Below are positions 1-64,000 of a stretch of DNA of 64,000 nucleotides, in pieces. The notes under the pieces were generated by a model that worked only from the letters and a program-made list of their open reading frames with translations, ran no database searches and was not told where the DNA came from. Every line of letters starts with the position of its first letter. The first letter of the stretch is position 1. Source of the stretch: Cellulophaga algicola DSM 14237 (GTDB lineage: Bacteria > Bacteroidota > Bacteroidia > Flavobacteriales > Flavobacteriaceae); NCBI RefSeq assembly GCF_000186265.1, contig NC_014934.1:4712001-4776000 (forward strand), written 5' to 3'. The position numbers and the translations under genes were made by a program.

Positions 1-428
1 ATAGCCTGGATAGCCTCTTCCTTTAACCCTATGATAGTTATGTCTTCCTTTAAATAAAGTAAAGCCTTATTAGACAAGCCTATGGCCGTACTATAGTTCT
101 TACCATAGATTTCATTCTTTATAGCTGCCACCCATACATCTTTATTGTTTTTATCGGAAGAGGTTATTTTATTGAATTGTAATCTAGCCTCATCATATGC
201 ACCATCCCAACTATATGTTTTTGCTAATAAGGTACGTACATCTGTATAATTAGGGTATTTAGAAAGTATTAAGCGTAAGGTATCTCTAGCCTCTGCCCTA
301 TTTCCCGTAAAAGCAATTTCTCGGGCATTTAAAAAGGAAGCATCTGCATTGCCAGAATATGCCAATTTTTGAGCGCTAATCTTAAACATTGTTAGACACA
401 TAACCAATACTATGTAGATTATTTTCAT
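1..428 (-). CDS. YaiO-like outer-membrane protein, N-terminal part (cut by window edge)
   Basis: An open frame runs from an ATG at 428 to the left edge, so about 142 codons are visible and the C-terminus is missing. It begins with a signal peptide ending near Ala19-Gln20, followed by TPR-like helices containing the stretches AREIAFTGN and TYSWDGAYDEA. This arrangement of an exported TPR N-terminus before a missing C-terminal part fits the YaiO family, whose C-terminal part is an outer-membrane beta-barrel. The barrel itself is not seen here. The gene follows the sulfatase-like gene by 7 bases and is the last visible member of the same operon. In E. coli, yaiO lies near the glycosyltransferase gene yaiP, which parallels the GT2 gene upstream here. 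A role in export or surface display of a polysaccharide is inference. Confidence 0.7.
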   Translation of the reverse strand, partial: MKIIYIVLVMCLTMFKISAQKLAYSGNADASFLNAREIAFTGNRAEARDTLRLILSKYPNYTDVRTLLAKTYSWDGAYDEARLQFNKITSSDKNNKDVWVAAIKNEIYGKNYSTAIGLSNKALLYLKEDITIIGLKEEAIQA

Positions 429-435
429 GAACATT

Positions 436-2826
436 TTATATTTCTGAAGCCATATATGCTTCTATATTAGCGTTAACAATTAAGGTGTTGGACTCTTTTC
501 CTTTTTTTTGTACTATTTGATACGACCGTTTTACCTTCTTACCAACTTCTTTACTTTTTATATTATTATCTTCTATCCTTTCATACAAAAACAAGACTTT
601 TTCATTTGTATCGGACCAAAAATAAATATCTAACATTGCCAGATAGATATCATCATAATTAGGATTAGTTTCTAGGCATTCCTCTAAAATCAATGAAGCT
701 TCTTTATAGGCTCCGCTCCAAGCTGTTACACGTCCTTTTAAAATCTTAGCATCGATATGACTTGGCACTTCTGACAGTATAAAATTAATTAACAATAAAG
801 CCTTATCATACCGACCATCAAAAGCAAATTGCCTTGCTGTTTCATAGGCATTATCAAAATCTCTACCATTAAATTGACTATTTATCCAAACAATCTCTTC
901 ACTCGTAAATTTATTTTTTTCAACCTTATAAGGCGCATACTCTTCTGGCAGAATCTTATTTTCTTTAGTAACATAAGCGTTTAAACCTTTAAAATTATTT
1001 AAAAGCACTTCATAATTACGGGTATCCACATCAAGCTCCTCTAATACCAGGTTCTTTCTAATGCTAAATAAATTACCACTACTATAAAAGCACTCCTTTG
1101 CTATAAAATCATTGAGCTCATTTTTATTTCGCATTAAGGGAATGTTTTTAGCGCTTCTAAATTCAGCATGCATATCTAGACCACTACCTAGCCAAGACGT
1201 TTTTTTAGGTAACTTAATGTTATATTTTTTAGAGAGCATAGCCAAAATACTAGGCACAACATCTAAATGAGAAGACACCGCACTAATTTTTTTAGGTTCT
1301 TTTAACAACGGACTATAAAATAACATGGGCACATGAAAGCGACTCAAAGTATTGTTCTGAGGAATAGGGACCAAACGATGATCACCAGTAATCACAAAAA
1401 TTGTATTGCTATAAGAGGGTTTCTTTTTGTAAGCAAGCATAAAATCTCGGAGTGCTTCATCTCCATAAAGCAAGCAACTAAAAATAGCCTTATTTTTCGC
1501 TATCAATTTACGCGTACGCTTTTCATAGCGGTTAGAAGTTTCTAGAATAGCCGCTACTTTAGCATCATAAAAACCTTGATTTGGCAATAAAAAAGGCTCA
1601 TGCGTAGTTAAGGTCATAAAAACATCTAACCTTGGAATACTATCTGGCCTATAAACAGCCATTGCTTTTTTGTACAGCTCCTTGTCAGGATAGCCCCAAG
1701 AAGCACCTGCAGCGTCTGTTGGTTGTAATTTATAGATTCGCTCGTACTTACTTCTATCAACTAGAACATCTATATTCTCACTTCTTAAAAATTGATCTAA
1801 ATGATTAAAAGAGCTATTAGCCCCCATATAAAAATTAGTATGGTACCCATTGTTTTTTAAGACACTAAATAGAGTAACCTTATTGGGCATATCTTTCAGG
1901 TTCATGAATCCGTTTTTGCCAAACGGCAACGATCCTAATAGGGATGGAATTACCCCGAATGTTCTTCCTGTATTACTCAAAAAATGGTCAAAATAGAGTG
2001 ATTCTTGCGTTAACTCATCAATAAATGGTGTAAAACCACCAAACTCAGCATCTATACCAACAAAATCTTCACCCAAACCTTCTACAATAATAAAAACAAA
2101 ATTTGGTGCTTCTTCTTTAAGGTTAAAATATGTTCCTAAGACATCTTTATCTACATTTTCCTTGAGTAATGGAAATTCCGTTTTCGCTATATAATCGGTC
2201 TTATCTAAAGAAGTAGAAATTAAATTGTATGCTAGATATTGAGTCTTATTATCGTTTATAGGCTTTCGTTCTGTAAATAGCGTCATCAAAAACAAACTCA
2301 TTAAAAATATAGTAAACGGAAACATTTTGCTGATATAGTGATAAAATGAACCTGTAAATTTAAAAAAGGTATAAAAAGTAAAGATTAAGACCGCAAAAAT
2401 ACCTGCAACATACATCCCAAAAATGTCTGATTTAAAAATGATATTCAAAATACTTTGAATTGAATACCCCAATATATCTGAACCTAAAGGAACATAAGCA
2501 ACGGTATAGTATCCTATTAGTAGTGTCTCAACACATAGAAGGAGAACTAAAATTGTAAAAATAAATTTAATTCCTAGCCGAGGTTTTACATGCTCTAATA
2601 AACGATATGGAAGTACAAAAATTAATGCAATTAATGAACTAAAACCTATATGATGGATTAAAGCAAGAAAAAAACTCACTCCAAAAATTTGATCTGTAAC
2701 CCCTTTACCATAAAGTGTAACATACTGATAAACACAAAGTAACACAAGGCAAAACAGATATGCTAGAATTAACCTAGTATACCCCCTTAATGTCGCTTTG
2801 CGAAGTATGTTTACCTTAACCTCCAT
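436..2826 (-). CDS. LtaS-like sulfatase-fold membrane transferase with C-terminal TPR
   Basis: This 796-residue protein has about five transmembrane segments in residues 15-190, then an alkaline-phosphatase/sulfatase-fold domain at about 240-560. Visible motifs are IVEGLGED (metal-binding Glu near 249), SNTGRTFG with the likely nucleophile Thr near 289, TTHEPF near 407 and GDHR near 481. A Thr rather than the Cys of true sulfatases points to the lipoteichoic acid synthase and phosphoethanolamine transferase group, which transfers phosphoglycerol or phosphoethanolamine from lipids outside the membrane. The last 130 residues form TPR-like repeats resembling the N-terminus of the neighbouring YaiO-like protein. 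It lies 2 bases after the GT2 gene, so it probably decorates the polymer made by that enzyme. The substrate is not readable from sequence. Confidence 0.85.
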   Translation of the reverse strand: MEVKVNILRKATLRGYTRLILAYLFCLVLLCVYQYVTLYGKGVTDQIFGVSFFLALIHHIGFSSLIALIFVLPYRLLEHVKPRLGIKFIFTILVLLLCVETLLIGYYTVAYVPLGSDILGYSIQSILNIIFKSDIFGMYVAGIFAVLIFTFYTFFKFTGSFYHYISKMFPFTIFLMSLFLMTLFTERKPINDNKTQYLAYNLISTSLDKTDYIAKTEFPLLKENVDKDVLGTYFNLKEEAPNFVFIIVEGLGEDFVGIDAEFGGFTPFIDELTQESLYFDHFLSNTGRTFGVIPSLLGSLPFGKNGFMNLKDMPNKVTLFSVLKNNGYHTNFYMGANSSFNHLDQFLRSENIDVLVDRSKYERIYKLQPTDAAGASWGYPDKELYKKAMAVYRPDSIPRLDVFMTLTTHEPFLLPNQGFYDAKVAAILETSNRYEKRTRKLIAKNKAIFSCLLYGDEALRDFMLAYKKKPSYSNTIFVITGDHRLVPIPQNNTLSRFHVPMLFYSPLLKEPKKISAVSSHLDVVPSILAMLSKKYNIKLPKKTSWLGSGLDMHAEFRSAKNIPLMRNKNELNDFIAKECFYSSGNLFSIRKNLVLEELDVDTRNYEVLLNNFKGLNAYVTKENKILPEEYAPYKVEKNKFTSEEIVWINSQFNGRDFDNAYETARQFAFDGRYDKALLLINFILSEVPSHIDAKILKGRVTAWSGAYKEASLILEECLETNPNYDDIYLAMLDIYFWSDTNEKVLFLYERIEDNNIKSKEVGKKVKRSYQIVQKKGKESNTLIVNANIEAYMASEI

Positions 2827-2828
2827 AC

Positions 2829-4259
2829 CTATGCCGTTTTTGCAAATCCTTTACGCGTTATTGTTCCCCAACCCGACTTAATTTTAAATAGTTTTTTATA
2901 ATTTCCTCGTACTGCTGCAAAGACAACAATAGGATGAAAAACAAAAGGTTCAATAAGTGCACATCCCATCAAGATCAAAATATCTTTCACTTTTTTATAT
3001 TCATTATAAGAGTATACTTCCCAAAGAATAGCATAGAAACTAAACATGATGGAATACATATAAATCATTGTAGTAATCGCTATAAAAAAAGGAACATTTA
3101 ATATACCCAAATAGTAAAATAAAATGATGGAGAAAAACCCAAAAAATTCTAACAAAGGTGCTAACCATTCATAAAAAAACCAGTACGGATAACTTATCAT
3201 TCCTAATCTACCATACTTAGGATTAAAGAACATATCTCTATGTTTGTAGAGGGTTTCAAAATTACCTCTAGACCACCGATCTCGTTGGTTTACTAATATT
3301 TTTCTACTTTCAGGAACTTCTGTCCAACATAAAGCATCGGGAATATATTCAATCGTATGTGGTAATTTATTTTCTACCATATACCTTCGCATACGAAAAA
3401 CAATTTCCATATCTTCTCCTACAGTATGAGTATCATAACCACCACATGCCAATGCTATTTCACGATCAAAAAAACCAAAAGCACCTGAAATAATTAAAAG
3501 GCTATCCATACGACCAAAAGCCATTCTCCCTAATAAAAAAGATCTCGTATATTCTAAAAGTTGAAATCTTGCTAACCAATTTTTTGGTAATCGAATTTCT
3601 TCTAATGCTCCTCCATTAATAACACAAGAATTAGCAACGCGAATAACACCCCCTACTGCAATAACTCTCTTCTCTGAGCGCTGATAAAAAGATTTAACAA
3701 CATGTAGCAAAGCATCTGGAAGCAATAAGCAATCTACATCTATACAACCAATATATTGATTTTCAGAAAGCTGCATTCCTGTATTTAATGCATCAGATTT
3801 TCCTCCATTTTCTTTATCTATTACAGTAAGTTTAGAGAAGGATTGTTGCGTAGATTTATATATTCCTCGTATAGGTTTAGACTTCCAATTTGGATCTATA
3901 GGCCTATTGATTTTTATTAAATCATAGGCATCTATCATTTTTTGTAAGGTATCATCCTTGCTCCCATCATTGACTACCATAACCTCGTAGTTGACATATT
4001 TTAAGGACAAAAGTGATCTAATATTTTCTACGATAGTCATACCCTCATTGAATGCGGGCGCTACTATTGTAAGGCTTGGCGCTAACGGAGAAGCCATAAC
4101 CTTTGATAAATCTCCAAAACTATTCTTATTTTTATAATGTAACGAACCTCTCGTAGATAAATACCCCATCACGGTAAAAAGGGTAAATAGCACGCTTGTA
4201 AACACAAAAAAAACAATGTTTATATACTCTAAAATGATATTTAAAAAACCGCTATCCAT
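2829..4259 (-). CDS. Processive GT2 membrane glycosyltransferase
   Basis: This 476-residue protein has an N-terminal membrane segment (about 10-33), a GT-A catalytic domain and several C-terminal membrane segments from about 355. Catalytic landmarks are VNDGS (Asp98), DVDC (Asp174, Asp176), GED (281-283) and QRDRW (325-329). The last is the Q-x-x-R-W signature of processive beta-glycan synthases such as PgaC/IcaA, cellulose and hyaluronan synthases. It should therefore polymerise a sugar nucleotide on the cytoplasmic face and extrude the chain. Its start overlaps the end of the HEAT-repeat gene by 8 bases, and the sulfatase-like gene follows 2 bases later, indicating translational coupling. 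The sugar cannot be assigned. No separate PgaD- or BcsB-like partner is visible. Confidence 0.9.
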   Translation of the reverse strand: MDSGFLNIILEYINIVFFVFTSVLFTLFTVMGYLSTRGSLHYKNKNSFGDLSKVMASPLAPSLTIVAPAFNEGMTIVENIRSLLSLKYVNYEVMVVNDGSKDDTLQKMIDAYDLIKINRPIDPNWKSKPIRGIYKSTQQSFSKLTVIDKENGGKSDALNTGMQLSENQYIGCIDVDCLLLPDALLHVVKSFYQRSEKRVIAVGGVIRVANSCVINGGALEEIRLPKNWLARFQLLEYTRSFLLGRMAFGRMDSLLIISGAFGFFDREIALACGGYDTHTVGEDMEIVFRMRRYMVENKLPHTIEYIPDALCWTEVPESRKILVNQRDRWSRGNFETLYKHRDMFFNPKYGRLGMISYPYWFFYEWLAPLLEFFGFFSIILFYYLGILNVPFFIAITTMIYMYSIMFSFYAILWEVYSYNEYKKVKDILILMGCALIEPFVFHPIVVFAAVRGNYKKLFKIKSGWGTITRKGFAKTA

Positions 4260-6324
4260 GCAGTTTATCTATTACAGTGGCAGGAAAATCTAATAATTGC
4301 TGAAAAAATCCTTGCTCCTCCTTAGTCAATGCTTGCTCGTGTTTTATAAGCTTAGCCTCCTCAATAACGGCAACGTTATCCCGAAGTTCTTCTGAGGTTA
4401 AATCGACTTCAAAATTTAAATCGAAAAGACCTAAGTTCTTTGATTCTTTGAAATCTTTCTCTTCTACTAAAAAACAATATTCTAAAGATTTTAAACCATC
4501 TACTACACCTAGATTACTAGATAGTTTTAATTCATTTTTATCTCCCTTGATTTCTACATTGCCATTAAGCGGTAAAGAAGAATTCTTTAAAACCTCATTA
4601 GGTACTTTTTTAACTAAATGTTCTATTTCAAGCTCCGCTTGTGCCAACATTAGCCTTTCATTGACTGCAGCTTTTATAAATGTAACTTTAGATTTGACTT
4701 CATTGTTAGGATAATTTTGTAAACTATTTAAAAACTCAATATCTTTTTCATCGGCCAATGTAATCATCTCATCTAACAGCAATAGTTTACATTCATCATC
4801 TGATTTCTCGAACAAGGATTTAAAAATACTTTGATAGCTTGCCGATAATTCCTTTGTAGCATTACAAACCTCAAAATTATCTTCCTCCGAAATAACAGAA
4901 ATTGCCTCATCTTCATTACTTGTGAATTCTGTTACTGGATGCTCTATTGTCGTATTTATTTCTTCCTCAAACGGAAGATCTTGAAGATTAATAAGGGTAG
5001 CTTCCTCTTGGAGAAGCTGCTCTACCGCCGACTCTGAAAAATCTTCATCTACCAATTGCTCATTTAGCGGAGCTTCTTTAGGCACAAATTCTACCATAGC
5101 GGCATACATCCTATCTATAATATCTACTTGTGGCAATGTACCCTCAGAAATCTCTTGCGACTCTTGTAACTGTTCTGCCAGATTTTCATTATCCGCTGTA
5201 ATTCGTGTAGTTGTATTAAAATTTAATGGTGGTTCTTCCGCGTCCTCATCAAATAATTCTATATCTTCTGTAGGGATTATATATTCTGGTTGAATAGCGT
5301 TTATAGCACTTAAGGCTTTACTTTTTACCGTGAAATTAGTTTCTTTATTCGCTACATCTAGCAAAAACAAAATCTCTTCTTTATCACCAAATTCGGCCAA
5401 GGTATCTAAAATTGCTAGCTTAATATTTGTCTTATTATGCCAAAAAGCAGCCTTTAAGGTTGGTTTTGCTTCTTCCATATAAAATTGCTTTATACAGTGA
5501 ATAGCTTCTAACTTTATATTACTATTTCTATGACGAATCAAAGCTATTATAGAGCCTCTTGAATCATCTTGATCATAATGTTTTATAAGTCTTAATGAAA
5601 ATAAAACAACATGCTTATTTTTAGAGGTAAGCCATTTGTAAAAACGTGGTGGTTTAAAATCTTCATAATTAGAAAGTACTTCTAAAATTTTTAACTGTTG
5701 CCATTCTGATATTTGATACACGGTAGTATCAAGGAAATAGGAAATACCTTTGCTATCTAGTGTTACTGAAGAAATTTCTGCCTGCTTACGGATTACCGAT
5801 CTTTTATCATTTATAAAACCACTAATAAAGCTATAAGATTCTGCTACTTGCATTTGTGTTAACTCAAACATAGCTTGGGAAATTTTTTGCCATTTCCAAC
5901 TTTTAAGCTTTTCAAAGGCACGAATTTCTAAGTTTAAATCTTTATATAATTTAAATAACTGTTTTCTGGTATCACCTGAAACATCTTTTTTAAGATCTAG
6001 CAGTATCTCTGTTAAAACCTTTTCATTTTCAGGATCTTTAATAAGCTCTCTTATTGCTACTTTTTTCTGAATATAACTTTTCTTTTCATCCTTAGATCCC
6101 TCTTGTTCTTGATAAAATAAAAACTCGCTCACCAATGGAGCTAGTATATTTTTACGCCTGTTAGTATCCGCTGATTTTTTTAAAAACTTATTTCTAAAAA
6201 AAAAGATAGCAATAAAATATACACCTGCAAGAATTACAAACAAAGCAGATAAATCCCACAAAATATCCGTATGGATCTTCGGGGTACTTATTAAATGAAC
6301 TATTTTAAGTTGGGGGAACTTCAA
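4252..6324 (-). CDS. HEAT-repeat membrane protein
   Basis: This 690-residue protein has one N-terminal transmembrane segment (about 25-42), a basic cytoplasmic stretch, alpha-helical HEAT-type repeats at about 110-345, an acidic, low-complexity middle (about 350-500) and a helical tail. It has no recognisable catalytic motif, so a scaffold or regulatory role beside the glycosyltransferase is likely. It sits between the response-regulator gene (12 bases upstream) and the GT2 gene (8-base overlap), which suggests it couples the signal to the synthase. The start is a TTG at 6324; no ATG occurs in frame before residue 150. A later TTG at 6258 would remove the residues just before the membrane segment and is less attractive. 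Confidence 0.75.
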   Translation of the reverse strand: MKFPQLKIVHLISTPKIHTDILWDLSALFVILAGVYFIAIFFFRNKFLKKSADTNRRKNILAPLVSEFLFYQEQEGSKDEKKSYIQKKVAIRELIKDPENEKVLTEILLDLKKDVSGDTRKQLFKLYKDLNLEIRAFEKLKSWKWQKISQAMFELTQMQVAESYSFISGFINDKRSVIRKQAEISSVTLDSKGISYFLDTTVYQISEWQQLKILEVLSNYEDFKPPRFYKWLTSKNKHVVLFSLRLIKHYDQDDSRGSIIALIRHRNSNIKLEAIHCIKQFYMEEAKPTLKAAFWHNKTNIKLAILDTLAEFGDKEEILFLLDVANKETNFTVKSKALSAINAIQPEYIIPTEDIELFDEDAEEPPLNFNTTTRITADNENLAEQLQESQEISEGTLPQVDIIDRMYAAMVEFVPKEAPLNEQLVDEDFSESAVEQLLQEEATLINLQDLPFEEEINTTIEHPVTEFTSNEDEAISVISEEDNFEVCNATKELSASYQSIFKSLFEKSDDECKLLLLDEMITLADEKDIEFLNSLQNYPNNEVKSKVTFIKAAVNERLMLAQAELEIEHLVKKVPNEVLKNSSLPLNGNVEIKGDKNELKLSSNLGVVDGLKSLEYCFLVEEKDFKESKNLGLFDLNFEVDLTSEELRDNVAVIEEAKLIKHEQALTKEEQGFFQQLLDFPATVIDKLHG

Positions 6325-6336
6325 ATGTTTTTTTAA

Positions 6337-6708
6337 TTAAATTCTTGCGAGCTCTTTTTTAAGCCTTAAGAGCAATTCGGCTGGACTTACAGGTTTTGCT
6401 AAAAAATCATTAGCACCCAATTTAAATGCACTCAACACATTTTCTTCATTTCCTGCAGAAGATAGAATGATAATTGGCACATCTAATTTCAATTCGTTTC
6501 GTACGTAATCTGTAATTTCCAAACCAGAGAAATAGGGCATCATAATATCTGATACTATTATATCTGGCCTTTCTGATTCTAGATACTTTTTTACACTTTT
6601 ACCATCTGTACACACTTGGACCTCATAACCTGCCTTTTTTAAACGAAAGTTTAAAAGAGAAGCTAGAAGTTGGTCATCATCTGCCAAAAGCAATTTTATA
6701 GCACCCAT
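6337..6708 (-). CDS. Single-domain response regulator
   Basis: This 123-residue protein is one receiver domain with no output domain. The acidic pocket is at Asp10-Asp12, the phosphoacceptor Asp54 lies in IVSDIMMP, and the conserved Lys105 is in AKPV. It follows the hybrid kinase gene with one base between stop and start and precedes the HEAT-repeat gene by 12 bases. The order suggests a phosphorelay in which the kinase HPt domain phosphorylates this protein, which then acts by protein contact rather than by binding DNA. A target in the HEAT-repeat protein or the synthase is inference from gene order. Confidence 0.88.
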   Translation of the reverse strand: MGAIKLLLADDDQLLASLLNFRLKKAGYEVQVCTDGKSVKKYLESERPDIIVSDIMMPYFSGLEITDYVRNELKLDVPIIILSSAGNEENVLSAFKLGANDFLAKPVSPAELLLRLKKELARI

Positions 6709-6709
6709 A

Positions 6710-8485
6710 TTAATTACTATTTTTATAGCTGATAATAATGGTATCTATTTCCTTTTCAAGGAGTGGATATTCTTTTACAAAACAATCAAATAGAAAGTTT
6801 AAATATTTAAAATCTTGGTCTTCTATACACACTTTATGCATTTGCTCCACAATACGCAAGAGCCCATCTGTTTTCATAATTTTTAATCCCGCTTTTATTT
6901 TATGCGTATTAAATTGTACTCCTTTAATATTGGAATGTTTTAGATCTAATTTTGTTTTGCCTATAAATTCAACAATATTTTGTTTAAATAATTGCACTAA
7001 TTCTTCTAACATTTCTACATCACCTAAACAATCTTCTATAACGCCAAATAGATTGACATTACTAGGTTCTGTAAAATTGATTTTTGAAATTACTTGGGGG
7101 GATTTCATCTGTTCAATTCTGTTTAACTTATTCGTATTTGTTATAATTTTTTGTAATAAACCCCTTGCTTCAAAAGGCTTTAATAAATAATCATTAATGC
7201 CATTTATGGCACATAAATTTTTGTCTTTAATAGAAAAATCTGCTGTTAGTGCTATTATTGGCAAACTTTTAATTCGCTCATTTTTATGTTCGCGTATAAC
7301 ATTTGCAACCACATAACCACTCGTTACCGGCATACGCAGATCCATTAAAATAATATCTATCTTATAGTGTTCTAAAATTGCAATACCCTCATTTAAATCA
7401 TCAGTAATAAAATTAGAACAACCCCAATTGTTAAGGCGGTTCTGAATTAGTTTTTGATTCATCGTATTATCTTCAAAAACAAGAATATTGAGTTTTTTTA
7501 CCTGCTTTTCTTGTTTGAGAATTTCTTCATCTACTAATACATTAGAAACAAGATCTTTAGCTTGTCCTATTTGATATGGAAGCATAAAATTAAAAGTTGT
7601 TCCTACGCCTAACTCACTTTTAACCGAAATATGACCGTTTAAAGATTCTACAATATGCCTTACAATGCTCAACCCTAATCCGGTTCCTCCGTAATGCTTT
7701 TGCGTATCTTCTGATGCTTGATTGTAATAATCAAAAATAGAGGTCAATTTATCTTCTGCAATACCAATACCTGTATCTATTACTGAAAAGCTAAGTTCCA
7801 CATTATCTTTATTTTTCTTCACCACGTCAATAACTAAATCAATGCTGCCTGCTTCTACAAATTTTATAGCATTACCTATAAGGTTTAAAAGTACTTGAGA
7901 TAATTTTGAAGGATCTCCAATTAAGTTTTTTGGTATGCCGTCTGAAAAAGAAACATTAAATGCAACTTTAGGGTTCACAATAAGCGTTTGACATAAATAA
8001 CAAACATCATTTACGATGTTATTAAAATTGAAGTCCACAGACTCAAAATAGGCTGTTCCTGATGTTAATTTAGAATAGTCTAAAAGTTCATTGATGAGAT
8101 TTAACAATGTATTAGAAGCTCCTTTAATTGCTTGCACATGTGTGGTCTGCCCTTCTGTTAAAGTACTCTCTGACAATAATTCTGTAAAACCAATAATTCC
8201 ATTAAGCGGAGTTCTAATTTCATGACTAACTCTAGCTATAAGTTGTTCATCATTTGATGTTGGAGCAGTTTTATTCGTCTTTTTAAAGGTTTTATTTAAA
8301 GATCTAACTTTTCTTGGCGTTTCTGAAGTGACTGTTTGCTCCGTTTTAGCTTCAATTTTTTCTTTAAAAGATTCGAAAGAATTTTTTAATCTAACAGCCT
8401 CATCTGAAGTGAGTTCTTCAAATGAAAAACTACTTAGTTTTGACTCTAAGTCCGATATATACGAAAGTAATTCGTTAGATTTCAA
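6710..8485 (-). CDS. Soluble hybrid histidine kinase (HisKA-HATPase-REC-HPt)
   Basis: This 591-residue protein has a short coiled-coil N-terminus (1-50), HisKA with SHEIRTPLNG (His88), an ATPase domain with N205, DTGIGI (237-242) and GGTGLGLSI (266-274), a receiver domain with Asp382 in MDLRMP and Lys436, and an HPt-type C-terminus with His528 in THKIKAG. There is no membrane segment and no recognisable sensor domain, so the stimulus must be intracellular or come through a partner protein. It is the first gene of the polysaccharide operon and is followed by a single-domain response regulator, giving His-Asp-His-Asp steps. Translation appears to start at a TTG (8485); no ATG, GTG or other TTG lies between it and the upstream in-frame stop. 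Confidence 0.9.
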   Translation of the reverse strand: MKSNELLSYISDLESKLSSFSFEELTSDEAVRLKNSFESFKEKIEAKTEQTVTSETPRKVRSLNKTFKKTNKTAPTSNDEQLIARVSHEIRTPLNGIIGFTELLSESTLTEGQTTHVQAIKGASNTLLNLINELLDYSKLTSGTAYFESVDFNFNNIVNDVCYLCQTLIVNPKVAFNVSFSDGIPKNLIGDPSKLSQVLLNLIGNAIKFVEAGSIDLVIDVVKKNKDNVELSFSVIDTGIGIAEDKLTSIFDYYNQASEDTQKHYGGTGLGLSIVRHIVESLNGHISVKSELGVGTTFNFMLPYQIGQAKDLVSNVLVDEEILKQEKQVKKLNILVFEDNTMNQKLIQNRLNNWGCSNFITDDLNEGIAILEHYKIDIILMDLRMPVTSGYVVANVIREHKNERIKSLPIIALTADFSIKDKNLCAINGINDYLLKPFEARGLLQKIITNTNKLNRIEQMKSPQVISKINFTEPSNVNLFGVIEDCLGDVEMLEELVQLFKQNIVEFIGKTKLDLKHSNIKGVQFNTHKIKAGLKIMKTDGLLRIVEQMHKVCIEDQDFKYLNFLFDCFVKEYPLLEKEIDTIIISYKNSN

Positions 8486-8911
8486 AATAATTAAGTTTAG
8501 GTTACTATTAAAATTTTTAGCGTAGATATATGCTTGGTTGTGAGCTTGCAGGTATCAGCTATACATTCTTTATAGTATAAAATTGCTGAAATAGTGCAGG
8601 TTACACAAGTAAATGTTATCTAGCAAACCAATACTGTTGTAAAAACCAATAAAGATGAGGTATGAATAAAAAAAGAGACGTAGTTTATCCTTAAAAGAAC
8701 ACCAATAAACGAGATCAAATTGGTTTTTGAGCATAAAAAAAATCAGACCTACTATAGTAAAAATCTGATTTTTAAACACTTAAGCTGTGGTAATTTAAGT
8801 ACTATTACAATAAACAAAACCCAAGTACTACGGAAAAAACTATAAAGCTCTAAACTTTATAAGTAAACTATAAATTAAAGAAAACACAATAAACAACTAA
8901 CAATCAGCTAT
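8486..8911. other. Intergenic region between hybrid kinase and thioesterase genes
   Basis: About 425 bases lie upstream of the hybrid-kinase operon and downstream of the thioesterase gene. They contain the hairpin at 8738-8773. A 69-codon minus-strand frame at 8570-8779 runs through that hairpin, is low in complexity and resembles no family, so I do not call it. The kinase operon promoter must lie here, but I see no convincing TAnnTTTG element with a matching -33 box. Confidence 0.5.
8738..8773 (-). terminator. Hairpin terminator after thioesterase gene
   Basis: A 10-bp inverted repeat AAAAATCAGA / TCTGATTTTT with a 16-base loop, flanked by A and T runs. It lies about 140 bases after the stop of the thioesterase gene and would also stop transcription from the other strand. 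Confidence 0.6.
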
Positions 8912-9307
8912 TTACTCTTGTGCTGCTAATCTATCTTTTACATATTCTATTTTTGTTTTATTATGAGATAACGACTTACCGTCTTCTCCTAAATTAACCA
9001 TAATTATATTGTCTACTGTTACAATAGTTTCATGCGTCATTTTATTACGTACCTCACAATTTAGAGTCAAGGAAGATTTTCCGAACTTCACTACTTCTAT
9101 CCCTATCTCGATAATATCACCTTTCTCTGCAGTACTCATAAAATTGATTTCTGACATGTACTTAGTTACTACTTTCTTATTCTCTAACTGAATGATACTA
9201 TATAATGCACATTCCTCGTCTATCCAAGCTAAAAGCTTTCCTCCAAACAATGTGTTATTCGCATTTAAGTCTTCTGGTTTAACCCATTTTCTTGTATGAA
9301 ACCTCAT
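8912..9307 (-). CDS. Hotdog-fold acyl-CoA thioesterase (YciA/BFIT type)
   Basis: This 131-residue protein is a single hotdog domain. The NxxNTLFGGKLLAWIDEECA stretch near residues 14-34 matches the acyl-CoA hydrolase pattern in which Asn, Gly-Gly and an acidic residue on the central helix form the active site. Members hydrolyse acyl-CoA thioesters in the cytoplasm; chain-length preference cannot be read. Length is normal for a one-domain enzyme. It is a single gene with its own terminator-like hairpin downstream and divergent from the next gene. Confidence 0.85.
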   Translation of the reverse strand: MRFHTRKWVKPEDLNANNTLFGGKLLAWIDEECALYSIIQLENKKVVTKYMSEINFMSTAEKGDIIEIGIEVVKFGKSSLTLNCEVRNKMTHETIVTVDNIIMVNLGEDGKSLSHNKTKIEYVKDRLAAQE

Positions 9308-9556
9308 AATTATATCTTTTTGATTGCAAAATTAATAAAGTATTCTAGGGTAGAATAATCTTAAATCGCAAAGTTTTGTTATTTTCCGAATCCTGAATTC
9401 TGGTTAGATAATTTTATACAAATTAATAATTTTCATACTAGATAATACTTAAATCCTTATTCACATAAACACTAATTGTTCATAAAACCGTTAAAAAGTA
9501 AATGTTTGATAAATACATACAAGTATTCTAATTCCTATCTTTAAAAAAAAATACTG

Positions 9557-9964
9557 ATGAACGAAAGATCACACAGTGTCACAAAGATTAGACCCGAGAT
9601 TGCTACAGCAAGAATTTCCGACGACATGAGTGTTGAGGAATATTTTCAAAATAAAACATTACGGCCTGTACTAAAACTCCAAAACCCTTTATTACTTGAT
9701 GTTTTTAAAAATTATATAGCTAAACACAAGAACACCTATTACTCTCTTTCTCTTGAAAAGAGAGCTATTTATATTGAAAATGCGGTTCAAAAAGACATAA
9801 AATTTCGCAATTCCCTTAAAGGGATGATCATAGGTCAATTTACCGTTGAGGAATATCATGATTATATTCAAAATTCTTCCGCTTTAAACAAAAGAATGAT
9901 GAACATGGTTGTAGAACGGTTAAAAAGTCAGATACAGTATTTTGAAAAAGAAGCTTTAATCTAA
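9557..9964 (+). CDS. Conserved flavobacterial protein of unknown function
   Basis: This 135-residue, probably cytoplasmic and mostly helical protein has no signal peptide or membrane segment. It contains stretches such as VTKIRPEI near the N-terminus and LKGMIIGQFTVEEY near residue 95. From memory, close relatives in Flavobacteriia are often labelled glyoxalase, but I see none of the metal-binding His/Glu pattern of that fold, so I do not adopt the name. Its 3' end overlaps the convergent DUF2461 gene by 9 bases. Confidence 0.7.
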   Translation: MNERSHSVTKIRPEIATARISDDMSVEEYFQNKTLRPVLKLQNPLLLDVFKNYIAKHKNTYYSLSLEKRAIYIENAVQKDIKFRNSLKGMIIGQFTVEEYHDYIQNSSALNKRMMNMVVERLKSQIQYFEKEALI

Positions 9965-10636
9965 AAGAGACGTTCCGTTTAAGTCTGTCGTAAGAATATC
10001 ACTCATTAAATCAAAATACGGGCGAATAGCAATAAATGAATTGGTAACATTCTTAATAAAGTCTGGCGATAAAATCTCTTTATCTGAAAATTTACGAACA
10101 AAAATAAATTGTTTCTTACGTATTAAGTCTATATTACTATGCGCTTTATCAAAACCTTTTGGCGCTGTTTTTAATTCATCACCTGTTATATCTCCCCAGA
10201 TTTTTTTAAATGAAGACTCCCCTATTACAGCTCTAAACTCTGCTGCATCAAGTTCTAATTCCTTTCTAATTCTAAATAAATCTTCTTTATTTGGATCCCA
10301 AAATCCTGCGGCAATAAAACTATCTCCTGGTTTTATACGAATGTAGTACCCACCGCGTAATTTTGCACCTGTTCTAGAAAATGATCCTGCAAAATGTATT
10401 TTATAAGGTGTTTTATCTTTAGAAAAGCGAACATCGCGGTAAATTCTAAACATCTTTAACTTTTCTATTTCATCAGTACTCCTAAGTCCATCTAAAATAC
10501 TACCATACAATTCTTTAACCTCTTTTTCATATGCTTTAAAAACAGTTTTATTTTCATCAAACCATTCTCTATTGTTGTTTTTTTCTAGTTTTTTTAGAAA
10601 TTTTAAGACTTCATTTGTTAGTATTTCGTTTGCCAT
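9956..10636 (-). CDS. DUF2461 family protein
   Basis: This 226-residue protein matches the DUF2461/TIGR02453 family. Visible hallmarks are NNREWFDENK near the N-terminus, MFRIYRDVRFSKDKTPYK and GGYYIRI in the middle, and KGFDKAHSNIDLIRKKQF towards the end. The biochemical function is unknown. I start it at the ATG at 10636 (MANEILTN). The longer frame to 10723 would add a basic tail and run into the start region of the divergent cysE gene. The stop overlaps the convergent upstream gene by 9 bases. Confidence 0.85.
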   Translation of the reverse strand: MANEILTNEVLKFLKKLEKNNNREWFDENKTVFKAYEKEVKELYGSILDGLRSTDEIEKLKMFRIYRDVRFSKDKTPYKIHFAGSFSRTGAKLRGGYYIRIKPGDSFIAAGFWDPNKEDLFRIRKELELDAAEFRAVIGESSFKKIWGDITGDELKTAPKGFDKAHSNIDLIRKKQFIFVRKFSDKEILSPDFIKNVTNSFIAIRPYFDLMSDILTTDLNGTSLLD

Positions 10637-10732
10637 CCGACTTATTTTTATAACGAATTTAACAAGAAAGTTAACCAAATTAAGCAAGCGTCTTTTAAAA
10701 TATTGGTTAATTTTGATATTCATTTTAGTATT

Positions 10733-11527
10733 ATGGATTCAGAGTCGATTATCAGCAAGATAAATCAGCATAAAACACAACCTAACCTAAGGTTTAAGTT
10801 AAAAGAGAAGGTACAACTGTTTACAGACAAACTATTCTATACGCTTTTTGATATAGATACTCCTGTAGCAGAAAACCTAATAGTATTAGAACGTCTTTTT
10901 GACGAACTTGTGGAATTGGGCTGCTGGGAGATTGATAAGCCCTGTAAAAAGGTCTGGGAGAGTTATGTGGTAAAACTACCTGAAGTTCTAGAAAAACTTA
11001 ATCTAGATGCACAGGCATTTGTTAACTGCGACCCGGCTTCTTCATCTATTGAAGAAGTTTATATGGCGTACCCTGGTTTTTATGCTATTGCTATATATAG
11101 ATTAGCACATGAATTATATGTAGAAGGCTTTCCTTTAGTACCAAGATTAATGACTGAATATGCACACAGACAAACTGGTGTAGATATTAATCCCGGTGCA
11201 CAAATAGGTAAATCCTTCTTTATAGATCATGGAACTGGAGTGGTTATTGGAGAAGCTGCTATTATTATGAATGATGTTAGAATCTATCAAGGTGTAACAT
11301 TAGGTGGTTTATATGTTGCTAAAAGTTTACGTAAAACAAAAAGACATCCAACGATAGAAAATAACGTTACTATCTATGCAAATGCTACTATATTAGGAGG
11401 GAAAACTGTAATTGGTGCTAATAGTATCATTGGCGGAAATGCTTTTATTACTTCATCTGTACCGCCAAACTCCACCGTGTATCATAGTTCAGAAATTAAA
11501 ATAAAAACAGCTCCAAATGTCTCATAG
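10733..11527 (+). CDS. cysE: Serine O-acetyltransferase
   Basis: This 264-residue enzyme acetylates serine with acetyl-CoA to make O-acetylserine, the acceptor for sulfide in cysteine synthesis. The N-terminal half is the helical SATase domain. The C-terminal half is a left-handed beta-helix of hexapeptide repeats with GKSFFIDHGTGVVIGE, containing the conserved His-Gly pair, and the GVTLGG turn. Start at ATG 10733 (MDSESI); an upstream in-frame start at 10703 would add ten unlikely residues. It overlaps cysM by 11 bases, so the two are cotranscribed and translationally coupled, as expected for two successive enzymes that often form one complex. Confidence 0.93.
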   Translation: MDSESIISKINQHKTQPNLRFKLKEKVQLFTDKLFYTLFDIDTPVAENLIVLERLFDELVELGCWEIDKPCKKVWESYVVKLPEVLEKLNLDAQAFVNCDPASSSIEEVYMAYPGFYAIAIYRLAHELYVEGFPLVPRLMTEYAHRQTGVDINPGAQIGKSFFIDHGTGVVIGEAAIIMNDVRIYQGVTLGGLYVAKSLRKTKRHPTIENNVTIYANATILGGKTVIGANSIIGGNAFITSSVPPNSTVYHSSEIKIKTAPNVS

Positions 11528-12401
11528 TATCATTGATTTAATAGGAAATACACCACTCGTAGAATCACGTGTAGTAAACACTAATCCTAACGTAAAGTTA
11601 TATTTTAAATTAGAAGGGCAAAACCCTGGCGGAAGTGTTAAAGACAGAGCTGCATTAAATATGATTAAAAGTGCTCTTGATCGTGGAGACATTTCTACAA
11701 GCACAAAGCTAATTGAAGCTACTAGTGGTAATACTGGTATTGCCCTTGCTATGATTGCCAATATTTATGGATTAAGTATTGAATTAGTAATGCCTGAAAA
11801 TGCTACGCTAGAACGTGTGCAAACGATGAGAGCATACGGAGCAACAGTAACGTTAACATCATCGAGTGTTGGTATTGAAGGTGCAAGAGATTATGCTGAA
11901 GATAAAGTAAAAAATGATGGCTTTGTGATGCTAAATCAATTTGGAAACGATGATAATTGGAAAGCACATTATAAATCTACTGGTCCAGAAATATGGGAAG
12001 ATACCCATCATAAAGTAACTCATTTTGTTTCATCAATGGGTACCACTGGAACTATAATGGGTACTTCTACTTATTTAAAGGAACAAAATAAAGAGATTCA
12101 AATTGTAGGTGTGCAGCCTACTGACAATTCTAGCATTCCAGGCATTAGAAAATGGCCACAGGAATATTTACCTAAAATTTTCGATGCTTCAAAAGTTGAT
12201 TCTGTTTTAGAAGTGAGTCAAGAAGAAGCTACGCAAATGACATTAAGGCTAGCTAAAGAAGAAGGTATTTTTGCAGGAATGAGTAGTGGCGGAGCCGCTG
12301 CCGCAGCCATACGATTAGCTAATACCTTAGAAAGTGGTGTAATTGTAAGTATTATCTGTGATAGAGGCGATCGTTATTTATCTTCTGGTTTGTTTGATTA
12401 A
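11517..12401 (+). CDS. cysM: Cysteine synthase B (O-acetylserine sulfhydrylase)
   Basis: This 294-residue PLP enzyme converts O-acetylserine and sulfide (or thiosulfate) to cysteine. IGNTPLV lies at the N-terminus, the PLP lysine is in PGGSVKDRAA (about residue 42), the substrate loop is EATSGNTGIA, the PLP-phosphate site is SSMGTTGTIMGT, and MSSGGAAAAA lies near the C-terminus. The short length without a C-terminal extension fits CysM better than CysK. The ATG lies inside the end of cysE (11-base overlap). The stop lies 7 bases from the convergent corA stop, with no hairpin between. Confidence 0.92.
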   Translation: MSHSIIDLIGNTPLVESRVVNTNPNVKLYFKLEGQNPGGSVKDRAALNMIKSALDRGDISTSTKLIEATSGNTGIALAMIANIYGLSIELVMPENATLERVQTMRAYGATVTLTSSSVGIEGARDYAEDKVKNDGFVMLNQFGNDDNWKAHYKSTGPEIWEDTHHKVTHFVSSMGTTGTIMGTSTYLKEQNKEIQIVGVQPTDNSSIPGIRKWPQEYLPKIFDASKVDSVLEVSQEEATQMTLRLAKEEGIFAGMSSGGAAAAAIRLANTLESGVIVSIICDRGDRYLSSGLFD

Positions 12402-12408
12402 TAACAAA

Positions 12409-13500
12409 TTATAACCATTTTTTACGCTTAAAATAGATTAACATACCAAGAAACATAGCAACCATTATACCCCAAACTATTGGGTAACCATGTTTATAAT
12501 GTAGTTCTGGCATGTTATCGAAATTCATACCATAAACGCCAGCAATAAATGTAAGCGGAATAAATATTGAGGCCATGATTGTTAATACTTTCATGACTTC
12601 ATTCATTTTATTACTCATGTTACTCATATACATCTCCATTAAACTCATAGACATTTCTCTATAAATCTGAAGGCTTTCATTAATTTCAATACAATGATCT
12701 TGTACATCTCTTAAAAACAACTTAGTATCTTTTGTAATCAATGAACTTTCTGAATCCAACAGCCTACCTACTAACTCTTTAACAGGTGCTATCTGCCTCC
12801 TTACCTTAAGCACGTCTTTCTTTAGTTCTTGTATTCTATGTACAACATCATTAGTAGGATTGTCATATACTTCGTCCTCTAAAACTTCAATTCTATGATT
12901 AACATGTTCTAGGATTACAAAGTAATTATCTACTACAGCATCTAATAAGGCAAAGAATAAGTAATCTGATCCACGAGTCCGTATTCTTCCAGATTTTGTT
13001 TTAATCCGTTCTCGTAGCCCGTCAAACACATCATCTTTCAATTCTTGAAAAACAATTACAGAAGATTCCATTAAAATAAGCGCTAAATGCTCACTAACTA
13101 TTTCTTGATTTTCATTTAGATATAACATTTTAAATACGCCAAAAATATAATTTTCATATTCATCTATTTTTGGTCGCTGTTGGGTATTAGCTATATCTTC
13201 TAAAACCAGTGGATTTATTTGGAACAACTTTCCTAATTGATCTATAAATAACTCATCACTAAGCCCTACAACATCAATCCAAGAGGTAAATGGTGACTTT
13301 TGATGGAAATCGATTTCATTTAATCCTATTTCTTCTTGAATATTAAATGTATTCTCATCATAATTAATCACAGACAATAGAGACTGCCCTCCTTCTCTTT
13401 GTCCAGTATAAGTTACTGTACCCGGAGCTTTCCCCATCGTTTTATGAAGCTTTGAAGGCTTTTTAGTTCTCAATTTAAACTTTGGTTTTTTTATGGCCAT
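12409..13500 (-). CDS. corA: CorA-type magnesium/cobalt transporter
   Basis: This 363-residue protein has the CorA layout: a long N-terminal cytoplasmic domain, a long helix, and two transmembrane segments in the last 60 residues. The first of these ends with the signature YGMNF. The C-terminus KRKKWL is basic, as in CorA funnels. It would carry Mg2+ (or Co2+/Ni2+) passively into the cell as a pentamer. It follows truA on the same strand by 28 bases and may be cotranscribed. Confidence 0.93.
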   Translation of the reverse strand: MAIKKPKFKLRTKKPSKLHKTMGKAPGTVTYTGQREGGQSLLSVINYDENTFNIQEEIGLNEIDFHQKSPFTSWIDVVGLSDELFIDQLGKLFQINPLVLEDIANTQQRPKIDEYENYIFGVFKMLYLNENQEIVSEHLALILMESSVIVFQELKDDVFDGLRERIKTKSGRIRTRGSDYLFFALLDAVVDNYFVILEHVNHRIEVLEDEVYDNPTNDVVHRIQELKKDVLKVRRQIAPVKELVGRLLDSESSLITKDTKLFLRDVQDHCIEINESLQIYREMSMSLMEMYMSNMSNKMNEVMKVLTIMASIFIPLTFIAGVYGMNFDNMPELHYKHGYPIVWGIMVAMFLGMLIYFKRKKWL

Positions 13501-13528
13501 AAATGAATTTTAAAATAAAATTAGCTAT

Positions 13529-14323
13529 TTAATCTAATTTATGAAAATCTACTTGATTCAAAATTAAGCCAGAACCCGGAGCTACAAAAGGTAATTGCAT
13601 GTTATTCTCTTCTTTTAAAGAATTTAATACCTCTTCTTCTGATAGCTCTCCTTTTCCTACTTGTACCAAAACTCCCATCATCATTCTAATCTGATACCGC
13701 ATAAAACCTTCTCCTTTTACATGAAAAGCATAGCTTTTTTCGGGAAAAAAATTAGCTTCAAGAATTTTATTTTCAATTATCCCACATGAATTAACTGTTC
13801 TAATAACCTTTGTATTCTCTTGAATTCTAGCCGTATATGATTTAAAATTGTGTGTTCCCTCAAAATACTTGGCCACAGTTTTCATTTTATCAAGATCTAA
13901 ATTATCTAAAAAAGTAACCAGATAAGGCGCGCAAAATGGGTGACTTTTTTCACCAAATGAAAACAAGTAAATATATTCTTTTTCTTTACTATTTTGAATA
14001 ATGTTAAAAGATTCATCAACCTCCGTCATACTTAAAATGCGTATATCTGGAGGTAGATTTTTATTAAACAATGCTAAAAAATCTTCAAGTACCTCTATTG
14101 GAGTATCGTCTAAATACAACTCAAAAGCCGCATCTAAAGCAGACACTTTAGCATCCGTTCTCCCAGCCCCTAAAATTTTAAACTTCTGATCAGGCAAAAT
14201 AAATTTAAGTGTTTTCACCAACATTGCTTCTATCGTTTTTTGCCCTGGCTGTTTCTGCCAACCACTATATCTAAAACCTAAAAATTGAAGCTTAACAAGG
14301 TAATAATAACGTATTCTTTGCAT
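13529..14323 (-). CDS. truA: tRNA pseudouridine synthase A
   Basis: This 264-residue enzyme isomerises uridines at positions 38-40 in the tRNA anticodon stem. The catalytic Asp57 lies in AGRTDAKVSA; FRYSGWQKQPGQKTIE precedes it and GEGFMRYQIRMMMG lies in the C-terminal half, all typical of TruA. Length is normal. Note that the usual G-V-H-A after the catalytic Asp is A-K-V-S-A here, a variation common to distant TruA branches. It is the first gene of a two-gene run with corA. Confidence 0.92.
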   Translation of the reverse strand: MQRIRYYYLVKLQFLGFRYSGWQKQPGQKTIEAMLVKTLKFILPDQKFKILGAGRTDAKVSALDAAFELYLDDTPIEVLEDFLALFNKNLPPDIRILSMTEVDESFNIIQNSKEKEYIYLFSFGEKSHPFCAPYLVTFLDNLDLDKMKTVAKYFEGTHNFKSYTARIQENTKVIRTVNSCGIIENKILEANFFPEKSYAFHVKGEGFMRYQIRMMMGVLVQVGKGELSEEEVLNSLKEENNMQLPFVAPGSGLILNQVDFHKLD

Positions 14324-14465
14324 GTAAAATTAAATCTAAAGTAAAAGTACTATTTATCTAAAACATAATGTAGACTTCTTTTATCTGTTTAGATTTATAG
14401 TGGACTAATTTAGCTCATATCAACCTATAAGGTATTAAAAAAAACCACCGTAATGTTACTTCACC

Positions 14466-14499
14466 AAAAATCCCATCAGTTTAAACTAATGGGATTTTT
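14466..14499 (-). terminator. Bidirectional hairpin terminator after M16 peptidase pair
   Basis: A perfect 11-bp inverted repeat AAAAATCCCAT / ATGGGATTTTT with a 12-base loop and T runs on both strands, 22 bases after the stop of the downstream M16 gene. Confidence 0.75.
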
Positions 14500-14520
14500 T
14501 TTATGAAAAACTACATTAAA

Positions 14521-15912
14521 CTAATAACCGTCTGCAGTAATTTCAACCTGTTTTACAACTCCATACTTTTTAGCCATTTCTGCTATTTCGGATGCTTTTC
14601 CTATCAAGACAAATTGCAAGTTGTCTTTCGGAAAATAATTTTCAATTAACTTCTCTGCTTTCTCAACAGTTAAAGCATCTACTTGATCACTAAAGGTGTT
14701 GATATAAGCTTCATCAAAATTATATGTAAACATATCCGTTAGTAAGCCCGCTAAAGCGCTATTGGTCTCATAATTTGGAGGAAACTGGCCTTTTACATAG
14801 TTTTTAGCGGATAACAAAGTTTCTTTATCTAAACCTTTCTCGTGTAGCTTTTTGTATGTTTTTAAAGCTAAGTCTATGGTTTGCTCCGTGGTTTCATTAG
14901 CTGTAAACGTGCTAATAATAAAGGAACCTCCCAATTTATAATGAGAAAAAGTACTTCTAGCACCATAGGTAAGTCCAGAATTTACGCGTAGCTCATCATT
15001 TAACCAAGAAGTAAATCTACCTCCAAGAATAGTGTTTATAACTTCTAAGCCTACATAATCGGGATTATTTCTTGCAACTCCTGGTCCGCCAATATAAAAT
15101 GTAGTTTCCGTTGCATTTTCTTTATTTACCACTAAAACGCGTGATTCATTATTTTTAGGAATTTCTGATAAATTCACAGCCGGAGAATTCTCAGAGTTCC
15201 ATTTACCAAAAAGTGATTCTATGTCTCTTTTCATGGTTTTTGTATCAAAATCTCCGACTACAGCAATTGCCGATGTTTTAGGATCATACATTTCCTTGTA
15301 AAAAGCACTAATATCTTCTTTGGTGATTGTCTCTAAAGTAGCTTTAATACCTTCTTCAGGATTCCCATAAGGATGGTCTCCAAAAACAAATTTATTGTAA
15401 TAATCACCCAAAACAGCTCTCGGACTTTCCTTTTTTTGGTCCATTTCAACCAACCTTCTACTCATCATTTTATCTAACTCGTCTTTTGGAAAAACAGGAT
15501 TCAATAAAACGTCTTTAACTATTGCTAGTATTTCTTTTTGATCTTTCTTCATAAAAGAAGAAGATATGTAAGCATATTCCAAGGAAGCCCTTGTACTAAT
15601 ACTTGCTCCCAAAAATTCTACTTTTTCTTCAATTTGAGCTTTAGTATAGTTTTTACTCCCAAGAGTTAATGCTGTGGCTGTACTATTCGCAAGTCCGCTT
15701 TTAGTTTTCTTATCGAAAATAGCTCCCCCAGGGAAAACACCTGTCAATTGAATTAAAGGCACCTCGTGTTGTTCCATCAAATACACTGTTAGGCCATTTT
15801 TTAATTGAACCTTAGTATACTCCGGAAGCGTAAACTTCTCCTGAGCCACAATAGACGTTAGTAAAAAAAAGGCAAAAGCTGTAAAAAGGAATGTTTTAAA
15901 AGTATGTTTCAT
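14521..15912 (-). CDS. M16 family peptidase-like protein, non-catalytic subunit
   Basis: This 463-residue protein has a signal peptide (cleavage after about residue 23, VAQ), then two M16-type domains. The zinc motif HxxEH is absent from the first domain (the region reads LANSTATALTLGS). The C-terminal domain carries NDELRVNSGLTYGA, the Arg/Tyr region kept in the inactive subunit of two-gene M16 enzymes. It should pair with the catalytic partner encoded just upstream in the periplasm. Start at ATG 15912 (MKHTFKT), which gives a clean signal peptide; the frame extends to 15993 but overlaps the preceding gene. The gap to the partner is 34 bases. Confidence 0.88.
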   Translation of the reverse strand: MKHTFKTFLFTAFAFFLLTSIVAQEKFTLPEYTKVQLKNGLTVYLMEQHEVPLIQLTGVFPGGAIFDKKTKSGLANSTATALTLGSKNYTKAQIEEKVEFLGASISTRASLEYAYISSSFMKKDQKEILAIVKDVLLNPVFPKDELDKMMSRRLVEMDQKKESPRAVLGDYYNKFVFGDHPYGNPEEGIKATLETITKEDISAFYKEMYDPKTSAIAVVGDFDTKTMKRDIESLFGKWNSENSPAVNLSEIPKNNESRVLVVNKENATETTFYIGGPGVARNNPDYVGLEVINTILGGRFTSWLNDELRVNSGLTYGARSTFSHYKLGGSFIISTFTANETTEQTIDLALKTYKKLHEKGLDKETLLSAKNYVKGQFPPNYETNSALAGLLTDMFTYNFDEAYINTFSDQVDALTVEKAEKLIENYFPKDNLQFVLIGKASEIAEMAKKYGVVKQVEITADGY

Positions 15913-15946
15913 AATACGTAATTTCTTAAGTGAAAAAAGTGTTGCT

Positions 15947-17281
15947 TTATTTAGAAGCTCCATTAGTAACTGGTTCGTTATTTTGCAATACACCTACTGT
16001 TCTATTGCTTTTTACAAAATATTTTTTTGCCACTCTTTTAATATCTTCCACACTTACCTTTTCGTAAGCAGCAGGAGCTTCATACATTTTTTTATAATCC
16101 CCAAAATAAACTTCGTAACTCCCTAACGTATTACTTTTGCCATCAATAGTTTCTAGCGTTTCATAAAACTCCATTAATTTCTGATTCTTTACCTTTTGTA
16201 GTTCTTGTTCAGAAACACCATTTGCAATAACATCTTCTAAAACATTTAAAATACCTTTTTCTAAAGCATCTGCTGACACCTCTTGATTTGCTATTCCGTA
16301 AAAATAAAATAGATTAGGATCAAAACTCTCCGGCATATATGCAAATACGCTTGTTGCCATTTGAGTTTCATTAACCAATTTACTATACAACTTACTGCTC
16401 TTACCCTTGCTCAATATAGAACTTAAGACATCTAAAGCATAATGATCCTCATGCTGCGTTTCAGGCACATGATACGCAATAAGAACATTAGGAGTACTTA
16501 CTTCCTTACGAACCATTACACGTTTTTCTCCACGTTGTACAGGTTCTACAGTATGTACTTTTCTTGGTTCTGGTTGTGCTTTAATTGGCTCTAAATATTG
16601 CTTTGCCATCTTTTCAACCTTTTCTAAGGTTACATCACCAGAAATAACTACCACCGCGTTATTAGGCGCATAATAGGTATCAAAATAGGCTTGCAAATCT
16701 TCAATGGTCCAGTTTTTTATATCGGATTCATAGCCGATTACAGACCAACGGTATGGATGCGCGGAAAAAGCAGACGCTTTAACTTCTTCACTTATGTTTC
16801 TAAAATTGGAATTTTCTAGACCTGTACTTCTTTCACTCAATACTACTCCGCGCTCACTTTCTACCATTTTAGGATCTAAAGCTAAATCTGCAATACGATC
16901 TGCTTCCAAATCAAAAATTGTCTCCATAGCGCTAGATGGGAACCAATCTGTATAAACAGTAACATCTTCCGATGTATAAGCGTTATTACTCCCCCCAGAG
17001 GCTTCCATTATTCTATCAAACATTTTTGGACCATATTTTTTTGAGCCATTGAACATCATATGCTCAAAGAAATGAGAAAGCCCTGTTATACCAGGGTATT
17101 CATTTCTAGAACCTACTTTCCAGAAAATATACATATTAGCATTTGGAATGCTATGATCTTCTAAAACCACAACCTTCATTCCATTTGTTAGCGTAAAGTT
17201 TTTTACGTCCTCTACTTTGCTTTGAGAATGCAGTGACATAGCAAGCTGCAAAAAAACTAAGGTTATTATTATATTTTTCAT
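15947..17281 (-). CDS. M16 family zinc metallopeptidase, catalytic subunit
   Basis: This 444-residue exported peptidase has a signal peptide ending near LHSQS (residue 21) and the inverted zinc motif HFFEH in GLSHFFEHMMFNG, with the downstream Glu in LEADRIADLAL. It belongs to the pitrilysin/processing-peptidase family and should degrade peptides in the periplasm with the partner encoded next. The ATG at 17281 is preferred over a TTG two codons earlier. The two genes form one operon ending at the hairpin at 14466-14499. Confidence 0.9.
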   Translation of the reverse strand: MKNIIITLVFLQLAMSLHSQSKVEDVKNFTLTNGMKVVVLEDHSIPNANMYIFWKVGSRNEYPGITGLSHFFEHMMFNGSKKYGPKMFDRIMEASGGSNNAYTSEDVTVYTDWFPSSAMETIFDLEADRIADLALDPKMVESERGVVLSERSTGLENSNFRNISEEVKASAFSAHPYRWSVIGYESDIKNWTIEDLQAYFDTYYAPNNAVVVISGDVTLEKVEKMAKQYLEPIKAQPEPRKVHTVEPVQRGEKRVMVRKEVSTPNVLIAYHVPETQHEDHYALDVLSSILSKGKSSKLYSKLVNETQMATSVFAYMPESFDPNLFYFYGIANQEVSADALEKGILNVLEDVIANGVSEQELQKVKNQKLMEFYETLETIDGKSNTLGSYEVYFGDYKKMYEAPAAYEKVSVEDIKRVAKKYFVKSNRTVGVLQNNEPVTNGASK

Positions 17282-17509
17282 TTTCAAGTTATTTAGTTCC
17301 TCAAATATAATAATAGGAAAACCGGCAAAACTAAATTTTTAAAAAAACTATAATTTACTAAAACTGATAAATTGGTAGTTCAAGGATATTTTTACAACAG
17401 GTTTATAGGGCTTCTCAACATTAGCTGCAGTTCAACGATTAGTTTCAAATAAATAAAATCAAGAGTCGTTTTAAATTAAAGGGTCCCCCATGACCAAACA
17501 AACCTACTT

Positions 17510-17992
17510 ATGCGCTTTATAATACGCCTTTTTCCCCCAAGGGTACTTGTGTTATTTTCCACAATATTGTTGCTAATACTCAATGTATTCAGCTTTTATG
17601 GATTGTATACGAACAAGTTCTACTTTTTAAAGTTTGACAACTATATCTTCCCTATATTATCCCTGGTACATTTTACATATCTATACTTAATTCTTGTAAA
17701 ATTAATTAGCAAAAAAAATGCAGATCCAGAATTAAGAAATGTAGAATACGTCTTATATTTTATATTTTCAGTGTATGTTTTCAGATTTTTTGAATCAATC
17801 TACCGGCTAAGTACTATTACTAATTTTGATCATTTGGAAATGCCTGAAACCTTTTTACCTATAGGACTTATAATCACAACTTTAGACCTGTTTTTATTAG
17901 CCATTACGCTGCTAACTTTTTCCTATAGAAAAATATTTATTGGCTCTTTTAAGTTTGAAGAATTAGATAGAAATTCTCGTGATTTTGATTAA
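17510..17992 (+). CDS. Four-helix membrane protein of unknown function
   Basis: This 160-residue protein has four predicted transmembrane segments, roughly at residues 10-32, 45-65, 78-98 and 112-137, and a short charged C-terminal tail ending RNSRDFD. I recognise no family. It lies upstream of, and on the same strand as, the two-component system, but 187 bases separate them, so cotranscription is uncertain. Confidence 0.65.
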   Translation: MRFIIRLFPPRVLVLFSTILLLILNVFSFYGLYTNKFYFLKFDNYIFPILSLVHFTYLYLILVKLISKKNADPELRNVEYVLYFIFSVYVFRFFESIYRLSTITNFDHLEMPETFLPIGLIITTLDLFLLAITLLTFSYRKIFIGSFKFEELDRNSRDFD

Positions 17993-18178
17993 CATTAACT
18001 TCTTATTTCACTCTTCAAAGCTTAAAAAATAAACAGAAATTTAATGTTTTTTGTAAGGATTTACAAAACAATTCGGCTATTTGGTACATAATCATTAAAG
18101 CGCATCACGATTAACAACTTTTAATGTGTTGTGATAGTTCTGTGATACATTTTAACTTGTTTAGCACCTGAAATAGTT

Positions 18179-18877
18179 ATGAAGCAAATATTAATCATAG
18201 AAGACGATCCAGAAATAATTAAATTGTTAGAAATACATCTAACAGATTTAATTTACACTACAGCAAAGGCTATGGATGGAAAAGTTGGCTTAGCTATGGC
18301 TTTAGAAAATTCATATGATTTAATTCTGCTAGATCTAACATTACCAACTATGGATGGTATTGAAATTTGCAAAAAAATAAGAAGTCAAAAAAATACACCC
18401 ATTATAATGCTTACTGCCAAATCTGAAGAAATAGATCGTGTATTAGGCTTAGAAATTGGAGCAGACGATTACATCACAAAACCATTTAGCATTCGAGAAC
18501 TGTTAGCCAGAGTTAAAGCTGTTTTACGCAGAACAGACATAAAACCTATTCCTCAAAAGGATACTTCCTCTATTTTGGCAGAAGGGCTTAGTATAGATAT
18601 AGATAAACGAAAAGTTATCTTAAACGATAAAAAAATTGAGCTTTCCCCAAAAGAATTTGAACTCTTAGTTTTAATGGCTTCTAATCCTGGCAGAAATTAT
18701 ACCAGAACAGATTTATTAAACATGATCTGGGGGTACAATTTTGAAGGGTACGAACATACTGTAAACTCTCATATAAATAGATTAAGAGCAAAAATTGAAT
18801 CTGATATGGCAAACCCCATTTTTATTCTTACAACCTGGGGAGTTGGTTACAAGTTCAATGAAGATATACTTGCATGA
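18179..18877 (+). CDS. OmpR/PhoB-type response regulator
   Basis: This 232-residue regulator has an N-terminal receiver domain with Glu8-Asp9-Asp10, the phosphoacceptor Asp52 in LLDLTLP and TKPFS, and a C-terminal winged-helix DNA-binding domain ending in TTWGVGYKF. The stop overlaps the start of the histidine kinase gene (ATGA), so the two are coupled and form a cognate pair. The stimulus and target genes are not evident from context. Confidence 0.93.
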   Translation: MKQILIIEDDPEIIKLLEIHLTDLIYTTAKAMDGKVGLAMALENSYDLILLDLTLPTMDGIEICKKIRSQKNTPIIMLTAKSEEIDRVLGLEIGADDYITKPFSIRELLARVKAVLRRTDIKPIPQKDTSSILAEGLSIDIDKRKVILNDKKIELSPKEFELLVLMASNPGRNYTRTDLLNMIWGYNFEGYEHTVNSHINRLRAKIESDMANPIFILTTWGVGYKFNEDILA

Positions 18878-20370
18878 AAAAAAAAGAAAAAACGCTTACT
18901 CCTAAATTAATAAAAAAACTCTGGTTAGCTTTTGTCCTAATTATTGTTTTAATGGGTGCTTCTTATATTATTATTACCGCATATTTAGCGAATAAATATA
19001 ATGAAGAAACTACCCAACGCATAAATGCCAATACAGCAAATCATGTCATCAACGAAAAATTCCAGAAGGAATCTCCCTTTTTAGAAGACGGTAGTGTTAA
19101 CAAAGCCCTCTTTGGTGATTTAATGCATGATATGATGGCTGTTAACCATAGCATCGAGGTTTACTTGTTAGATAAATCTGGAACTGTACTTTATTCGGTG
19201 GTACTGGACCATAGCGGCAACGCTCCTATGCAATCTGTTTCCTTAGCTCCTATTAATTATTTTATAACTACAAAAGGAGAAAAATATGTTTTAGGCGATG
19301 ATCCTAGAAACCACGGAGAACAAAATATTTTTTCTGTAGCACCTTTTAATATTGACGGTAGAGAAGGGTTTATCTATATAATTTTAGCAGGAAAAGATTT
19401 TCAAGTCGTAAGTGATAATCTTTTTGGACAATATTTTATGAAACTTGGCCTAGGAGCCATAGCACTAACCATGTTTTTTGCTGCACTGATAGCCTTATTA
19501 AGCATATGGTTTTTGACCAAAAATTTGCTTTTAATCACAAAAACCGTTAGAAGTTTCCAAGAAGGAGATTTAGATGCTCGCATAGAAAATCCTGATGCGT
19601 CTGATATTGCAATTTTAGCTAATTCCTTTAATGAAATGGCAGATACTATAGTAGACAATATGGATAAAATGAAATCGGTAGATCTACTCAGAAGAGAATT
19701 AATTGCCAATGTATCTCATGATTTACGAACCCCTTTAGCTATTCTTAAAGGGTATGTTGAAACATTGCAAATGAAGAATGAAACTTTATCTGAAAATGAT
19801 AAAAAAGAATACCTACAAATTACCCATGATAATATAGACAAGCTTTCAAAGCTTATCAATCAATTATTTGAATATTCAAAATTAGAAGCTGAGCAGGTTA
19901 GCCCGATAAAAGAACCTTTTTCTATAACAGAACTTTCGCATGATTTAATTGCGAAATTTAAAGTATTGGCCGATAAAAAGAACATAAGCCTTAAACTTAA
20001 CAACCCCGAAGACAATTGTCTAGTTTTTGCTGATGTAAGTTTAGTCGAGAGAGCTTTACAAAACCTTATTGAAAATGCTTTAAAATATACTGAGGATAAT
20101 GGTACAGTGACCCTTTCCTTACTCAAAAAAGGAAAAAATATTGAAATTAATATTAGTGATACAGGAACAGGAATTGCAGTAAGCGAATTGCCGTATATTT
20201 TTGACCGCTATAAACAAGTAGACAAAAGCACTAAGAAACAAGGATACGGCTTAGGCTTAGCTATAGTTAAAAAAATCATGGACTTACACGATACGACCAT
20301 TACTGTATTGAGTAAACCCAAAGAAGGAAGTTCTTTTATTTTTAACCTACCTGCGTATCAGGTAAACTAA
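18874..20370 (+). CDS. Membrane sensor histidine kinase
   Basis: This 498-residue kinase has a transmembrane segment at about 16-38, a periplasmic sensor region at about 40-185, a second transmembrane segment at about 188-214, HAMP at about 215-268, HisKA with NVSHDLRTPLAI (His282), and an ATPase domain with N-box NLIENALKYT, DTGTGI and GYGLGLAI. It partners the OmpR-type regulator with which it overlaps by 4 bases. The periplasmic region matches no domain I can name. A strong hairpin terminator follows 34 bases after the stop. Confidence 0.92.
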   Translation: MKKKEKTLTPKLIKKLWLAFVLIIVLMGASYIIITAYLANKYNEETTQRINANTANHVINEKFQKESPFLEDGSVNKALFGDLMHDMMAVNHSIEVYLLDKSGTVLYSVVLDHSGNAPMQSVSLAPINYFITTKGEKYVLGDDPRNHGEQNIFSVAPFNIDGREGFIYIILAGKDFQVVSDNLFGQYFMKLGLGAIALTMFFAALIALLSIWFLTKNLLLITKTVRSFQEGDLDARIENPDASDIAILANSFNEMADTIVDNMDKMKSVDLLRRELIANVSHDLRTPLAILKGYVETLQMKNETLSENDKKEYLQITHDNIDKLSKLINQLFEYSKLEAEQVSPIKEPFSITELSHDLIAKFKVLADKKNISLKLNNPEDNCLVFADVSLVERALQNLIENALKYTEDNGTVTLSLLKKGKNIEINISDTGTGIAVSELPYIFDRYKQVDKSTKKQGYGLGLAIVKKIMDLHDTTITVLSKPKEGSSFIFNLPAYQVN

Positions 20371-20403
20371 ATGGGAGACAGATTGTTATGTTTTTGAAAG
20401 TTG

Positions 20404-20433
20404 AAAAACCTTCCAGCAATGGAAGGTTTTTTT
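20404..20433 (+). terminator. Rho-independent terminator after two-component operon
   Basis: An 11-bp stem AAAAACCTTCC / GGAAGGTTTTT with a 6-base loop followed by T7. It also faces the convergent MoxR-like gene that ends at 20456. Confidence 0.85.
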
Positions 20434-20455
20434 CATTTTAACTACTATAACACTG

Positions 20456-21925
20456 TTACAAATCAGTAAAAAAACTGCTATACATATCTTTAAATTGATA
20501 GCCTTCTTCAAAACGATTCTTATTCAACTTCTTATAAGCTACGAGTCCCCAAAGTAATACTTCTTTTAAGAAATAAACATCTTTTTCAGCATACTCTGGT
20601 TGATATTCTTTTAGTAACTGATTTAAGGCTGGAATATCATCTAACGCTCTTTTATATTCCTCATCGGTATATTCATCTAAAAGTTCAAAACCGTCTCCTT
20701 CAAAAAACCAATGCAATAACTCATCATAAGGTGTTTCTTCTCCTTTTTTCTCTAATTTATTTATTTCAGGAAAATATGTAGGGAATAATGTTTTAACGGC
20801 ATCATCAATTAAAATTGCAGCTACACCATCTGCCCCTTCTTGCTCTCCTTCATAAACCAATTCTATTTTACCTGTAATAGAAGGAATAATACCTAAGAAA
20901 TCACTCAAACGAACCATTGTACTATCTGCTCCCGTTAATAATGCTCTACGTTCTGCTGTACTCAGTAAATTCTCAAAAGCTGTTATGCTCGTACGGGCAC
21001 TTACTCCACTCTTTGCATCTACATATTCACTTTCACGAGCCTCAAAGCTAATTTGCTCTAATAAATCTTTTGCTATATCTGGAACATACACAGCATCTGT
21101 TTGTCGGGTATCTAACTTAGACTCTTGTTCTGTTATTTTGCGAGCAGTTGCTATATCTTCTGGATAATGCGTTAAAATCTGTGAACCTATTCTATCTTTT
21201 AAAGGCGTAACAATACTCCCTCTATTAGTATAGTCTTCAGGATTTGCAGTAAATACAAACTGAATATCTAAAGGTAAACGCAATTTAAATCCACGAATTT
21301 GAATATCACCTTCTTGTAAAATGTTAAATAAAGATACCTGAATCCGAGCTTGTAGATCTGGCAATTCATTAATTACAAAAATACACCTGTTGGCTCTAGG
21401 TATCATTCCAAAATGGATTACACGATCATCTGCATACGATAATTTTAAATTTGCAGCTTTAATAGGATCTACATCTCCAATTAAATCTGCCACCGTAACA
21501 TCTGGAGTTGCTAATTTCTCTGAAAAACGTTCGCTTCTGTGTAACCACGTAATAGGCGTAGCATCACCTTTATCCTTGATTAATTCAATTGCATAACGTG
21601 ACATTGGCTTTAACGGATCGTCATTGATTTCTGACCCACCAACTACAGGGATATTTTCATCTAACAAATTTACCATCAAACGTGCTAACCTGGTTTTTGC
21701 CTGCCCTCTTAAACCCAATAAATTTATATTATGCCTTGAAAGAATAGCCCTTTCTAATTCTGGAATTACAGAATTTTCATACCCCCAAACCCCAACAAAG
21801 GTCTCTTCTCCATTTTTTATTTTATCCCTTAAATTATCTCTAAGTTCATCTTTTATACTCTTACTTTGGTAACCAGCTTTTTTCAGCTCACCCAATGTAT
21901 TTATTTCGTTATAATTCAGTTTCAT
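20456..21925 (-). CDS. MoxR-like AAA+ ATPase (magnesium-chelatase subunit I-like)
   Basis: This 489-residue AAA+ ATPase has a Walker A variant GLRGQAKT (71-78), Walker B-like IFVINELPDL, and sensor-1 FTANPEDYTNRG. Relatives are often named magnesium chelatase, but no bacteriochlorophyll or cobalamin gene is nearby. The partner is the VWA protein encoded 53 bases upstream. MoxR-type ATPase and VWA pairs act as chaperone-like remodelling systems for metal insertion or complex maturation. The target here is unknown. Confidence 0.85.
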   Translation of the reverse strand: MKLNYNEINTLGELKKAGYQSKSIKDELRDNLRDKIKNGEETFVGVWGYENSVIPELERAILSRHNINLLGLRGQAKTRLARLMVNLLDENIPVVGGSEINDDPLKPMSRYAIELIKDKGDATPITWLHRSERFSEKLATPDVTVADLIGDVDPIKAANLKLSYADDRVIHFGMIPRANRCIFVINELPDLQARIQVSLFNILQEGDIQIRGFKLRLPLDIQFVFTANPEDYTNRGSIVTPLKDRIGSQILTHYPEDIATARKITEQESKLDTRQTDAVYVPDIAKDLLEQISFEARESEYVDAKSGVSARTSITAFENLLSTAERRALLTGADSTMVRLSDFLGIIPSITGKIELVYEGEQEGADGVAAILIDDAVKTLFPTYFPEINKLEKKGEETPYDELLHWFFEGDGFELLDEYTDEEYKRALDDIPALNQLLKEYQPEYAEKDVYFLKEVLLWGLVAYKKLNKNRFEEGYQFKDMYSSFFTDL

Positions 21926-21978
21926 ATATCGTATTCATTTTTTTTTATAAATAATTTATTTTAACGTAAGCAATGATC

Positions 21979-23130
21979 TTACTTTAAACGTTTTTTTCTA
22001 TTTGCTTCATAATCTTCAAAAATCATTTCTCCCAATCCTTTTAAGCCTGTAAAAAATGCTTTTCCCTTATTTGCCTCTGTAAAATGCCTGATAAATTGCA
22101 TTAAATAAGGATCTTGCGCAATCATAAAAGTAGTAATCGGGATATGGTGTTTTCTTGCTTGACGGGCCATATTATAACATTTCTCTACTATAAAATCGTC
22201 TAAACCTACACTGTTTTTATAGTAACTACCATCTGGCATCCGCAAACAACTAGGCTTACCATCTGTAATCATAAAAATTTGCTTGTTTGTATTTCGTTTT
22301 CTACGAAGCATATCCATCGCCAATTGAAGACCTGCAACGGTATTGGTATGGTACGGACCAACTTTTAAATACGGAAGATCTTTAATAGGAATAGGCCAAG
22401 CATCATTACCAAAAACCAAAATGTCTAAAGTATCTTTAGGATACCTAGTTGTAATTAATTCTGCCAGTGCCATGGCCACTTTTTTTGCGGGGGTAATACG
22501 ATCCTCACCATACAATATCATACTGTGGCTAATATCTATCATTAACACCGTACTCATCTGCGCTTTATAGTGGGTATCTTCTACGACCAAGTCATCTTCA
22601 TTTAAAGAAAACTCTCCTATTCCGCTACTTATTTGAGCATTTTTAATACTCTCCGTCATAGAAATGCGGTCTAAACCATCACCATAACGGTATTCCCTTA
22701 ATTCTCCTGTATGTTCATCTCCTTGTCCAGATTTCCCTGTTTTATGATTACCTGCACCATTTCGCTTAAGCTTTCCAAAAATCTGATCTAATGCACGTTG
22801 GCGGATAATGCGTTCCATTTTTGCCGTAATCGATAAATCGCCACCCTTAGTAGATTCATCTCCATCTATACCTTCTCCTCCTCCATCTTTAAATTCTTCT
22901 TGTAAATACCCTTTTGATTTCAGGTCTTCGATAAAATCATCAATTGTATAATTCTCATCGGTAAGTTCGTATTCCTTATCCAACTCACGTAACCAATCTA
23001 GCGCTTCTTCAACATCACCAGAAGTATGCGTAATCAGTTCTTGAAAAATATCAAAAAGTTTTTCAAATGGAGTTAGATCCGGTGCTTCATAGGTTGCAAA
23101 CCGGAACCCTTTTCTTGTATTCATAGCCAT
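21979..23130 (-). CDS. VWA-domain protein partnered with MoxR-like ATPase
   Basis: This 383-residue cytoplasmic protein has an N-terminal helical region, a charged glycine-rich stretch (about 80-100) and a C-terminal von Willebrand A domain. The metal-ion site is intact: DISHS (199-203) and ITDGKPS further on. It lacks a signal peptide and membrane segments. With the downstream AAA+ ATPase it forms a ChlI/ChlD- or MoxR/CoxE-like pair. It is the first gene of the pair and is divergent from the DUF1853 gene. Confidence 0.85.
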   Translation of the reverse strand: MAMNTRKGFRFATYEAPDLTPFEKLFDIFQELITHTSGDVEEALDWLRELDKEYELTDENYTIDDFIEDLKSKGYLQEEFKDGGGEGIDGDESTKGGDLSITAKMERIIRQRALDQIFGKLKRNGAGNHKTGKSGQGDEHTGELREYRYGDGLDRISMTESIKNAQISSGIGEFSLNEDDLVVEDTHYKAQMSTVLMIDISHSMILYGEDRITPAKKVAMALAELITTRYPKDTLDILVFGNDAWPIPIKDLPYLKVGPYHTNTVAGLQLAMDMLRRKRNTNKQIFMITDGKPSCLRMPDGSYYKNSVGLDDFIVEKCYNMARQARKHHIPITTFMIAQDPYLMQFIRHFTEANKGKAFFTGLKGLGEMIFEDYEANRKKRLK

Positions 23131-23211
23131 ACTATAAAAATAACACTTTTAACAAAAAAAAGCTACCATTTAAGAAATCTTAACGCTTTGTTGTAACTTT
23201 AGCTCTAATAA

Positions 23212-24008
23212 ATGTATCGCAAGTAAAAGGTTTTTTACAGACCCAAGAGTTATGGAATGATACCTTTAACGGAATTCCACAATTTAAGTTTCCAGAACTT
23301 AATTTAATTGATTTTAGACTACAGCCTATTCCTGAAAATATTAGGTTAGGCCATCAAATTGAATACATTTTTCAACAATTAATTGCGCACTCTACCTCCT
23401 ATAAAACATTACTATTTAATCAGCCAATACGCAATGAGAAGATTACTACTGGAGAAATAGATTTTATTTTACAAAATACTAAAAATCAAGAAATTATACA
23501 TGTTGAATTAACTTATAAATTCTATATCATTGACACGAATATTTCTGATGAAATTCATCAACTAGTTGGCCCCAATCGCAAAGATGCATTTTACGAGAAA
23601 GTCCAAAAAATTAAACACAAACAATTCGCTCTTTTAAAAACGAAAGAAGCTATACAATTTCTTGAATCAAAACATATTAACGTACATAATATAATCTCGA
23701 AAGCATGTTTTAAGGCGCAATTATTTAAACCTTATTTTGAAGATGCAATTCTTACAACTTTAAATGAAAATTGCATTGTTGGTTCTTGGTTATCTCTTAA
23801 CGAATTCAAATTGTCCTTATTTAATGAGAACCTGTACTACCTTCTTAAAAAACAAGAGTGGATTATAGTTCCAACATTTGATGTGGAATGGAAAATATAC
23901 CAATCTATTATAGGAGATATTTATAAAGCACATGAACGAAAACAGGCTCCGATGTTATGGATGAAAGATAAAAATAATAAGCTTCATAAAATATTTATCG
24001 TTAGATGA
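23212..24008 (+). CDS. DUF1853 family protein with an apparent frameshift at codon 5
   Basis: From 23226 to the TGA at 24006-24008 one frame is fully open and reads as a DUF1853 protein: KGFLQTQELWN at the start, GEIDFIL, HVELTYKFYI and LVGPNRKDAFYEKV in the middle. This frame has no ATG, GTG or TTG before 23811. The nearest start is ATG 23212, which reads MYRK and then stops at TAA (23224-23226). One extra base at about 23226 would join it as MYRKY-KGFLQT, a plausible N-terminus for the family. So the gene is frameshifted in this strain, contains a sequence error, or uses a non-standard start. DUF1853 is of unknown function. Confidence 0.7.
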
Positions 24009-24072
24009 CACGTACTAATTGAAAAAAATATACGTTATTTGTAAATAATTTCCTACAAATAAAATTGAAGCT

Positions 24073-24453
24073 ATGACCAAACTATGTATCACCTTCAGTA
24101 TTTTATGTTCTTTTCTATTTACTTCTAATGAACCAGAATGGGATATAATTTATACGAAAGCAAGCTATGCCTTAAACCATACAAAAAAAGCATTAGGATC
24201 TAATAATTTTGATCACCAAAGGTATTATTCAGAAAAAGCACTAGAAGCTTATATCGATATTTCTGAGTATTTAGAAACTTCTAATGATGATGAGTTAAAA
24301 CTAAAAATTGAAGACACCATAAGCGATTTAGAGCACGCTGTTGATGCCCCTGATTGGGATCGAGGTCGGTTTTACAGTAAAAGAGTCCATAAAAATACAC
24401 AAGATTTTATTTTAGAATTAGATCTTAGAGCCATAGAAATAGCAGAAAATTAA
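24073..24453 (+). CDS. Small exported helical protein of unknown function
   Basis: This 126-residue protein has a short signal peptide (about 1-17) and a mature helical part. Two segments resemble each other: SNNFDHQRYYSEKALEA and APDWDRGRFYSKRVHKN, suggesting an internal repeat with an Asp-x-x-Arg-x-Tyr-Ser-x-Lys core. I recognise no named family. It follows the DUF1853 gene by 64 bases on the same strand. Confidence 0.65.
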   Translation: MTKLCITFSILCSFLFTSNEPEWDIIYTKASYALNHTKKALGSNNFDHQRYYSEKALEAYIDISEYLETSNDDELKLKIEDTISDLEHAVDAPDWDRGRFYSKRVHKNTQDFILELDLRAIEIAEN

Positions 24454-24501
24454 GAAGCAATATTTCATTTCTTGGCTTAGCTATCTCTGTAAAGTTTAAA
24501 G

Positions 24502-24509
24502 TATCTTTG
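24502..24509 (+). promoter_or_regulatory. Likely -7 promoter element of the LysR gene
   Basis: TATCTTTG is a perfect match to the Bacteroidota -7 consensus TAnnTTTG and lies 21 bases before the LysR start codon. No clear -33 TTG is seen at the usual spacing. Confidence 0.45.
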
Positions 24510-24530
24510 AAAAGATATTTTTTATGATTT

Positions 24531-25415
24531 ATGGATAATAAACTTAAAATTTTCAAATCAGTTGCACATCATTCTAGCTTTACAAAAGCTGCAGAGCAAT
24601 TATTTATTTCGCAACCCGCTATTTCTAAAGCAATACGTAACTTAGAAGATGAGTATAATACCACTTTTTTTATTCGAAAACGCAATTCTATTGAATTAAC
24701 AGACGATGGAAAATCTTTTTTAATTTATGTAAATAGGATTCTTGAGGTATATTCAGAAATTGAAAATCAGTTCATACACAAAGACAATCAACTGCCTGAT
24801 ACCATTAAATTTGGAGCTAGCACTACGCTAGCCAGCTATATCATTCCTAAAATCATTGCCCAATTCAGAACTCAATATCCAAAGACAAATTTTCAAATTG
24901 AAAGTGATAATTCTGACCATATTGAAGGCCTCATCCTAAACCAACAATTAGATTTCGGAATTACAGAGGGAAAAAACACCAACCCGAAACTTCACTTTAA
25001 AAAATTTATTAAAGATGAAATTGTTCTAGTAACTAGCGAGAAGAACATGCAATTCCCAAAGGGAACTATTTCCTTAAAGAAACTCCAAGAGCTCCCCATT
25101 ATTGAGCGTGAGTCTGGATCAGGAACACGTGAAATGATCTATGAAGCATTACTAGAGCAAGATATAAAGTCATTGAATGTGGCAGTAACCCTAAATAGTA
25201 CAGAGGCTATTAAAAATTATTTATATTATTCTGATGCCTATGCATTACTCTCCATACACGCCGTTCGAGAAGATTTGATCACTAATAAACTTAAGATTAT
25301 AGACCTTAAAGGATTCTCAATAGAGCGCTGGTTTTATTTTGTGTCTAGAACTGGCTATAAATCTAACCTCATGGATTATTTTGAGCGGTTTGTTCAAAAC
25401 AGCTATAACTTTTAG
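24531..25415 (+). CDS. LysR-type transcriptional regulator
   Basis: This 294-residue regulator has an N-terminal winged HTH (FKSVAHHSSFTKAAEQLFIS, then QPAISKAIRNLE) and a periplasmic-binding-protein-like effector domain with LKFGASTT-like and GSGTREM motifs, the latter typical of CysB/CbbR-like anion binding. The next gene is a YeiH-family exporter in the same direction, 74 bases away. The E. coli YeiE-YeiH pair has the same composition, and YeiE is reported to respond to sulfite, so control of the exporter is a reasonable inference. The effector here is unproven. Confidence 0.9.
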   Translation: MDNKLKIFKSVAHHSSFTKAAEQLFISQPAISKAIRNLEDEYNTTFFIRKRNSIELTDDGKSFLIYVNRILEVYSEIENQFIHKDNQLPDTIKFGASTTLASYIIPKIIAQFRTQYPKTNFQIESDNSDHIEGLILNQQLDFGITEGKNTNPKLHFKKFIKDEIVLVTSEKNMQFPKGTISLKKLQELPIIERESGSGTREMIYEALLEQDIKSLNVAVTLNSTEAIKNYLYYSDAYALLSIHAVREDLITNKLKIIDLKGFSIERWFYFVSRTGYKSNLMDYFERFVQNSYNF

Positions 25416-25436
25416 TTATTACAGATAGGAATTAAG

Positions 25437-25470
25437 TTTGCTTAATAGTTATACTAAACTACTAGTTTTG
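25437..25470 (+). promoter_or_regulatory. Promoter with overlapping palindrome upstream of yeiH-like gene
   Basis: TTTG at 25437-25440 and TAGTTTTG at 25463-25470 match the -33 and -7 elements with a 22-base spacer. A 13-base palindrome AAACTA-C-TAGTTT (25456-25468) overlaps the -7 box and could be a LysR operator. Confidence 0.5.
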
Positions 25471-25489
25471 TCTCTCAAAATTAGTTGAA

Positions 25490-26410
25490 ATGAAACCTAT
25501 AGTAGCCCCCTTACTTTTTATAAGCATTTTACTAGCTGCGATGTTTGGCTTTATCAATAGCCCCACTGCTTTATTTTTAGGATTTACCTTTTCTTTATTT
25601 TTTGAAGATCCGTTTAAAAAATGCAGTCAAAATGCCATTCAGATACTTCTAAAAGCTTCTATTATTGGATTAGGCTTCGGAATGTACTTAAAAGATACCC
25701 TAGAGACAAGTAAAGAAGGTTTAGGCTTAACCTTTTTCTCCATTGTACTTACGGTTAGTTTAGGTTTTTTATTAACTAGGTTATTAAAAATTGATACAAA
25801 ACTCGGACATTTGATTACTTCAGGAACCTCAATCTGTGGTGGTAGCGCCATAGCTGCGATTTCTCCAGTAATCCGCGCCAACGGAAAAACTATTAGTATT
25901 GCATTAGGTGTCGTGTTTACCCTAAATGCTATTGCTTTGTTTATATTTCCTGCGTTAGGGCACCTATTTGATCTTGACCAACATCAATTTGGACTCTGGT
26001 GTGCCATAGCCATTCACGATACAAGTTCTGTAGTTGGTGCTGCACTAGGATATGGTGATGAAGCTTTACGCATAGCAACAACCGTAAAATTATCAAGAAC
26101 ACTTTGGATCATTCCACTATCTGTTCTATCTATGTTCATTTTTAAAACTAAAGGGGAGCACATCAAAATACCTTATTTTATTCTTTTATTTATGATAGCG
26201 ATAGGTATTAACAGTTATCACCTTGTACCCGAGGCTGCTACACATTCTATAGTAGCTTTCTCTAAAAAACTACTAATACTAACGCTCTTTTTAGTAGGGA
26301 CAACCATATCAATAAAAGACCTAAAAGCAACAGGGTACAAACCTATTCTTTTGGCTTTCTGTTTATGGATTTTTATTGCCGTGTTTTCATTTTTGTACAT
26401 CACCAATTAA
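25490..26410 (+). CDS. YeiH family (UPF0324) putative sulfate/anion exporter
   Basis: This 306-residue protein has nine to ten hydrophobic segments and the YeiH hallmarks SGTSICGGSAIAA (about 107-119) and AIHDTSSVVGAALGYG (about 170-185). The family is annotated as putative sulfate exporters, and transport activity is poorly tested. The upstream LysR gene and the palindrome over its promoter suggest dedicated control. A bidirectional hairpin follows the stop. Confidence 0.88.
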   Translation: MKPIVAPLLFISILLAAMFGFINSPTALFLGFTFSLFFEDPFKKCSQNAIQILLKASIIGLGFGMYLKDTLETSKEGLGLTFFSIVLTVSLGFLLTRLLKIDTKLGHLITSGTSICGGSAIAAISPVIRANGKTISIALGVVFTLNAIALFIFPALGHLFDLDQHQFGLWCAIAIHDTSSVVGAALGYGDEALRIATTVKLSRTLWIIPLSVLSMFIFKTKGEHIKIPYFILLFMIAIGINSYHLVPEAATHSIVAFSKKLLILTLFLVGTTISIKDLKATGYKPILLAFCLWIFIAVFSFLYITN

Positions 26411-26417
26411 AATAAAG

Positions 26418-26452
26418 AAAACCCGCATCATAAAAAATGATACGGGCTTTAA
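26418..26452. terminator. Bidirectional terminator between convergent genes
   Basis: Inverted repeat with arms AAACCCGCATCAT and ATGATACGGGCTTT (one G-U type pair and one mismatch) and an A5 loop, placed between the yeiH-like gene and the convergent GT2 gene. Confidence 0.7.
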
Positions 26453-26475
26453 ATTATATTTTAATCCTTAACTTA

Positions 26476-27882
26476 TTAAGCTGCAATCTCTCTAGTTAAC
26501 CAACCTCTTCTACTTGCTGTTGCAATTGCATAAGGGGTAATCCAGAATAAACCAAATGTAAATAGAATACTATAAGAGTATGCATAAAATGCTTGTGATA
26601 GGCTATATCTCTTTGCATAAAACAAAACAGGAAAAGTAGATACGACTAATATACTTGCCAATGTAGAGCTTACAAACAAAATTGGATGTGATATTATAAA
26701 GAATAACATAAACAATAAAAAAGGATAGGTCATAATTATCTTCATTGCCTGACTAATAAACAAAAGTCTTGACCCAAATTTAGAACCCTCTCTAAAGCTT
26801 GTAAATACATATTTAGACATTGCAATATTCTCACGAACATTACTTCTACCCCATCTGATAAACATTTTATATAATCCTGTATATTTTTCTGGAACGTTTG
26901 TGTATGCAAATGCATTTCTTTGAAATAAAACATGGTACCCTTGTTTTAAGATCATGTTAGTCATGGCTCTATCTTCACCAATATCTGATGGTTGCCCCAT
27001 AAAAGTTTGATTGATCCATTCTGGCAAACAATTAAATACTGCTTCTGCTCTATAGGCTGCTAATGCACCTGGGGTACAAAGTACAGAATTTAAACTGCTC
27101 TCTGCAGAACGCTTGAATTCAAAGCTCATCACAAAACTCACGTTTAACATTTTAGGCAAGATTGCTTTTTTATTATTCAATACTTGAATATTTCCTGCTA
27201 CTGCACCACATTTTTCATCTACGATAAACGGACTCACTAAATTACGCAGCGTATCTGTGTTTACTACAGAATCACTATCTACAGTAATAAAAATTTCTCC
27301 AGTTCCTAAATTAAAACCACGGTATAATGCATGACGCTTACCCATGTTTTTTGGTTGTTGTAAAATAGTTACTCTATCTCCTAAAACTTTTTTAGCCTCT
27401 TGCATCCATTTCCAAGTATCATCCTTACTCCCATCATCAATAGCTAATAGTTGCAGTTTGTGTTCTGGATAATCACTTTTTGCTAAACTTTTCAAGGTTG
27501 CCCAAACTTGCTTACCTTCATTATATGCAGGTACAATTACCGTACATGTTGGTAACTCTTCATCACTTACAGAAGCGATAGGCTTATATTTAAAGTAAAG
27601 AAATAGGTTGTATAAAAAGAAAGTAACTTTAAAAACAAATAAAGAAGCTGCAACTATAAAAAATGCAAAACCCCAACTTGTATTTAAGCGTTCAAAATTA
27701 AATTGAGCAAAATCTTCTTGTAACAAATAAACGATGTAAGCTGCTCCTAACATTAAGGCAAATGAACTTACCAATACAACTATAGCCCATAAATTAATAG
27801 GGTTAGTTTTCTTATCTCCGCTTATAAATTTATTATTTACGGTAGAATATAATTCTTTAAAAGTAATTGCTCCTGTTTTCAT
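26476..27882 (-). CDS. GT2 membrane glycosyltransferase (NodC/hyaluronan-synthase-like)
   Basis: This 468-residue enzyme has two N-terminal membrane segments (about 35-60 and 75-100), a GT-A domain and three to four C-terminal membrane segments. Motifs are VPAYNEG, DDGSKDDT, DSDS and GEDRAMT. At the place of the processive-synthase QxxRW motif it reads MFIRW, keeping Arg-Trp but not Gln. It should make or extend a beta-linked polysaccharide at the inner membrane. It stands alone, without the accessory genes of the cluster at 436-8485. Start at ATG 27882; a TTG ten codons earlier is the longest alternative. Confidence 0.85.
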   Translation of the reverse strand: MKTGAITFKELYSTVNNKFISGDKKTNPINLWAIVVLVSSFALMLGAAYIVYLLQEDFAQFNFERLNTSWGFAFFIVAASLFVFKVTFFLYNLFLYFKYKPIASVSDEELPTCTVIVPAYNEGKQVWATLKSLAKSDYPEHKLQLLAIDDGSKDDTWKWMQEAKKVLGDRVTILQQPKNMGKRHALYRGFNLGTGEIFITVDSDSVVNTDTLRNLVSPFIVDEKCGAVAGNIQVLNNKKAILPKMLNVSFVMSFEFKRSAESSLNSVLCTPGALAAYRAEAVFNCLPEWINQTFMGQPSDIGEDRAMTNMILKQGYHVLFQRNAFAYTNVPEKYTGLYKMFIRWGRSNVRENIAMSKYVFTSFREGSKFGSRLLFISQAMKIIMTYPFLLFMLFFIISHPILFVSSTLASILVVSTFPVLFYAKRYSLSQAFYAYSYSILFTFGLFWITPYAIATASRRGWLTREIAA

Positions 27883-28190
27883 AATATGCGTTCTCTCTTT
27901 ATTTTGTATCAATCTTCAATACTTATGGCAACTTGTGTACCAATCCTGCAAAAAACCTATTTACTGCTGTTTTCAGGTATTTTAGAACTAAAAAGTGTGT
28001 AAATTTTATACACTTACTGTGTAATTACACAGCTTTACACAAATCTAAAATAGCCTTGTTTTTATCAACCTTAACATATACGTTACAACTGAGTAATTGG
28101 CTCTCGTGAACTAAACATTTTTACAAAAAAAATCCGAAATAACATATCTCTACGTTATTTCGGATGTATAAAAAGTGATTGTTCTAAAAA
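27883..28190. promoter_or_regulatory. Upstream region of the GT2 gene with palindromes
   Basis: About 308 bases without a gene. A perfect 16-bp palindrome CTGTGTAATTACACAG (28017-28032) and an imperfect one beginning GTGTAAA and ending TATACAC (27997-28013) lie 115-150 bases upstream of the GT2 start and share the GTGTA/TACAC arms, which suggests a repeated operator. The his-operon terminator occupies the other end. Confidence 0.5.
28131..28165 (-). terminator. Terminator of the histidine operon
   Basis: Stem AATCCGAAATAAC / GTTATTTCGGAT (12 bp) with a 10-base loop, preceded on the plus strand by A8, which gives a T run after the hairpin on the minus strand. It lies 25 bases after the hisIE stop. 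Confidence 0.8.
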
Positions 28191-28787
28191 CTAATTTCTC
28201 TTTTTTAATACTTCTTCAACATCTTTAAGCGTAAACCCCTTTGCTTGTAACAAAATTAAATAGTGAAACAACAAATCTGCACTTTCTCCTAAAAACAACT
28301 TATCATCATTATCCTTTGCTTCAATAACAACTTCTACAGCTTCTTCTCCCACTTTTTGAGCGACTTTATTTATTCCTTTTCTAAAAAGCGAAGCCACATA
28401 ACTGTCTTCATTTTCAGGGTTGTCTTTACGGTCTTTTATAATTGCTTCTAAGTTGGATAAGAAACTAAAAGAACTATTGTTTTCTTCTTCCCAACAGGTA
28501 TCTGTTCCTTTATGACAAGTAGGCCCTACCGGATTTACAGTGATCAGTAATGTATCATTATCACAATCGTTTTTAATAGCTACAAGATTCAAGAAATTAC
28601 CGCTCTCTTCTCCCTTGGTCCATAAACGTTTTTTAGTGCGACTAAAAAATGTAACCTTCTTTGTTTCTTGCGTCTTATCAAAAGCTTCTTGGTTCATATA
28701 CCCCAACATTAAAACATTCTTTGTTGTTGCATCTTGTATGATAGCAGGTATTAATCCGTCTGTATTTTTATCAAAATCTATTTTCAT
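28191..28787 (-). CDS. hisIE: Bifunctional phosphoribosyl-AMP cyclohydrolase / phosphoribosyl-ATP pyrophosphatase
   Basis: This 198-residue fusion catalyses steps 2 and 3 of histidine synthesis. The N-terminal HisI domain (1-105) has GYMNQEAF, SRTKKRLWTKGE and the zinc-binding region around CDNDT and PTCHKGTDTCW. The C-terminal HisE domain (about 110-198) has KVGEEAVEVVIEA and ESADLLFH. It is the last gene of the his operon, 94 bases after hisF, and a terminator follows. Confidence 0.96.
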   Translation of the reverse strand: MKIDFDKNTDGLIPAIIQDATTKNVLMLGYMNQEAFDKTQETKKVTFFSRTKKRLWTKGEESGNFLNLVAIKNDCDNDTLLITVNPVGPTCHKGTDTCWEEENNSSFSFLSNLEAIIKDRKDNPENEDSYVASLFRKGINKVAQKVGEEAVEVVIEAKDNDDKLFLGESADLLFHYLILLQAKGFTLKDVEEVLKKRN

Positions 28788-28881
28788 CAGTTGCTCTTTA
28801 TTTATTTTATATACGTCAGCTATAAATCGATATTCCTTATTTTAATCGATAAACTTTTTTCCTGACTCACCTTAGTTTGTG

Positions 28882-29637
28882 TTATAACCTAACAGGAATA
28901 CCGTTGGCCTTTAATTCTTTTTTCAAATCTAGTATTTCTATTTCTTTAAAATGAAACACACTAGCTGCTAATGCGGCGTCTGCCTTACCTTCTATAAAAG
29001 TATCGGTAAAATGCTGCATAGTACCTGCTCCACCTGAAGCTATGATAGGAATATTTAATTCGGTTGATAGTTTTGCAAGTGCTTCATTAGCAAAGCCATC
29101 TTTGGTGCCATCATTTTCCATTGAGGTAAATAAAATTTCGCCTGCACCACGTTGTTCTACTTCTTTTGCCCAGTCAAATAAACGAATTTCAGTAGGTACT
29201 TTCCCCCCTACTAAATGAACAATCCACTCTCCATCTATACGTTTCGCATCAATAGCTACCACAATACACTGTGCGCCAAATTTAGCGGATAGCTCATTTA
29301 TTAACTGCGGATTTTTTACAGCCGAAGAATTTATAGATACCTTATCTGCACCATTTTGCAGTAGTATATCTACATCTTCAATTGATGCTATTCCACCACC
29401 AACAGTAAACGGAATATTTACTTTTTCCGCTACGCGATAGACTAAATCAGCTAGTGTTTTACGGCGTTCTTCTGTAGCCGAAATATCTAAGAAAACCAAT
29501 TCGTCTGCTCCAGAATTCGCATAGATTTCTGCCAATTCCACCGGATCACCTGCATCGCGTAAATCAACAAAATTGATTCCTTTTACCGTGCGTCCGTTTT
29601 TAATATCTAAACAAGGTATTATTCGTTTTGTTAGCAT
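28882..29637 (-). CDS. hisF: Imidazole glycerol phosphate synthase, cyclase subunit
   Basis: This 251-residue (beta/alpha)8 barrel closes the imidazole ring using ammonia from His[20 protein letters not shown] at the N-terminus contains catalytic Asp11, and AIDAKR holds the second catalytic Asp near 130. GGGIAS and ASGGAG are the phosphate-binding loops. It lies 5 bases after hisA. Confidence 0.97.
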
Positions 29638-29642
29638 ATTAT

Positions 29643-30386
29643 TTATTTAGAAAGTATGTAATCTTCCAATTGTTTTAAACTGATTCTGTTCTCATAAATC
29701 GCTTTTCCGATGATGGTTCCTTCACAACCCAGCTCTGCTAATTTAGGCAATTCATCAAAAGTAGAAATACCGCCTGAAGCAATCAAATTAATTTTACTTC
29801 TGGCAACTCCTTGACCTGTTTCATTCAAAATACGCTCATACAAATCAAACGAAGGTCCTTGCAACATACCGTCTTTACTAATATCTGTACAAATAACATA
29901 TACAACTCCTTTTTTTTGATAGGCTTGAATAAATGGTATTAATTTTTGCTTAGAATCTTCTTGCCAACCCGATACGGCTACTTTTTCATTCAAAGCATCG
30001 GCTCCTAAAATAATTTTTTCCGCTCCGTAGGTTTCCAACCAACCCAAAAAAGTATCCTGATCTTTTACAGCAATGCTTCCTCCTGTAATTTGGTAAGCAC
30101 CACTATCAAATGCTATTTTCAAATCCGCATTGGTCTTTAGACCACCACCAAAATCGATTTTCAAGTTTGTCTGCGAAGCTATTTGCTCCAAAACCTTATG
30201 ATTTACTATATGTTTTGACTTGGCGCCGTCTAAGTCTACTAAATGCAAGTATTCAATTCCGTGTGCCTCAAACTCTTTAGCTACTTCAAGCGGATTTTCA
30301 TTGTAAATTTTTTTAGTGTCGTAATCGCCTTTTGATAAGCGCACACATTTACCGTCTATAATATCTATTGCTGGAATTATTCGCAT
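29643..30386 (-). CDS. hisA: Phosphoribosylformimino-5-aminoimidazole carboxamide ribotide isomerase
   Basis: This 247-residue (beta/alpha)8 barrel catalyses the Amadori rearrangement of Pro[23 protein letters not shown] supplies catalytic Asp8, and [14 protein letters not shown] holds the second catalytic Asp. It shares a base with the preceding GNAT gene stop (position 30386), indicating translational coupling. Confidence 0.97.
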
Positions 30387-30802
30387 TATAATTTTATTTT
30401 ATCAATGGACATCCAAAATTCTGAATCTCCAACTTTTTTAAATCCGTAACGCTCATACAAACTATGAGCATCTTTTGTTTTTAAGGCTATCGTTTTAACC
30501 TTTTTAAGCAACTCATTAGTCATTATATACTCCACAAGCTGTTTACCATATCCTTTACCTTGAAATTCTGTAAAAACGATTACATCCATTAGATAAGCAA
30601 ACAATATATGATCTGTAACTACTCTAGAAAAAGCTATTTGCGCTCCATTTTCAGTATACAAACCAAAACAGAATGAATTATCAATTGTTATTTTGACCTC
30701 TTCTAAAGTTCTTCCTTCTCCCCAGTATGATTCGTTACTAATGTATTGTTGAATCTTATCAAGATCTAATTTACTTTTATCTGTTGAGAATTTAACTGAC
30801 AT
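30386..30802 (-). CDS. GNAT family N-acetyltransferase within the his operon
   Basis: This 138-residue protein is a single GNAT domain. The acetyl-CoA loop is in [19 protein letters not shown] (Q/RxxGxG/A form), and the C-terminal [18 protein letters not shown] stretch is typical. It lies between hisH (1-base gap) and hisA (1-base overlap), so it is part of the operon. It is not one of the ten histidine steps and its substrate is unknown. Confidence 0.88.
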
Positions 30803-30803
30803 A

Positions 30804-31388
30804 CTATTTCATTTTTAAAAAATTCAAAAGAATTTTTTCTCCAACGCTACTACTTTTTTCAGGGTGAAATTGAGTTCCGTAAAAATTGTCTTTCTGTAAT
30901 GCCGCACTATACGTAACATCGTAATTAGATGTCGCTATCGTCTCTTTACAAATTGGAGCATAAAAACTATGTACCAAATAAATATATTCGTCCTCAGAAA
31001 TACCTTCAAATAATTCCGATTTCAAATCTTGAATTTGATTCCAACCAATTTGAGGAACTTTTACTTGATTTGAAAACTTCACTACAGCAACATCAAAAAT
31101 ACCTAAGCCATCTGTATGGCCTTCTTCGGTGGAATTACACATTAACTGCATTCCCAAACAAATCCCTAAGACAGGTTGCTTTAAGTTTGGAACCAATGTA
31201 TCTAAACCGCTAGCACGCAATTTGTGCATTGCACTACTTGCTTCGCCTACGCCTGGAAAAATGACTTTATCAGCAGCTAGAATTTCATGTACATCATTTG
31301 TCAAAATAGCCTCAAAACCAAGTCGTTGAATTGCAAATTTTATGCTTTGAATATTTCCTGCCCCGTAATTTATAATTACTATTTTCAT
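30804..31388 (-). CDS. hisH: Imidazole glycerol phosphate synthase, glutaminase subunit
   Basis: This 194-residue class I glutamine amidotransferase supplies ammonia to HisF. The nucleophile Cys lies in LGICLGMQLM (about residue 77), with the His-Glu pair in GTQFHPEKSS near 176. YGAGNIQS at the N-terminus is the usual HisH start. It lies 9 bases after hisB. Confidence 0.96.
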   Translation of the reverse strand: MKIVIINYGAGNIQSIKFAIQRLGFEAILTNDVHEILAADKVIFPGVGEASSAMHKLRASGLDTLVPNLKQPVLGICLGMQLMCNSTEEGHTDGLGIFDVAVVKFSNQVKVPQIGWNQIQDLKSELFEGISEDEYIYLVHSFYAPICKETIATSNYDVTYSAALQKDNFYGTQFHPEKSSSVGEKILLNFLKMK

Positions 31389-31397
31389 TCAACTATT

Positions 31398-32531
31398 TTA
31401 TAACATTCCTTTCGTAGATGGCAATACCATCTTCTCTACATCTCGTTTTACAGCCATTTTTATTGCTTTTGCAAAAGCTTTAAAAATGGCTTCAATTTTA
31501 TGATGCTCGTTAGTCCCTTCTGCTTTTATATTAATGTTTGCTTTTGCTCCGTCGCTGAATGATTTAAAAAAGTGTAAGAACATTTCAGTTGGCATATCAC
31601 CCACTTTTTCTCTTTTAAACTCAGCATCCCAAACCAACCAATTTCTTCCCCCAAAATCTATAGCCACTTGCGCCAAACAATCATCCATTGGCAGGCAGAA
31701 TCCGTAACGCTCAATACCTAATTTAGTACCCAATGCTTTATGAAAAACTTCCCCTAATGCAATTGCAGTATCTTCAATAGTATGATGTTCGTCTACTTCT
31801 AAATCTCCATCAACCTTAATATCTAGATCCATCTGACCATGACGAGCCAACTGGTCTAGCATATGATCAAAAAAAGCAAGTCCGGTAGCAATACTACTTT
31901 TCCCTGTCCCGTCTAGGTTTACTTTAATTTCAATAGCAGTCTCATTTGTTTTACGACTTACCGATGAAACACGGTCTTTTAATTTTAAAAACTCGTAAAT
32001 CTTTTCCCAATCATTGGTTTCCGTAGCAATATATTCGTTTAGCTCATCACGTTTTATGGTAATTTCACCTGTCCCAAGATTCGTTTCGTCATTTATAAAA
32101 ATACCTTTTGCACCAAGATTTTTCGCTAATTCCATATCCGTTAAACGATCTCCGATAACAAAAGAATTTGCCAAGTCATATGCTTCTGAGAAATACTCGG
32201 TAAGCAACCCTGTTCCTGGTTTACGCGTATTTGCATTCTCATGTGGAAATGTTCTATCTAAAAATACTTTGTCAAAAACTACACCTTCATTCTCAAAAGA
32301 ATTCATAATAAAATTATGTACAGGCCAAAACGTATCCTCTGGAAAAACGTCCGTTCCTAGTCCGTCTTGATTGGTAATCATCACCAATTCATAATCTAGT
32401 TCTTTTGCAATTTTACCTAAAAACGTAAACGCTTTCGGGTAAAAGGTCATTTTTTCAAAACCATCAATTTGCTCGTCTATCGTTTCTTTTATGATAGTGC
32501 CATCTCGATCTATAAAAAGTACTTTTTTCAT
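31398..32531 (-). CDS. hisB: Bifunctional histidinol-phosphatase / imidazoleglycerol-phosphate dehydratase
   Basis: This 377-residue fusion catalyses steps 6 and 8. The N-terminal HAD phosphatase (1-170) has FIDRDGTI, with the nucleophile Asp near 7, and [12 protein letters not shown]. The C-terminal IGPD domain (180-377) has [27 protein letters not shown] and [14 protein letters not shown], with the manganese-binding histidines. The gap to hisC is one base. Confidence 0.97.
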
Positions 32532-32532
32532 A

Positions 32533-33579
32533 TTAATTTATTTCCTTTAGAACCTTAATCAATTTCTTGTTTTCCTCTTTTGTACCCACAGTAAAACGCA
32601 AGGTATTCTCACATAACGGTTGTGTAGTACGGTTGCGAACAACAATACCTCTTGCCAGTAACTGATCATATCTCTCTGTTGCATTATCAAGCTTTGCTAA
32701 TATAAAATTAGCATCGGTATCATATACTTTAATCACAAAATTTAACTGAAGTAATGCTTTAGATAATAATGCTCTTTCTTCCAATATATCAGCAACTTCC
32801 TTATTTACTTTTTCTATATCTAAAACGCGTTCTAGTGCTCTTTTTTGAGTCAACTCGTTTACGTTGTATGGTGGTTTAATTTTATTTAGAATAGCAATAA
32901 TTTCTTCGGATGCATAACACACCCCTAAGCGGATTCCTGCCATTCCGTAGGCTTTAGAAAGCGTCTGTGTAAGTATCAAATTGTTATAGTTTGACAGTTC
33001 TGACAGCCATGATTCTTCTTTTGAAAAATCTATATACGCTTCATCAATAACTACTATTCCATTAAACTTTTCTAATAGTTTGATAATCTTATTTTTAGAA
33101 AAGCTATTGGCTGTTGGATTATTTGGAGAGCACAGAAACAATACCTTAGAGTTAGCATCTACAATATTAAGAACCTGATCTACATCAGGCTCAAAATCCG
33201 TAGTTAACAATACTTCTCTATTTTCAATATTATTAATTCCCGATAACACCTTATACATTCCGTAGGTTGGTGGCAATGTGATTACATTATCTTCTTTAGG
33301 CTCACAAAAAGCACGAAAAATAAGGTCAAGAACTTCATCACTACCATTCCCAAAGAGAATATTTGTTGTTTTCACCCCTTTTTGCAATGCTAAAACCTCT
33401 TTTAAGCCTCTTTGTTGTGGATCAGGATATCTATTGACTCCATTTTCAAATGGATTCTCGTTAGCATCTAAAAATACCATTTGAGAACCATCTGATACAT
33501 ATTCATCACGCGCTGAAGAATACGGACTCAGTCCTTTTACATTCTCGCGAACTAAACCTTGTATATTTAGTTTATTCAT
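32533..33579 (-). CDS. hisC: Histidinol-phosphate aminotransferase
   Basis: This 348-residue class I/II PLP aminotransferase converts imidazole acetol phosphate to histidinol phosphate. The PLP lysine lies in [13 protein letters not shown] (about residue 211); SPNNPT and VIDEAYIDF are typical. The start overlaps the end of hisD by 8 bases. Confidence 0.96.
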
Positions 33580-34861
33580 CGTCTAAACTATTTAATCGTA
33601 GGGTTACTGCATTTTTATGCGCTTGCAAACCTTCTGCTTCTGCCATTAATTCAATGGCATAACCAATTTCTTGAATCCCTTCTTTTGAAATTTTCTGAAA
33701 AGTCATACTTTTCATGAAACTATCTAAGTTCACTCCGCTATATTGCTTAGCATACCCATTGGTAGGCAAAGTATGATTAGTACCCGAAGCATAATCTCCT
33801 GCACTTTCTGGGGTATAATTTCCTATAAAAACAGAACCTGCGTTGCTAATTGCACTCAAATAAGAACCCTCATCTTCTACACAAACAATGTAATGCTCAG
33901 GACCATACTCATTGATTAATTCCTGCGCTGTTTGGTCATCTTCTAAGTAAATTAATTTACTATTATCGATAGCTTTTTGAGCGATATCTTTACGGGGTAA
34001 ATCTTCAATTTGTAGTTCAACCTCTTTTTCTACAGATTCAAGCATTGCTTTAGATGTAGTTACCAATATAACCTGACTATCAACACCATGCTCTGCTTGA
34101 CTTAATAAGTCTGATGCTACAAATTCTGCATTTGCTGTATCGTCTGCAACAACCAAGAGTTCGCTTGGGCCCGCAGGCATATCTATGGCAACCCCATACT
34201 TTGTTGCTATCTGCTTTGCAACCGTTACGTATTGATTTCCTGGTCCAAATATCTTATAAACTTGAGGAATAGATTCTGTACCAAAGGTCATTGCTGCAAT
34301 GGCCTGAATACCTCCTACTTTAAAAATCTTAGTTACCCCACAAAGGTTAGCCGTATATAAGATAGCAGGATGTATTTTACCTTCTTTGTTAGGTGGTGTG
34401 CACATAATAATCTCCGAACAACCTGCAATATTAGCAGGAACCGCTAACATTAAGATGGTTGAAAATAATGGCGCTGTTCCTCCAGGAATATACAAACCTA
34501 CTTTCTCTATTGGTCTTTTTACCTGCCAACAATGCACTCCGGGGCTTGTTTCTACTTCTATACTTTCTGTTTTCTGAGCAGCATGAAATTTATCGATATT
34601 CTCTTTCGCAAGAAGAATAGCCTCTTTTAATTCAATAGCAACCAAACTGTTCGCTTCAACAATTTCATCGTCTGTAACTAATAAATCCGCTACAGAAACG
34701 CCGTCAAACTTTTCTGTATATTTCTTTATAGTAGCATCACCATCTTTCTGAAGTTCATCAAAAACAGTATTTACAGTACTTTCTATATCTGCTACAGACT
34801 TTGTAGGACGCTTAAGAATGGATTTCCAATCTTCTCTTTTAGGATTATATATTTTATTCAT
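33572..34861 (-). CDS. hisD: Histidinol dehydrogenase
   Basis: This 429-residue zinc enzyme performs the two final oxidations to histidine. Visible are LYIPGGTAPLFSTILMLAVP, SQAEHGVDSQV with the Gln and His metal ligands, the catalytic pair in NEYGPEHYIV, and GDYASGTNHTLPT. It overlaps hisC by 8 bases and follows the GNAT gene by 8 bases. Confidence 0.97.
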   Translation of the reverse strand: MNKIYNPKREDWKSILKRPTKSVADIESTVNTVFDELQKDGDATIKKYTEKFDGVSVADLLVTDDEIVEANSLVAIELKEAILLAKENIDKFHAAQKTESIEVETSPGVHCWQVKRPIEKVGLYIPGGTAPLFSTILMLAVPANIAGCSEIIMCTPPNKEGKIHPAILYTANLCGVTKIFKVGGIQAIAAMTFGTESIPQVYKIFGPGNQYVTVAKQIATKYGVAIDMPAGPSELLVVADDTANAEFVASDLLSQAEHGVDSQVILVTTSKAMLESVEKEVELQIEDLPRKDIAQKAIDNSKLIYLEDDQTAQELINEYGPEHYIVCVEDEGSYLSAISNAGSVFIGNYTPESAGDYASGTNHTLPTNGYAKQYSGVNLDSFMKSMTFQKISKEGIQEIGYAIELMAEAEGLQAHKNAVTLRLNSLDDE

Positions 34862-34869
34862 AACAAATA

Positions 34870-35307
34870 CTAATCAAATTTCTTTAACATGTGATACCCT
34901 AAAGCTTCAAAACCTTGACGCTCCCAGAACTTTTTACCTTTTTCATTATGGATGTAACAATTTACTTCTGCACCAATACAACCAATACTTTTAGCATAAT
35001 TAAACAACCAAGTCATCATTAACTCACCAACCCCTGCACTGCGATAAGCTGCTGTTACAAATACATTATCTGGCTCTACATGCTTCCCAGCATACAGCTT
35101 ATTGAGAATCCAAAAACCGCAGCACGCAATTAATTGGGTATCGTCATAGACTCCAATACATTGATACCTTCCCGTTGCAAGCACATCTTTTAACCTACTT
35201 ATCAATACTTCTTCAGGAAACTTTCCTTTGTTTAACTGAATTACAAGTGGAATAATTGACTCCATTTCTTCATAAGGAATCAATTTTACATTAAAAACAA
35301 CCTTCAT
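34870..35307 (-). CDS. GNAT family N-acetyltransferase between hisG and hisD
   Basis: This 145-residue single-domain GNAT has VTAAYRSAGVGELMMTWLF (acetyl-CoA loop RSAGVG) and KFWERQGFEALGYHM near the C-terminus. It lies 8 bases after hisG and 8 bases before hisD, so it should be coexpressed. It differs clearly from the second GNAT at 30386-30802. Its substrate is unknown. Confidence 0.88.
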   Translation of the reverse strand: MKVVFNVKLIPYEEMESIIPLVIQLNKGKFPEEVLISRLKDVLATGRYQCIGVYDDTQLIACCGFWILNKLYAGKHVEPDNVFVTAAYRSAGVGELMMTWLFNYAKSIGCIGAEVNCYIHNEKGKKFWERQGFEALGYHMLKKFD

Positions 35308-35315
35308 TGGTAATC

Positions 35316-36173
35316 TTATAAAACCATTTTTTCAATAGGGCATACTAAAATACCTTCGGCACCAGCTTGTTTTAGCTCATCAATAACTTCCCAGAAGGAA
35401 TCTTTTTTAATAACAGTATGTACAGAGCTCCAGCCTTCCTCTGCTAATGGCAAAACGGTAGGACTACGCATTCCTGGTAACAAATCTAATATCATTGGTA
35501 ATTTATCATTCGGCGCATTTAACAATACATATTTTGATTGTCTTGCTCTTAAAACCGATTGAATTCTGAATTGTAATTTTTCAAGAATACCTTTTCTTTC
35601 TTCTGTTATTTTAGGTGATACTGCCAAAACAGCTTCACTCTTTAGCATTACTTCTACTTCCTTTAGGTTATTCTTAAACAAAGTACTTCCGCTAGAAACA
35701 ATGTCACAGATAGCATCTGCTAGCCCAATATTTGGAGCAATCTCTACAGAACCATTAATTATGTGAATATCAGCTGAAACGCCTTTATCTGCCAAATAGT
35801 TTTTAACCGTATTTGGGTATGATGTTGCAATACGTTTCCCTTGAAAATCTTTAACGGAATCATATTTCACTGCCTTAGGAACAGCTAAAGATACTTTGCA
35901 TTTTGAAAAGCCTAATTTCTCTGCAATAGAAATATCTTCTCCTTTTTCTATTAGCACATTCTCTCCTATAATTGCAATATCTACAACGCCATCTCTTAAG
36001 TACTGAGGAATATCTCCATTTCGCAAATAAAATACCTCCATAGGGAAGTTACGAGAAGAAGCTTTTAATTGATCGCGACCGTTATCAATAGAGATACCAC
36101 AATCTTTAAGAATCTCGATAGACTCTTCATTTAAACGTCCTGATTTTTGAATAGCAATTCTAATTTTTGTCAT
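35316..36173 (-). CDS. hisG: ATP phosphoribosyltransferase, long form
   Basis: This 285-residue enzyme starts histidine synthesis by joining ATP and PRPP. The N-terminal lobes carry RIAIQKSGRLNEES and GLADAICDIVSSGSTLFKNN (PRPP-binding region). The C-terminal 75 residues form the extra regulatory domain (MRSPTVLPLAEEGWSSVHTV), so this is the long, histidine-inhibited type that needs no HisZ. It is the first structural gene after the leader and attenuator. Confidence 0.97.
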   Translation of the reverse strand: MTKIRIAIQKSGRLNEESIEILKDCGISIDNGRDQLKASSRNFPMEVFYLRNGDIPQYLRDGVVDIAIIGENVLIEKGEDISIAEKLGFSKCKVSLAVPKAVKYDSVKDFQGKRIATSYPNTVKNYLADKGVSADIHIINGSVEIAPNIGLADAICDIVSSGSTLFKNNLKEVEVMLKSEAVLAVSPKITEERKGILEKLQFRIQSVLRARQSKYVLLNAPNDKLPMILDLLPGMRSPTVLPLAEEGWSSVHTVIKKDSFWEVIDELKQAGAEGILVCPIEKMVL

Positions 36174-36211
36174 TTTCTTTTTAGTTTGTGTCTGGCAATC
36201 AAAAAAAGTTT

Positions 36212-36246
36212 AAAAATAAAACCCGTTTGATTGCTCAAACGGGTTT
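36212..36246 (-). terminator. Attenuator hairpin of the histidine operon
   Basis: A perfect 12-bp stem AAACCCGTTTGA / TCAAACGGGTTT with a 4-base loop, followed on the minus strand by a T-rich run. It lies between the histidine-rich leader peptide and hisG, where a transcription attenuator is expected. Confidence 0.85.
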
Positions 36247-36275
36247 AAAATATGTTGTACTACTACAATACATTT

Positions 36276-36332
36276 CTACCTCGCTTGAAAGCAAGTATAA
36301 AAATGATGATGATGTGTAGTGTAGTTTTTCAT
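36276..36332 (-). CDS. hisL: Histidine operon leader peptide
   Basis: ATG at 36332 to TAG at 36276-36278 encodes 18 residues, MKNYTTHHHHFYTCFQAR, with four consecutive histidine codons. It ends 29 bases before the terminator-type hairpin and 103 bases before the hisG start. Low charged His-tRNA would stall the ribosome at the His run and should favour an alternative fold over the terminator. Small inverted repeats between peptide and terminator (for example TTGTA-GTAG-TACAA) could take part. The mechanism is inferred by analogy with enterobacterial his leaders. Confidence 0.85.
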   Translation of the reverse strand: MKNYTTHHHHFYTCFQAR

Positions 36333-36423
36333 TCTGATGTAAAAGTAAAATTAATTTTAGTGTTAAAAAATAAAAAATCGTTTTTTTAACAACTGTTCTC
36401 GTTTTTATTCAAAAACTAACAGA

Positions 36424-37239
36424 TTAGTTATTCCCCAATATTAATGGCAAGCCTGATTCTCCACCACCAACGATAACAACTTTAGTGTTCGGAGATTTAG
36501 AGAGTTCCAATGTAGCATCAATACCTTTATCCTGTAGAATCTTATCAGTCAATGATGCACTTAAAATACGGTTTGCATCAGCTTTACCCTGTGCTTCAAT
36601 CGTTACCTTTTCCGCTTCTTTCTTTGCCGTTACTAAACGAAATTCATATTCTAATGATTCTTGTTCTTGTTTAAGCTTACGCTCAATTGCGTCTTTAATA
36701 GTAGAAGGCAAGGTCACGTCACGAACCAAAATTTCATTTAATTGAATATATTCTCCTTCAACGATCTTTTGGGTTTCGTCAAAAATCTCTTGTTGGATTG
36801 CATCACGTTTGCTAGAATATAATTGCTCTGGCGTATACCTCCCTACTACAGAACGTGCCGCAGAACGTATTGTAGGTAATAAAACTCTTTGTATGTAATC
36901 TTCTCCCTTTTCTTGGTGTAATTTACCTAGCTCACTACGAACAGGCTCAAACCAAGCCGAGGCCTCTAATTTAATATCTAAACCATTACTAGACAAAACA
37001 TTCATTTTCTCCAGAACTTCTTGTTGTCTCACTTCATAAATAAAAACCTTATTCCATGGCGCTACAAAATGAAAACCCTCTCCTAATGGTGGCTCATCTG
37101 TAACCACACCACCTTGAAATTGTTTGTACAAAACACCAGCCTGACCTGAGTCTACCGTAACAGTAGATTTTGAAATTAATATTATTAAAACTACTAAAGC
37201 GAAAACCGCTGGTAATGCAATTTTTGGAATTTTATCCAT
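36424..37239 (-). CDS. Prohibitin / SPFH (band 7) family protein
   Basis: This 271-residue protein has an N-terminal membrane anchor (about 8-24) and an SPFH domain (about 25-210) with DSGQAGVLYKQF and LLPTIRSAARSVVGRYTPEQL, typical of prohibitins, then a coiled coil. Bacterial prohibitins form membrane-bound ring assemblies and often modulate membrane proteases or microdomains. It lies 14 bases after the VWA-type gene and probably shares its transcript. It ends just before the his leader region. Confidence 0.9.
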   Translation of the reverse strand: MDKIPKIALPAVFALVVLIILISKSTVTVDSGQAGVLYKQFQGGVVTDEPPLGEGFHFVAPWNKVFIYEVRQQEVLEKMNVLSSNGLDIKLEASAWFEPVRSELGKLHQEKGEDYIQRVLLPTIRSAARSVVGRYTPEQLYSSKRDAIQQEIFDETQKIVEGEYIQLNEILVRDVTLPSTIKDAIERKLKQEQESLEYEFRLVTAKKEAEKVTIEAQGKADANRILSASLTDKILQDKGIDATLELSKSPNTKVVIVGGGESGLPLILGNN

Positions 37240-37253
37240 ATTTGAATTTAAAT

Positions 37254-39266
37254 TTAAATTAATCCGTTATATTTTCTGATGAACCATTCTAATGAAAGAG
37301 CTATAATAATAAGCCCTAGAAGGATTTTAAAGTCTATCAAAGATACGACATTTTCTACGCTCTTTTGGGTTGGAAGGAAGCATTTATCCGCATTAAGTAC
37401 CTTTAAAAGTTGAGAGAATTGATTAGGATACAAAAGTGATGCGTTTGTTGCTGTAGAGAAATTTTCCATTTTTTTATAATCTGATGAAAAAAACTGTTGC
37501 TCTACTTCATAATTTAAAACTGTAAATTTACCTGACTTTGAAATAGACTTCCCTTCTACTCCAACTTTAAAAGAATACGTACCCGATTTAAAATCACTTA
37601 GATCGGCTTCAAAATAATTAGCCTTTAATAGCATTGGAATCTTCTCTCCGCCATCCATCTGTATAAAGAGCTTCGCCTTCGCATCAAAAACATAGGTTTC
37701 ATCAAAATAACTAGCCGTAACTTTTGCAGATCCTAAGTTTTCATAAACCGATTTATAATCTATCGATAAACGTTCTTTTTTTGCATTATTGGACAAATAA
37801 AGCAGGAGTTTACCTAAAAAAGTGTCGAAATTTTCGAAATTTTCAAGGTTGATATAATTCTTTAAACGCCATTTCCATATATTCTCTCCAAGTAAAACAG
37901 CCGTTTTCTGACCCTTATTTTCGGAAATTGCTAAAAGCGGATTATTTACATCTACACCCCTAATATTCATTTGCAGCAATGCATCATGAGTTCCCGAGAA
38001 ACTAATTGCTCCCGAATTACTAGCTAATGGAGGATAATCTGTAAAATCACTGGATGATATATCATACTTTGAAAAGGAAGGATTTACTTTTCCTAAGACC
38101 TCCTGAACAGGATACCCTGTTTCAATTTTATAAGCTAAATCTAGTGAATTAAGAAAACTCAAGTCCGTTTTAGTTCCTACTATAGTAAAGTAGTTTGAAT
38201 TAGAATTAGAAATAAAAGAATATACAGCCTTGAAACTAGCATCTGGCTGATAGCAGATAAAAATATCTGTCTCTTCTAATATTTTTTTAGACACAGAAGG
38301 CTTTACAATGGTCACCGACCGTTGTTCATTGGTTTCAATTGCTTTTTTCAAAACTCCTAAATCGGGATGCATAACAGCAGAAATTATAGTTACATTCGTC
38401 TTTTCATCTATTAGTTCAACTACAACAGATTTTTTGTTATTTACTATATTCCTCTCGTTTTTCAAGGCCCCTACAGTAATAGCAATAGTTTTCACTCCAA
38501 TGGCATCTGCATTTAAAAAGGTATGTATACGCTTTGATTGTATCACATTAGAGAACTGTACTTGCTCTTTAAATACTGTTTTACCATCTACAACAACAGT
38601 AACTGGAAGATCCACAGGAATATCTCCCTCATAAGACAGGTAACATTCAATTGGAAATTTATTTTTTAAGAACGCAAATTTATTGGTATTTACTTGGTTG
38701 ATTCTAACATCTTCATACTTCGTGGTATCCCCAAAAACTACCCCATAGAAAGGAATATTAATTTTAGCTCCATAAAATTCATAATCTTGACCTATGGTTT
38801 GATTCCCATCCGAAAGTAAAACTCCAACTGTATTTTTTTGATTGTAAATTTCCGAAACAGATTTTAATGCCTTTGTTATATTCGTATTCTTTTCAGAAAA
38901 ATTTAAAGAATCAAGTACTTGAAGCTGATCACCAAATTCATAATAATCAATTTTAAATTTTTCAGCCAGTGTTTTATCTGATTTAAATTGATCTAAAAAT
39001 GTAATTAATTGCGCTGAATTAGCAGCCATTGAACTTGAATTATCAGCCACGACCACCAAATTAGTTTTCTCAACGATATAGTCCTTTTTTACGAATTTTG
39101 GATTAATAAGCAATATAAATAGAGAAAATAACGCTATAAAACGTAAAAAAGAGAGCAAAACGATTCGTCTTCCTCTCTTTTTATTTTTATAATAATATTG
39201 AAAAAAGACTATTATTATAGCAACAAGTGCTGCTAAAATTAAAAAAAAGATAGTCTGAATTTGCAT
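37254..39266 (-). CDS. VWA-like membrane protein (BatA-related)
   Basis: This 670-residue protein has two N-terminal membrane segments (about 5-23 and 35-57), a von Willebrand A-like domain beginning VVVADNSSSM (metal-site DxSxS), a long beta-rich exported part and one C-terminal membrane segment (about 648-665). This arrangement resembles Bacteroidota aerotolerance-type membrane proteins. The function is unknown. It lies 13 bases after fabG and 14 bases before the prohibitin gene, so the three form one transcription unit. Confidence 0.75.
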   Translation of the reverse strand: MQIQTIFFLILAALVAIIIVFFQYYYKNKKRGRRIVLLSFLRFIALFSLFILLINPKFVKKDYIVEKTNLVVVADNSSSMAANSAQLITFLDQFKSDKTLAEKFKIDYYEFGDQLQVLDSLNFSEKNTNITKALKSVSEIYNQKNTVGVLLSDGNQTIGQDYEFYGAKINIPFYGVVFGDTTKYEDVRINQVNTNKFAFLKNKFPIECYLSYEGDIPVDLPVTVVVDGKTVFKEQVQFSNVIQSKRIHTFLNADAIGVKTIAITVGALKNERNIVNNKKSVVVELIDEKTNVTIISAVMHPDLGVLKKAIETNEQRSVTIVKPSVSKKILEETDIFICYQPDASFKAVYSFISNSNSNYFTIVGTKTDLSFLNSLDLAYKIETGYPVQEVLGKVNPSFSKYDISSSDFTDYPPLASNSGAISFSGTHDALLQMNIRGVDVNNPLLAISENKGQKTAVLLGENIWKWRLKNYINLENFENFDTFLGKLLLYLSNNAKKERLSIDYKSVYENLGSAKVTASYFDETYVFDAKAKLFIQMDGGEKIPMLLKANYFEADLSDFKSGTYSFKVGVEGKSISKSGKFTVLNYEVEQQFFSSDYKKMENFSTATNASLLYPNQFSQLLKVLNADKCFLPTQKSVENVVSLIDFKILLGLIIIALSLEWFIRKYNGLI

Positions 39267-39280
39267 AATTATGGCTACTA

Positions 39281-40030
39281 CTAAGTTAGCATTCCTCCAT
39301 CAACGTTTAACACTTGACCAGTTACATATGCTGACAAATCCGAAGCAAAGAACAAACAAGCATTTGCAATATCTTCTGGACTACCTCCTCTTTTCAAAGG
39401 AATACCATCTCTCCAACCTTGTACCACTTTTGCATCAAGTTTATCTGTCATTTCTGTTTCAATAAACCCTGGAGCAATAGCATTACAGCGAATATTTCTA
39501 GAACCTAATTCTAGTGCTATAGATTTGGTAAAACCTATCATACCTGCTTTTGATGCTGCATAATTCGTTTGACCCGCATTACCTTTAACTCCAACTACAC
39601 TACTCATGTTTATAATAGAACCTTTACGCTGCTTTAACATGGTACGCTGAACTGCTTTAGTCATATTAAAAACCGACTTTAGATTAATTTCAATTACTTT
39701 ATCAAAATCATCCTCAGACATACGCATAAGAAGGTTGTCTTTTGTAATTCCAGCATTGTTAATCAATACATCTATCACCCCACCAAAGTCTTCTAAAACT
39801 TTAGCTACTAATGCTTCTGAATCACTAAAACTAGCCGCATTACTTTTATATGCTTTTGCTTTTACGCCTTTAGCCGTCAATTCTTTTTCTAATGCTAACG
39901 CTGGCGCCTCACTAGAACTATATGTAAAAGCCACATTAGCTCCATGGTCTGCAAAAACTTGAGCAATACCAGTACCAATACCTCTGCTTGCACCTGTAAT
40001 TATTACGTTTTTACCTTCTAATAATTTCAT
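39281..40030 (-). CDS. fabG: 3-oxoacyl-[acyl-carrier-protein] reductase
   Basis: This 249-residue short-chain dehydrogenase reduces 3-oxoacyl-ACP with NADPH in fatty acid elongation. It has TGASRGIGTGIA (cofactor), NNAGIT, the catalytic Ser in NMSSVVG, YAASKAG (Tyr and Lys), and YVTGQVLNVDGGM at the C-terminus, all typical of FabG. Confidence 0.95.
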   Translation of the reverse strand: MKLLEGKNVIITGASRGIGTGIAQVFADHGANVAFTYSSSEAPALALEKELTAKGVKAKAYKSNAASFSDSEALVAKVLEDFGGVIDVLINNAGITKDNLLMRMSEDDFDKVIEINLKSVFNMTKAVQRTMLKQRKGSIINMSSVVGVKGNAGQTNYAASKAGMIGFTKSIALELGSRNIRCNAIAPGFIETEMTDKLDAKVVQGWRDGIPLKRGGSPEDIANACLFFASDLSAYVTGQVLNVDGGMLT

Positions 40031-40090
40031 TTTTGTTCGATTTGTTCAGTTGTTATTCAAATATACCTTTTGTTTGATATATAGAAAGCT

Positions 40091-40137
40091 AAAATCCCGC
40101 TTAAACTGAAAATTATTCAGAATAAACGGGATTTTTT
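40091..40137 (-). terminator. Terminator after sucD
   Basis: Long inverted repeat with outer stem AAAATCCCG / CGGGATTTT and inner arms CTGAA / TTCAG, T-rich on both sides, 34 bases after the sucD stop. Confidence 0.75.
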
Positions 40138-40171
40138 AACCTTATATACTTTTGATTTAATTGTCAGACAA

Positions 40172-41044
40172 TTATCCCATTACTTCTTTAACTTTCAATC
40201 CAATTTCAGCAGGAGATTCAACTACATGAATACCACACTCACGCATGATGCGTTTTTTAGCTTGAGCAGTATCATCACTACCACCAACAATTGCACCAGC
40301 ATGACCCATAGTTCTACCTGCAGGAGCAGTTTCACCTGCAATAAAACCAACGATTGGTTTTTTACTACCACTTGCTTTGTACCATCTTGCAGCATCTGGC
40401 TCTAATTGACCTCCAATTTCACCAATCATAACTACACATTCTGTTTCTGGATCGTTTATTAACATTTCAACAGCTTCTTTTGTTGTTGTTCCAATAATTG
40501 GATCACCACCAATACCAATAGCCGTTGTAATCCCTAAACCTTGACGTACTACTTGATCAGCAGCTTCGTATGTTAATGTTCCTGATTTAGAAACAATACC
40601 AACATTTCCTTTTTTGAAAACAAAACCTGGCATAATTCCAACCTTAGCTTCACCTGGAGTTATAACGCCTGGGCAGTTAGGCCCTATTAAGCGACAATCC
40701 ATATCTTTAATATAGTTTGATGCTTTTACCATATCAGCCACAGGAATACCTTCAGTAATAGTTATAATTACTTTAATACCTGCATTTGCAGCTTCCATAA
40801 TTGCATCTGCAGCGAAAGCTGGCGGAACAAATATAATAGTCGTGTCTGCTCCAACTTTTTCAACAGCTTCGTGAACAGTATTAAAAACTGGCTTTCCTAA
40901 ATGTTCTTGCCCGCCTTTACCTGGAGTAACACCACCAACGATGTTCGTACCGTAATCAATCATTTGACCTGCGTGAAAGGTACCTTCACTACCTGTAAAA
41001 CCTTGTACAATTATTTTGGAATCTTTATTGACTAAAACACTCAT
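40172..41044 (-). CDS. sucD: Succinyl-CoA synthetase, alpha subunit
   Basis: This 290-residue subunit of the citric-acid-cycle enzyme binds CoA through its N-terminal Rossmann domain ([20 protein letters not shown]) and carries the phosphohistidine in [10 protein letters not shown] (His near 247). [12 protein letters not shown] and [10 protein letters not shown] are also typical. The beta subunit gene is not in the window. The gap to the upstream lpxD-like gene is 84 bases, and a terminator follows. Confidence 0.97.
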
Positions 41045-41128
41045 TTTATATCTATATTAATTTATTGCTATGCAAAAATATGGCATTGAAAACAATTTAT
41101 AAAGTATTTCCTTAGCTTATTTATGCTT

Positions 41129-42052
41129 CTATTTTTTTATTATGTTCGGAATTTGTTTAATCCATGCCATTTGCTTCATTTTTTCACGTGCTTCTTCTGC
41201 CGGACTTCCAAAATACGTGGCATTTCCTTCAAGAGATTTTGAAATTCCGGATTGTGCTAAAACTACTGCTTTTTTTCCAATCGTGATAGCACTTATGACT
41301 CCTACTTGCCCCCAGAGGGTAACTTCGTCTTCAATAATTACACAACCGGCAATACCAGTTTGCGATGCTATTAAGCACTTTTCACCAATTACAGTATCAT
41401 GACCAACATGAACTTGATTATCTATCTTAGTTCCTTTTTTTACCCTAGTATCTCCAGTAACACCCCTATCAAAAGTACAAAGTGCACCTATATCAACATT
41501 ATCTTCAATAACAACACGTCCTCCAGATAATAATTGATCAAAACCTTCTGGCCTATTTTTATAATAAAATGCATCTGACCCTAAAACTGTTCCCGCATGT
41601 ATGGTCACATTATTTCCGATAACACAATTATCATAAATAGAAACATTAGAATGTATCCTACAATTATCACCTATAACAACATGGTTACCCACAAACGTAT
41701 TTGGCTGAATAACAGTATCTTTCCCTATTCTAGCTGTTGAAGAAATACTTTGTGATGTTTTCTTAAATGGTTTAAAAAAAGCGGTAAGTTTATTAAAGTC
41801 CCTAAAAGGATCCTCTGAAATTAACAATGCTTTCCCTTCAGGGCAATCTACTTTTTTATTGATTAAAATTGTAGTCGCCTTAGAGTTTAATGCTTTTTCA
41901 TAATACTTCGGGTGATCTACAAAAACAATATCACCTGGCTCAACAACATGTATCTCGTTCATCCCTAAAATCTGGAAATCATCAGGACCCACAAATTCAG
42001 ACTGAATAATGCTAGCAATTTGCTGTAAACTATGAGGAATAGGAAATTTCAT
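41129..42052 (-). CDS. LpxD-like acyltransferase, second paralogue
   Basis: This 307-residue protein has an N-terminal LpxD-type uridine-binding region (VEPGDIVFVDHPKYYEKAL) and a C-terminal left-handed beta-helix with many hexapeptide repeats. It is shorter than, and only moderately similar to, the canonical LpxD at 44928-45956. HDTVIGEKCLIASQTGIAG keeps the catalytic-type His seen in LpxD (AHNVEIGEHTVIAAQTGVAG there). It lies 25 bases after efp in the lipid A cluster. It could add a different acyl chain or act on another amino sugar; the substrate is unproven. Confidence 0.8.
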   Translation of the reverse strand: MKFPIPHSLQQIASIIQSEFVGPDDFQILGMNEIHVVEPGDIVFVDHPKYYEKALNSKATTILINKKVDCPEGKALLISEDPFRDFNKLTAFFKPFKKTSQSISSTARIGKDTVIQPNTFVGNHVVIGDNCRIHSNVSIYDNCVIGNNVTIHAGTVLGSDAFYYKNRPEGFDQLLSGGRVVIEDNVDIGALCTFDRGVTGDTRVKKGTKIDNQVHVGHDTVIGEKCLIASQTGIAGCVIIEDEVTLWGQVGVISAITIGKKAVVLAQSGISKSLEGNATYFGSPAEEAREKMKQMAWIKQIPNIIKK

Positions 42053-42077
42053 TTAAATATGGCTTTACCTCTTAAAA

Positions 42078-42644
42078 TTATTCTTTAACACGTTCCATGT
42101 AAGAACCAGAAGCTGTATCTACCTTAATCTTATCACCTTCATTAATAAATAAAGGAACATTTACCTCTGCTCCTGTTTCTACTTTTGCTGGTTTAGTCGC
42201 ATTTGTTGCCGTATTACCTTTAACGCCTGGCTCTGTATAAGTAACTTCTAAAACCACACTTGCCGGCATATCTACTGATAATGGCATGCTATCTTCTGTA
42301 TTAAAAAGAATAGTAACTATTTCACCTTCTTTTAATAAACCAGGAGAATCTAAAGCACTTTCCTCTAGTGTAATCTGGTTGTAATCTTGCGTATTCATAA
42401 AATGATACGTTTGCCCTTCAGGATATAAATATTGGTATGAACGTGTTTCTACCCGAACATCTTCAATTTTACTACCTCCAGAAAATGTATTATCTAAAAC
42501 CTTACCTGAAGTTACACTTTTCAACTTTGTACGTACAAAAGCAGGACCTTTTCCTGGTTTCACATGTAAAAATTCAATGATTTTGAATATATCGTTATTG
42601 TACCGAATACAAAGTCCTTTTCTAATATCTGATGTTGATGCCAT
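42078..42644 (-). CDS. efp: Elongation factor P
   Basis: This 188-residue, three-domain factor rescues ribosomes stalled at polyproline stretches. The tip loop reads KPGKGPAF with Lys32 at the position that is modified in many bacteria; no modification enzyme is seen nearby. The C-terminus GSYMERVKE is typical. It lies within the lipid A cluster, 115 bases downstream of lpxA. Confidence 0.96.
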   Translation of the reverse strand: MASTSDIRKGLCIRYNNDIFKIIEFLHVKPGKGPAFVRTKLKSVTSGKVLDNTFSGGSKIEDVRVETRSYQYLYPEGQTYHFMNTQDYNQITLEESALDSPGLLKEGEIVTILFNTEDSMPLSVDMPASVVLEVTYTEPGVKGNTATNATKPAKVETGAEVNVPLFINEGDKIKVDTASGSYMERVKE

Positions 42645-42759
42645 AATTTTAGTACTGAATGTTAATCTATGATTTGTAGTTTATCAACTAAAATATCACC
42701 TCTAACTTTTAAATATATTTGATTACTCTAAATTAATTATTTCTAAAATTGAAAGTAGC

Positions 42760-43545
42760 TTAATTAGTGCTAAAATAGCCTTTCATAATTCCACGTTGAG
42801 AATCTCTAATAAATTGAAGTATTTCATCTCGCTCTGGAGTAGCTTCCATTTCTGCTTCAATAATTTGAACTGCTTGCGAATTATTATAATTTTTCTGGTA
42901 TAAAATTCTATAGATATTCTGTACTTCTCTAATCTTTTCAGAAGTAAAACCTCTTCTTCTTAAACCCACAGAGTTTATACCTACATACGAAAGAGGCTCT
43001 CGCGCTGCTTTTACATAGGGCGGAACATCTTTACGAACTAAAGAACCTCCTGTAACAAAAGCATGTTGCCCAATAGACACAAATTGATGCACAGCCACTA
43101 AACCAGCCAAAATAACATTATCTCCTATAGTTACATGCCCTGCCAACGTAGAATTATTAGAAAAAATACAATTATCGCCCACTAAACAATCATGGGCAAC
43201 ATGGCAATACGCCATTATTAAACAGTTTTTTCCGATAACCGTTTTCATACGGTCTGAGGTTCCTTTGTGAATGGTAGCACATTCTCTAATTGTTGTATTA
43301 TCTCCAATTATAACGGTGGTTTCCTCTCCTTGATATTTTAAATCTTGAGGAGGAGCAGAAATTACTGCTCCAGGAAAAATATTACAATTTTTCCCTATTC
43401 TTGCGCCTTCCATAATGGTTACGTTAGAACCTATCCAAGTTCCTTCACCAATTATAACATTATTATGGATGGTCGTAAAAGGCTCTACTACTACGTTTTT
43501 AGCAATTTTAGCGCCTGGATGAATATAAGCTAATGGTTGATTCAT
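42760..43545 (-). CDS. lpxA: UDP-N-acetylglucosamine acyltransferase
   Basis: This 261-residue left-handed beta-helix enzyme performs the first step of lipid A synthesis, transferring 3-hydroxyacyl from ACP to UDP-GlcNAc. IHPGAKIAKNVVVEPF opens the helix, MAYCHVAHDCLVGDNC holds the catalytic His region (about 121-126), and the C-terminal helical domain has GLRRRGFTSEKI. The gap to lpxC-fabZ is one base. Confidence 0.96.
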   Translation of the reverse strand: MNQPLAYIHPGAKIAKNVVVEPFTTIHNNVIIGEGTWIGSNVTIMEGARIGKNCNIFPGAVISAPPQDLKYQGEETTVIIGDNTTIRECATIHKGTSDRMKTVIGKNCLIMAYCHVAHDCLVGDNCIFSNNSTLAGHVTIGDNVILAGLVAVHQFVSIGQHAFVTGGSLVRKDVPPYVKAAREPLSYVGINSVGLRRRGFTSEKIREVQNIYRILYQKNYNNSQAVQIIEAEMEATPERDEILQFIRDSQRGIMKGYFSTN

Positions 43546-43546
43546 T

Positions 43547-44938
43547 CTATTTCTTTTTAGCTATTTGCGCCATTAATTCTGCTTCACATACCAACTTGTT
43601 ATTTGCGTAAGCATAAGCTTGCATATGACAAATACCTCTTCTTATTGGCGTAATAAGGCTACAGTGAAACGTTAAGGTATCACCAGGAAGTACTTTTTGT
43701 TTGAACTTAACATTATCCATCTTCATGAAAAAAGTTAAATAATTTTCTGGATCCGGAACTGTACTCAATACTAAAATACCTCCTGTTTGAGCCATAGCTT
43801 CTACTTGTAATACACCTGGCATTACTGGAGCTCCTGGAAAGTGCCCCATAAAGAAATTCTCATTCATGGTTACATTCTTCATACCCACCACATGAGTATC
43901 TGAAAGCTCAAGAATACGATCTATCAATAAAAATGGAGGTCTATGGGGAAGTACATCCATAATTTGATGAATATCCATCAAAGGTGGCTGATTCAAGTCA
44001 TATTGAGGGATCTTATTTCGCTTTTCTAATTTTATGATTTTAGATAGCTTTTTTGCAAATTGCGTGTTCACAAAGTGACCCGGCTTATTTGCAATAATTT
44101 TACCTCTAATACGTGTTCCTGCTAAAGCTACATCTCCAATTACATCTAGTAACTTATGGCGTGCTGCTTCATTAGGGTAATGCAATGTTAAATTATCTAA
44201 AATTCCGTTTGGCTTAATAGACAACTTCTTTTTATTAAAAGCTTTTTCAAGCTTTTTCATTGTTTCTTCAGAGATTTCTTTATCCACATAAACAATGGCA
44301 TTGTTTAAATCTCCACCTTTTATTAATCCATGCTCCAAAAGCATTTCTAATTCATGCAAAAAACTAAATGTTCTAGCGTCAGCAATTTCTGTTTTAAAAT
44401 TTGAAAGCTTGTCTAACGTGGCATTCTGAGTTCCTAAAACTTTGGTGCCAAAATCTACCATGGTAGTAATCTGATACTCATCTGAAGGAATTACAGTAAT
44501 TTCACTTCCCGAAGCTTCATCTTTAAAAGAGATTACTTCTTTGACAATATATACTTCTCTTTCTGCCTCTTGCTCAACGATACCCGCTTCTTCTAAAGCT
44601 TTTACAAAAAACTTAGAAGAACCATCCATAATTGGTGGTTCTGGCGCATCTAGTTCTATTAAAACGTTATCAATTTCTAAGCCTACTAATGCTGCAAGAA
44701 CATGCTCTGACGTTTGAATTTTTACCCCCCTTTTTTCTAAATTAGTACCTCGCTGCGTATTTATAACGTAGTTTGCATCTGCCTCTATAATAGGCTCTCC
44801 CTCTAAATCTGTTCGTTTAAAGGCATATCCATGATTTTCAGGTGCAGGCACCAATTTCATTGTTACATTTTCGCCTGTATGTAATCCTACACCAGTTAAA
44901 GTAACCTCTTTGCCAATTGTTCGTTGTTTATTGCTCAC
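43547..44938 (-). CDS. lpxC: Fused UDP-3-O-acyl-GlcNAc deacetylase and 3-hydroxyacyl-ACP dehydratase
   Basis: About 463 residues. The N-terminal LpxC (about 1-310) has GVGLHTGENV, TSEHVLAAL, MDGSSKFF and HKLLDVIGD, the zinc-site regions. The C-terminal FabZ (about 315-463) has LPHRPPFLLIDRI and GHFPGAPVMPGVLQVEAMAQ with the catalytic His and Glu. The fusion joins lipid A commitment and fatty-acid dehydration in one protein, as is usual in Bacteroidota. I start at the GTG at 44938 (MSNKQRTIGKEV); a TTG at 44944 is possible. It overlaps the end of lpxD by about 11 bases. Confidence 0.95.
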   Translation of the reverse strand: MSNKQRTIGKEVTLTGVGLHTGENVTMKLVPAPENHGYAFKRTDLEGEPIIEADANYVINTQRGTNLEKRGVKIQTSEHVLAALVGLEIDNVLIELDAPEPPIMDGSSKFFVKALEEAGIVEQEAEREVYIVKEVISFKDEASGSEITVIPSDEYQITTMVDFGTKVLGTQNATLDKLSNFKTEIADARTFSFLHELEMLLEHGLIKGGDLNNAIVYVDKEISEETMKKLEKAFNKKKLSIKPNGILDNLTLHYPNEAARHKLLDVIGDVALAGTRIRGKIIANKPGHFVNTQFAKKLSKIIKLEKRNKIPQYDLNQPPLMDIHQIMDVLPHRPPFLLIDRILELSDTHVVGMKNVTMNENFFMGHFPGAPVMPGVLQVEAMAQTGGILVLSTVPDPENYLTFFMKMDNVKFKQKVLPGDTLTFHCSLITPIRRGICHMQAYAYANNKLVCEAELMAQIAKKK

Positions 44939-45956
44939 GGCCAATCTTTTTTTCTATTTCGTTAATTCTATTAATAATCTTCGGTAAATTCTTAAAATGT
45001 ACATACGATTTATAAAAATCACCATAATTCAAAGCTGGTGAGCCTTGAATTATTTCTCCTGTTTTAATATTTTTTCCAATACCAGACTGTGCTTGTATGC
45101 GCACATTATCTCCTATAGTTATATGCCCTACAATTCCAACCTGACCACCAATCAAACAATGCTTCCCTATCTTGGTAGACCCAGCTACACCCGTTTGTGC
45201 AGCAATTACAGTATGCTCCCCTATCTCTACATTGTGTGCAATTTGTATTTGATTGTCTAGCTTTACTCCTTTTCTTATAATCGTAGAACCTAAAGTAGCT
45301 CTGTCTATTGTAGTTCCTGCACCTATATCTACATTATCTTCAATAATAACATTTCCTGTTTGTGGCACCTTTTTGTATTCTCCATCTGCATTTGGCGCAA
45401 AACCAAATCCGTCTGAACCAACAATAACACCACTATGAATTACGCAATTATTACCAATAATAGATTCTGAATAGATTTTAGCACCTGCAAAAACTATTAC
45501 ATTATCACCTAAATGTACATTATCACCTACATAAACATTTGGATAAATTTTCACATTATCACCCAAGATTACATTTTCTCCTATATATGCGAAAGCTCCT
45601 ACATAGCAATCTTTACCATAGGTAGTTGATGCTGCAATAAATGACGGACTTTCTATACCTGTTTTATTATTTTTTACTTGATTATAATATTCTAATAACT
45701 TTGAAAATGATTCATATGCATCATCCACTTTAATAAGTGTTGTGGTTAAATCATGCTCTGCTACAAAATCTCTATTGACAATTGTGATAGAAGATTTAGT
45801 AGTATATATGTGCTGCGTGTATTTCGGATTTGCTAAAAATGTAAGGGATCCCTGCTCCCCTTCCTCTATTTTAGCCAATTTATTAACCGTGATATCAGGA
45901 TTACCTTCCAGTTCTCCTTCTAAAATACCCGCAATTTGACTAGCTGTAAATTTCAT
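44928..45956 (-). CDS. lpxD: UDP-3-O-(3-hydroxyacyl)glucosamine N-acyltransferase
   Basis: This 342-residue enzyme performs the third lipid A step. The N-terminal domain (KFTASQIAGILEGELEG, FLANPKYTQHIY) binds the uridine; the beta-helix has IHSGVIVGSDGFGFAP and the catalytic His in QIAHNVEIGEHT. Length and order are canonical. It overlaps lpxC-fabZ and lies 23 bases after the HD-domain gene. Confidence 0.95.
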   Translation of the reverse strand: MKFTASQIAGILEGELEGNPDITVNKLAKIEEGEQGSLTFLANPKYTQHIYTTKSSITIVNRDFVAEHDLTTTLIKVDDAYESFSKLLEYYNQVKNNKTGIESPSFIAASTTYGKDCYVGAFAYIGENVILGDNVKIYPNVYVGDNVHLGDNVIVFAGAKIYSESIIGNNCVIHSGVIVGSDGFGFAPNADGEYKKVPQTGNVIIEDNVDIGAGTTIDRATLGSTIIRKGVKLDNQIQIAHNVEIGEHTVIAAQTGVAGSTKIGKHCLIGGQVGIVGHITIGDNVRIQAQSGIGKNIKTGEIIQGSPALNYGDFYKSYVHFKNLPKIINRINEIEKKIGREQ

Positions 45957-45979
45957 AAAGGCAAAAGTAACAAAAATAG

Positions 45980-47233
45980 TTAAACAGTAAGTTTAGGATA
46001 ACAGATATAATACTTGGTTGTAATTTTCGAAACTGTTTTCAAATTTAATTGATCAGAAGCTTTTACAACATCAGTCACTTTTCCGTTATCATTTATTATT
46101 TTAATATTTTGTTTCTTAGAATCATACGTCTGGTTTTGAACAGTTCCTGAATAAACAAAATAATTTATGTCTTGCTCATTTAAATTGTAAGCTTTCATAA
46201 ATATAGTACGTTGTTTTTCTAATTTTTCTGGACTAATTGGGTTGCTTTTTATTTTAATCTGTAATAATTCTCTATTTAAAATCATCTCAGAAAGCTTTGA
46301 AAGTGTAAAATCTGACGAATTCTGCCATTGCTTTATTGCTGATAAAATATCAACATCATCCAAAGATGCAAAACGATTTAAAACAGATTCTGTAAAATTA
46401 CCTTTGCCTATTTTATTGGTCATAAAAAACATAAGTGCATCACTACACGCTAGTTTTTCTCCTCTAGCCAGCAATTCTTTAGCTCGTTTTAAAATACTGA
46501 TAAGCAATTGCTCTGCTACCAAACCAGTTTTATGTAAATATACTTGCCAATACATAAACCTACGTGCCATTAGAAATTTCTCTACAGAATAAATCCCTTT
46601 TCGCTCTACAACAAGCTCATTATTGACTACATTTAACATGGTAATTAAACGTTCCGAATTAATATTCCCTTCTGCAACACCCGTATAAAAACTGTCTCTC
46701 TTTAAATAATCTAACCGGTCTATATCTAACTGACTAGAAACTAATTGATTTAAAAATTTCTTAGGGTATTCTCCTTTGAAAATAGCTATTGCAGTTGTTA
46801 ATTTGCCTTCAAACTTATCATTTAAAGACTCCATAAATTTCAACGAAATATATTCATGACTCACCCCTTCTACGATACTATGCTCCATTGCATGCGAAAA
46901 AGGTCCGTGACCTATATCATGCAACAAAATAGCACAAAGCAAGCCTTCTTCTTCTTCTTTTGATATTTCAATATCTTTAATACGAAGTATTTGAATTGCT
47001 TGCTGCATAAGGTGCATACACCCCAAAGCATGATGAAAACGAGTATGATGTGCCCCTGGATACACCAAATAAGACATGCCCATTTGAGATATTCTACGCA
47101 AGCGCTGAAAGCTAGGTTCAGCTATCAAACTAAAAACTAAAGGGGTGGGAATGTTAATAAATCCGTAAATTGGATCATTAAAAATTTCAAGTTTCTTTAA
47201 CTTTATCAAATTAAAAAGATTTGTTAGCTTCAA
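45980..47233 (-). CDS. HD-domain phosphohydrolase (dGTPase/SAMHD1-like)
   Basis: This protein of about 417 residues has FQRLRRISQMG, HHTRFHHALG and LLHDIGHGPFSHAMEH, the H...HD...D metal site of HD hydrolases in the dNTP triphosphohydrolase-like branch. FNDPIYGFINIP at the N-terminus is the usual flavobacterial opening. No ATG lies in frame before the conserved start; TTG codons at 47233 or 47209 must serve, the second giving a length closer to relatives. The gene begins the lipid A cluster and is divergent from porX. The substrate is unproven. Confidence 0.88.
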   Translation of the reverse strand: MKLTNLFNLIKLKKLEIFNDPIYGFINIPTPLVFSLIAEPSFQRLRRISQMGMSYLVYPGAHHTRFHHALGCMHLMQQAIQILRIKDIEISKEEEEGLLCAILLHDIGHGPFSHAMEHSIVEGVSHEYISLKFMESLNDKFEGKLTTAIAIFKGEYPKKFLNQLVSSQLDIDRLDYLKRDSFYTGVAEGNINSERLITMLNVVNNELVVERKGIYSVEKFLMARRFMYWQVYLHKTGLVAEQLLISILKRAKELLARGEKLACSDALMFFMTNKIGKGNFTESVLNRFASLDDVDILSAIKQWQNSSDFTLSKLSEMILNRELLQIKIKSNPISPEKLEKQRTIFMKAYNLNEQDINYFVYSGTVQNQTYDSKKQNIKIINDNGKVTDVVKASDQLNLKTVSKITTKYYICYPKLTV

Positions 47234-47319
47234 AGTTATACAATTGCATTTTAAGTATACTATTAAAAAGCTAGAATATTAAAGGGTTAAAAAGCCTCAA
47301 ATAGATTTATACAACATAC

Positions 47320-48864
47320 ATGAATAAAATAACGATACTTTGGGTAGACGATGAAATAGATTTGCTAAAATCTCATATTCTATTCTTAGAAAGTAAAAAT
47401 TACAAGGTAGTAACCTGCAAAAGCGGACAAGAAGCCCTTGAGGAAGTGGCTAAAACACGTTTTGACATTGTTTTCTTAGATGAGAACATGCCAGGAATTT
47501 CGGGCTTAGAGACATTAACAGAATTAAAAGATATAGACGCAACACTTCCTGTAGTCATGATCACTAAAAGCGAAGAAGAGTTTATCATGGACGAGGCAAT
47601 TGGATCTAAAATAGCAGATTACTTGATTAAACCTGTTAATCCTAATCAGATTTTGTTATCTCTAAAGAAAAGTTTAGACAACTCAAGATTAGTTTCTGAA
47701 AAGACAACAGCTAATTACCAGCAAGAATTTCGAAAAATAGCGATGGATTTATCCATGGTAAATTCATATACTGAATGGGCTGACTTATACAAAAAACTGA
47801 TTACCTGGGAACTAAGACTGGAAGAAATTGAAGATTCTAGCATGTTTGAAATACTAGAATCTCAAAAATCCGAAGCAAATAATCAATTTGGAAAATTTAT
47901 TGATAAAAATTACGAAGATTGGTTTACAGATGAAGATGCTCCCGTTTTATCGCACACTGTATTTAGAGAATTAATAAAACCAGAACTAAAAGACCAACCT
48001 ACCCTATTGGTTGTTGTTGATAATTTGCGTTACGATCAATGGCTTGCTTTTGAAGATACGGTGACTCCTTTTTACAAAAAGAAAAAAGAGACGAGCTATT
48101 TTAGCATCTTACCTACAGCTACCCAGTATGCAAGAAATGCTATATTTTCTGGATTAACACCTCTTGATATGGAAAAAAAATATCCAAAATGGTGGAAAAA
48201 TGACACGGAAGATGGTGGAAAAAACCTTTTTGAAGCTGAGTTCTTAGGAGAGCAATTAAAAAGATTAGGTCTAGAGTTAACATGGGAATACCACAAAATA
48301 ACTAGTTTAAAGCAAGGCAAACAATTATCTCAGAATTATAAAACTCAAAAAAAGAATGATCTAACAGTCATTGTATATAATTTTGTAGACATGCTTTCCC
48401 ATTCAAAAACAGAAATGGAAGTAATTAAAGAACTTGCTTCTAATGACAAAGCATATAGGTCACTTACTCAAAGCTGGTTTAAGAACTCACCCCTACTAGA
48501 AATCATACAACAAGCACAATCTATGGGACAAAGGCTAATTATAACCACAGACCATGGAACCATCAATGTAAAGCAACCTTCTAAGGTTGTAGGAGACAAA
48601 GACACTAGTTCCAATTTGCGTTATAAAACTGGCAGAAGTTTGTCTTATGAGAAAAAAGAAGTTTATGAAGCTACTAAACCAAGTGCTATATTTTTACCGA
48701 CTATAAATATGAGTAGCTCTTTTATATTTGCTAAGAATGATTTATTTTTTGCATACCCAAATAACTACAACCATTACGTGAGTTATTATAGAAATACCTA
48801 TCAACATGGAGGTGTTTCTTTAGAAGAAATGATCATTCCGTTTGTAGTACTAGATCCAAGATAA
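47320..48864 (+). CDS. porX: PorX-type response regulator with PglZ/alkaline-phosphatase domain
   Basis: This 514-residue protein has a receiver domain (WVDDE at 8-12, phosphoacceptor Asp54 in FLDENMPG, Lys in IKPVN) and a C-terminal PglZ-type alkaline-phosphatase-superfamily domain with VVDNLRYDQW, ARNAIFSGL and ITTDHGTI. This is the layout of PorX, which together with the kinase PorY regulates the type IX secretion system. PorX has phosphodiesterase activity on cyclic and linear oligonucleotides in studied species. In related genomes tsaE and ald usually follow; here an accessory locus of about 4.3 kb lies between. Confidence 0.93.
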   Translation: MNKITILWVDDEIDLLKSHILFLESKNYKVVTCKSGQEALEEVAKTRFDIVFLDENMPGISGLETLTELKDIDATLPVVMITKSEEEFIMDEAIGSKIADYLIKPVNPNQILLSLKKSLDNSRLVSEKTTANYQQEFRKIAMDLSMVNSYTEWADLYKKLITWELRLEEIEDSSMFEILESQKSEANNQFGKFIDKNYEDWFTDEDAPVLSHTVFRELIKPELKDQPTLLVVVDNLRYDQWLAFEDTVTPFYKKKKETSYFSILPTATQYARNAIFSGLTPLDMEKKYPKWWKNDTEDGGKNLFEAEFLGEQLKRLGLELTWEYHKITSLKQGKQLSQNYKTQKKNDLTVIVYNFVDMLSHSKTEMEVIKELASNDKAYRSLTQSWFKNSPLLEIIQQAQSMGQRLIITTDHGTINVKQPSKVVGDKDTSSNLRYKTGRSLSYEKKEVYEATKPSAIFLPTINMSSSFIFAKNDLFFAYPNNYNHYVSYYRNTYQHGGVSLEEMIIPFVVLDPR

Positions 48865-49056
48865 GTGAAGAGGTTAAAAATACACATAATAAACTCCTAA
48901 ATAGAACCAATTCTATATAATTTCACAGCTTTTATTCTACTGATTAGTGTAAAACACACGAAAAGAGTGCATTTCATCTAATAAATGGGGAATTATGCAC
49001 TAAAGTTTAACGAATAATAGCTATATTTACTACAGTTTCAACTAAAAACAATAGTT

Positions 49057-49434
49057 ATGTTCAAAACAGTAGATAGATTGATGCAGTTCATCAAGAATGC
49101 AGGTATGAGTGCCCGACAATTTGACCTTTCAATAGGTGCGAGTAATGGTTACACACTAAGAATGCTAAAGAACAATGCTTCGATTGGTAGTGATGTTATA
49201 GAGAATATAGTCGCTACCTATCCTAAATTAAATTTGGTTTGGTTAATAACCGGCGAAGGAGAGATGTTAAAATCTGAAGTAAATTCTTTAAATTTCAACC
49301 AATTACCGAAGGAAAAACAGTCGGAAATTGAACAAATTATTGAGCGCAAAATTAGAGAGCGCCAAGAAAGAGAGTTACGTAGTCTTTTAAAAGATGTAAC
49401 AGATGAAATTAATGCGATGGAAGACAATAATTAA
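49057..49434 (+). CDS. Small HTH protein (phage CI/XRE-like)
   Basis: This 125-residue protein has an N-terminal five-helix HTH with AGMSARQFDLSIGAS and YPKLNLVWLITGEGEML, followed by a charged coiled coil. The same organisation occurs in the protein at 62164-62622 (YPEVNLYWFLNGKGTF), so the two are paralogues. It lies between porX and the membrane-module genes and is convergent with the first of them (7 bases between stops). A role in regulating that locus is inference. Confidence 0.8.
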   Translation: MFKTVDRLMQFIKNAGMSARQFDLSIGASNGYTLRMLKNNASIGSDVIENIVATYPKLNLVWLITGEGEMLKSEVNSLNFNQLPKEKQSEIEQIIERKIRERQERELRSLLKDVTDEINAMEDNN

Positions 49435-49441
49435 TTGTCTT

Positions 49442-50650
49442 TTATAGAATTACGCCTTTATTTTCAATGGCTTTCTTAAGCTTATTTAATTGTTCAAAAT
49501 AATCCTCCTCTTTCATTGTTTCCTTTTGGGATTTTAAATCTTGAAATTGGAGGATTAATTTAGTTCCCCCCAACTGACTTTGTCCTAGTAGCTCTAAAAT
49601 CACATTGATTTTCTCATTTACCAATTCATTAAGGTATTCTGCTCTAGTTTTGTAACTAATCCATTTTGCTAGGAAATAAATTAGCACTAGCAAAGGTGCT
49701 ATTATCGGAATAGCTTTAAACACTTCTACTTCATCAAATATTGTCTCACTACCTATTACCACCTGGTAAAGCTGTAGACCTACTACACTTAGATGAATTA
49801 ACACAGCATACCTCCAAAGTTGTTTTGAAGTTACAAACCATATAAAAAGCAATACAAATATGGTAAGCTTAAAACTTATTAACCAAACATAGGTCTGAAA
49901 ATCACCTTCCGGAATTATTAATTTTAAATTAATAAGAGAAATTTCATTTAACGTAACGGGAACCCATTTATAAGAAAAAGTAACTAGTGGTAGTGATAAA
50001 ACTAAAAAAAAGAGAAACACATTTTTCGTATTTGCGTTAGCCATATATATGGTATACCTACTAGTTATATCATGAGACAAGGTCTGTAATTCTTTTAATC
50101 GTCGGTCTAGGGAAAATATAGTTTTGAACGATATATCTTGATTGTTAATCTTCCTTTGAATAGTGTCATTTTTGACCTTGTAATGCTGCAAACTAAGTAA
50201 CTCTTTTAGAATATTAATTTGTTTAACGTTAGTCGCTTCGATTCTGTACCTATTCAATTTTTTATCGATATAGAAAAGTAACATCAAATGTAGAGGAAAT
50301 ACTACAAAAGGTAATATTTCCGACAAAATCACACCGTAACCAACTACGTTAAATGCTCCGTAAACTTGATAATAACCGATAAAAATAAAAACTATCAAAG
50401 CATATTTCCACCTATCAATCGTCGTTAAAAAAATAAAAGATGCCAAAAGAGCAAGATGGATTTTAGAAAAATAATGCCACACACTGTATTCTATAGTATC
50501 AAAAAAAACTGGGGTGATTTCAAAAAAAAGTGTTTTCCATACGACCATATCTTTAAAAAAAAGATAAGCATACATAAAAATGCAAAGAATTAAAATAAAA
50601 AAAGTAACAATAACCTGAAAAGCCACCTTCTTTTTAAAATACAAATTCAT
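49442..50650 (-). CDS. Two-module membrane protein, copy A (unknown family)
   Basis: This 402-residue protein has two homologous transmembrane modules. Module 1 spans about 10-130 and includes FIFLTTIDRWKYALI. Module 2 spans about 225-345 and includes SYKWVPV, FIWFVTSKQLWRYAVLI and FDEVEVF. A cytoplasmic helical linker separates them and a coiled coil (about 345-402) closes the protein. It is homologous to copies B (decayed) and C on the same strand and to the one-module protein at 54553-55074. I recognise no named family, no catalytic residues and no signal peptide. It begins at an ATG, unlike copy C. Confidence 0.75.
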   Translation of the reverse strand: MNLYFKKKVAFQVIVTFFILILCIFMYAYLFFKDMVVWKTLFFEITPVFFDTIEYSVWHYFSKIHLALLASFIFLTTIDRWKYALIVFIFIGYYQVYGAFNVVGYGVILSEILPFVVFPLHLMLLFYIDKKLNRYRIEATNVKQINILKELLSLQHYKVKNDTIQRKINNQDISFKTIFSLDRRLKELQTLSHDITSRYTIYMANANTKNVFLFFLVLSLPLVTFSYKWVPVTLNEISLINLKLIIPEGDFQTYVWLISFKLTIFVLLFIWFVTSKQLWRYAVLIHLSVVGLQLYQVVIGSETIFDEVEVFKAIPIIAPLLVLIYFLAKWISYKTRAEYLNELVNEKINVILELLGQSQLGGTKLILQFQDLKSQKETMKEEDYFEQLNKLKKAIENKGVIL

Positions 50651-50712
50651 AGGTAAGGATTCTACACTTTATTATATGTACGTAGAATTAGGACCATTGG
50701 TATGTTTAAAAG

Positions 50713-51912
50713 TTATTCTGTTGCTATTTTTCGTTCAATAGCACCTTTTATTCTTAGAAGTTCCTGTTGATACGCTGCTTTAGATAGTTTTGATTGATTC
50801 TCTCGTAGTGAAATTAATTCTGCAACTATGCTATTTTCATTTTCCTCCATAGCATTGATAGCAGTTAATGCCTTCTGAATCTCCTGTTCTATCTCTTCAT
50901 TCAAAATATCGTTCTTGCTTTTATATTTAATGATCCTGTGTAGCAGCAGAAAGGTTATTAAAATTGGAATCATGATAGGAAGTGCAGTAATCAATTCACT
51001 CTCATCAACTTTAGACTCTGTATTATCTAAAGCTTGAGCCATTTGGAATACAGCAATAATAATATTGAAAAAAATACCGTATTTAAGAATACTCTTCGTT
51101 GTGAAAAACCACACAGATAATAACAATAGGTTAAATAATTTTAGATTAAAGTAATAGAAAAAACTTTTAGACTACTAAAGTTTGTTTCTAATTTATACCA
51201 ATATAAATCCAAAATTGCTCACTCACTCGGCATCAATCTATGAACAAAAAATAGGGATGGAGAAATCAATAAAATGAGCACTATAAGGAATTCAATTTTA
51301 CCTGAAGAAGGTTTTTGAAGTTTAACAATTGGACTATTTTTATATATTAAAATTGTTTCTAGTTCTTTTATTCTAAAGCTTAAATCACTTTCCTTTTTAT
51401 TATTTTTTTTGAAGTAAATAGGTCTCTTTTATTTATAAAGAACTTTCTTTCAACATAACTTAAATAAAACAGATTAGTTATATCGAAAACTAAAATTTTA
51501 ATTTTTTCAACAGTGTTAAATTCAAATTTCTTATCAAACTGATTGAGAAGGAAACAATATAATAATCCAACCATGATGCCAAATATGTATGAGTTAAAAT
51601 TTAAATTTAATTCAACAATAACAACCTCAGAAATACGAAAACACATATACACAAGAAGAGGTGCTAAACAATATTTCCACCTATCAGATATAGTCAGAAA
51701 CCAGACACTAACAAAAGCTATCACATAAGTTTTTTTGCAGTAGATAATAAAATTTAAATCAATAGATTCATCCATTGAAAATTTCCAAAAAAATAAATTG
51801 AAAACTTTAACATCAGGTATCAATAAATAAGAATAAATAATAAGGGCAAACAAAATACACATATTGCCAATATTAGGTTCAGTTTAAGATGTTTCCTTTG
51901 AGGGATTTTCAA
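50713..51912 (-). pseudogene. Decayed two-module membrane protein, copy B
   Basis: About 1200 bases, the same length as the intact copies, but spread over three frames. The first part, from TTG 51912, reads LKIPQRKHLKLNL and aligns with the start of copy C. A shift near 51860 leads to YSYLLIP. A shift at an A8 tract near 51415 leads to SDLSFRIKELE. An in-frame TGA follows LMPSE near 51225, and a final shift leads to YYFNLKLF and LLSVWFFTTK, after which the frame is open to 50713 with DESELITALPIMIPILITFLLLHR. Three shifts and a stop show real decay rather than one reading error. Confidence 0.85.
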
Positions 51913-51938
51913 AATAAAATTAGAGTTTAAAAACTGAT

Positions 51939-53162
51939 TTAATCCACAAGGCTATTCTGAAGCTTAGATTTTAACGCTTTCAGCCGCCTAAAATAATCTT
52001 CTTTGTCTAGAATATTCTTATTATTTCTAAGAAGTATTAATTCTTGAATTAATTTATTCTCATTATTCTCCAAAGTATTTAATTCTGTCAAAACTTGTTG
52101 AATCTCCTGCTCTATCTCTTCATTTAAAATTTCATTTTTACTTTTGTATTTTATGGTTTTATGCAGCAACAAAAAGGTTATTAAAATAGGAATCATTATT
52201 GGTAGAACCGCAAACAATTCATTTTCGTCAAGTTTAGTTGTCGTATTGTCTAAAACTTGAACCATTTGAAAAATTGCTATAATTAAATTAAACAGTATTC
52301 CATATTTTAAAATAGTCTTTGTAGTAAAAAACCATATGCTAAGCAAATAAATATGAAAAAATTTAATACTAAAATAGTATAAAAATAAATTTAAAGTAAG
52401 AAATTGTGTGTCATAAACAATAGATCCAAATCTAATGACGCTATCTAAATCATCAGGTATTAATTTGTAGATTTTTAATATAATTGGAGCCATAATTAAT
52501 AAAGCTGCAATGAGATATTCTATTTTAGAATTAAACCTCTTTATCAGATGCAAATAAATAAAGCTACCATTATATGCTAAATAAGATTCTAAGGTTTTTA
52601 CTTTAAAGTTGAGATCATTTCTCTCAATACTTACCGTATTATTAAAGTCCTGTTCCTCTATAAGTTTTTGCTTTAAATTAACAATCTTCTTTTCATTAGA
52701 ATAGTTAAATAATAACTTAATAATATCAAAAGTTATCATATGAATGGTATTCGCGAAATAAATTTTTGACTTCCCATGTACTAAATGCAATAAAATGGAG
52801 TAAAAAACACCCATACCAATGCCTACCGCAACATAATTTTCTTGAAGCCCATATTCTATTTCTAATATCGAGTATAATTGAAGGATGACTAAAACAATAG
52901 AAGGAAGTAAAAAATAGCGCCACCAATCTGCAATGGTAAGAAACCAAATAGTTATAAATAAAATTATATAAACTTTTTGAAAAAGAAAAAAAAGAAAAAA
53001 ACGAGCATTCTTAAACGCTTCTACTTTATACTGAAAAATGTAAAGATCTAGGTATTGATTTTCTGGAATTAATAGGTAAGCATACAGGATAAGTGGTAAA
53101 CAAAATACAATAACAGCTAAAAGCAAATTCAGCTTTAGTAATTTCTTATGGAGAATTTTCAA
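51939..53162 (-). CDS. Two-module membrane protein, copy C (unknown family)
   Basis: This 407-residue protein has module 1 at about 8-150 (YAYLLIPENQ, IWFLTIADWWRYFLL) and module 2 at about 215-350 (IYKLIPDDLD, LLSIWFFTTKTILKYGI, LDENELF), joined by a helical linker, with a C-terminal coiled coil. Both modules share the pattern Y-x-L-I-P, a roughly 30-residue gap, then IWF-x-T and a Gln after the third helix, so the protein arose by internal duplication. The start is a TTG at 53162; an upstream ATG is out of frame. Copy B also begins with TTG at the same place. It is divergent from tsaE by 58 bases. Confidence 0.75.
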   Translation of the reverse strand: MKILHKKLLKLNLLLAVIVFCLPLILYAYLLIPENQYLDLYIFQYKVEAFKNARFFLFFLFQKVYIILFITIWFLTIADWWRYFLLPSIVLVILQLYSILEIEYGLQENYVAVGIGMGVFYSILLHLVHGKSKIYFANTIHMITFDIIKLLFNYSNEKKIVNLKQKLIEEQDFNNTVSIERNDLNFKVKTLESYLAYNGSFIYLHLIKRFNSKIEYLIAALLIMAPIILKIYKLIPDDLDSVIRFGSIVYDTQFLTLNLFLYYFSIKFFHIYLLSIWFFTTKTILKYGILFNLIIAIFQMVQVLDNTTTKLDENELFAVLPIMIPILITFLLLHKTIKYKSKNEILNEEIEQEIQQVLTELNTLENNENKLIQELILLRNNKNILDKEDYFRRLKALKSKLQNSLVD

Positions 53163-53220
53163 TAGGGAATTTTTTTGCCATAAATATATACCTTAAAATT
53201 GTATGTTCTAAAAATATGAT

Positions 53221-53634
53221 ATGAAAAAGGAATACAAGCAAGAGGAAATTAAAGAAATAGCCAAGTTCATTATAGAAAACTCGCCTTCTAAAAAAATATG
53301 CTTTCATGGTGAAATGGGAGCTGGTAAAACCACCTTAATAAAAGCTATTGTAAAAGAACTTGGAGGACAAGGGGAAGCAAGTAGTCCCACTTTTGGAATA
53401 GTGAATGAATATAGTGATGCTCAAAACAATACTTTAGCCTATCATTTTGATTTTTATAGATTAAATGATGAATCTGAAGCTTTAGATTTTGGCGTGGAAG
53501 ATTACTTGTACTCTAATTATTGGGTATTCATGGAATGGCCCGATAAATTACCCAATTTAATTCCTGAAGATGCCACTCATATTTCTATAACAATTATAAA
53601 TAAGACTACAAGGATTATTGAAATTCCCTCATAA
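53221..53634 (+). CDS. tsaE: tRNA threonylcarbamoyladenosine biosynthesis ATPase
   Basis: This 137-residue ATPase supports TsaBD in forming t6A37 in tRNA. Walker A is HGEMGAGKTTLIKAI (about 31-45), SSPTFGIVNEY follows, and YRLNDESEA and FMEWPDKLP complete the family pattern. A terminator-like hairpin follows. Confidence 0.95.
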   Translation: MKKEYKQEEIKEIAKFIIENSPSKKICFHGEMGAGKTTLIKAIVKELGGQGEASSPTFGIVNEYSDAQNNTLAYHFDFYRLNDESEALDFGVEDYLYSNYWVFMEWPDKLPNLIPEDATHISITIINKTTRIIEIPS

Positions 53635-53666
53635 GGAATCAAAATAAGAGCAATTAAAAAATATTA

Positions 53667-53698
53667 AAAAATGCCGCGAACGCTTAGCTAGCATTTTT
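53667..53698 (+). terminator. Terminator after tsaE
   Basis: Arms AAAAATGC and GCATTTTT with a GC-containing 16-base centre that can extend the stem (GCG, AGC), about 33 bases after the tsaE stop. Confidence 0.6.
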
Positions 53699-53805
53699 AG
53701 TATGTTTTTTCTGTTAAAAAAAATTTTTATCGTTAATATGTAGGTTTTTAAAGTTAAAGTGTTTAATTTAACATTGTAAGAAAGTATAATACGTATATAT
53801 TTTCC

Positions 53806-53813
53806 TACATTTG
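53806..53813 (+). promoter_or_regulatory. Likely -7 element of the small-lipoprotein array
   Basis: TACATTTG matches TAnnTTTG exactly, 41 bases before the first array start codon. The nearest TTG (53774-53776) is 29 bases upstream, further than usual for a -33 element. Confidence 0.45.
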
Positions 53814-53854
53814 TTTTTTTGACATTAAATTATAACCAAACTAAAATTATTACG

Positions 53855-54011
53855 ATGAACACAAAAAAAATCCCTTCTAGCAATCGCTGCAATCGCTTTA
53901 TTCGCTTTATCTTCTTGCACTTCTACAAGCTCAAATGATGATGATTCTCTATATGAAACTAATAGTATTGAAAAAAAATTGATTAAGCCTAGACCAGGTT
54001 ATGGAGGTTAG
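53855..54011 (+). pseudogene. Small lipoprotein, array copy 1, out of frame at an A8 tract
   Basis: The unit has ACA followed by seven further A (A8 in total), where copies 2 and 3 have A7. From the ATG it therefore reads only 27 residues (MNTKKIPSSN...), ending at a TGA. With one A removed it encodes the same 51-residue lipoprotein as its neighbours, with Thr after the lipobox Cys instead of Ser. The rest of the copy is intact and shows no other damage. It may be a slippage-switched gene, a very recent loss or a homopolymer sequencing error. Confidence 0.8.
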
Positions 54012-54073
54012 TCCTTTTTTTTTTACTCAAAGTTTATATCAAAATCAAATAAAAACCAACTAAAATTATTACG

Positions 54074-54229
54074 ATGAACACAAAAAAATCCTTCCTAGCA
54101 ATCGCAGCAATCGCATTATTCGCATTATCTTCTTGTTCTTCTACAAGCTCAAATGATGATGATTCATTATATGAAACTAATAGTATTGAGAAAAAATTGA
54201 TTAAGCCTAGACCAGGTTATGGAGGTTAG
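54074..54229 (+). CDS. 51-residue lipoprotein, array copy 2
   Basis: The protein begins MNTKKSFLAIAAIALFA and has the lipobox LSSC with Cys21 as the acylated residue. The 31-residue mature part begins CSSTSSNDDD and ends EKKLIKPRPGYGG. The acidic run shortly after the Cys resembles the lipoprotein export signal of Bacteroidota, which sends lipoproteins to the cell surface. Codon changes relative to copies 1 and 3 are almost all silent, which supports real coding. No family is recognised. The array is followed by a one-module membrane protein related to those near tsaE. Confidence 0.82.
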   Translation: MNTKKSFLAIAAIALFALSSCSSTSSNDDDSLYETNSIEKKLIKPRPGYGG

Positions 54230-54284
54230 TCCTTTTTTTTACTCAAAGTTTATATCAAAATAAAAACCAACTAAAATTATTACG

Positions 54285-54440
54285 ATGAACACAAAAAAAT
54301 CCCTTCTAGCAATCGCTGCAATCACATTATTCGCATTATCTTCTTGTTCTTCTACAAGCTCAAATGATGATGATTCACTATATGAAACAAATAGTATTGA
54401 GAAAAAATTGATTAAGCCTAGACCAGGTTATGGAGGTTAG
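54285..54440 (+). CDS. 51-residue lipoprotein, array copy 3
   Basis: It differs from copy 2 by Leu for Phe at position 7 and Thr for Ala at 14, both in the signal peptide. The mature part from Cys21, with SSNDDD and the PRPGYGG terminus, is identical. The stop is followed 27 bases later by the array terminator. The identical mature peptide in the copies suggests that dosage matters or that duplication is very recent. Confidence 0.82.
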   Translation: MNTKKSLLAIAAITLFALSSCSSTSSNDDDSLYETNSIEKKLIKPRPGYGG

Positions 54441-54466
54441 TCCTAGTTTTACTTAAAAATAGTATG

Positions 54467-54498
54467 AGCAACTTATTTAAAAGTAAGTTGCTTTTTTT
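54467..54498 (+). terminator. Terminator of the lipoprotein array
   Basis: A perfect 9-bp stem AGCAACTTA / TAAGTTGCT with an 8-base loop followed by T6 and more. It separates the array from the one-module membrane protein gene. Confidence 0.85.
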
Positions 54499-54552
54499 AT
54501 ACAATATTTTACTGTTTTTAAAGTTTGTTTTAATGATTCCATTAGATTGTCG

Positions 54553-55074
54553 ATGAAAAAAAATAAAGCCACCATTAAAAAAAAATTATTAATCGAAGGT
54601 TTATTAGCCCTACTTGTTTCACTTTCAGTTTTGATTTTTTATTCTTATAAATACATACCACAGGGAGAAGAATATACATCCTACAGGTTTTTTGGAATTA
54701 TGATAACAGAAAATGGCTATGGTGAAGTTTATGTTGCCATGTACTATTATTTAGCCAAAATTGTTCCTCTATACTTACTGGTAGTATGGTTTATCACTTG
54801 TAAAAATTGGTGGTATCATGCTATTCTAATACCAATAGCCATGTATGCTTTCCAACTATTTGTTGCCATATATGGTGAGTCTAGTAAAGTTGACGAAAAC
54901 GAGCTACTCTATTTATTGGGTGTCTGTATGATAATCATACCCATTGTATATTTTATCCGTGTAAAATTATTTGATAAACATGTACACGGCATAGATTTAG
55001 ATGCTATTGATGCTGAACTGAAAGAATATAAAGAACGAGAACGCTTGCAAAAAGAAAAAGACCTAACAAGTTAA
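54553..55074 (+). CDS. One-module membrane protein related to copies A-C
   Basis: This 173-residue protein has four hydrophobic segments and a charged coiled-coil tail. It repeats the module pattern of its larger relatives: SYKYIPQGEE, then VVWFITCKNWWYHAILIPI, then a Gln in the third helix, VDENELLYLL and a last helix. The homology to module 2 of copy C is plain (DENEL, IIPI). It is placed directly after the small-lipoprotein array but behind a terminator. The start is ATG 54553; a TTG two codons earlier is possible. Function unknown. Confidence 0.78.
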   Translation: MKKNKATIKKKLLIEGLLALLVSLSVLIFYSYKYIPQGEEYTSYRFFGIMITENGYGEVYVAMYYYLAKIVPLYLLVVWFITCKNWWYHAILIPIAMYAFQLFVAIYGESSKVDENELLYLLGVCMIIIPIVYFIRVKLFDKHVHGIDLDAIDAELKEYKERERLQKEKDLTS

Positions 55075-55092
55075 AAGTTGTAAATTTGCTTT

Positions 55093-55114
55093 TACTATCA
55101 TTTTAATGATAGTA
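55093..55114. promoter_or_regulatory. Perfect palindrome upstream of ald
   Basis: TACTATCATTTTAATGATAGTA is a 10-bp inverted repeat around TT, with no T run behind it, 42 bases before the ald start. It could be an operator or a weak terminator for the gene before it. Confidence 0.45.
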
Positions 55115-55155
55115 GTTTGTCAATATTAATTGACTTATTTTTATATTTACAGCAA

Positions 55156-56355
55156 ATGGATAAACCAACATCACCCTTTAGCAAACAACAGTTACTTCCG
55201 CAAGAAGAAACCCTAGAAATATTACGCCAAAAAGGAGAACTTTTCATTGGAATTCCTAAAGAAAATCAATACCAAGAAAAACGTATTTGTTTAACTCCTG
55301 ATGCCGTAAATGCAATTACCGCAAATGGTCATCGGGTATTATTAGAAGCTGGTGCCGGAGAAGGTGCTAACTTTTCGGATATAGAATACACCAATGCAGG
55401 TGCAGAAATTACAAGAGATACCAAAAAAGTTTTTGGTTGTACTATTCTACTTAAAGTAGAACCACCTACGCTAGCGGAATTAGAATTAATGAACCCGCAG
55501 ACCACAATTATCTCTGCACTTCAAATAAAAACACAGTCTAAAAAATATTTTGAAACACTTGCAAAAAAGCGATTAACAGCTATTGCCTTTGAATACATCA
55601 TGGATGATGACGGCAAATACCCTGCCGTACGCTCTTTAAGTGAAATTGCCGGAATTTCTTCCGTGCTTATTGCTTCAGAAATAATGTCTAACACTAATAA
55701 AGGAAACGGACTCATGTTTGGTAACATAAGTGGTGTTCCTCCAGTAGAAGTAGTTATTATAGGTGCTGGTACTGTTGGAGAGTTTGCAGCACGTTCTGCT
55801 ATTGGCTTGGGTGCAAACGTTAAAATATTTGACAACTCTATCACCAAACTTAGAAACATACAGGCACACTTAAGGCAAACCGTCTATACTTCTACTATTC
55901 AGCCTAAAAATTTACTGAAAGCACTAAAGCGTTGTGACGTCGCCATCGGTGCTACTCGAGGAAAAGACAGAGCTCCTGTGGTTGTTTCACAAACTATGGT
56001 AGAGCACATGAAAAAAGGTGCCGTAATTATAGATGTTAGCATTGATATGGGTGGTTGCTTTGAAACTAGTGAAGTTACCAGCCATGATAAACCAACCTTA
56101 GAAAAATTTGGTGTTGTTCATTATGCAGTACCCAATATCCCTTCTAGATATCCAAAAACAGCATCTATTTCTATTAGTAATATTTTTACCCCTTATTTAT
56201 TAAAGATTGGTGAAGATGGCGGAGTAGAAAATGCACTTCGATTTGATAAAGGCCTTAGAAACGGACTTTATTTTTACAGAGGCATACTTACCAATAAAAC
56301 CGTAGGCGAATGGTTTGACCTTTCGTACAACGATATTAATTTTCTTATTTTTTAA
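55156..56355 (+). CDS. ald: Alanine dehydrogenase
   Basis: This 399-residue enzyme interconverts alanine and pyruvate with NAD and ammonia. The N-terminal substrate domain has GIPKENQYQEKRICLTPDAV with the conserved Arg and Lys; the NAD domain has VVIIGAGTVGEFAARSA; VDVSIDMGGCFETS-like residues (IDVSIDMGGC) follow. It is somewhat longer than the classical enzyme, with an N-terminal extension of about 30 residues that is usual in Bacteroidota. Start at ATG 55156; a TTG frame start at 55117 would add 13 hydrophobic residues. A palindrome lies at 55093-55114. Confidence 0.92.
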   Translation: MDKPTSPFSKQQLLPQEETLEILRQKGELFIGIPKENQYQEKRICLTPDAVNAITANGHRVLLEAGAGEGANFSDIEYTNAGAEITRDTKKVFGCTILLKVEPPTLAELELMNPQTTIISALQIKTQSKKYFETLAKKRLTAIAFEYIMDDDGKYPAVRSLSEIAGISSVLIASEIMSNTNKGNGLMFGNISGVPPVEVVIIGAGTVGEFAARSAIGLGANVKIFDNSITKLRNIQAHLRQTVYTSTIQPKNLLKALKRCDVAIGATRGKDRAPVVVSQTMVEHMKKGAVIIDVSIDMGGCFETSEVTSHDKPTLEKFGVVHYAVPNIPSRYPKTASISISNIFTPYLLKIGEDGGVENALRFDKGLRNGLYFYRGILTNKTVGEWFDLSYNDINFLIF

Positions 56356-56364
56356 TTCTATTTT

Positions 56365-56745
56365 ATGTCATTTATAAAACGATTAGGCTTCTTTTTATTC
56401 GGCTTATCTATTGGTATTGTTTTTCTAGCAGTTTTTTTAAAAAACAAAGCCGAAGAAACAGGTACAGAATTCTGTTATTTTCCTAACTGTCGGGTATTAA
56501 AAGATCTTCGATCAAAATCATATTCGTATTCAGATGAAGTCACAAAAATGGTTCAAACGGGAGAAATAGATTCTCTTCAAATAAAATCTTTCTTTACAGA
56601 TGGCGAAGTAGATTTTAAACATAGCGACACTAAATCTACCCCTTGCAAAACCTATGCGATAGAACACGAACTAAAAAGTGGAACATTGAAAACCTTAACG
56701 GTTACCAATTGCCCCACCAAAATAATTATTGAGAACATTAAATAA
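56365..56745 (+). CDS. Membrane-anchored DUF4258-like protein
   Basis: This 126-residue protein has one N-terminal membrane segment (about 8-26) and a small exported or periplasmic domain with paired cysteines (FCYFPNCRVL, TPCKTY, VTNCPTK). It resembles the DUF4258 proteins that I associate with flavobacterial ald loci, though the assignment is from memory. It lies 9 bases after ald and is probably cotranscribed. It is convergent with the proline dehydrogenase gene, with 9 bases between stops. Confidence 0.7.
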   Translation: MSFIKRLGFFLFGLSIGIVFLAVFLKNKAEETGTEFCYFPNCRVLKDLRSKSYSYSDEVTKMVQTGEIDSLQIKSFFTDGEVDFKHSDTKSTPCKTYAIEHELKSGTLKTLTVTNCPTKIIIENIK

Positions 56746-56754
56746 TATTCTTCT

Positions 56755-57921
56755 CTATATTTTTCTTCGCTTACGCTCTATTTTAAGTAAATTAAGCTCA
56801 CGACTGGTTTGCCCAGCTACCGAAGTATTTTCCTCTGCTCTTCTTATTAAGTAAGGCATAACATCTCTAACAGGACCAAAAGGCAAATATTTAGAGACAT
56901 TAAAGCCACTAGCTGCTAAATTAAAAGATATATGATCACTCATCCCATATAATTGTCCAAACCAGATACTTGTATGGTTTGGTTTTAGGTTTTTAAGGTT
57001 CATTAAATCCATCATCTTATAACAACTTTCTTCATTATGCGTACCCATATAGATAGACATTGTTTCCAGATTTTCTAACATATAAGCCACAACGGTATCA
57101 TAATTTAAATCTGTTTCTGCCTTAGAGCTACAAATCGGAGAAGGATACCCTTTTTCTAAAGCTCTATCATTCTCTTTTTCCATATAAGCACCACGAACTA
57201 CTTTCATTCCTATTTTAAAACCATCTTGTTCTGCTCTTTTCTGTAAATTTTTCAAATAATCTAAACGGTCCCAACGATACAACTGTAATGTATTAAAAAC
57301 TACAACCTTTTCCTTATTGTACTTGCGCATCATTTCTTCTGCAAGCTCATCTGCTGCACCTTGCATCCAACTTTCTTCGCCATCTATTAAAAGTGAAACA
57401 TCTAAATCATATGCCTTTTTACACGTTTTTTCAAAACGTGCTACTACTCTATTCCATTCTTCTTGTTCTTTATCTGTAAATGGTTTTCCTTCCGTCTTTT
57501 TCTGAAACAAGGCAAATCTACCATATCCTGTAGGCTTAAACACAGCAAACGGAATTGCTTCCTTTTCTTTTACAAAATCTAAAACTTTTAAAATCATATG
57601 CAACGCTTCATCTAGCGGATCTTCAGTATTTTTTCCTTCTACTGAATAATCTAAGACAGAATTTACCCCTTTGGTGAATAATTTATCGACAACAGGCAAA
57701 CAATCCTTCTCATTAATTCCTCCACAAAAATGATCAAAAACAGTGGCCCTAATCAAACCTTCCACCGGTAATTTAGCTTTGATTGCGAAATTTGTCATTG
57801 CCGTACCAATACGAACCAGAGGCTCATTTGATATCATTTTGAACAAAAAGTAAGCCCGTTCTAACTCAGCATCCGATTTTAATGCAAAAGCCGTTGCAGT
57901 ATTCTCAAAAATAGATTTCAT
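56755..57921 (-). CDS. Proline dehydrogenase (single-function)
   Basis: This 388-residue FAD-dependent barrel enzyme oxidises proline to pyrroline-5-carboxylate. VFKPTGYGRFALF, SLLIDGEESWMQ, KVVRGAYMEKEN and the C-terminal YLPFGPVRDVMPYLIRRAEE are the PRODH motifs, the last holding the substrate-binding Arg pair. It lacks the P5C dehydrogenase domain of PutA. It is divergent from aroB. Confidence 0.93.
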   Translation of the reverse strand: MKSIFENTATAFALKSDAELERAYFLFKMISNEPLVRIGTAMTNFAIKAKLPVEGLIRATVFDHFCGGINEKDCLPVVDKLFTKGVNSVLDYSVEGKNTEDPLDEALHMILKVLDFVKEKEAIPFAVFKPTGYGRFALFQKKTEGKPFTDKEQEEWNRVVARFEKTCKKAYDLDVSLLIDGEESWMQGAADELAEEMMRKYNKEKVVVFNTLQLYRWDRLDYLKNLQKRAEQDGFKIGMKVVRGAYMEKENDRALEKGYPSPICSSKAETDLNYDTVVAYMLENLETMSIYMGTHNEESCYKMMDLMNLKNLKPNHTSIWFGQLYGMSDHISFNLAASGFNVSKYLPFGPVRDVMPYLIRRAEENTSVAGQTSRELNLLKIERKRRKI

Positions 57922-58089
57922 TTCTAATAATTTATTAACGAATCAAATATAACTACTCCAATTGTATTCTTAAAACTAAAAATAATCTTTATTTTGCAGC
58001 ATATTTGCAGAAATAATCCTACTTGAATTAAACAAAATAAAGTTTAATAAAAATCAAGAATGGATTATACCCTTAAAAAAAATAAAGTA

Positions 58090-59151
58090 ATGACTTCTAT
58101 CACATCATCATCTTATGCAGTTCACTTTAACGAAACTGCTTATCTACGTTTAAACGAGCATTTGAGTAACGCTAATTATTCGAAGATTTTTATTTTGGTA
58201 GATGAAAATACACATAACTTCTGTTTAGCTCCTTTTATGGCCGAAATACACGGAGATTATGATTTTGAAGTCATCGAAATAGAACCAGGAGAAATTAATA
58301 AAAATATAGAAACGTGTACTCAAGTTTGGGAAGTTCTCTCTGAACTAGACGCCGATAGAAAAAGTGTATTGATTAATGTTGGTGGCGGGGTTGTTACAGA
58401 TCTTGGAGGCTTTGTTGCTTCAACTTTTAAGCGAGGTATTAATTTTATTAACGTGCCTACTACTCTTTTATCTATGGTTGATGCGTCTGTTGGCGGAAAA
58501 ACAGGTGTAGATTTAGGAGCGTTAAAAAACCAAGTTGGGGTCATTAATCAACCAGAAATGGTCCTAGTTGTTTCTAGTTTTTTACAAACCTTAGAAGAAC
58601 GACAAATGCAAAGCGGATTCGCAGAAATGCTGAAACATGGTTTAATTAAAGATCACAGCTACTGGAATGAACTAAAAGCTTTAAGTTCACTAGATGCTAT
58701 TGACCAACTTATTTACCATTCTGTCACAATTAAAAATGAAGTTGTACTTCAAGATCCTACAGAACAAAATATTCGTAAAATATTAAATTATGGCCATACT
58801 TTGGGTCATGCTGTAGAGTCTTATTTTTTAGAAAGCCCAAAGCACGAATTACTTTTACATGGTGAAGCCATTGCCGTTGGTATGATTCTAGAAGGTTATA
58901 TTTCCTATAAATTAACAGGCTTATCAAAAGACGAACTGGAAGATATTAAAGCTACCTTCTTAAGCAACTACCCTAAAGTAAGTTTTAGCCCTGAGGATAT
59001 TGAAGCTATTTTAAAATTACTAAAGTTCGATAAAAAGAATTCTCACGGTAATATCAATTTTGTACTCTTAAATAAAATAGGAAAACCTGAAATTGACGTG
59101 AAAGTTTCCCAAGAATTATTAGTAGAATCTTTCGCTTACTACAAAAATTAA
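58090..59151 (+). CDS. aroB: 3-dehydroquinate synthase
   Basis: This 353-residue enzyme makes the first ring compound of the shikimate pathway. It has LINVGGGVVTDLGGFVASTFKRG, PTTLLSMVDASVGGKTGV, the zinc ligands in EMLKHGLI, NYGHTLGHAVE and LHGEAIAVGM. Start at ATG 58090 (MTSITSSSY) fits the usual short N-terminus; an upstream ATG at 58060 would add ten lysine-rich residues. Confidence 0.94.
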   Translation: MTSITSSSYAVHFNETAYLRLNEHLSNANYSKIFILVDENTHNFCLAPFMAEIHGDYDFEVIEIEPGEINKNIETCTQVWEVLSELDADRKSVLINVGGGVVTDLGGFVASTFKRGINFINVPTTLLSMVDASVGGKTGVDLGALKNQVGVINQPEMVLVVSSFLQTLEERQMQSGFAEMLKHGLIKDHSYWNELKALSSLDAIDQLIYHSVTIKNEVVLQDPTEQNIRKILNYGHTLGHAVESYFLESPKHELLLHGEAIAVGMILEGYISYKLTGLSKDELEDIKATFLSNYPKVSFSPEDIEAILKLLKFDKKNSHGNINFVLLNKIGKPEIDVKVSQELLVESFAYYKN

Positions 59152-59248
59152 TGGTTACACCTACTAAAAATCAGTAGGCTACAACTCTTAATTAAGAGAA
59201 GAAATAAAAATGTATAGTTTAGGTATATAATCAAAAACCAACCAAACT

Positions 59249-59581
59249 ATGTTACGTAAAATTGTAGATTACAAAAAATTAAGTCACGAAGTAGCTGTAT
59301 TATTAATCGAAAGTTACCCTCATGGCTACGGCGACTCTGACATTATTGAGTTCAAAAACATGCATGGCGAATTAATAGAAGCTGTAGAGGTAAAAACAGA
59401 AGACATTATTTATCTCGTAAAAATAAGCAAGAGCCTTTCTAATTTTATTGCCAATTTTGATGACAATATAGAGAAGGAGCTAACTATTGAGCCTAAAAAC
59501 TTAACTAATGAAGATTCTGAAGTAGAAATTCATGAGCATGTTTTTAAAAATGAGTATGAAACAGAAGAAGATTTAGATTAA
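59249..59581 (+). CDS. Small acidic conserved flavobacterial protein
   Basis: This 110-residue protein has an N-terminal LRKIVDYKKLSHEVAVLLIE, the stretch YPHGYGDSDIIEFKN and an acidic C-terminal third. It has no membrane segment and no catalytic motif that I recognise. Similar proteins are common in Flavobacteriia with no reliable name. It overlaps the convergent DinB gene by 4 bases. Confidence 0.7.
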   Translation: MLRKIVDYKKLSHEVAVLLIESYPHGYGDSDIIEFKNMHGELIEAVEVKTEDIIYLVKISKSLSNFIANFDDNIEKELTIEPKNLTNEDSEVEIHEHVFKNEYETEEDLD

Positions 59582-60093
59582 AGGTACCTTTCTTCTATAA
59601 TTTTTTTGTGATGGTTTAAATGTCCTGATAAGATAAAACCAACCGCACCAACACTCATAGACGAACCGCTTGCAACCCCCCGCTTCTGCAAGTCTGCTTC
59701 TGCAAATGAATTAAACAGTGCTATACTGGACATACGTACCGCCCTAAACTCTTCTAACAAGCTTTGCTTACCTCTATTACCTGCATTAGCATTCAATATA
59801 TAATCATCTTGCTCAAAACCAGGAAAAGAGGCTTTATCATTTCTAGAAAAACAAAGCGCTCTGTATTGAAATACACGTTCGGTGTCAATAATATGTACCA
59901 ACGCTTCAGCTAAAGTCCATTTCCCTTCTGCGTAGGCGTAGTTGAGCTTTTCTTCAGGAATATTAGTTGAAAAATCCTCAAATCTAGTTAAACCTTCTGT
60001 CAATTCTTCTTTTAGATTAACTTCACCTAAAGCCATAATATAGGTGTGATAATAAGGATTATAATCTTCTTTAAGTAATTCTGATGTTTTCAT
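59578..60093 (-). CDS. DinB family protein
   Basis: This 171-residue four-helix protein belongs to the DinB/YfiT-like superfamily. The metal-binding histidines are in EALVHIIDTERVFQYRAL and SGHLNHHKKIIEERYL. Members are often metal-dependent thiol transferases; the substrate here is unknown. It is followed on the far side by the Lrp gene, with a hairpin between. Confidence 0.85.
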   Translation of the reverse strand: MKTSELLKEDYNPYYHTYIMALGEVNLKEELTEGLTRFEDFSTNIPEEKLNYAYAEGKWTLAEALVHIIDTERVFQYRALCFSRNDKASFPGFEQDDYILNANAGNRGKQSLLEEFRAVRMSSIALFNSFAEADLQKRGVASGSSMSVGAVGFILSGHLNHHKKIIEERYL

Positions 60094-60107
60094 AATTAGA
60101 AATTAAA

Positions 60108-60140
60108 AAATCCCAATGAAAATAATTCCAATGGGATCCT
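60108..60140 (-). terminator. Hairpin between the Lrp and DinB genes
   Basis: Short inverted repeat ATCCCA / TGGGAT with A and T flanks, 28 bases after the Lrp stop. The stem is weak. Confidence 0.4.
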
Positions 60141-60164
60141 TATGATTAGTTGTATTTTAAGCTT

Positions 60165-60644
60165 TTACATTTCGTTAAATATGGTATGCATTAATCGTTT
60201 CTTATCATTGATGCTTTCTTCTAAAGAAATCATTGTTTCTGTGCGACTAATACCATCAATATCATCTATTTTAAAAATAATGTTTTTAGCATGATTTGTG
60301 TCTTTAGCTCTAATTTTACAGAAAATATTGAATTTACCCGTAGTAATATGTGCTACTGTTACATTCGGAATCTGATTTAGACGCTCCAAAACAAATTTTG
60401 TTTGATGTGTCTTTTCCAAAAAGATACCAACATATGCAATAAATGCATATCCAAGTTTTACATAATCTAATGTTAATGATGAACCTTTAATGATACCTGC
60501 TTCTTCCATTTTCTTTACACGTACATGAACTGTACCTGCAGAGATTAAAAGTTTTTTTGCAATATCCGTAAAAGGAGTTCTGGTATTGTCAATTAACATA
60601 TCCAGAATCTGGTGGTCTATTTCGTCTAACTTAACTTTTCCCAT
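60165..60644 (-). CDS. Lrp/AsnC family transcriptional regulator
   Basis: This 159-residue regulator has an N-terminal HTH (LDEIDHQILDMLIDNTRTPF, then IAKKLLISAGTVHVRVKKME) and a C-terminal RAM domain with VAHITTGKFNIFCKIRAKD. Lrp-family proteins bind amino acids and control their metabolism. Its own targets are not visible, although ald and proline dehydrogenase genes lie within 9 kb. Confidence 0.92.
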   Translation of the reverse strand: MGKVKLDEIDHQILDMLIDNTRTPFTDIAKKLLISAGTVHVRVKKMEEAGIIKGSSLTLDYVKLGYAFIAYVGIFLEKTHQTKFVLERLNQIPNVTVAHITTGKFNIFCKIRAKDTNHAKNIIFKIDDIDGISRTETMISLEESINDKKRLMHTIFNEM

Positions 60645-60752
60645 TCTATACTATAATTTGAGGCAAAAGTAACGAATAAAGAAATTAAATTCAATAAATC
60701 TTATATAATTTTAACAAAAACGTAATGTTTTAGTAGTATTAAAAAAAATTAT

Positions 60753-61868
60753 TCATTTTTTTGAAATTAAGTCTACTATCTCTTTCAAAGACTTTAAATT
60801 TTCTAAATCCTTATTATTCAAGCAATTAAATGTCTTATGGCCGTAAAAATTACTCAAATTTCCTGTTTTTTCTATAAAAGGAACAAATGTTAATACTCCT
60901 GAAACAAGGGTCTCTTTGAATAATATTCCAATATCAGCTCCATTACGTAAGTTTTTATTTACAAAATCAGCATTTTTTATGAGAATATCATAAAATAATT
61001 TTCCATTCTCTGGAATCTCAAAATAGTCTTTTTGCTCATATGTATCTATATTTTGATCTGCAATTACATTTACCCCTTTTATTATGGCACAAAAAATAAA
61101 CTTTCTTGTTTCCTCACGATCATAGTCATTAACGTAATGACCAGACTCAAACAATATAGTAGGCTTATTTAGCATTTGGAATGTATCTCCTACACAATTA
61201 GCATTGAAACCATCGTCATACCTACCCACCTGTCCTGGAATGTATTTCTGCAGCTCTTTATTCATTGCTACAATTAACTGCATGCTAACTCCCCTAGATT
61301 TGGAGATACTACGCTCTTCATCATGCGAAGGAGCTAGAAAAGATACTGTAGCAGGTTTAGAAGTTGCTCCAACATTAAAAATGGTACGCTGATCATGTAA
61401 ATTAAAACAATAATCAGGTATAAAAGCGTCATAAACTGCTCTAAGAATTTTACTCTCTGGCTGTGATTTATCTTGAGCATCTCTATTTAAATCTACCTCA
61501 TTAGCATTAATACGTGTATATGCTTCTGCTCCATCTGGATTAAGAATCGGTATTATTTTAAAAGTACATAAAGCTAAAAGCTTTTGAGCTAAATCTGAAT
61601 TAGAGCTGATAAGGTTTAAAAAATCTAGCACTGCTTTAGTCGTTGTAGATTCATTTCCATGCATCTGTGACCACATCAATATTTTATACTTTCCCGAGCC
61701 AAAAGTTACCGATTTGATTTCTCTGTTCAAAACAGATTTTCCGATCACCTCAATTTGAAACGGACTCCCTAACTGATCTAAAAAAGGAAATATCATGTCA
61801 TTGGTGACATATCTTCCTTGTACAGAATTCTCTCTACTTAAGTTATATAATTCTATAAAATCTAACAT
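60753..61868 (-). CDS. M14 family zinc carboxypeptidase
   Basis: This 371-residue protein has the M14 zinc motif HGNESTTT (His and Glu), the arginine region NPDGAEAYTRINANEVDLNRDA, the third ligand in FNLHDQRTI and the catalytic Glu in LFESGHY. It lacks a signal peptide when started at ATG 61868 (MLDFIELY), so it is probably cytoplasmic. The 42-residue upstream extension is low in complexity and is rejected. Confidence 0.88.
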   Translation of the reverse strand: MLDFIELYNLSRENSVQGRYVTNDMIFPFLDQLGSPFQIEVIGKSVLNREIKSVTFGSGKYKILMWSQMHGNESTTTKAVLDFLNLISSNSDLAQKLLALCTFKIIPILNPDGAEAYTRINANEVDLNRDAQDKSQPESKILRAVYDAFIPDYCFNLHDQRTIFNVGATSKPATVSFLAPSHDEERSISKSRGVSMQLIVAMNKELQKYIPGQVGRYDDGFNANCVGDTFQMLNKPTILFESGHYVNDYDREETRKFIFCAIIKGVNVIADQNIDTYEQKDYFEIPENGKLFYDILIKNADFVNKNLRNGADIGILFKETLVSGVLTFVPFIEKTGNLSNFYGHKTFNCLNNKDLENLKSLKEIVDLISKK

Positions 61869-62163
61869 ATAATTTGCTTCAATTAAAATACAAAAGTAAG
61901 CCCTTAATGATTTACAATTGTATACATAATAATTTACATTTGTATACAGTATTTTAGTATATTTGTAGCTTAAATAATACAATTGTAACTTCATATGTAG
62001 CTGAATATAAGGAAATACAATGTTAAAGCCTTATAAACAAGTATTTCAGCTATTTAAGTCTTACTAACTTTAGTGTTTATTTAATCAATTTAGCTAGAAA
62101 CCAGTGAAAAAAGCGTTTGTTTACCGTTGTAACATTTGTAACATCACATAAATATTGTTTACA
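61869..62163. promoter_or_regulatory. Divergent control region with repeated motifs
   Basis: Contains TTGTATACA twice (61918-61926 and 61940-61948, 22 bases apart), plus-strand -7 matches TACATTTG (61935-61942) and TATATTTG (61958-61965), and a perfect tandem repeat of TTGTAACAT (62127-62144) 19 bases before the HTH gene. Confidence 0.5.
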
Positions 62164-62622
62164 ATGGTAAACTCAGAAGATTTTATTAAAAGACTAGAAA
62201 AAATACTAGATTATTACGGATTGTCGGCAGCTGTTTTTGCAGATAAAGTATCTGTTCAACGCTCCGGTATATCTCATTTACTTTCTGGAAGAAACAAGCC
62301 TAGTTTAGAATTTGTAATGAAAGTTGTAGACGCCTACCCTGAAGTTAACCTTTACTGGTTCTTAAACGGAAAGGGTACGTTTCCTCATAAACCTGAAAAG
62401 CAAATTACTGCAACACCTCCTATACCAACCACACCTCCTCCAACTCCAGTGACGCCTGCTCAGAATCCTGTACCAGAAAAAGCTGAAGCAGCGCCTCCCG
62501 CACCACAACTCCCTCTAGAATTCAAAGAAAAACTCATTGAAAAGAAAAGCAACGGAAAGAAGGTTATAGAAAAAGTTGTATTATTTTATGATGACGGAAG
62601 TTTTGAAGCCTATCAAATTTGA
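62164..62622 (+). CDS. HTH protein with proline-rich linker
   Basis: This 152-residue protein has an N-terminal XRE/CI-like HTH (FIKRLEKILDYYGLSAAVFA, then SGISHLLSGRNKPSLEFVM), the YPEVNLYWFLNGKG end motif, a proline-rich linker (about 78-115) and a basic C-terminus with KKVIEKVVLFYDDGSFEAY. It is a paralogue of the protein at 49057-49434. Start at ATG 62164; a TTG three codons earlier is less likely. A direct 9-bp repeat just upstream may be its own operator. Confidence 0.83.
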   Translation: MVNSEDFIKRLEKILDYYGLSAAVFADKVSVQRSGISHLLSGRNKPSLEFVMKVVDAYPEVNLYWFLNGKGTFPHKPEKQITATPPIPTTPPPTPVTPAQNPVPEKAEAAPPAPQLPLEFKEKLIEKKSNGKKVIEKVVLFYDDGSFEAYQI

Positions 62623-62693
62623 TCTGCAACAAACTCAACATTAAGAACGGTCTACTGTAGTACATCTCAACTAAATTTCTTTAATTTGCAGGT

Positions 62694-63056
62694 ATGAGAA
62701 TTCGATTTTTTTTAGGGCTAATTATCGGCATCACTTTAGTGTCTTGCTACCAACCAGAACGCGATTGCAAACTTTTCAAAACGGGTGAATTTACTTTCGA
62801 ATACATGGTAGATGGAGAAAAGAAGAATAGTACTTTTACAAGAACTGAGAAATATAGTATTGAGCGGTATGAGAACAAGGTAGACACTGCTACTGTTAGG
62901 TGGCTAAGTGATTGCGAATTTATTTTAAACCCAAGCGACAACCAAACACCTATTCATTACAAAATACTATCCACCACAAAAGACGCTTACTTATTTGAGT
63001 ACGGGGTTGTTGGTAAAAAACAAAAATCTAAAGGAACTGCTACAAAAACTAACTAA
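62694..63056 (+). CDS. Small lipoprotein of unknown function
   Basis: This 120-residue protein has a lipoprotein signal ending LVSC (Cys18) and a small, probably beta-rich domain with a second Cys in RDCKLFKTGEF and a third in LSDCEF. From memory, relatives in Flavobacteriia are often labelled DNA topoisomerase IV, which is plainly wrong for a short lipoprotein. It lies 71 bases after the HTH gene on the same strand. Confidence 0.78.
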   Translation: MRIRFFLGLIIGITLVSCYQPERDCKLFKTGEFTFEYMVDGEKKNSTFTRTEKYSIERYENKVDTATVRWLSDCEFILNPSDNQTPIHYKILSTTKDAYLFEYGVVGKKQKSKGTATKTN

Positions 63057-63752
63057 GAGCATTCAATTCCACTCAAAACCCCATAACACATTTTGTGTTT
63101 AAGTGTTTAATATCAAAGTAAATAGACTTGCATAGTTCTATTTAGCCATGAGTTTTATTACTTTTTTTTACTGAGAATTAAAGATCCGCAACAAAGACTT
63201 AATCTTCAACTTTTAAAACAAAAAATCTAAGGTTTTTTACAATTAGGCTTTATTTTCCTAATAACTTCCCTTTAAAAACTACAGACCAGTTAAAAGACAG
63301 ACTAGAGCTAGTTTTAAGCGCATATCCTGCATATTTATGCTTCGATAATAATAGTAATCACCCAAGCGCAAAAAACCCATTAAACCTTCTATTTTATTAA
63401 AAAAAAATGAAAGTATGGTCAAGTTGTATTATTTACAGATTTATTTTCTTTCTCCATAAGCCTAATCTAATAAACTACAGTAAATACGAATAAAGTAACC
63501 CTAATAATTTCAATATACTATTTAACAGCAATAGCGCTTCTTGCGTGCGCCTAGATGCAGCATCTACACTTAATATAAATATAGCTCTCCTTTTTCTTAT
63601 ATACAACCAAAACCTACGCTACAATTAAAAACATTGACATTTTTGATGGTTTTAAAATAACAGCCCTTAAATAACAATTTACTTTAGATATAAAAAAAAA
63701 GGACTCACATGAAATTTCATGTGAGTCCTTTTTTTATAAGAATATTTATAAA
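63057..63752. other. Gene-free AT-rich region
   Basis: Nearly 700 bases with no supportable gene. A start-less open stretch of about 65 codons ends at 63400 and resembles nothing I know. The far end holds the terminator at 63692-63737. Confidence 0.5.
63692..63737 (-). terminator. Terminator of the sterol-desaturase-like gene
   Basis: A long perfect stem GGACTCACATGAAA / TTTCATGTGAGTCC with A9 and T7 flanks, 15 bases after the stop of the minus-strand gene. Confidence 0.85.
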
Positions 63753-64000
63753 TTAGTTAGGCCTGGTATAGGCTACTTTTGAATCTTTACTTTCATGCTC
63801 TTTAAACAAGCGTTGTTGCTGTTTAACCGTCAATGTACTCCCATCATGACTCCAACCCGGAGGCCCAAAGATATACATTAACTTATGAGTTAATTTTGGT
63901 GTTTTTTTCATATCAGCCCATATATCCTTGAACTCGTGCGTAAGGATAACAATAGGATTGTTTGAGCTTGGCGCATGAATAACACCGTATTTTACATCAA
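63753..64000 (-). CDS. Sterol desaturase/fatty acid hydroxylase family, C-terminal part
   Basis: The last 82 codons of a gene that continues beyond the right edge, ending with TAA at 63753-63755. The visible part reads YGVIHAPSSNNPIVILTHEF and YIFGPPGWSHDGS, the C-terminal pattern I associate with flavobacterial sterol-desaturase family proteins. The histidine-rich di-iron motifs lie outside the window, so the assignment rests on this tail only. Confidence 0.6.
   Translation of the reverse strand, partial: DVKYGVIHAPSSNNPIVILTHEFKDIWADMKKTPKLTHKLMYIFGPPGWSHDGSTLTVKQQQRLFKEHESKDSKVAYTRPN

Follow-up and report, generated by a model that had tools for sequence, protein, structure and literature searches.

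Across much of the Flavobacteriaceae, one chromosomal slot holds a gene for a tiny peptide precursor, predicted to be exported, beside a gene for a four-transmembrane (4-TM) protein that we call mod. The two genes almost always occur together, the C-terminal tail of the peptide is kept by selection and changes from type to type in step with the N-terminal membrane domain of mod, and both are swapped as a block between conserved flanking genes. On balance, these patterns suggest that peptide array and mod form a peptide–receptor specificity locus of a pherotype-like kind, which would serve self-recognition or signaling.

A tandem array of peptide genes in Cellulophaga algicola

The window that we analyzed, a 64-kb stretch at bases 4,712,001–4,776,000 of the Cellulophaga algicola genome, contains three direct repeats of 211–218 bp each that span positions 53827–54444. 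Tandem Repeats Finder describes this array with a period of 211, 2.9 copies and 93% matches, and its score of 1061 is the top of five rows reported for the window; the copies are spaced by 218 and then 211 bp. An earlier sequence-only reading of the same DNA had recognized three tandem direct repeats, and this description is borne out. The same reading took the repeats for an array of 51-residue lipoproteins, which is correct for copies 2 and 3 but not for copy 1, which is frameshifted as sequenced.

53855..54011, + strand: peptide gene copy 1, with a frame break shortly behind its start; another frame reads to PRPGYGG and a stop
54074..54229, + strand: peptide gene copy 2, intact, 51-aa lipoprotein precursor
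54285..54440, + strand: peptide gene copy 3, intact, 51-aa lipoprotein precursor

Copies 2 and 3 each encode an LSSC lipobox, an NDDD acidic run and a protein end of the sequence IEKKLIKPRPGYGG. In the LES surface-export signal, acidic residues directly follow the lipidated Cys; in the translated window peptide, the acidic run starts about 7 residues past it. The ATG frame of copy 1 (ATG at 53855) stops after 27 codons because the A-run behind the start is not as long as it is in copies 2 and 3 or exceeds it, and a second frame offers 50 open codons that end in a tail identical to theirs. Copy 1 may be a pseudogene, a slippage-dependent gene or the product of a sequencing error; the published C. 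algicola genome was determined by 454 and Illumina sequencing with a stated error rate of less than 1 in 100,000 (PMC3072087).

Changes between the copies are mostly silent, as the earlier reading had noted, with pS exceeding pN in all three comparisons (copies 1–2: 0.226/0.010 and copies 1–3: 0.191/0.020, both over 44 codons; copies 2–3: 0.115/0.017). This dominance of silent changes also upholds the claim of selection on the peptide. When the whole genome was searched with a single sequence, three strong matches came up, all within the array (E 8.8e-26 or lower), followed by a next-best match at E 0.0035, and a profile search detected weaker paralogous tiny lipoproteins elsewhere in the genome. 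The window peptide matched no curated Pfam or NCBIfam family at cut-off and no PADLOC family; PHROGs gave weak matches (E 0.003–0.004).

One chromosomal slot for peptide and mod

The array is followed by the mod gene, and these are the sole genes between TsaE and alanine dehydrogenase (Ald) in the window. PorX, further upstream, served as the phylogenetic yardstick.

47320..48864, + strand: PorX response regulator, upstream neighbor (NCBIfam T9SS_RR_PorX, E 8.7e-252)
53221..53634, + strand: TsaE, upstream flank (Pfam TsaE, E 1.6e-34; synteny)
54553..55074, + strand: mod, 4-TM membrane protein of 173 aa; the N-terminal membrane domain, unlike the cytoplasmic C-terminus, co-varies with the tail
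55156..56355, + strand: alanine dehydrogenase, downstream flank (Pfam AlaDh_PNT_C, E 2.8e-60, and AlaDh_PNT_N, E 7e-34; NCBIfam alaDH, 307 bits, under its cut-off of 392)

From 60 loci around strong peptide matches we read the order PorX, TsaE, peptide, mod, Ald, a small ORF, proline dehydrogenase and AroB. Mod is present in 56 of these loci, and the remaining four (L077, L113, L121, L124) are other loci. These 60 were drawn by peptide score, and only loci drawn by Ald or by mod count for co-occurrence. Among 80 Ald-drawn loci, 74 contain both genes and none contains one gene alone; three have neither in the stretch read, with the dehydrogenase straight after TsaE in L166 and L198 and TsaE not found in L200, and three are unreadable (in one, a run of N begins behind the initial codons of a peptide-like ORF; in two, the contig ends short). 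Loci drawn by weak mod matches contain the peptide in 39 of 40 cases, the exception being L222, which has mod and no room for a peptide. The sequence-only reading had staked its proposal beforehand on peptide and module genes occurring together elsewhere, and they almost always do: the peptide is present at 170 of the 172 mod loci read, with one locus unreadable and one (L222) lacking it. In this count the peptide of L186, cut by a contig end with its tail half remaining, is taken as present, and loci do not equal genomes, the draws being overlapping (e.g., L099 and L126) and comprising 134 distinct PorX sequences.

A single-sequence peptide search at E ≤ 0.01 reached 44 of 299 family genomes, C. 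algicola included. A profile built from 19 peptides matched 307 of 397 genomes, a count that we do not use because the weak matches include other small lipoproteins. Mod itself was found in 274 of 397 family genomes (E ≤ 1e-10), and in an order-wide sample it matched 9 of 196 genomes at E ≤ 1e-5, eight of the nine from Flavobacteriaceae.

The gap between TsaE and Ald measures 0.9–1.7 kb in 69 of the 74 Ald-drawn loci having TsaE, which fits little beyond peptide and mod, so that no exporter gene is conserved there. Extra DNA lies in the slot of L138, L180, L184 and L074; in L184 the dehydrogenase is about 9 kb away from the pair, and L074 has both a regulator and a two-module gene between TsaE and the peptide. 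Peptide and mod also duplicate as pairs, since two genomes of one genus contain three tandem pairs with three different tails each. A single stop interrupts each of 7 mod matches among the matches listed, one of them at the three-pair locus L120.

Between PorX and TsaE the window carries an optional cassette (49057–53162) of a regulator and convergent two-module genes:

49057..49434, + strand: HTH-type regulator, optional cassette (PHROG transcriptional regulator, E 8e-6; no Pfam match)
49442..50650, − strand: two-module membrane protein, optional
50713..51862, − strand: two-module gene remnant (match interrupted by 3 stops)
51939..53162, − strand: two-module membrane protein with two mod domains, optional

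Among 152 PorX–TsaE intervals, the regulator occurs in 20, module proteins in 19 and both in 19. Two-module genes number four in C. baltica, and C. algicola has two together with the remnant; the two two-module proteins and the regulator of the window matched no PADLOC family. The earlier reading had proposed neighboring membrane-module proteins as candidate partners or receptors of the peptide. The partner that finds support is the downstream single-module protein (54553–55074); the opposite-strand two-module proteins are optional. Loci L172 and L177 are about 91–99% identical in most aligned windows, with the first 4.2 kb unaligned, and differ strongly not just in the peptide–mod island but also in the PorX–TsaE interval, where L177 has a module protein and L172 the regulator only. 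In L254, from another family of the order, a two-module protein lies beside a small lipoprotein-like ORF on the opposite strand, and a further ORF resembles the HTH-type regulator by eye.

Anatomy and selection of the peptide

The signal peptide is conserved, and in many members an acidic EDDxLYE spacer comes after it. The tails are of the type [IV][DE][KR]xx[IV]xxPxxG or are other short basic sequences. By eye, the combination of a signal-peptide-like N-terminus and a short variable tail looks like the layout of a small secreted propeptide. About 138 of 186 peptides have a lipobox (134 found by script, 4 added by eye), and the approximately 48 lipobox-less peptides, for example those of Flagellimonas, keep a plain signal peptide. 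On the PorX tree of 134 loci the lipobox state changes at least eight times, four of these changes being forced by well-supported branches. The sequence-only reading had regarded the surface lipoprotein as the essence of the system; this does not hold, because several clades lack the lipobox Cys and have an ordinary-looking signal peptide instead, so that the lipid anchor appears dispensable.

Whole-gene repeats are found in C. algicola (three), L076 (six), L084 (four) and L180 (five), where 14 IDRTKIKKLPSNG-type units were counted by eye over the five genes. Repeats within one protein occur in Pricia (L204), with six near-identical VDRTKIRTSN units. Multiplied units were scored in just 28 of 134 loci by a script counter that overcounts repeats, and dose amplification is therefore not general.

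Codon comparisons point to purifying selection on the tails, both within genomes and within tail types. Five units of L204 show pooled synonymous differences of 0.69 per site and non-synonymous differences of 0.02, a figure lowered by the picking of units by pattern. For tandem whole genes, pS/pN amounts to 0.091/0.012 in L076 (all six copies), 0.227/0.022 in L084 (three of four copies), 0.086/0.020 in L180 (four of five copies) and 0.42/0.13 in L119 (two of three genes). The L119 genes, which are members of separate pairs, have diverged; the low pN among tandem genes implies that the tail is usually kept over long times within a genome. Between loci, ten pairs chosen for having the same tail gave a pN/pS of 0.019/0.358 (an eleventh pair was excluded because its sequences were of unequal length).

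Co-variation and block exchange of tail and mod

The earlier reading had singled out a fixed Gly-rich tail. PRPGYGG is indeed constant within this one C. algicola genome, but the tail is not fixed beyond it: the sister species C. baltica ends in RTEIPIPDEKNKN where C. algicola has EKKLIKPRPGYGG, at identities of 94% for PorX, 97% for Ald and 80% for mod, and tails vary across the family. The view of the tail as a processing or recognition motif is borne out to the extent that the tail is the specific part of the peptide; it varies in step with the membrane partner.

The clearest case of exchange is the pair of Cytophaga sp. FL35 (L187) and Euzebyella saccharophila (L194), which share 96–100% DNA identity from PorX through Ald outside the exchanged island. 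Identity is 99% for PorX, 98% for TsaE and 98% for the 5′ region. The tail reaches just 38% and the N-terminal part of mod 55%, after which the C-terminal part of mod is again at 90% and Ald at 98%. The break lies inside the peptide gene, directly past the DDD codons, with signal peptide and early spacer fully identical. Over this 21-kb locus the median window identity is 92%, and three other 300-base windows of 71 fall below 80%. Twelve more pairs with different tails show a dip of tail and mod N-terminal part relative to PorX, of varying depth, and in L135/L136 the C-terminal DNA of mod differs as well. In six control pairs that share a tail type, the tail is free of this dip; in one of them (L208/L210) identity is lower over mod, but not below that of its own TsaE.

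Tail and N-terminal membrane domain of mod vary together as discrete types, as judged from a comparison set with one genome per species. Among 65 pairs at a PorX distance below 0.06, 43 have the same tail and the same mod, 22 differ in both and none is discordant, with cut-offs for tail and mod that were chosen after the distribution was known. In 21 disjoint pairs, tail distance correlates with that of the mod membrane domain (Spearman 0.90, p 2.5e-8); the corresponding value for PorX and tail is 0.41 (p 0.06). With PorX held constant, partial Mantel correlations with the tail are 0.45 for TM1, 0.43 for loop 1, 0.31 for TM2, 0.07 for TM3, 0.28 for loop 2, 0.17 for TM4 and −0.06 for the cytoplasmic C-terminus (299 permutations; p 0.003, the floor, for all except TM3, 0.010, and the C-terminus, 0.957). 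This analysis covers 131 of 134 loci, L119 and L120 being left out for their three pairs each and L160 by a filter. The dip at TM3 and the rise at loop 2 are not expected from DNA distance alone, with the caveat that TM3 is the most conserved part of mod. The signal peptide also correlates with mod (0.38 for the whole protein, 0.22 for the C-terminus), so not all of the co-variation reflects tail recognition. Since tail and mod N-terminus are neighbors in the DNA, part of it could be linkage in a recombining locus.

In a nearest-neighbor test, the closest relative by mod N-terminus has the closer tail in 77 loci and the closest by PorX in 21 (p 1e-8), with 6 ties and 27 loci where both are the same neighbor; 21 of 98 informative loci thus run contrary. 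With the C-terminus of mod, the counts are 47 and 34. We also picked 19 loci to show recurring tails, 17 of which have a same-type partner. For all 17 the best match of the mod N-terminus lies within the tail type and, except for the pair Zobellia barbeyronii–uliginosa, in another genus; the best PorX match is of the same type in just 3 of the 15 such loci with PorX.

The membrane protein mod

Invariant residues of mod (K69, W79, W86, W87, Y88, Q101, R136, D141, D148, E155) sit largely in TM2, TM3 and the cytoplasmic tail. The window protein has no curated Pfam or NCBIfam family at cut-off and no PADLOC or PHROG match. A Pfam search with 68 mod proteins returned 24 families at E ≤ 0.1, all sub-threshold and none a kinase or other output domain; the commonest was DUF2070, in 19 of 68 members with a best E of 8e-4. 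No protease family appeared for these proteins or for the window protein. The PDB contains no sequence relative at E ≤ 1, and no clear structural relative was found. Among open-license PMC papers we found no prior description of the peptide–mod locus.

Promoter and terminator-like signals

The following signals lie around the array:

53707..53761, + strand: three direct-repeat operator-like boxes (15-mers at 53707, 53726 and 53747; PWM scores 4.2, 7.5 and 6.0)
53806..53813, + strand: −7 promoter element TACATTTG (TAnnTTTG) before copy 1 (motif match)
54466..54499, + strand: terminator-like hairpin between array and mod (stem 54466–54493, then a T-run; consensus match only)

We take TAnnTTTG at 53806..53813 to be a Bacteroidetes-type −7 element. 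It occurs in 117 of 142 non-redundant upstream regions, mostly 35–53 nt before the ATG, and somewhere in 60 of 123 control regions upstream of the dehydrogenase, so that its fixed position is the telling part. The 15-mer TTTTTCGATRAAATG, fitted on the same sequences in which it was counted, occurs in 95 of the 142 regions, 74 of which have two copies or more. Neighboring boxes are spaced by 19–21 bp in 132 of 145 cases, and the last box lies 37–38 or 59–60 bp before TAnnTTTG in 53 of 72 measurable cases. In the window the steps are 19 and 21 bp and the last box lies 59 bp before the −7 element; two of the boxes exceed the PWM threshold of 5.5, and the first passes a lowered threshold only. Shuffled sequences contain a box in 20 of 142 cases, without such spacing. 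The box is characteristic of one clade, with 89 of 103 regions (L066–L205 and the window) as compared to 6 of 39 (L206–L245; none with two). With a promoter before copy 1 and a hairpin before mod, the peptide genes may be expressed in excess of the mod gene.

LytTR regulators bind direct or inverted repeats of 9–11 nt with 11–13 nt between them, and the E. coli member YpdB binds GGCATTTCAT (PMC4847170). The complement of this site resembles the GATGAAATGC core of the peptide-promoter boxes. We regard this resemblance to LytTR sites as a putative lead rather than a demonstration; C. algicola has 14 LytTR genes, none at the peptide–mod locus. Ladders of the same promoter box also precede genes for short proteins that have the C-terminal sorting domain of type IX secretion (L280:2104-2433, L296, L297, L302; three genomes), without TAnnTTTG at the usual phase. 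The sorting domain is a Pfam match for L280 and was assigned by eye for L296, L297 and L302.

A possible mechanism and its rivals

In the mechanism that we consider, the signal peptide would export the precursor, which from its sequence should be lipidated in C. algicola, and gene copies or units within one protein would, in some lineages, increase the amount of an identical tail. The C-terminal unit of about 12–15 residues (here IEKKLIKPRPGYGG) would be the specificity determinant. Attached or released, it would be recognized by mod through TM1 and TM2, the first periplasmic loop and the second loop, as co-variation suggests. Mod would be the cognate partner of the tail, most likely its receptor, and its conserved cytoplasmic tail might pass on the state to an output. 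In one clade, a regulator at the promoter direct repeats could close a feedback loop. Because the alleles of the tail and of the membrane domain of mod move together as one block, with conserved genes on either side, close relatives can differ in type. With neither a Pfam kinase or output domain nor a clear structural relative, mod remains a putative receptor.

The same adjacent pair with matched polymorphism could instead encode kin exclusion, with the tail as an antagonistic toxin, mod as the matching immunity protein and allele swaps driven by an arms race. Block swapping and tandem pairs with different tails would fit this scenario, in which two-module proteins could serve as extra immunity genes. 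We consider it unlikely, because the pair, rather than being scattered, is found at a single chromosomal site in much of the family (mod occurs in 274 of 397 genomes), no exporter gene is conserved (TsaE–Ald gap of 0.9–1.7 kb, 69 of 74 loci), neither peptide, mod, two-module proteins nor regulator has a PADLOC family and mod has no PHROG, and just one mod without peptide (L222) was found among 172 loci. A peptide and its processing enzyme would also be expected to co-vary, AgrB being the processing partner of AgrD, and the invariant polar and aromatic residues of mod would suit a maturation or export partner that trims or moves the tail while the real receptor is encoded elsewhere. This is less probable still, given that no protease family was found in Pfam and that the invariant residues lie mostly in TM2, TM3 and the cytoplasmic tail, whereas co-variation peaks in TM1 and loop 1.

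Other small envelope lipoproteins, too, are tiny, carry a lipobox and come in tandem copies. The peptide could be a structural or stress lipoprotein with a tail that evolves fast under weak constraint and whose co-variation with mod would be linkage only, as tail and mod N-terminus are neighbors in the DNA. Against this explanation, which we rank as the least probable, stand the purifying selection on tails within a type (pN/pS 0.019/0.358), at least eight changes of lipobox state on the PorX tree with the pairing retained, and the recurrence of types across genera with matching mod N-termini in the picked loci. Signaling or self-recognition is the reading that we favor over toxin–immunity, a processing partner and a structural lipoprotein with linkage, as somewhat more likely than not. 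Signaling in particular is favored because of the conserved slot, the near-universal pairing and the repeat-bearing promoter in one clade, and because a paralogous tiny lipoprotein of C. algicola sits between a LytTR regulator and a TPR histidine kinase. More tentative, with slightly more doubt than confidence on our part, is the wider claim of a signaling or self-recognition system in a large part of the Flavobacteriaceae, with a lipoprotein or secreted pro-peptide, a new family of kinase-less 4-TM receptors, autocontrol through promoter repeats in one clade, and pherotypes exchanged as blocks between species and genera.

Comparison with known systems

By analogy, the peptide–mod locus may work like a pherotype locus. 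As in ComQXPA and agr, a polymorphic peptide and a polymorphic membrane partner domain lie between conserved flanks; a histidine-kinase partner and a dedicated modifying or processing enzyme are absent from the locus. Without a kinase domain in mod or a conserved processing gene, the locus is not a member of either system. In Bacillus, trees of comQ and gyrA disagree at the polymorphic ComQXPA locus (PMC4408185), and here mod N-terminus and PorX disagree likewise, with a secreted peptide and its partner gene forming a polymorphic block. Unlike ComQXPA, the present locus has no isoprenyl transferase, no histidine kinase domain in mod and no adjacent ComA, and it belongs to a Gram-negative family with a lipoprotein or ordinary secreted precursor and unit repeats in some members. 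Peptide and membrane protein also co-vary in staphylococcal agr. The promoter repeats described here, with steps of 19–21 bp, have a period like that of LytTR-controlled systems, but mod has no Pfam match to the proteins of agr or such systems.

Yeast alpha-factor is made from a precursor with several copies of one peptide and known processing sites; repeated units within one precursor are a shared feature, although the yeast system is eukaryotic. In enterococcal lipoprotein-derived pheromones the active peptide comes from the signal sequence. One of them, cAD1, is a pheromone peptide released from a lipoprotein (PMC7074142); here a lipobox is present in about 138 of 186 peptides and absent in about 48, and swap and co-variation suggest that the variable, selected part is the C-terminal tail. 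Entericidins and Lpp are tiny lipoproteins that are sometimes encoded in tandem. We know of no variable tail matched to a membrane partner among them, and they differ from the peptide–mod family in that the lipid anchor of the latter appears dispensable. Partial ComX-like matches that lack the key Trp have been described for five B. fragilis strains, which is a different case, and signaling roles have been proposed for Bacteroidales RiPPs (PMC10352776). We found no description of a peptide pheromone system at work in Bacteroidota among open-license PMC papers.

If the favored reading is true, strain-typed peptide signals or self-recognition tags are in use throughout a large marine family. The slot next to PorX and TsaE would then allow a genome to be typed, its peptide to be predicted and cross-talk to be probed with synthetic 13-residue peptides. 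Confirmation of the receptor role could make the locus a new kind of system rather than a pherotype variant. Even if its role is kin exclusion, nature has set up a clean experiment with the block swap, on which membrane residues recognize which tail.

Other tiny lipoproteins

A 50-aa tiny lipoprotein ending in DEDQLYVNSPIACDDCGHVTTKGN is encoded at L270:3295-3447 (G000:C1, minus strand). It has the gene of a LytTR-domain protein on one side and, on the other, that of a TPR histidine kinase, after which a receiver-domain protein is encoded, and by eye the same gene order surrounds a tiny lipoprotein in C. baltica (L272). This locus is a candidate for a second peptide system. At L271:2591-3179 (G000:C1, minus strand), a 49-aa lipoprotein ending in NIYEQQAIDRDEVKMGDV is directly followed by a membrane protein of about 163–173 aa that has no Pfam match at E ≤ 0.01. 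Relatives of this membrane protein were found by tblastn in L273 (80%), L113 (37%) and L077 (31%), each beside a tiny lipoprotein.
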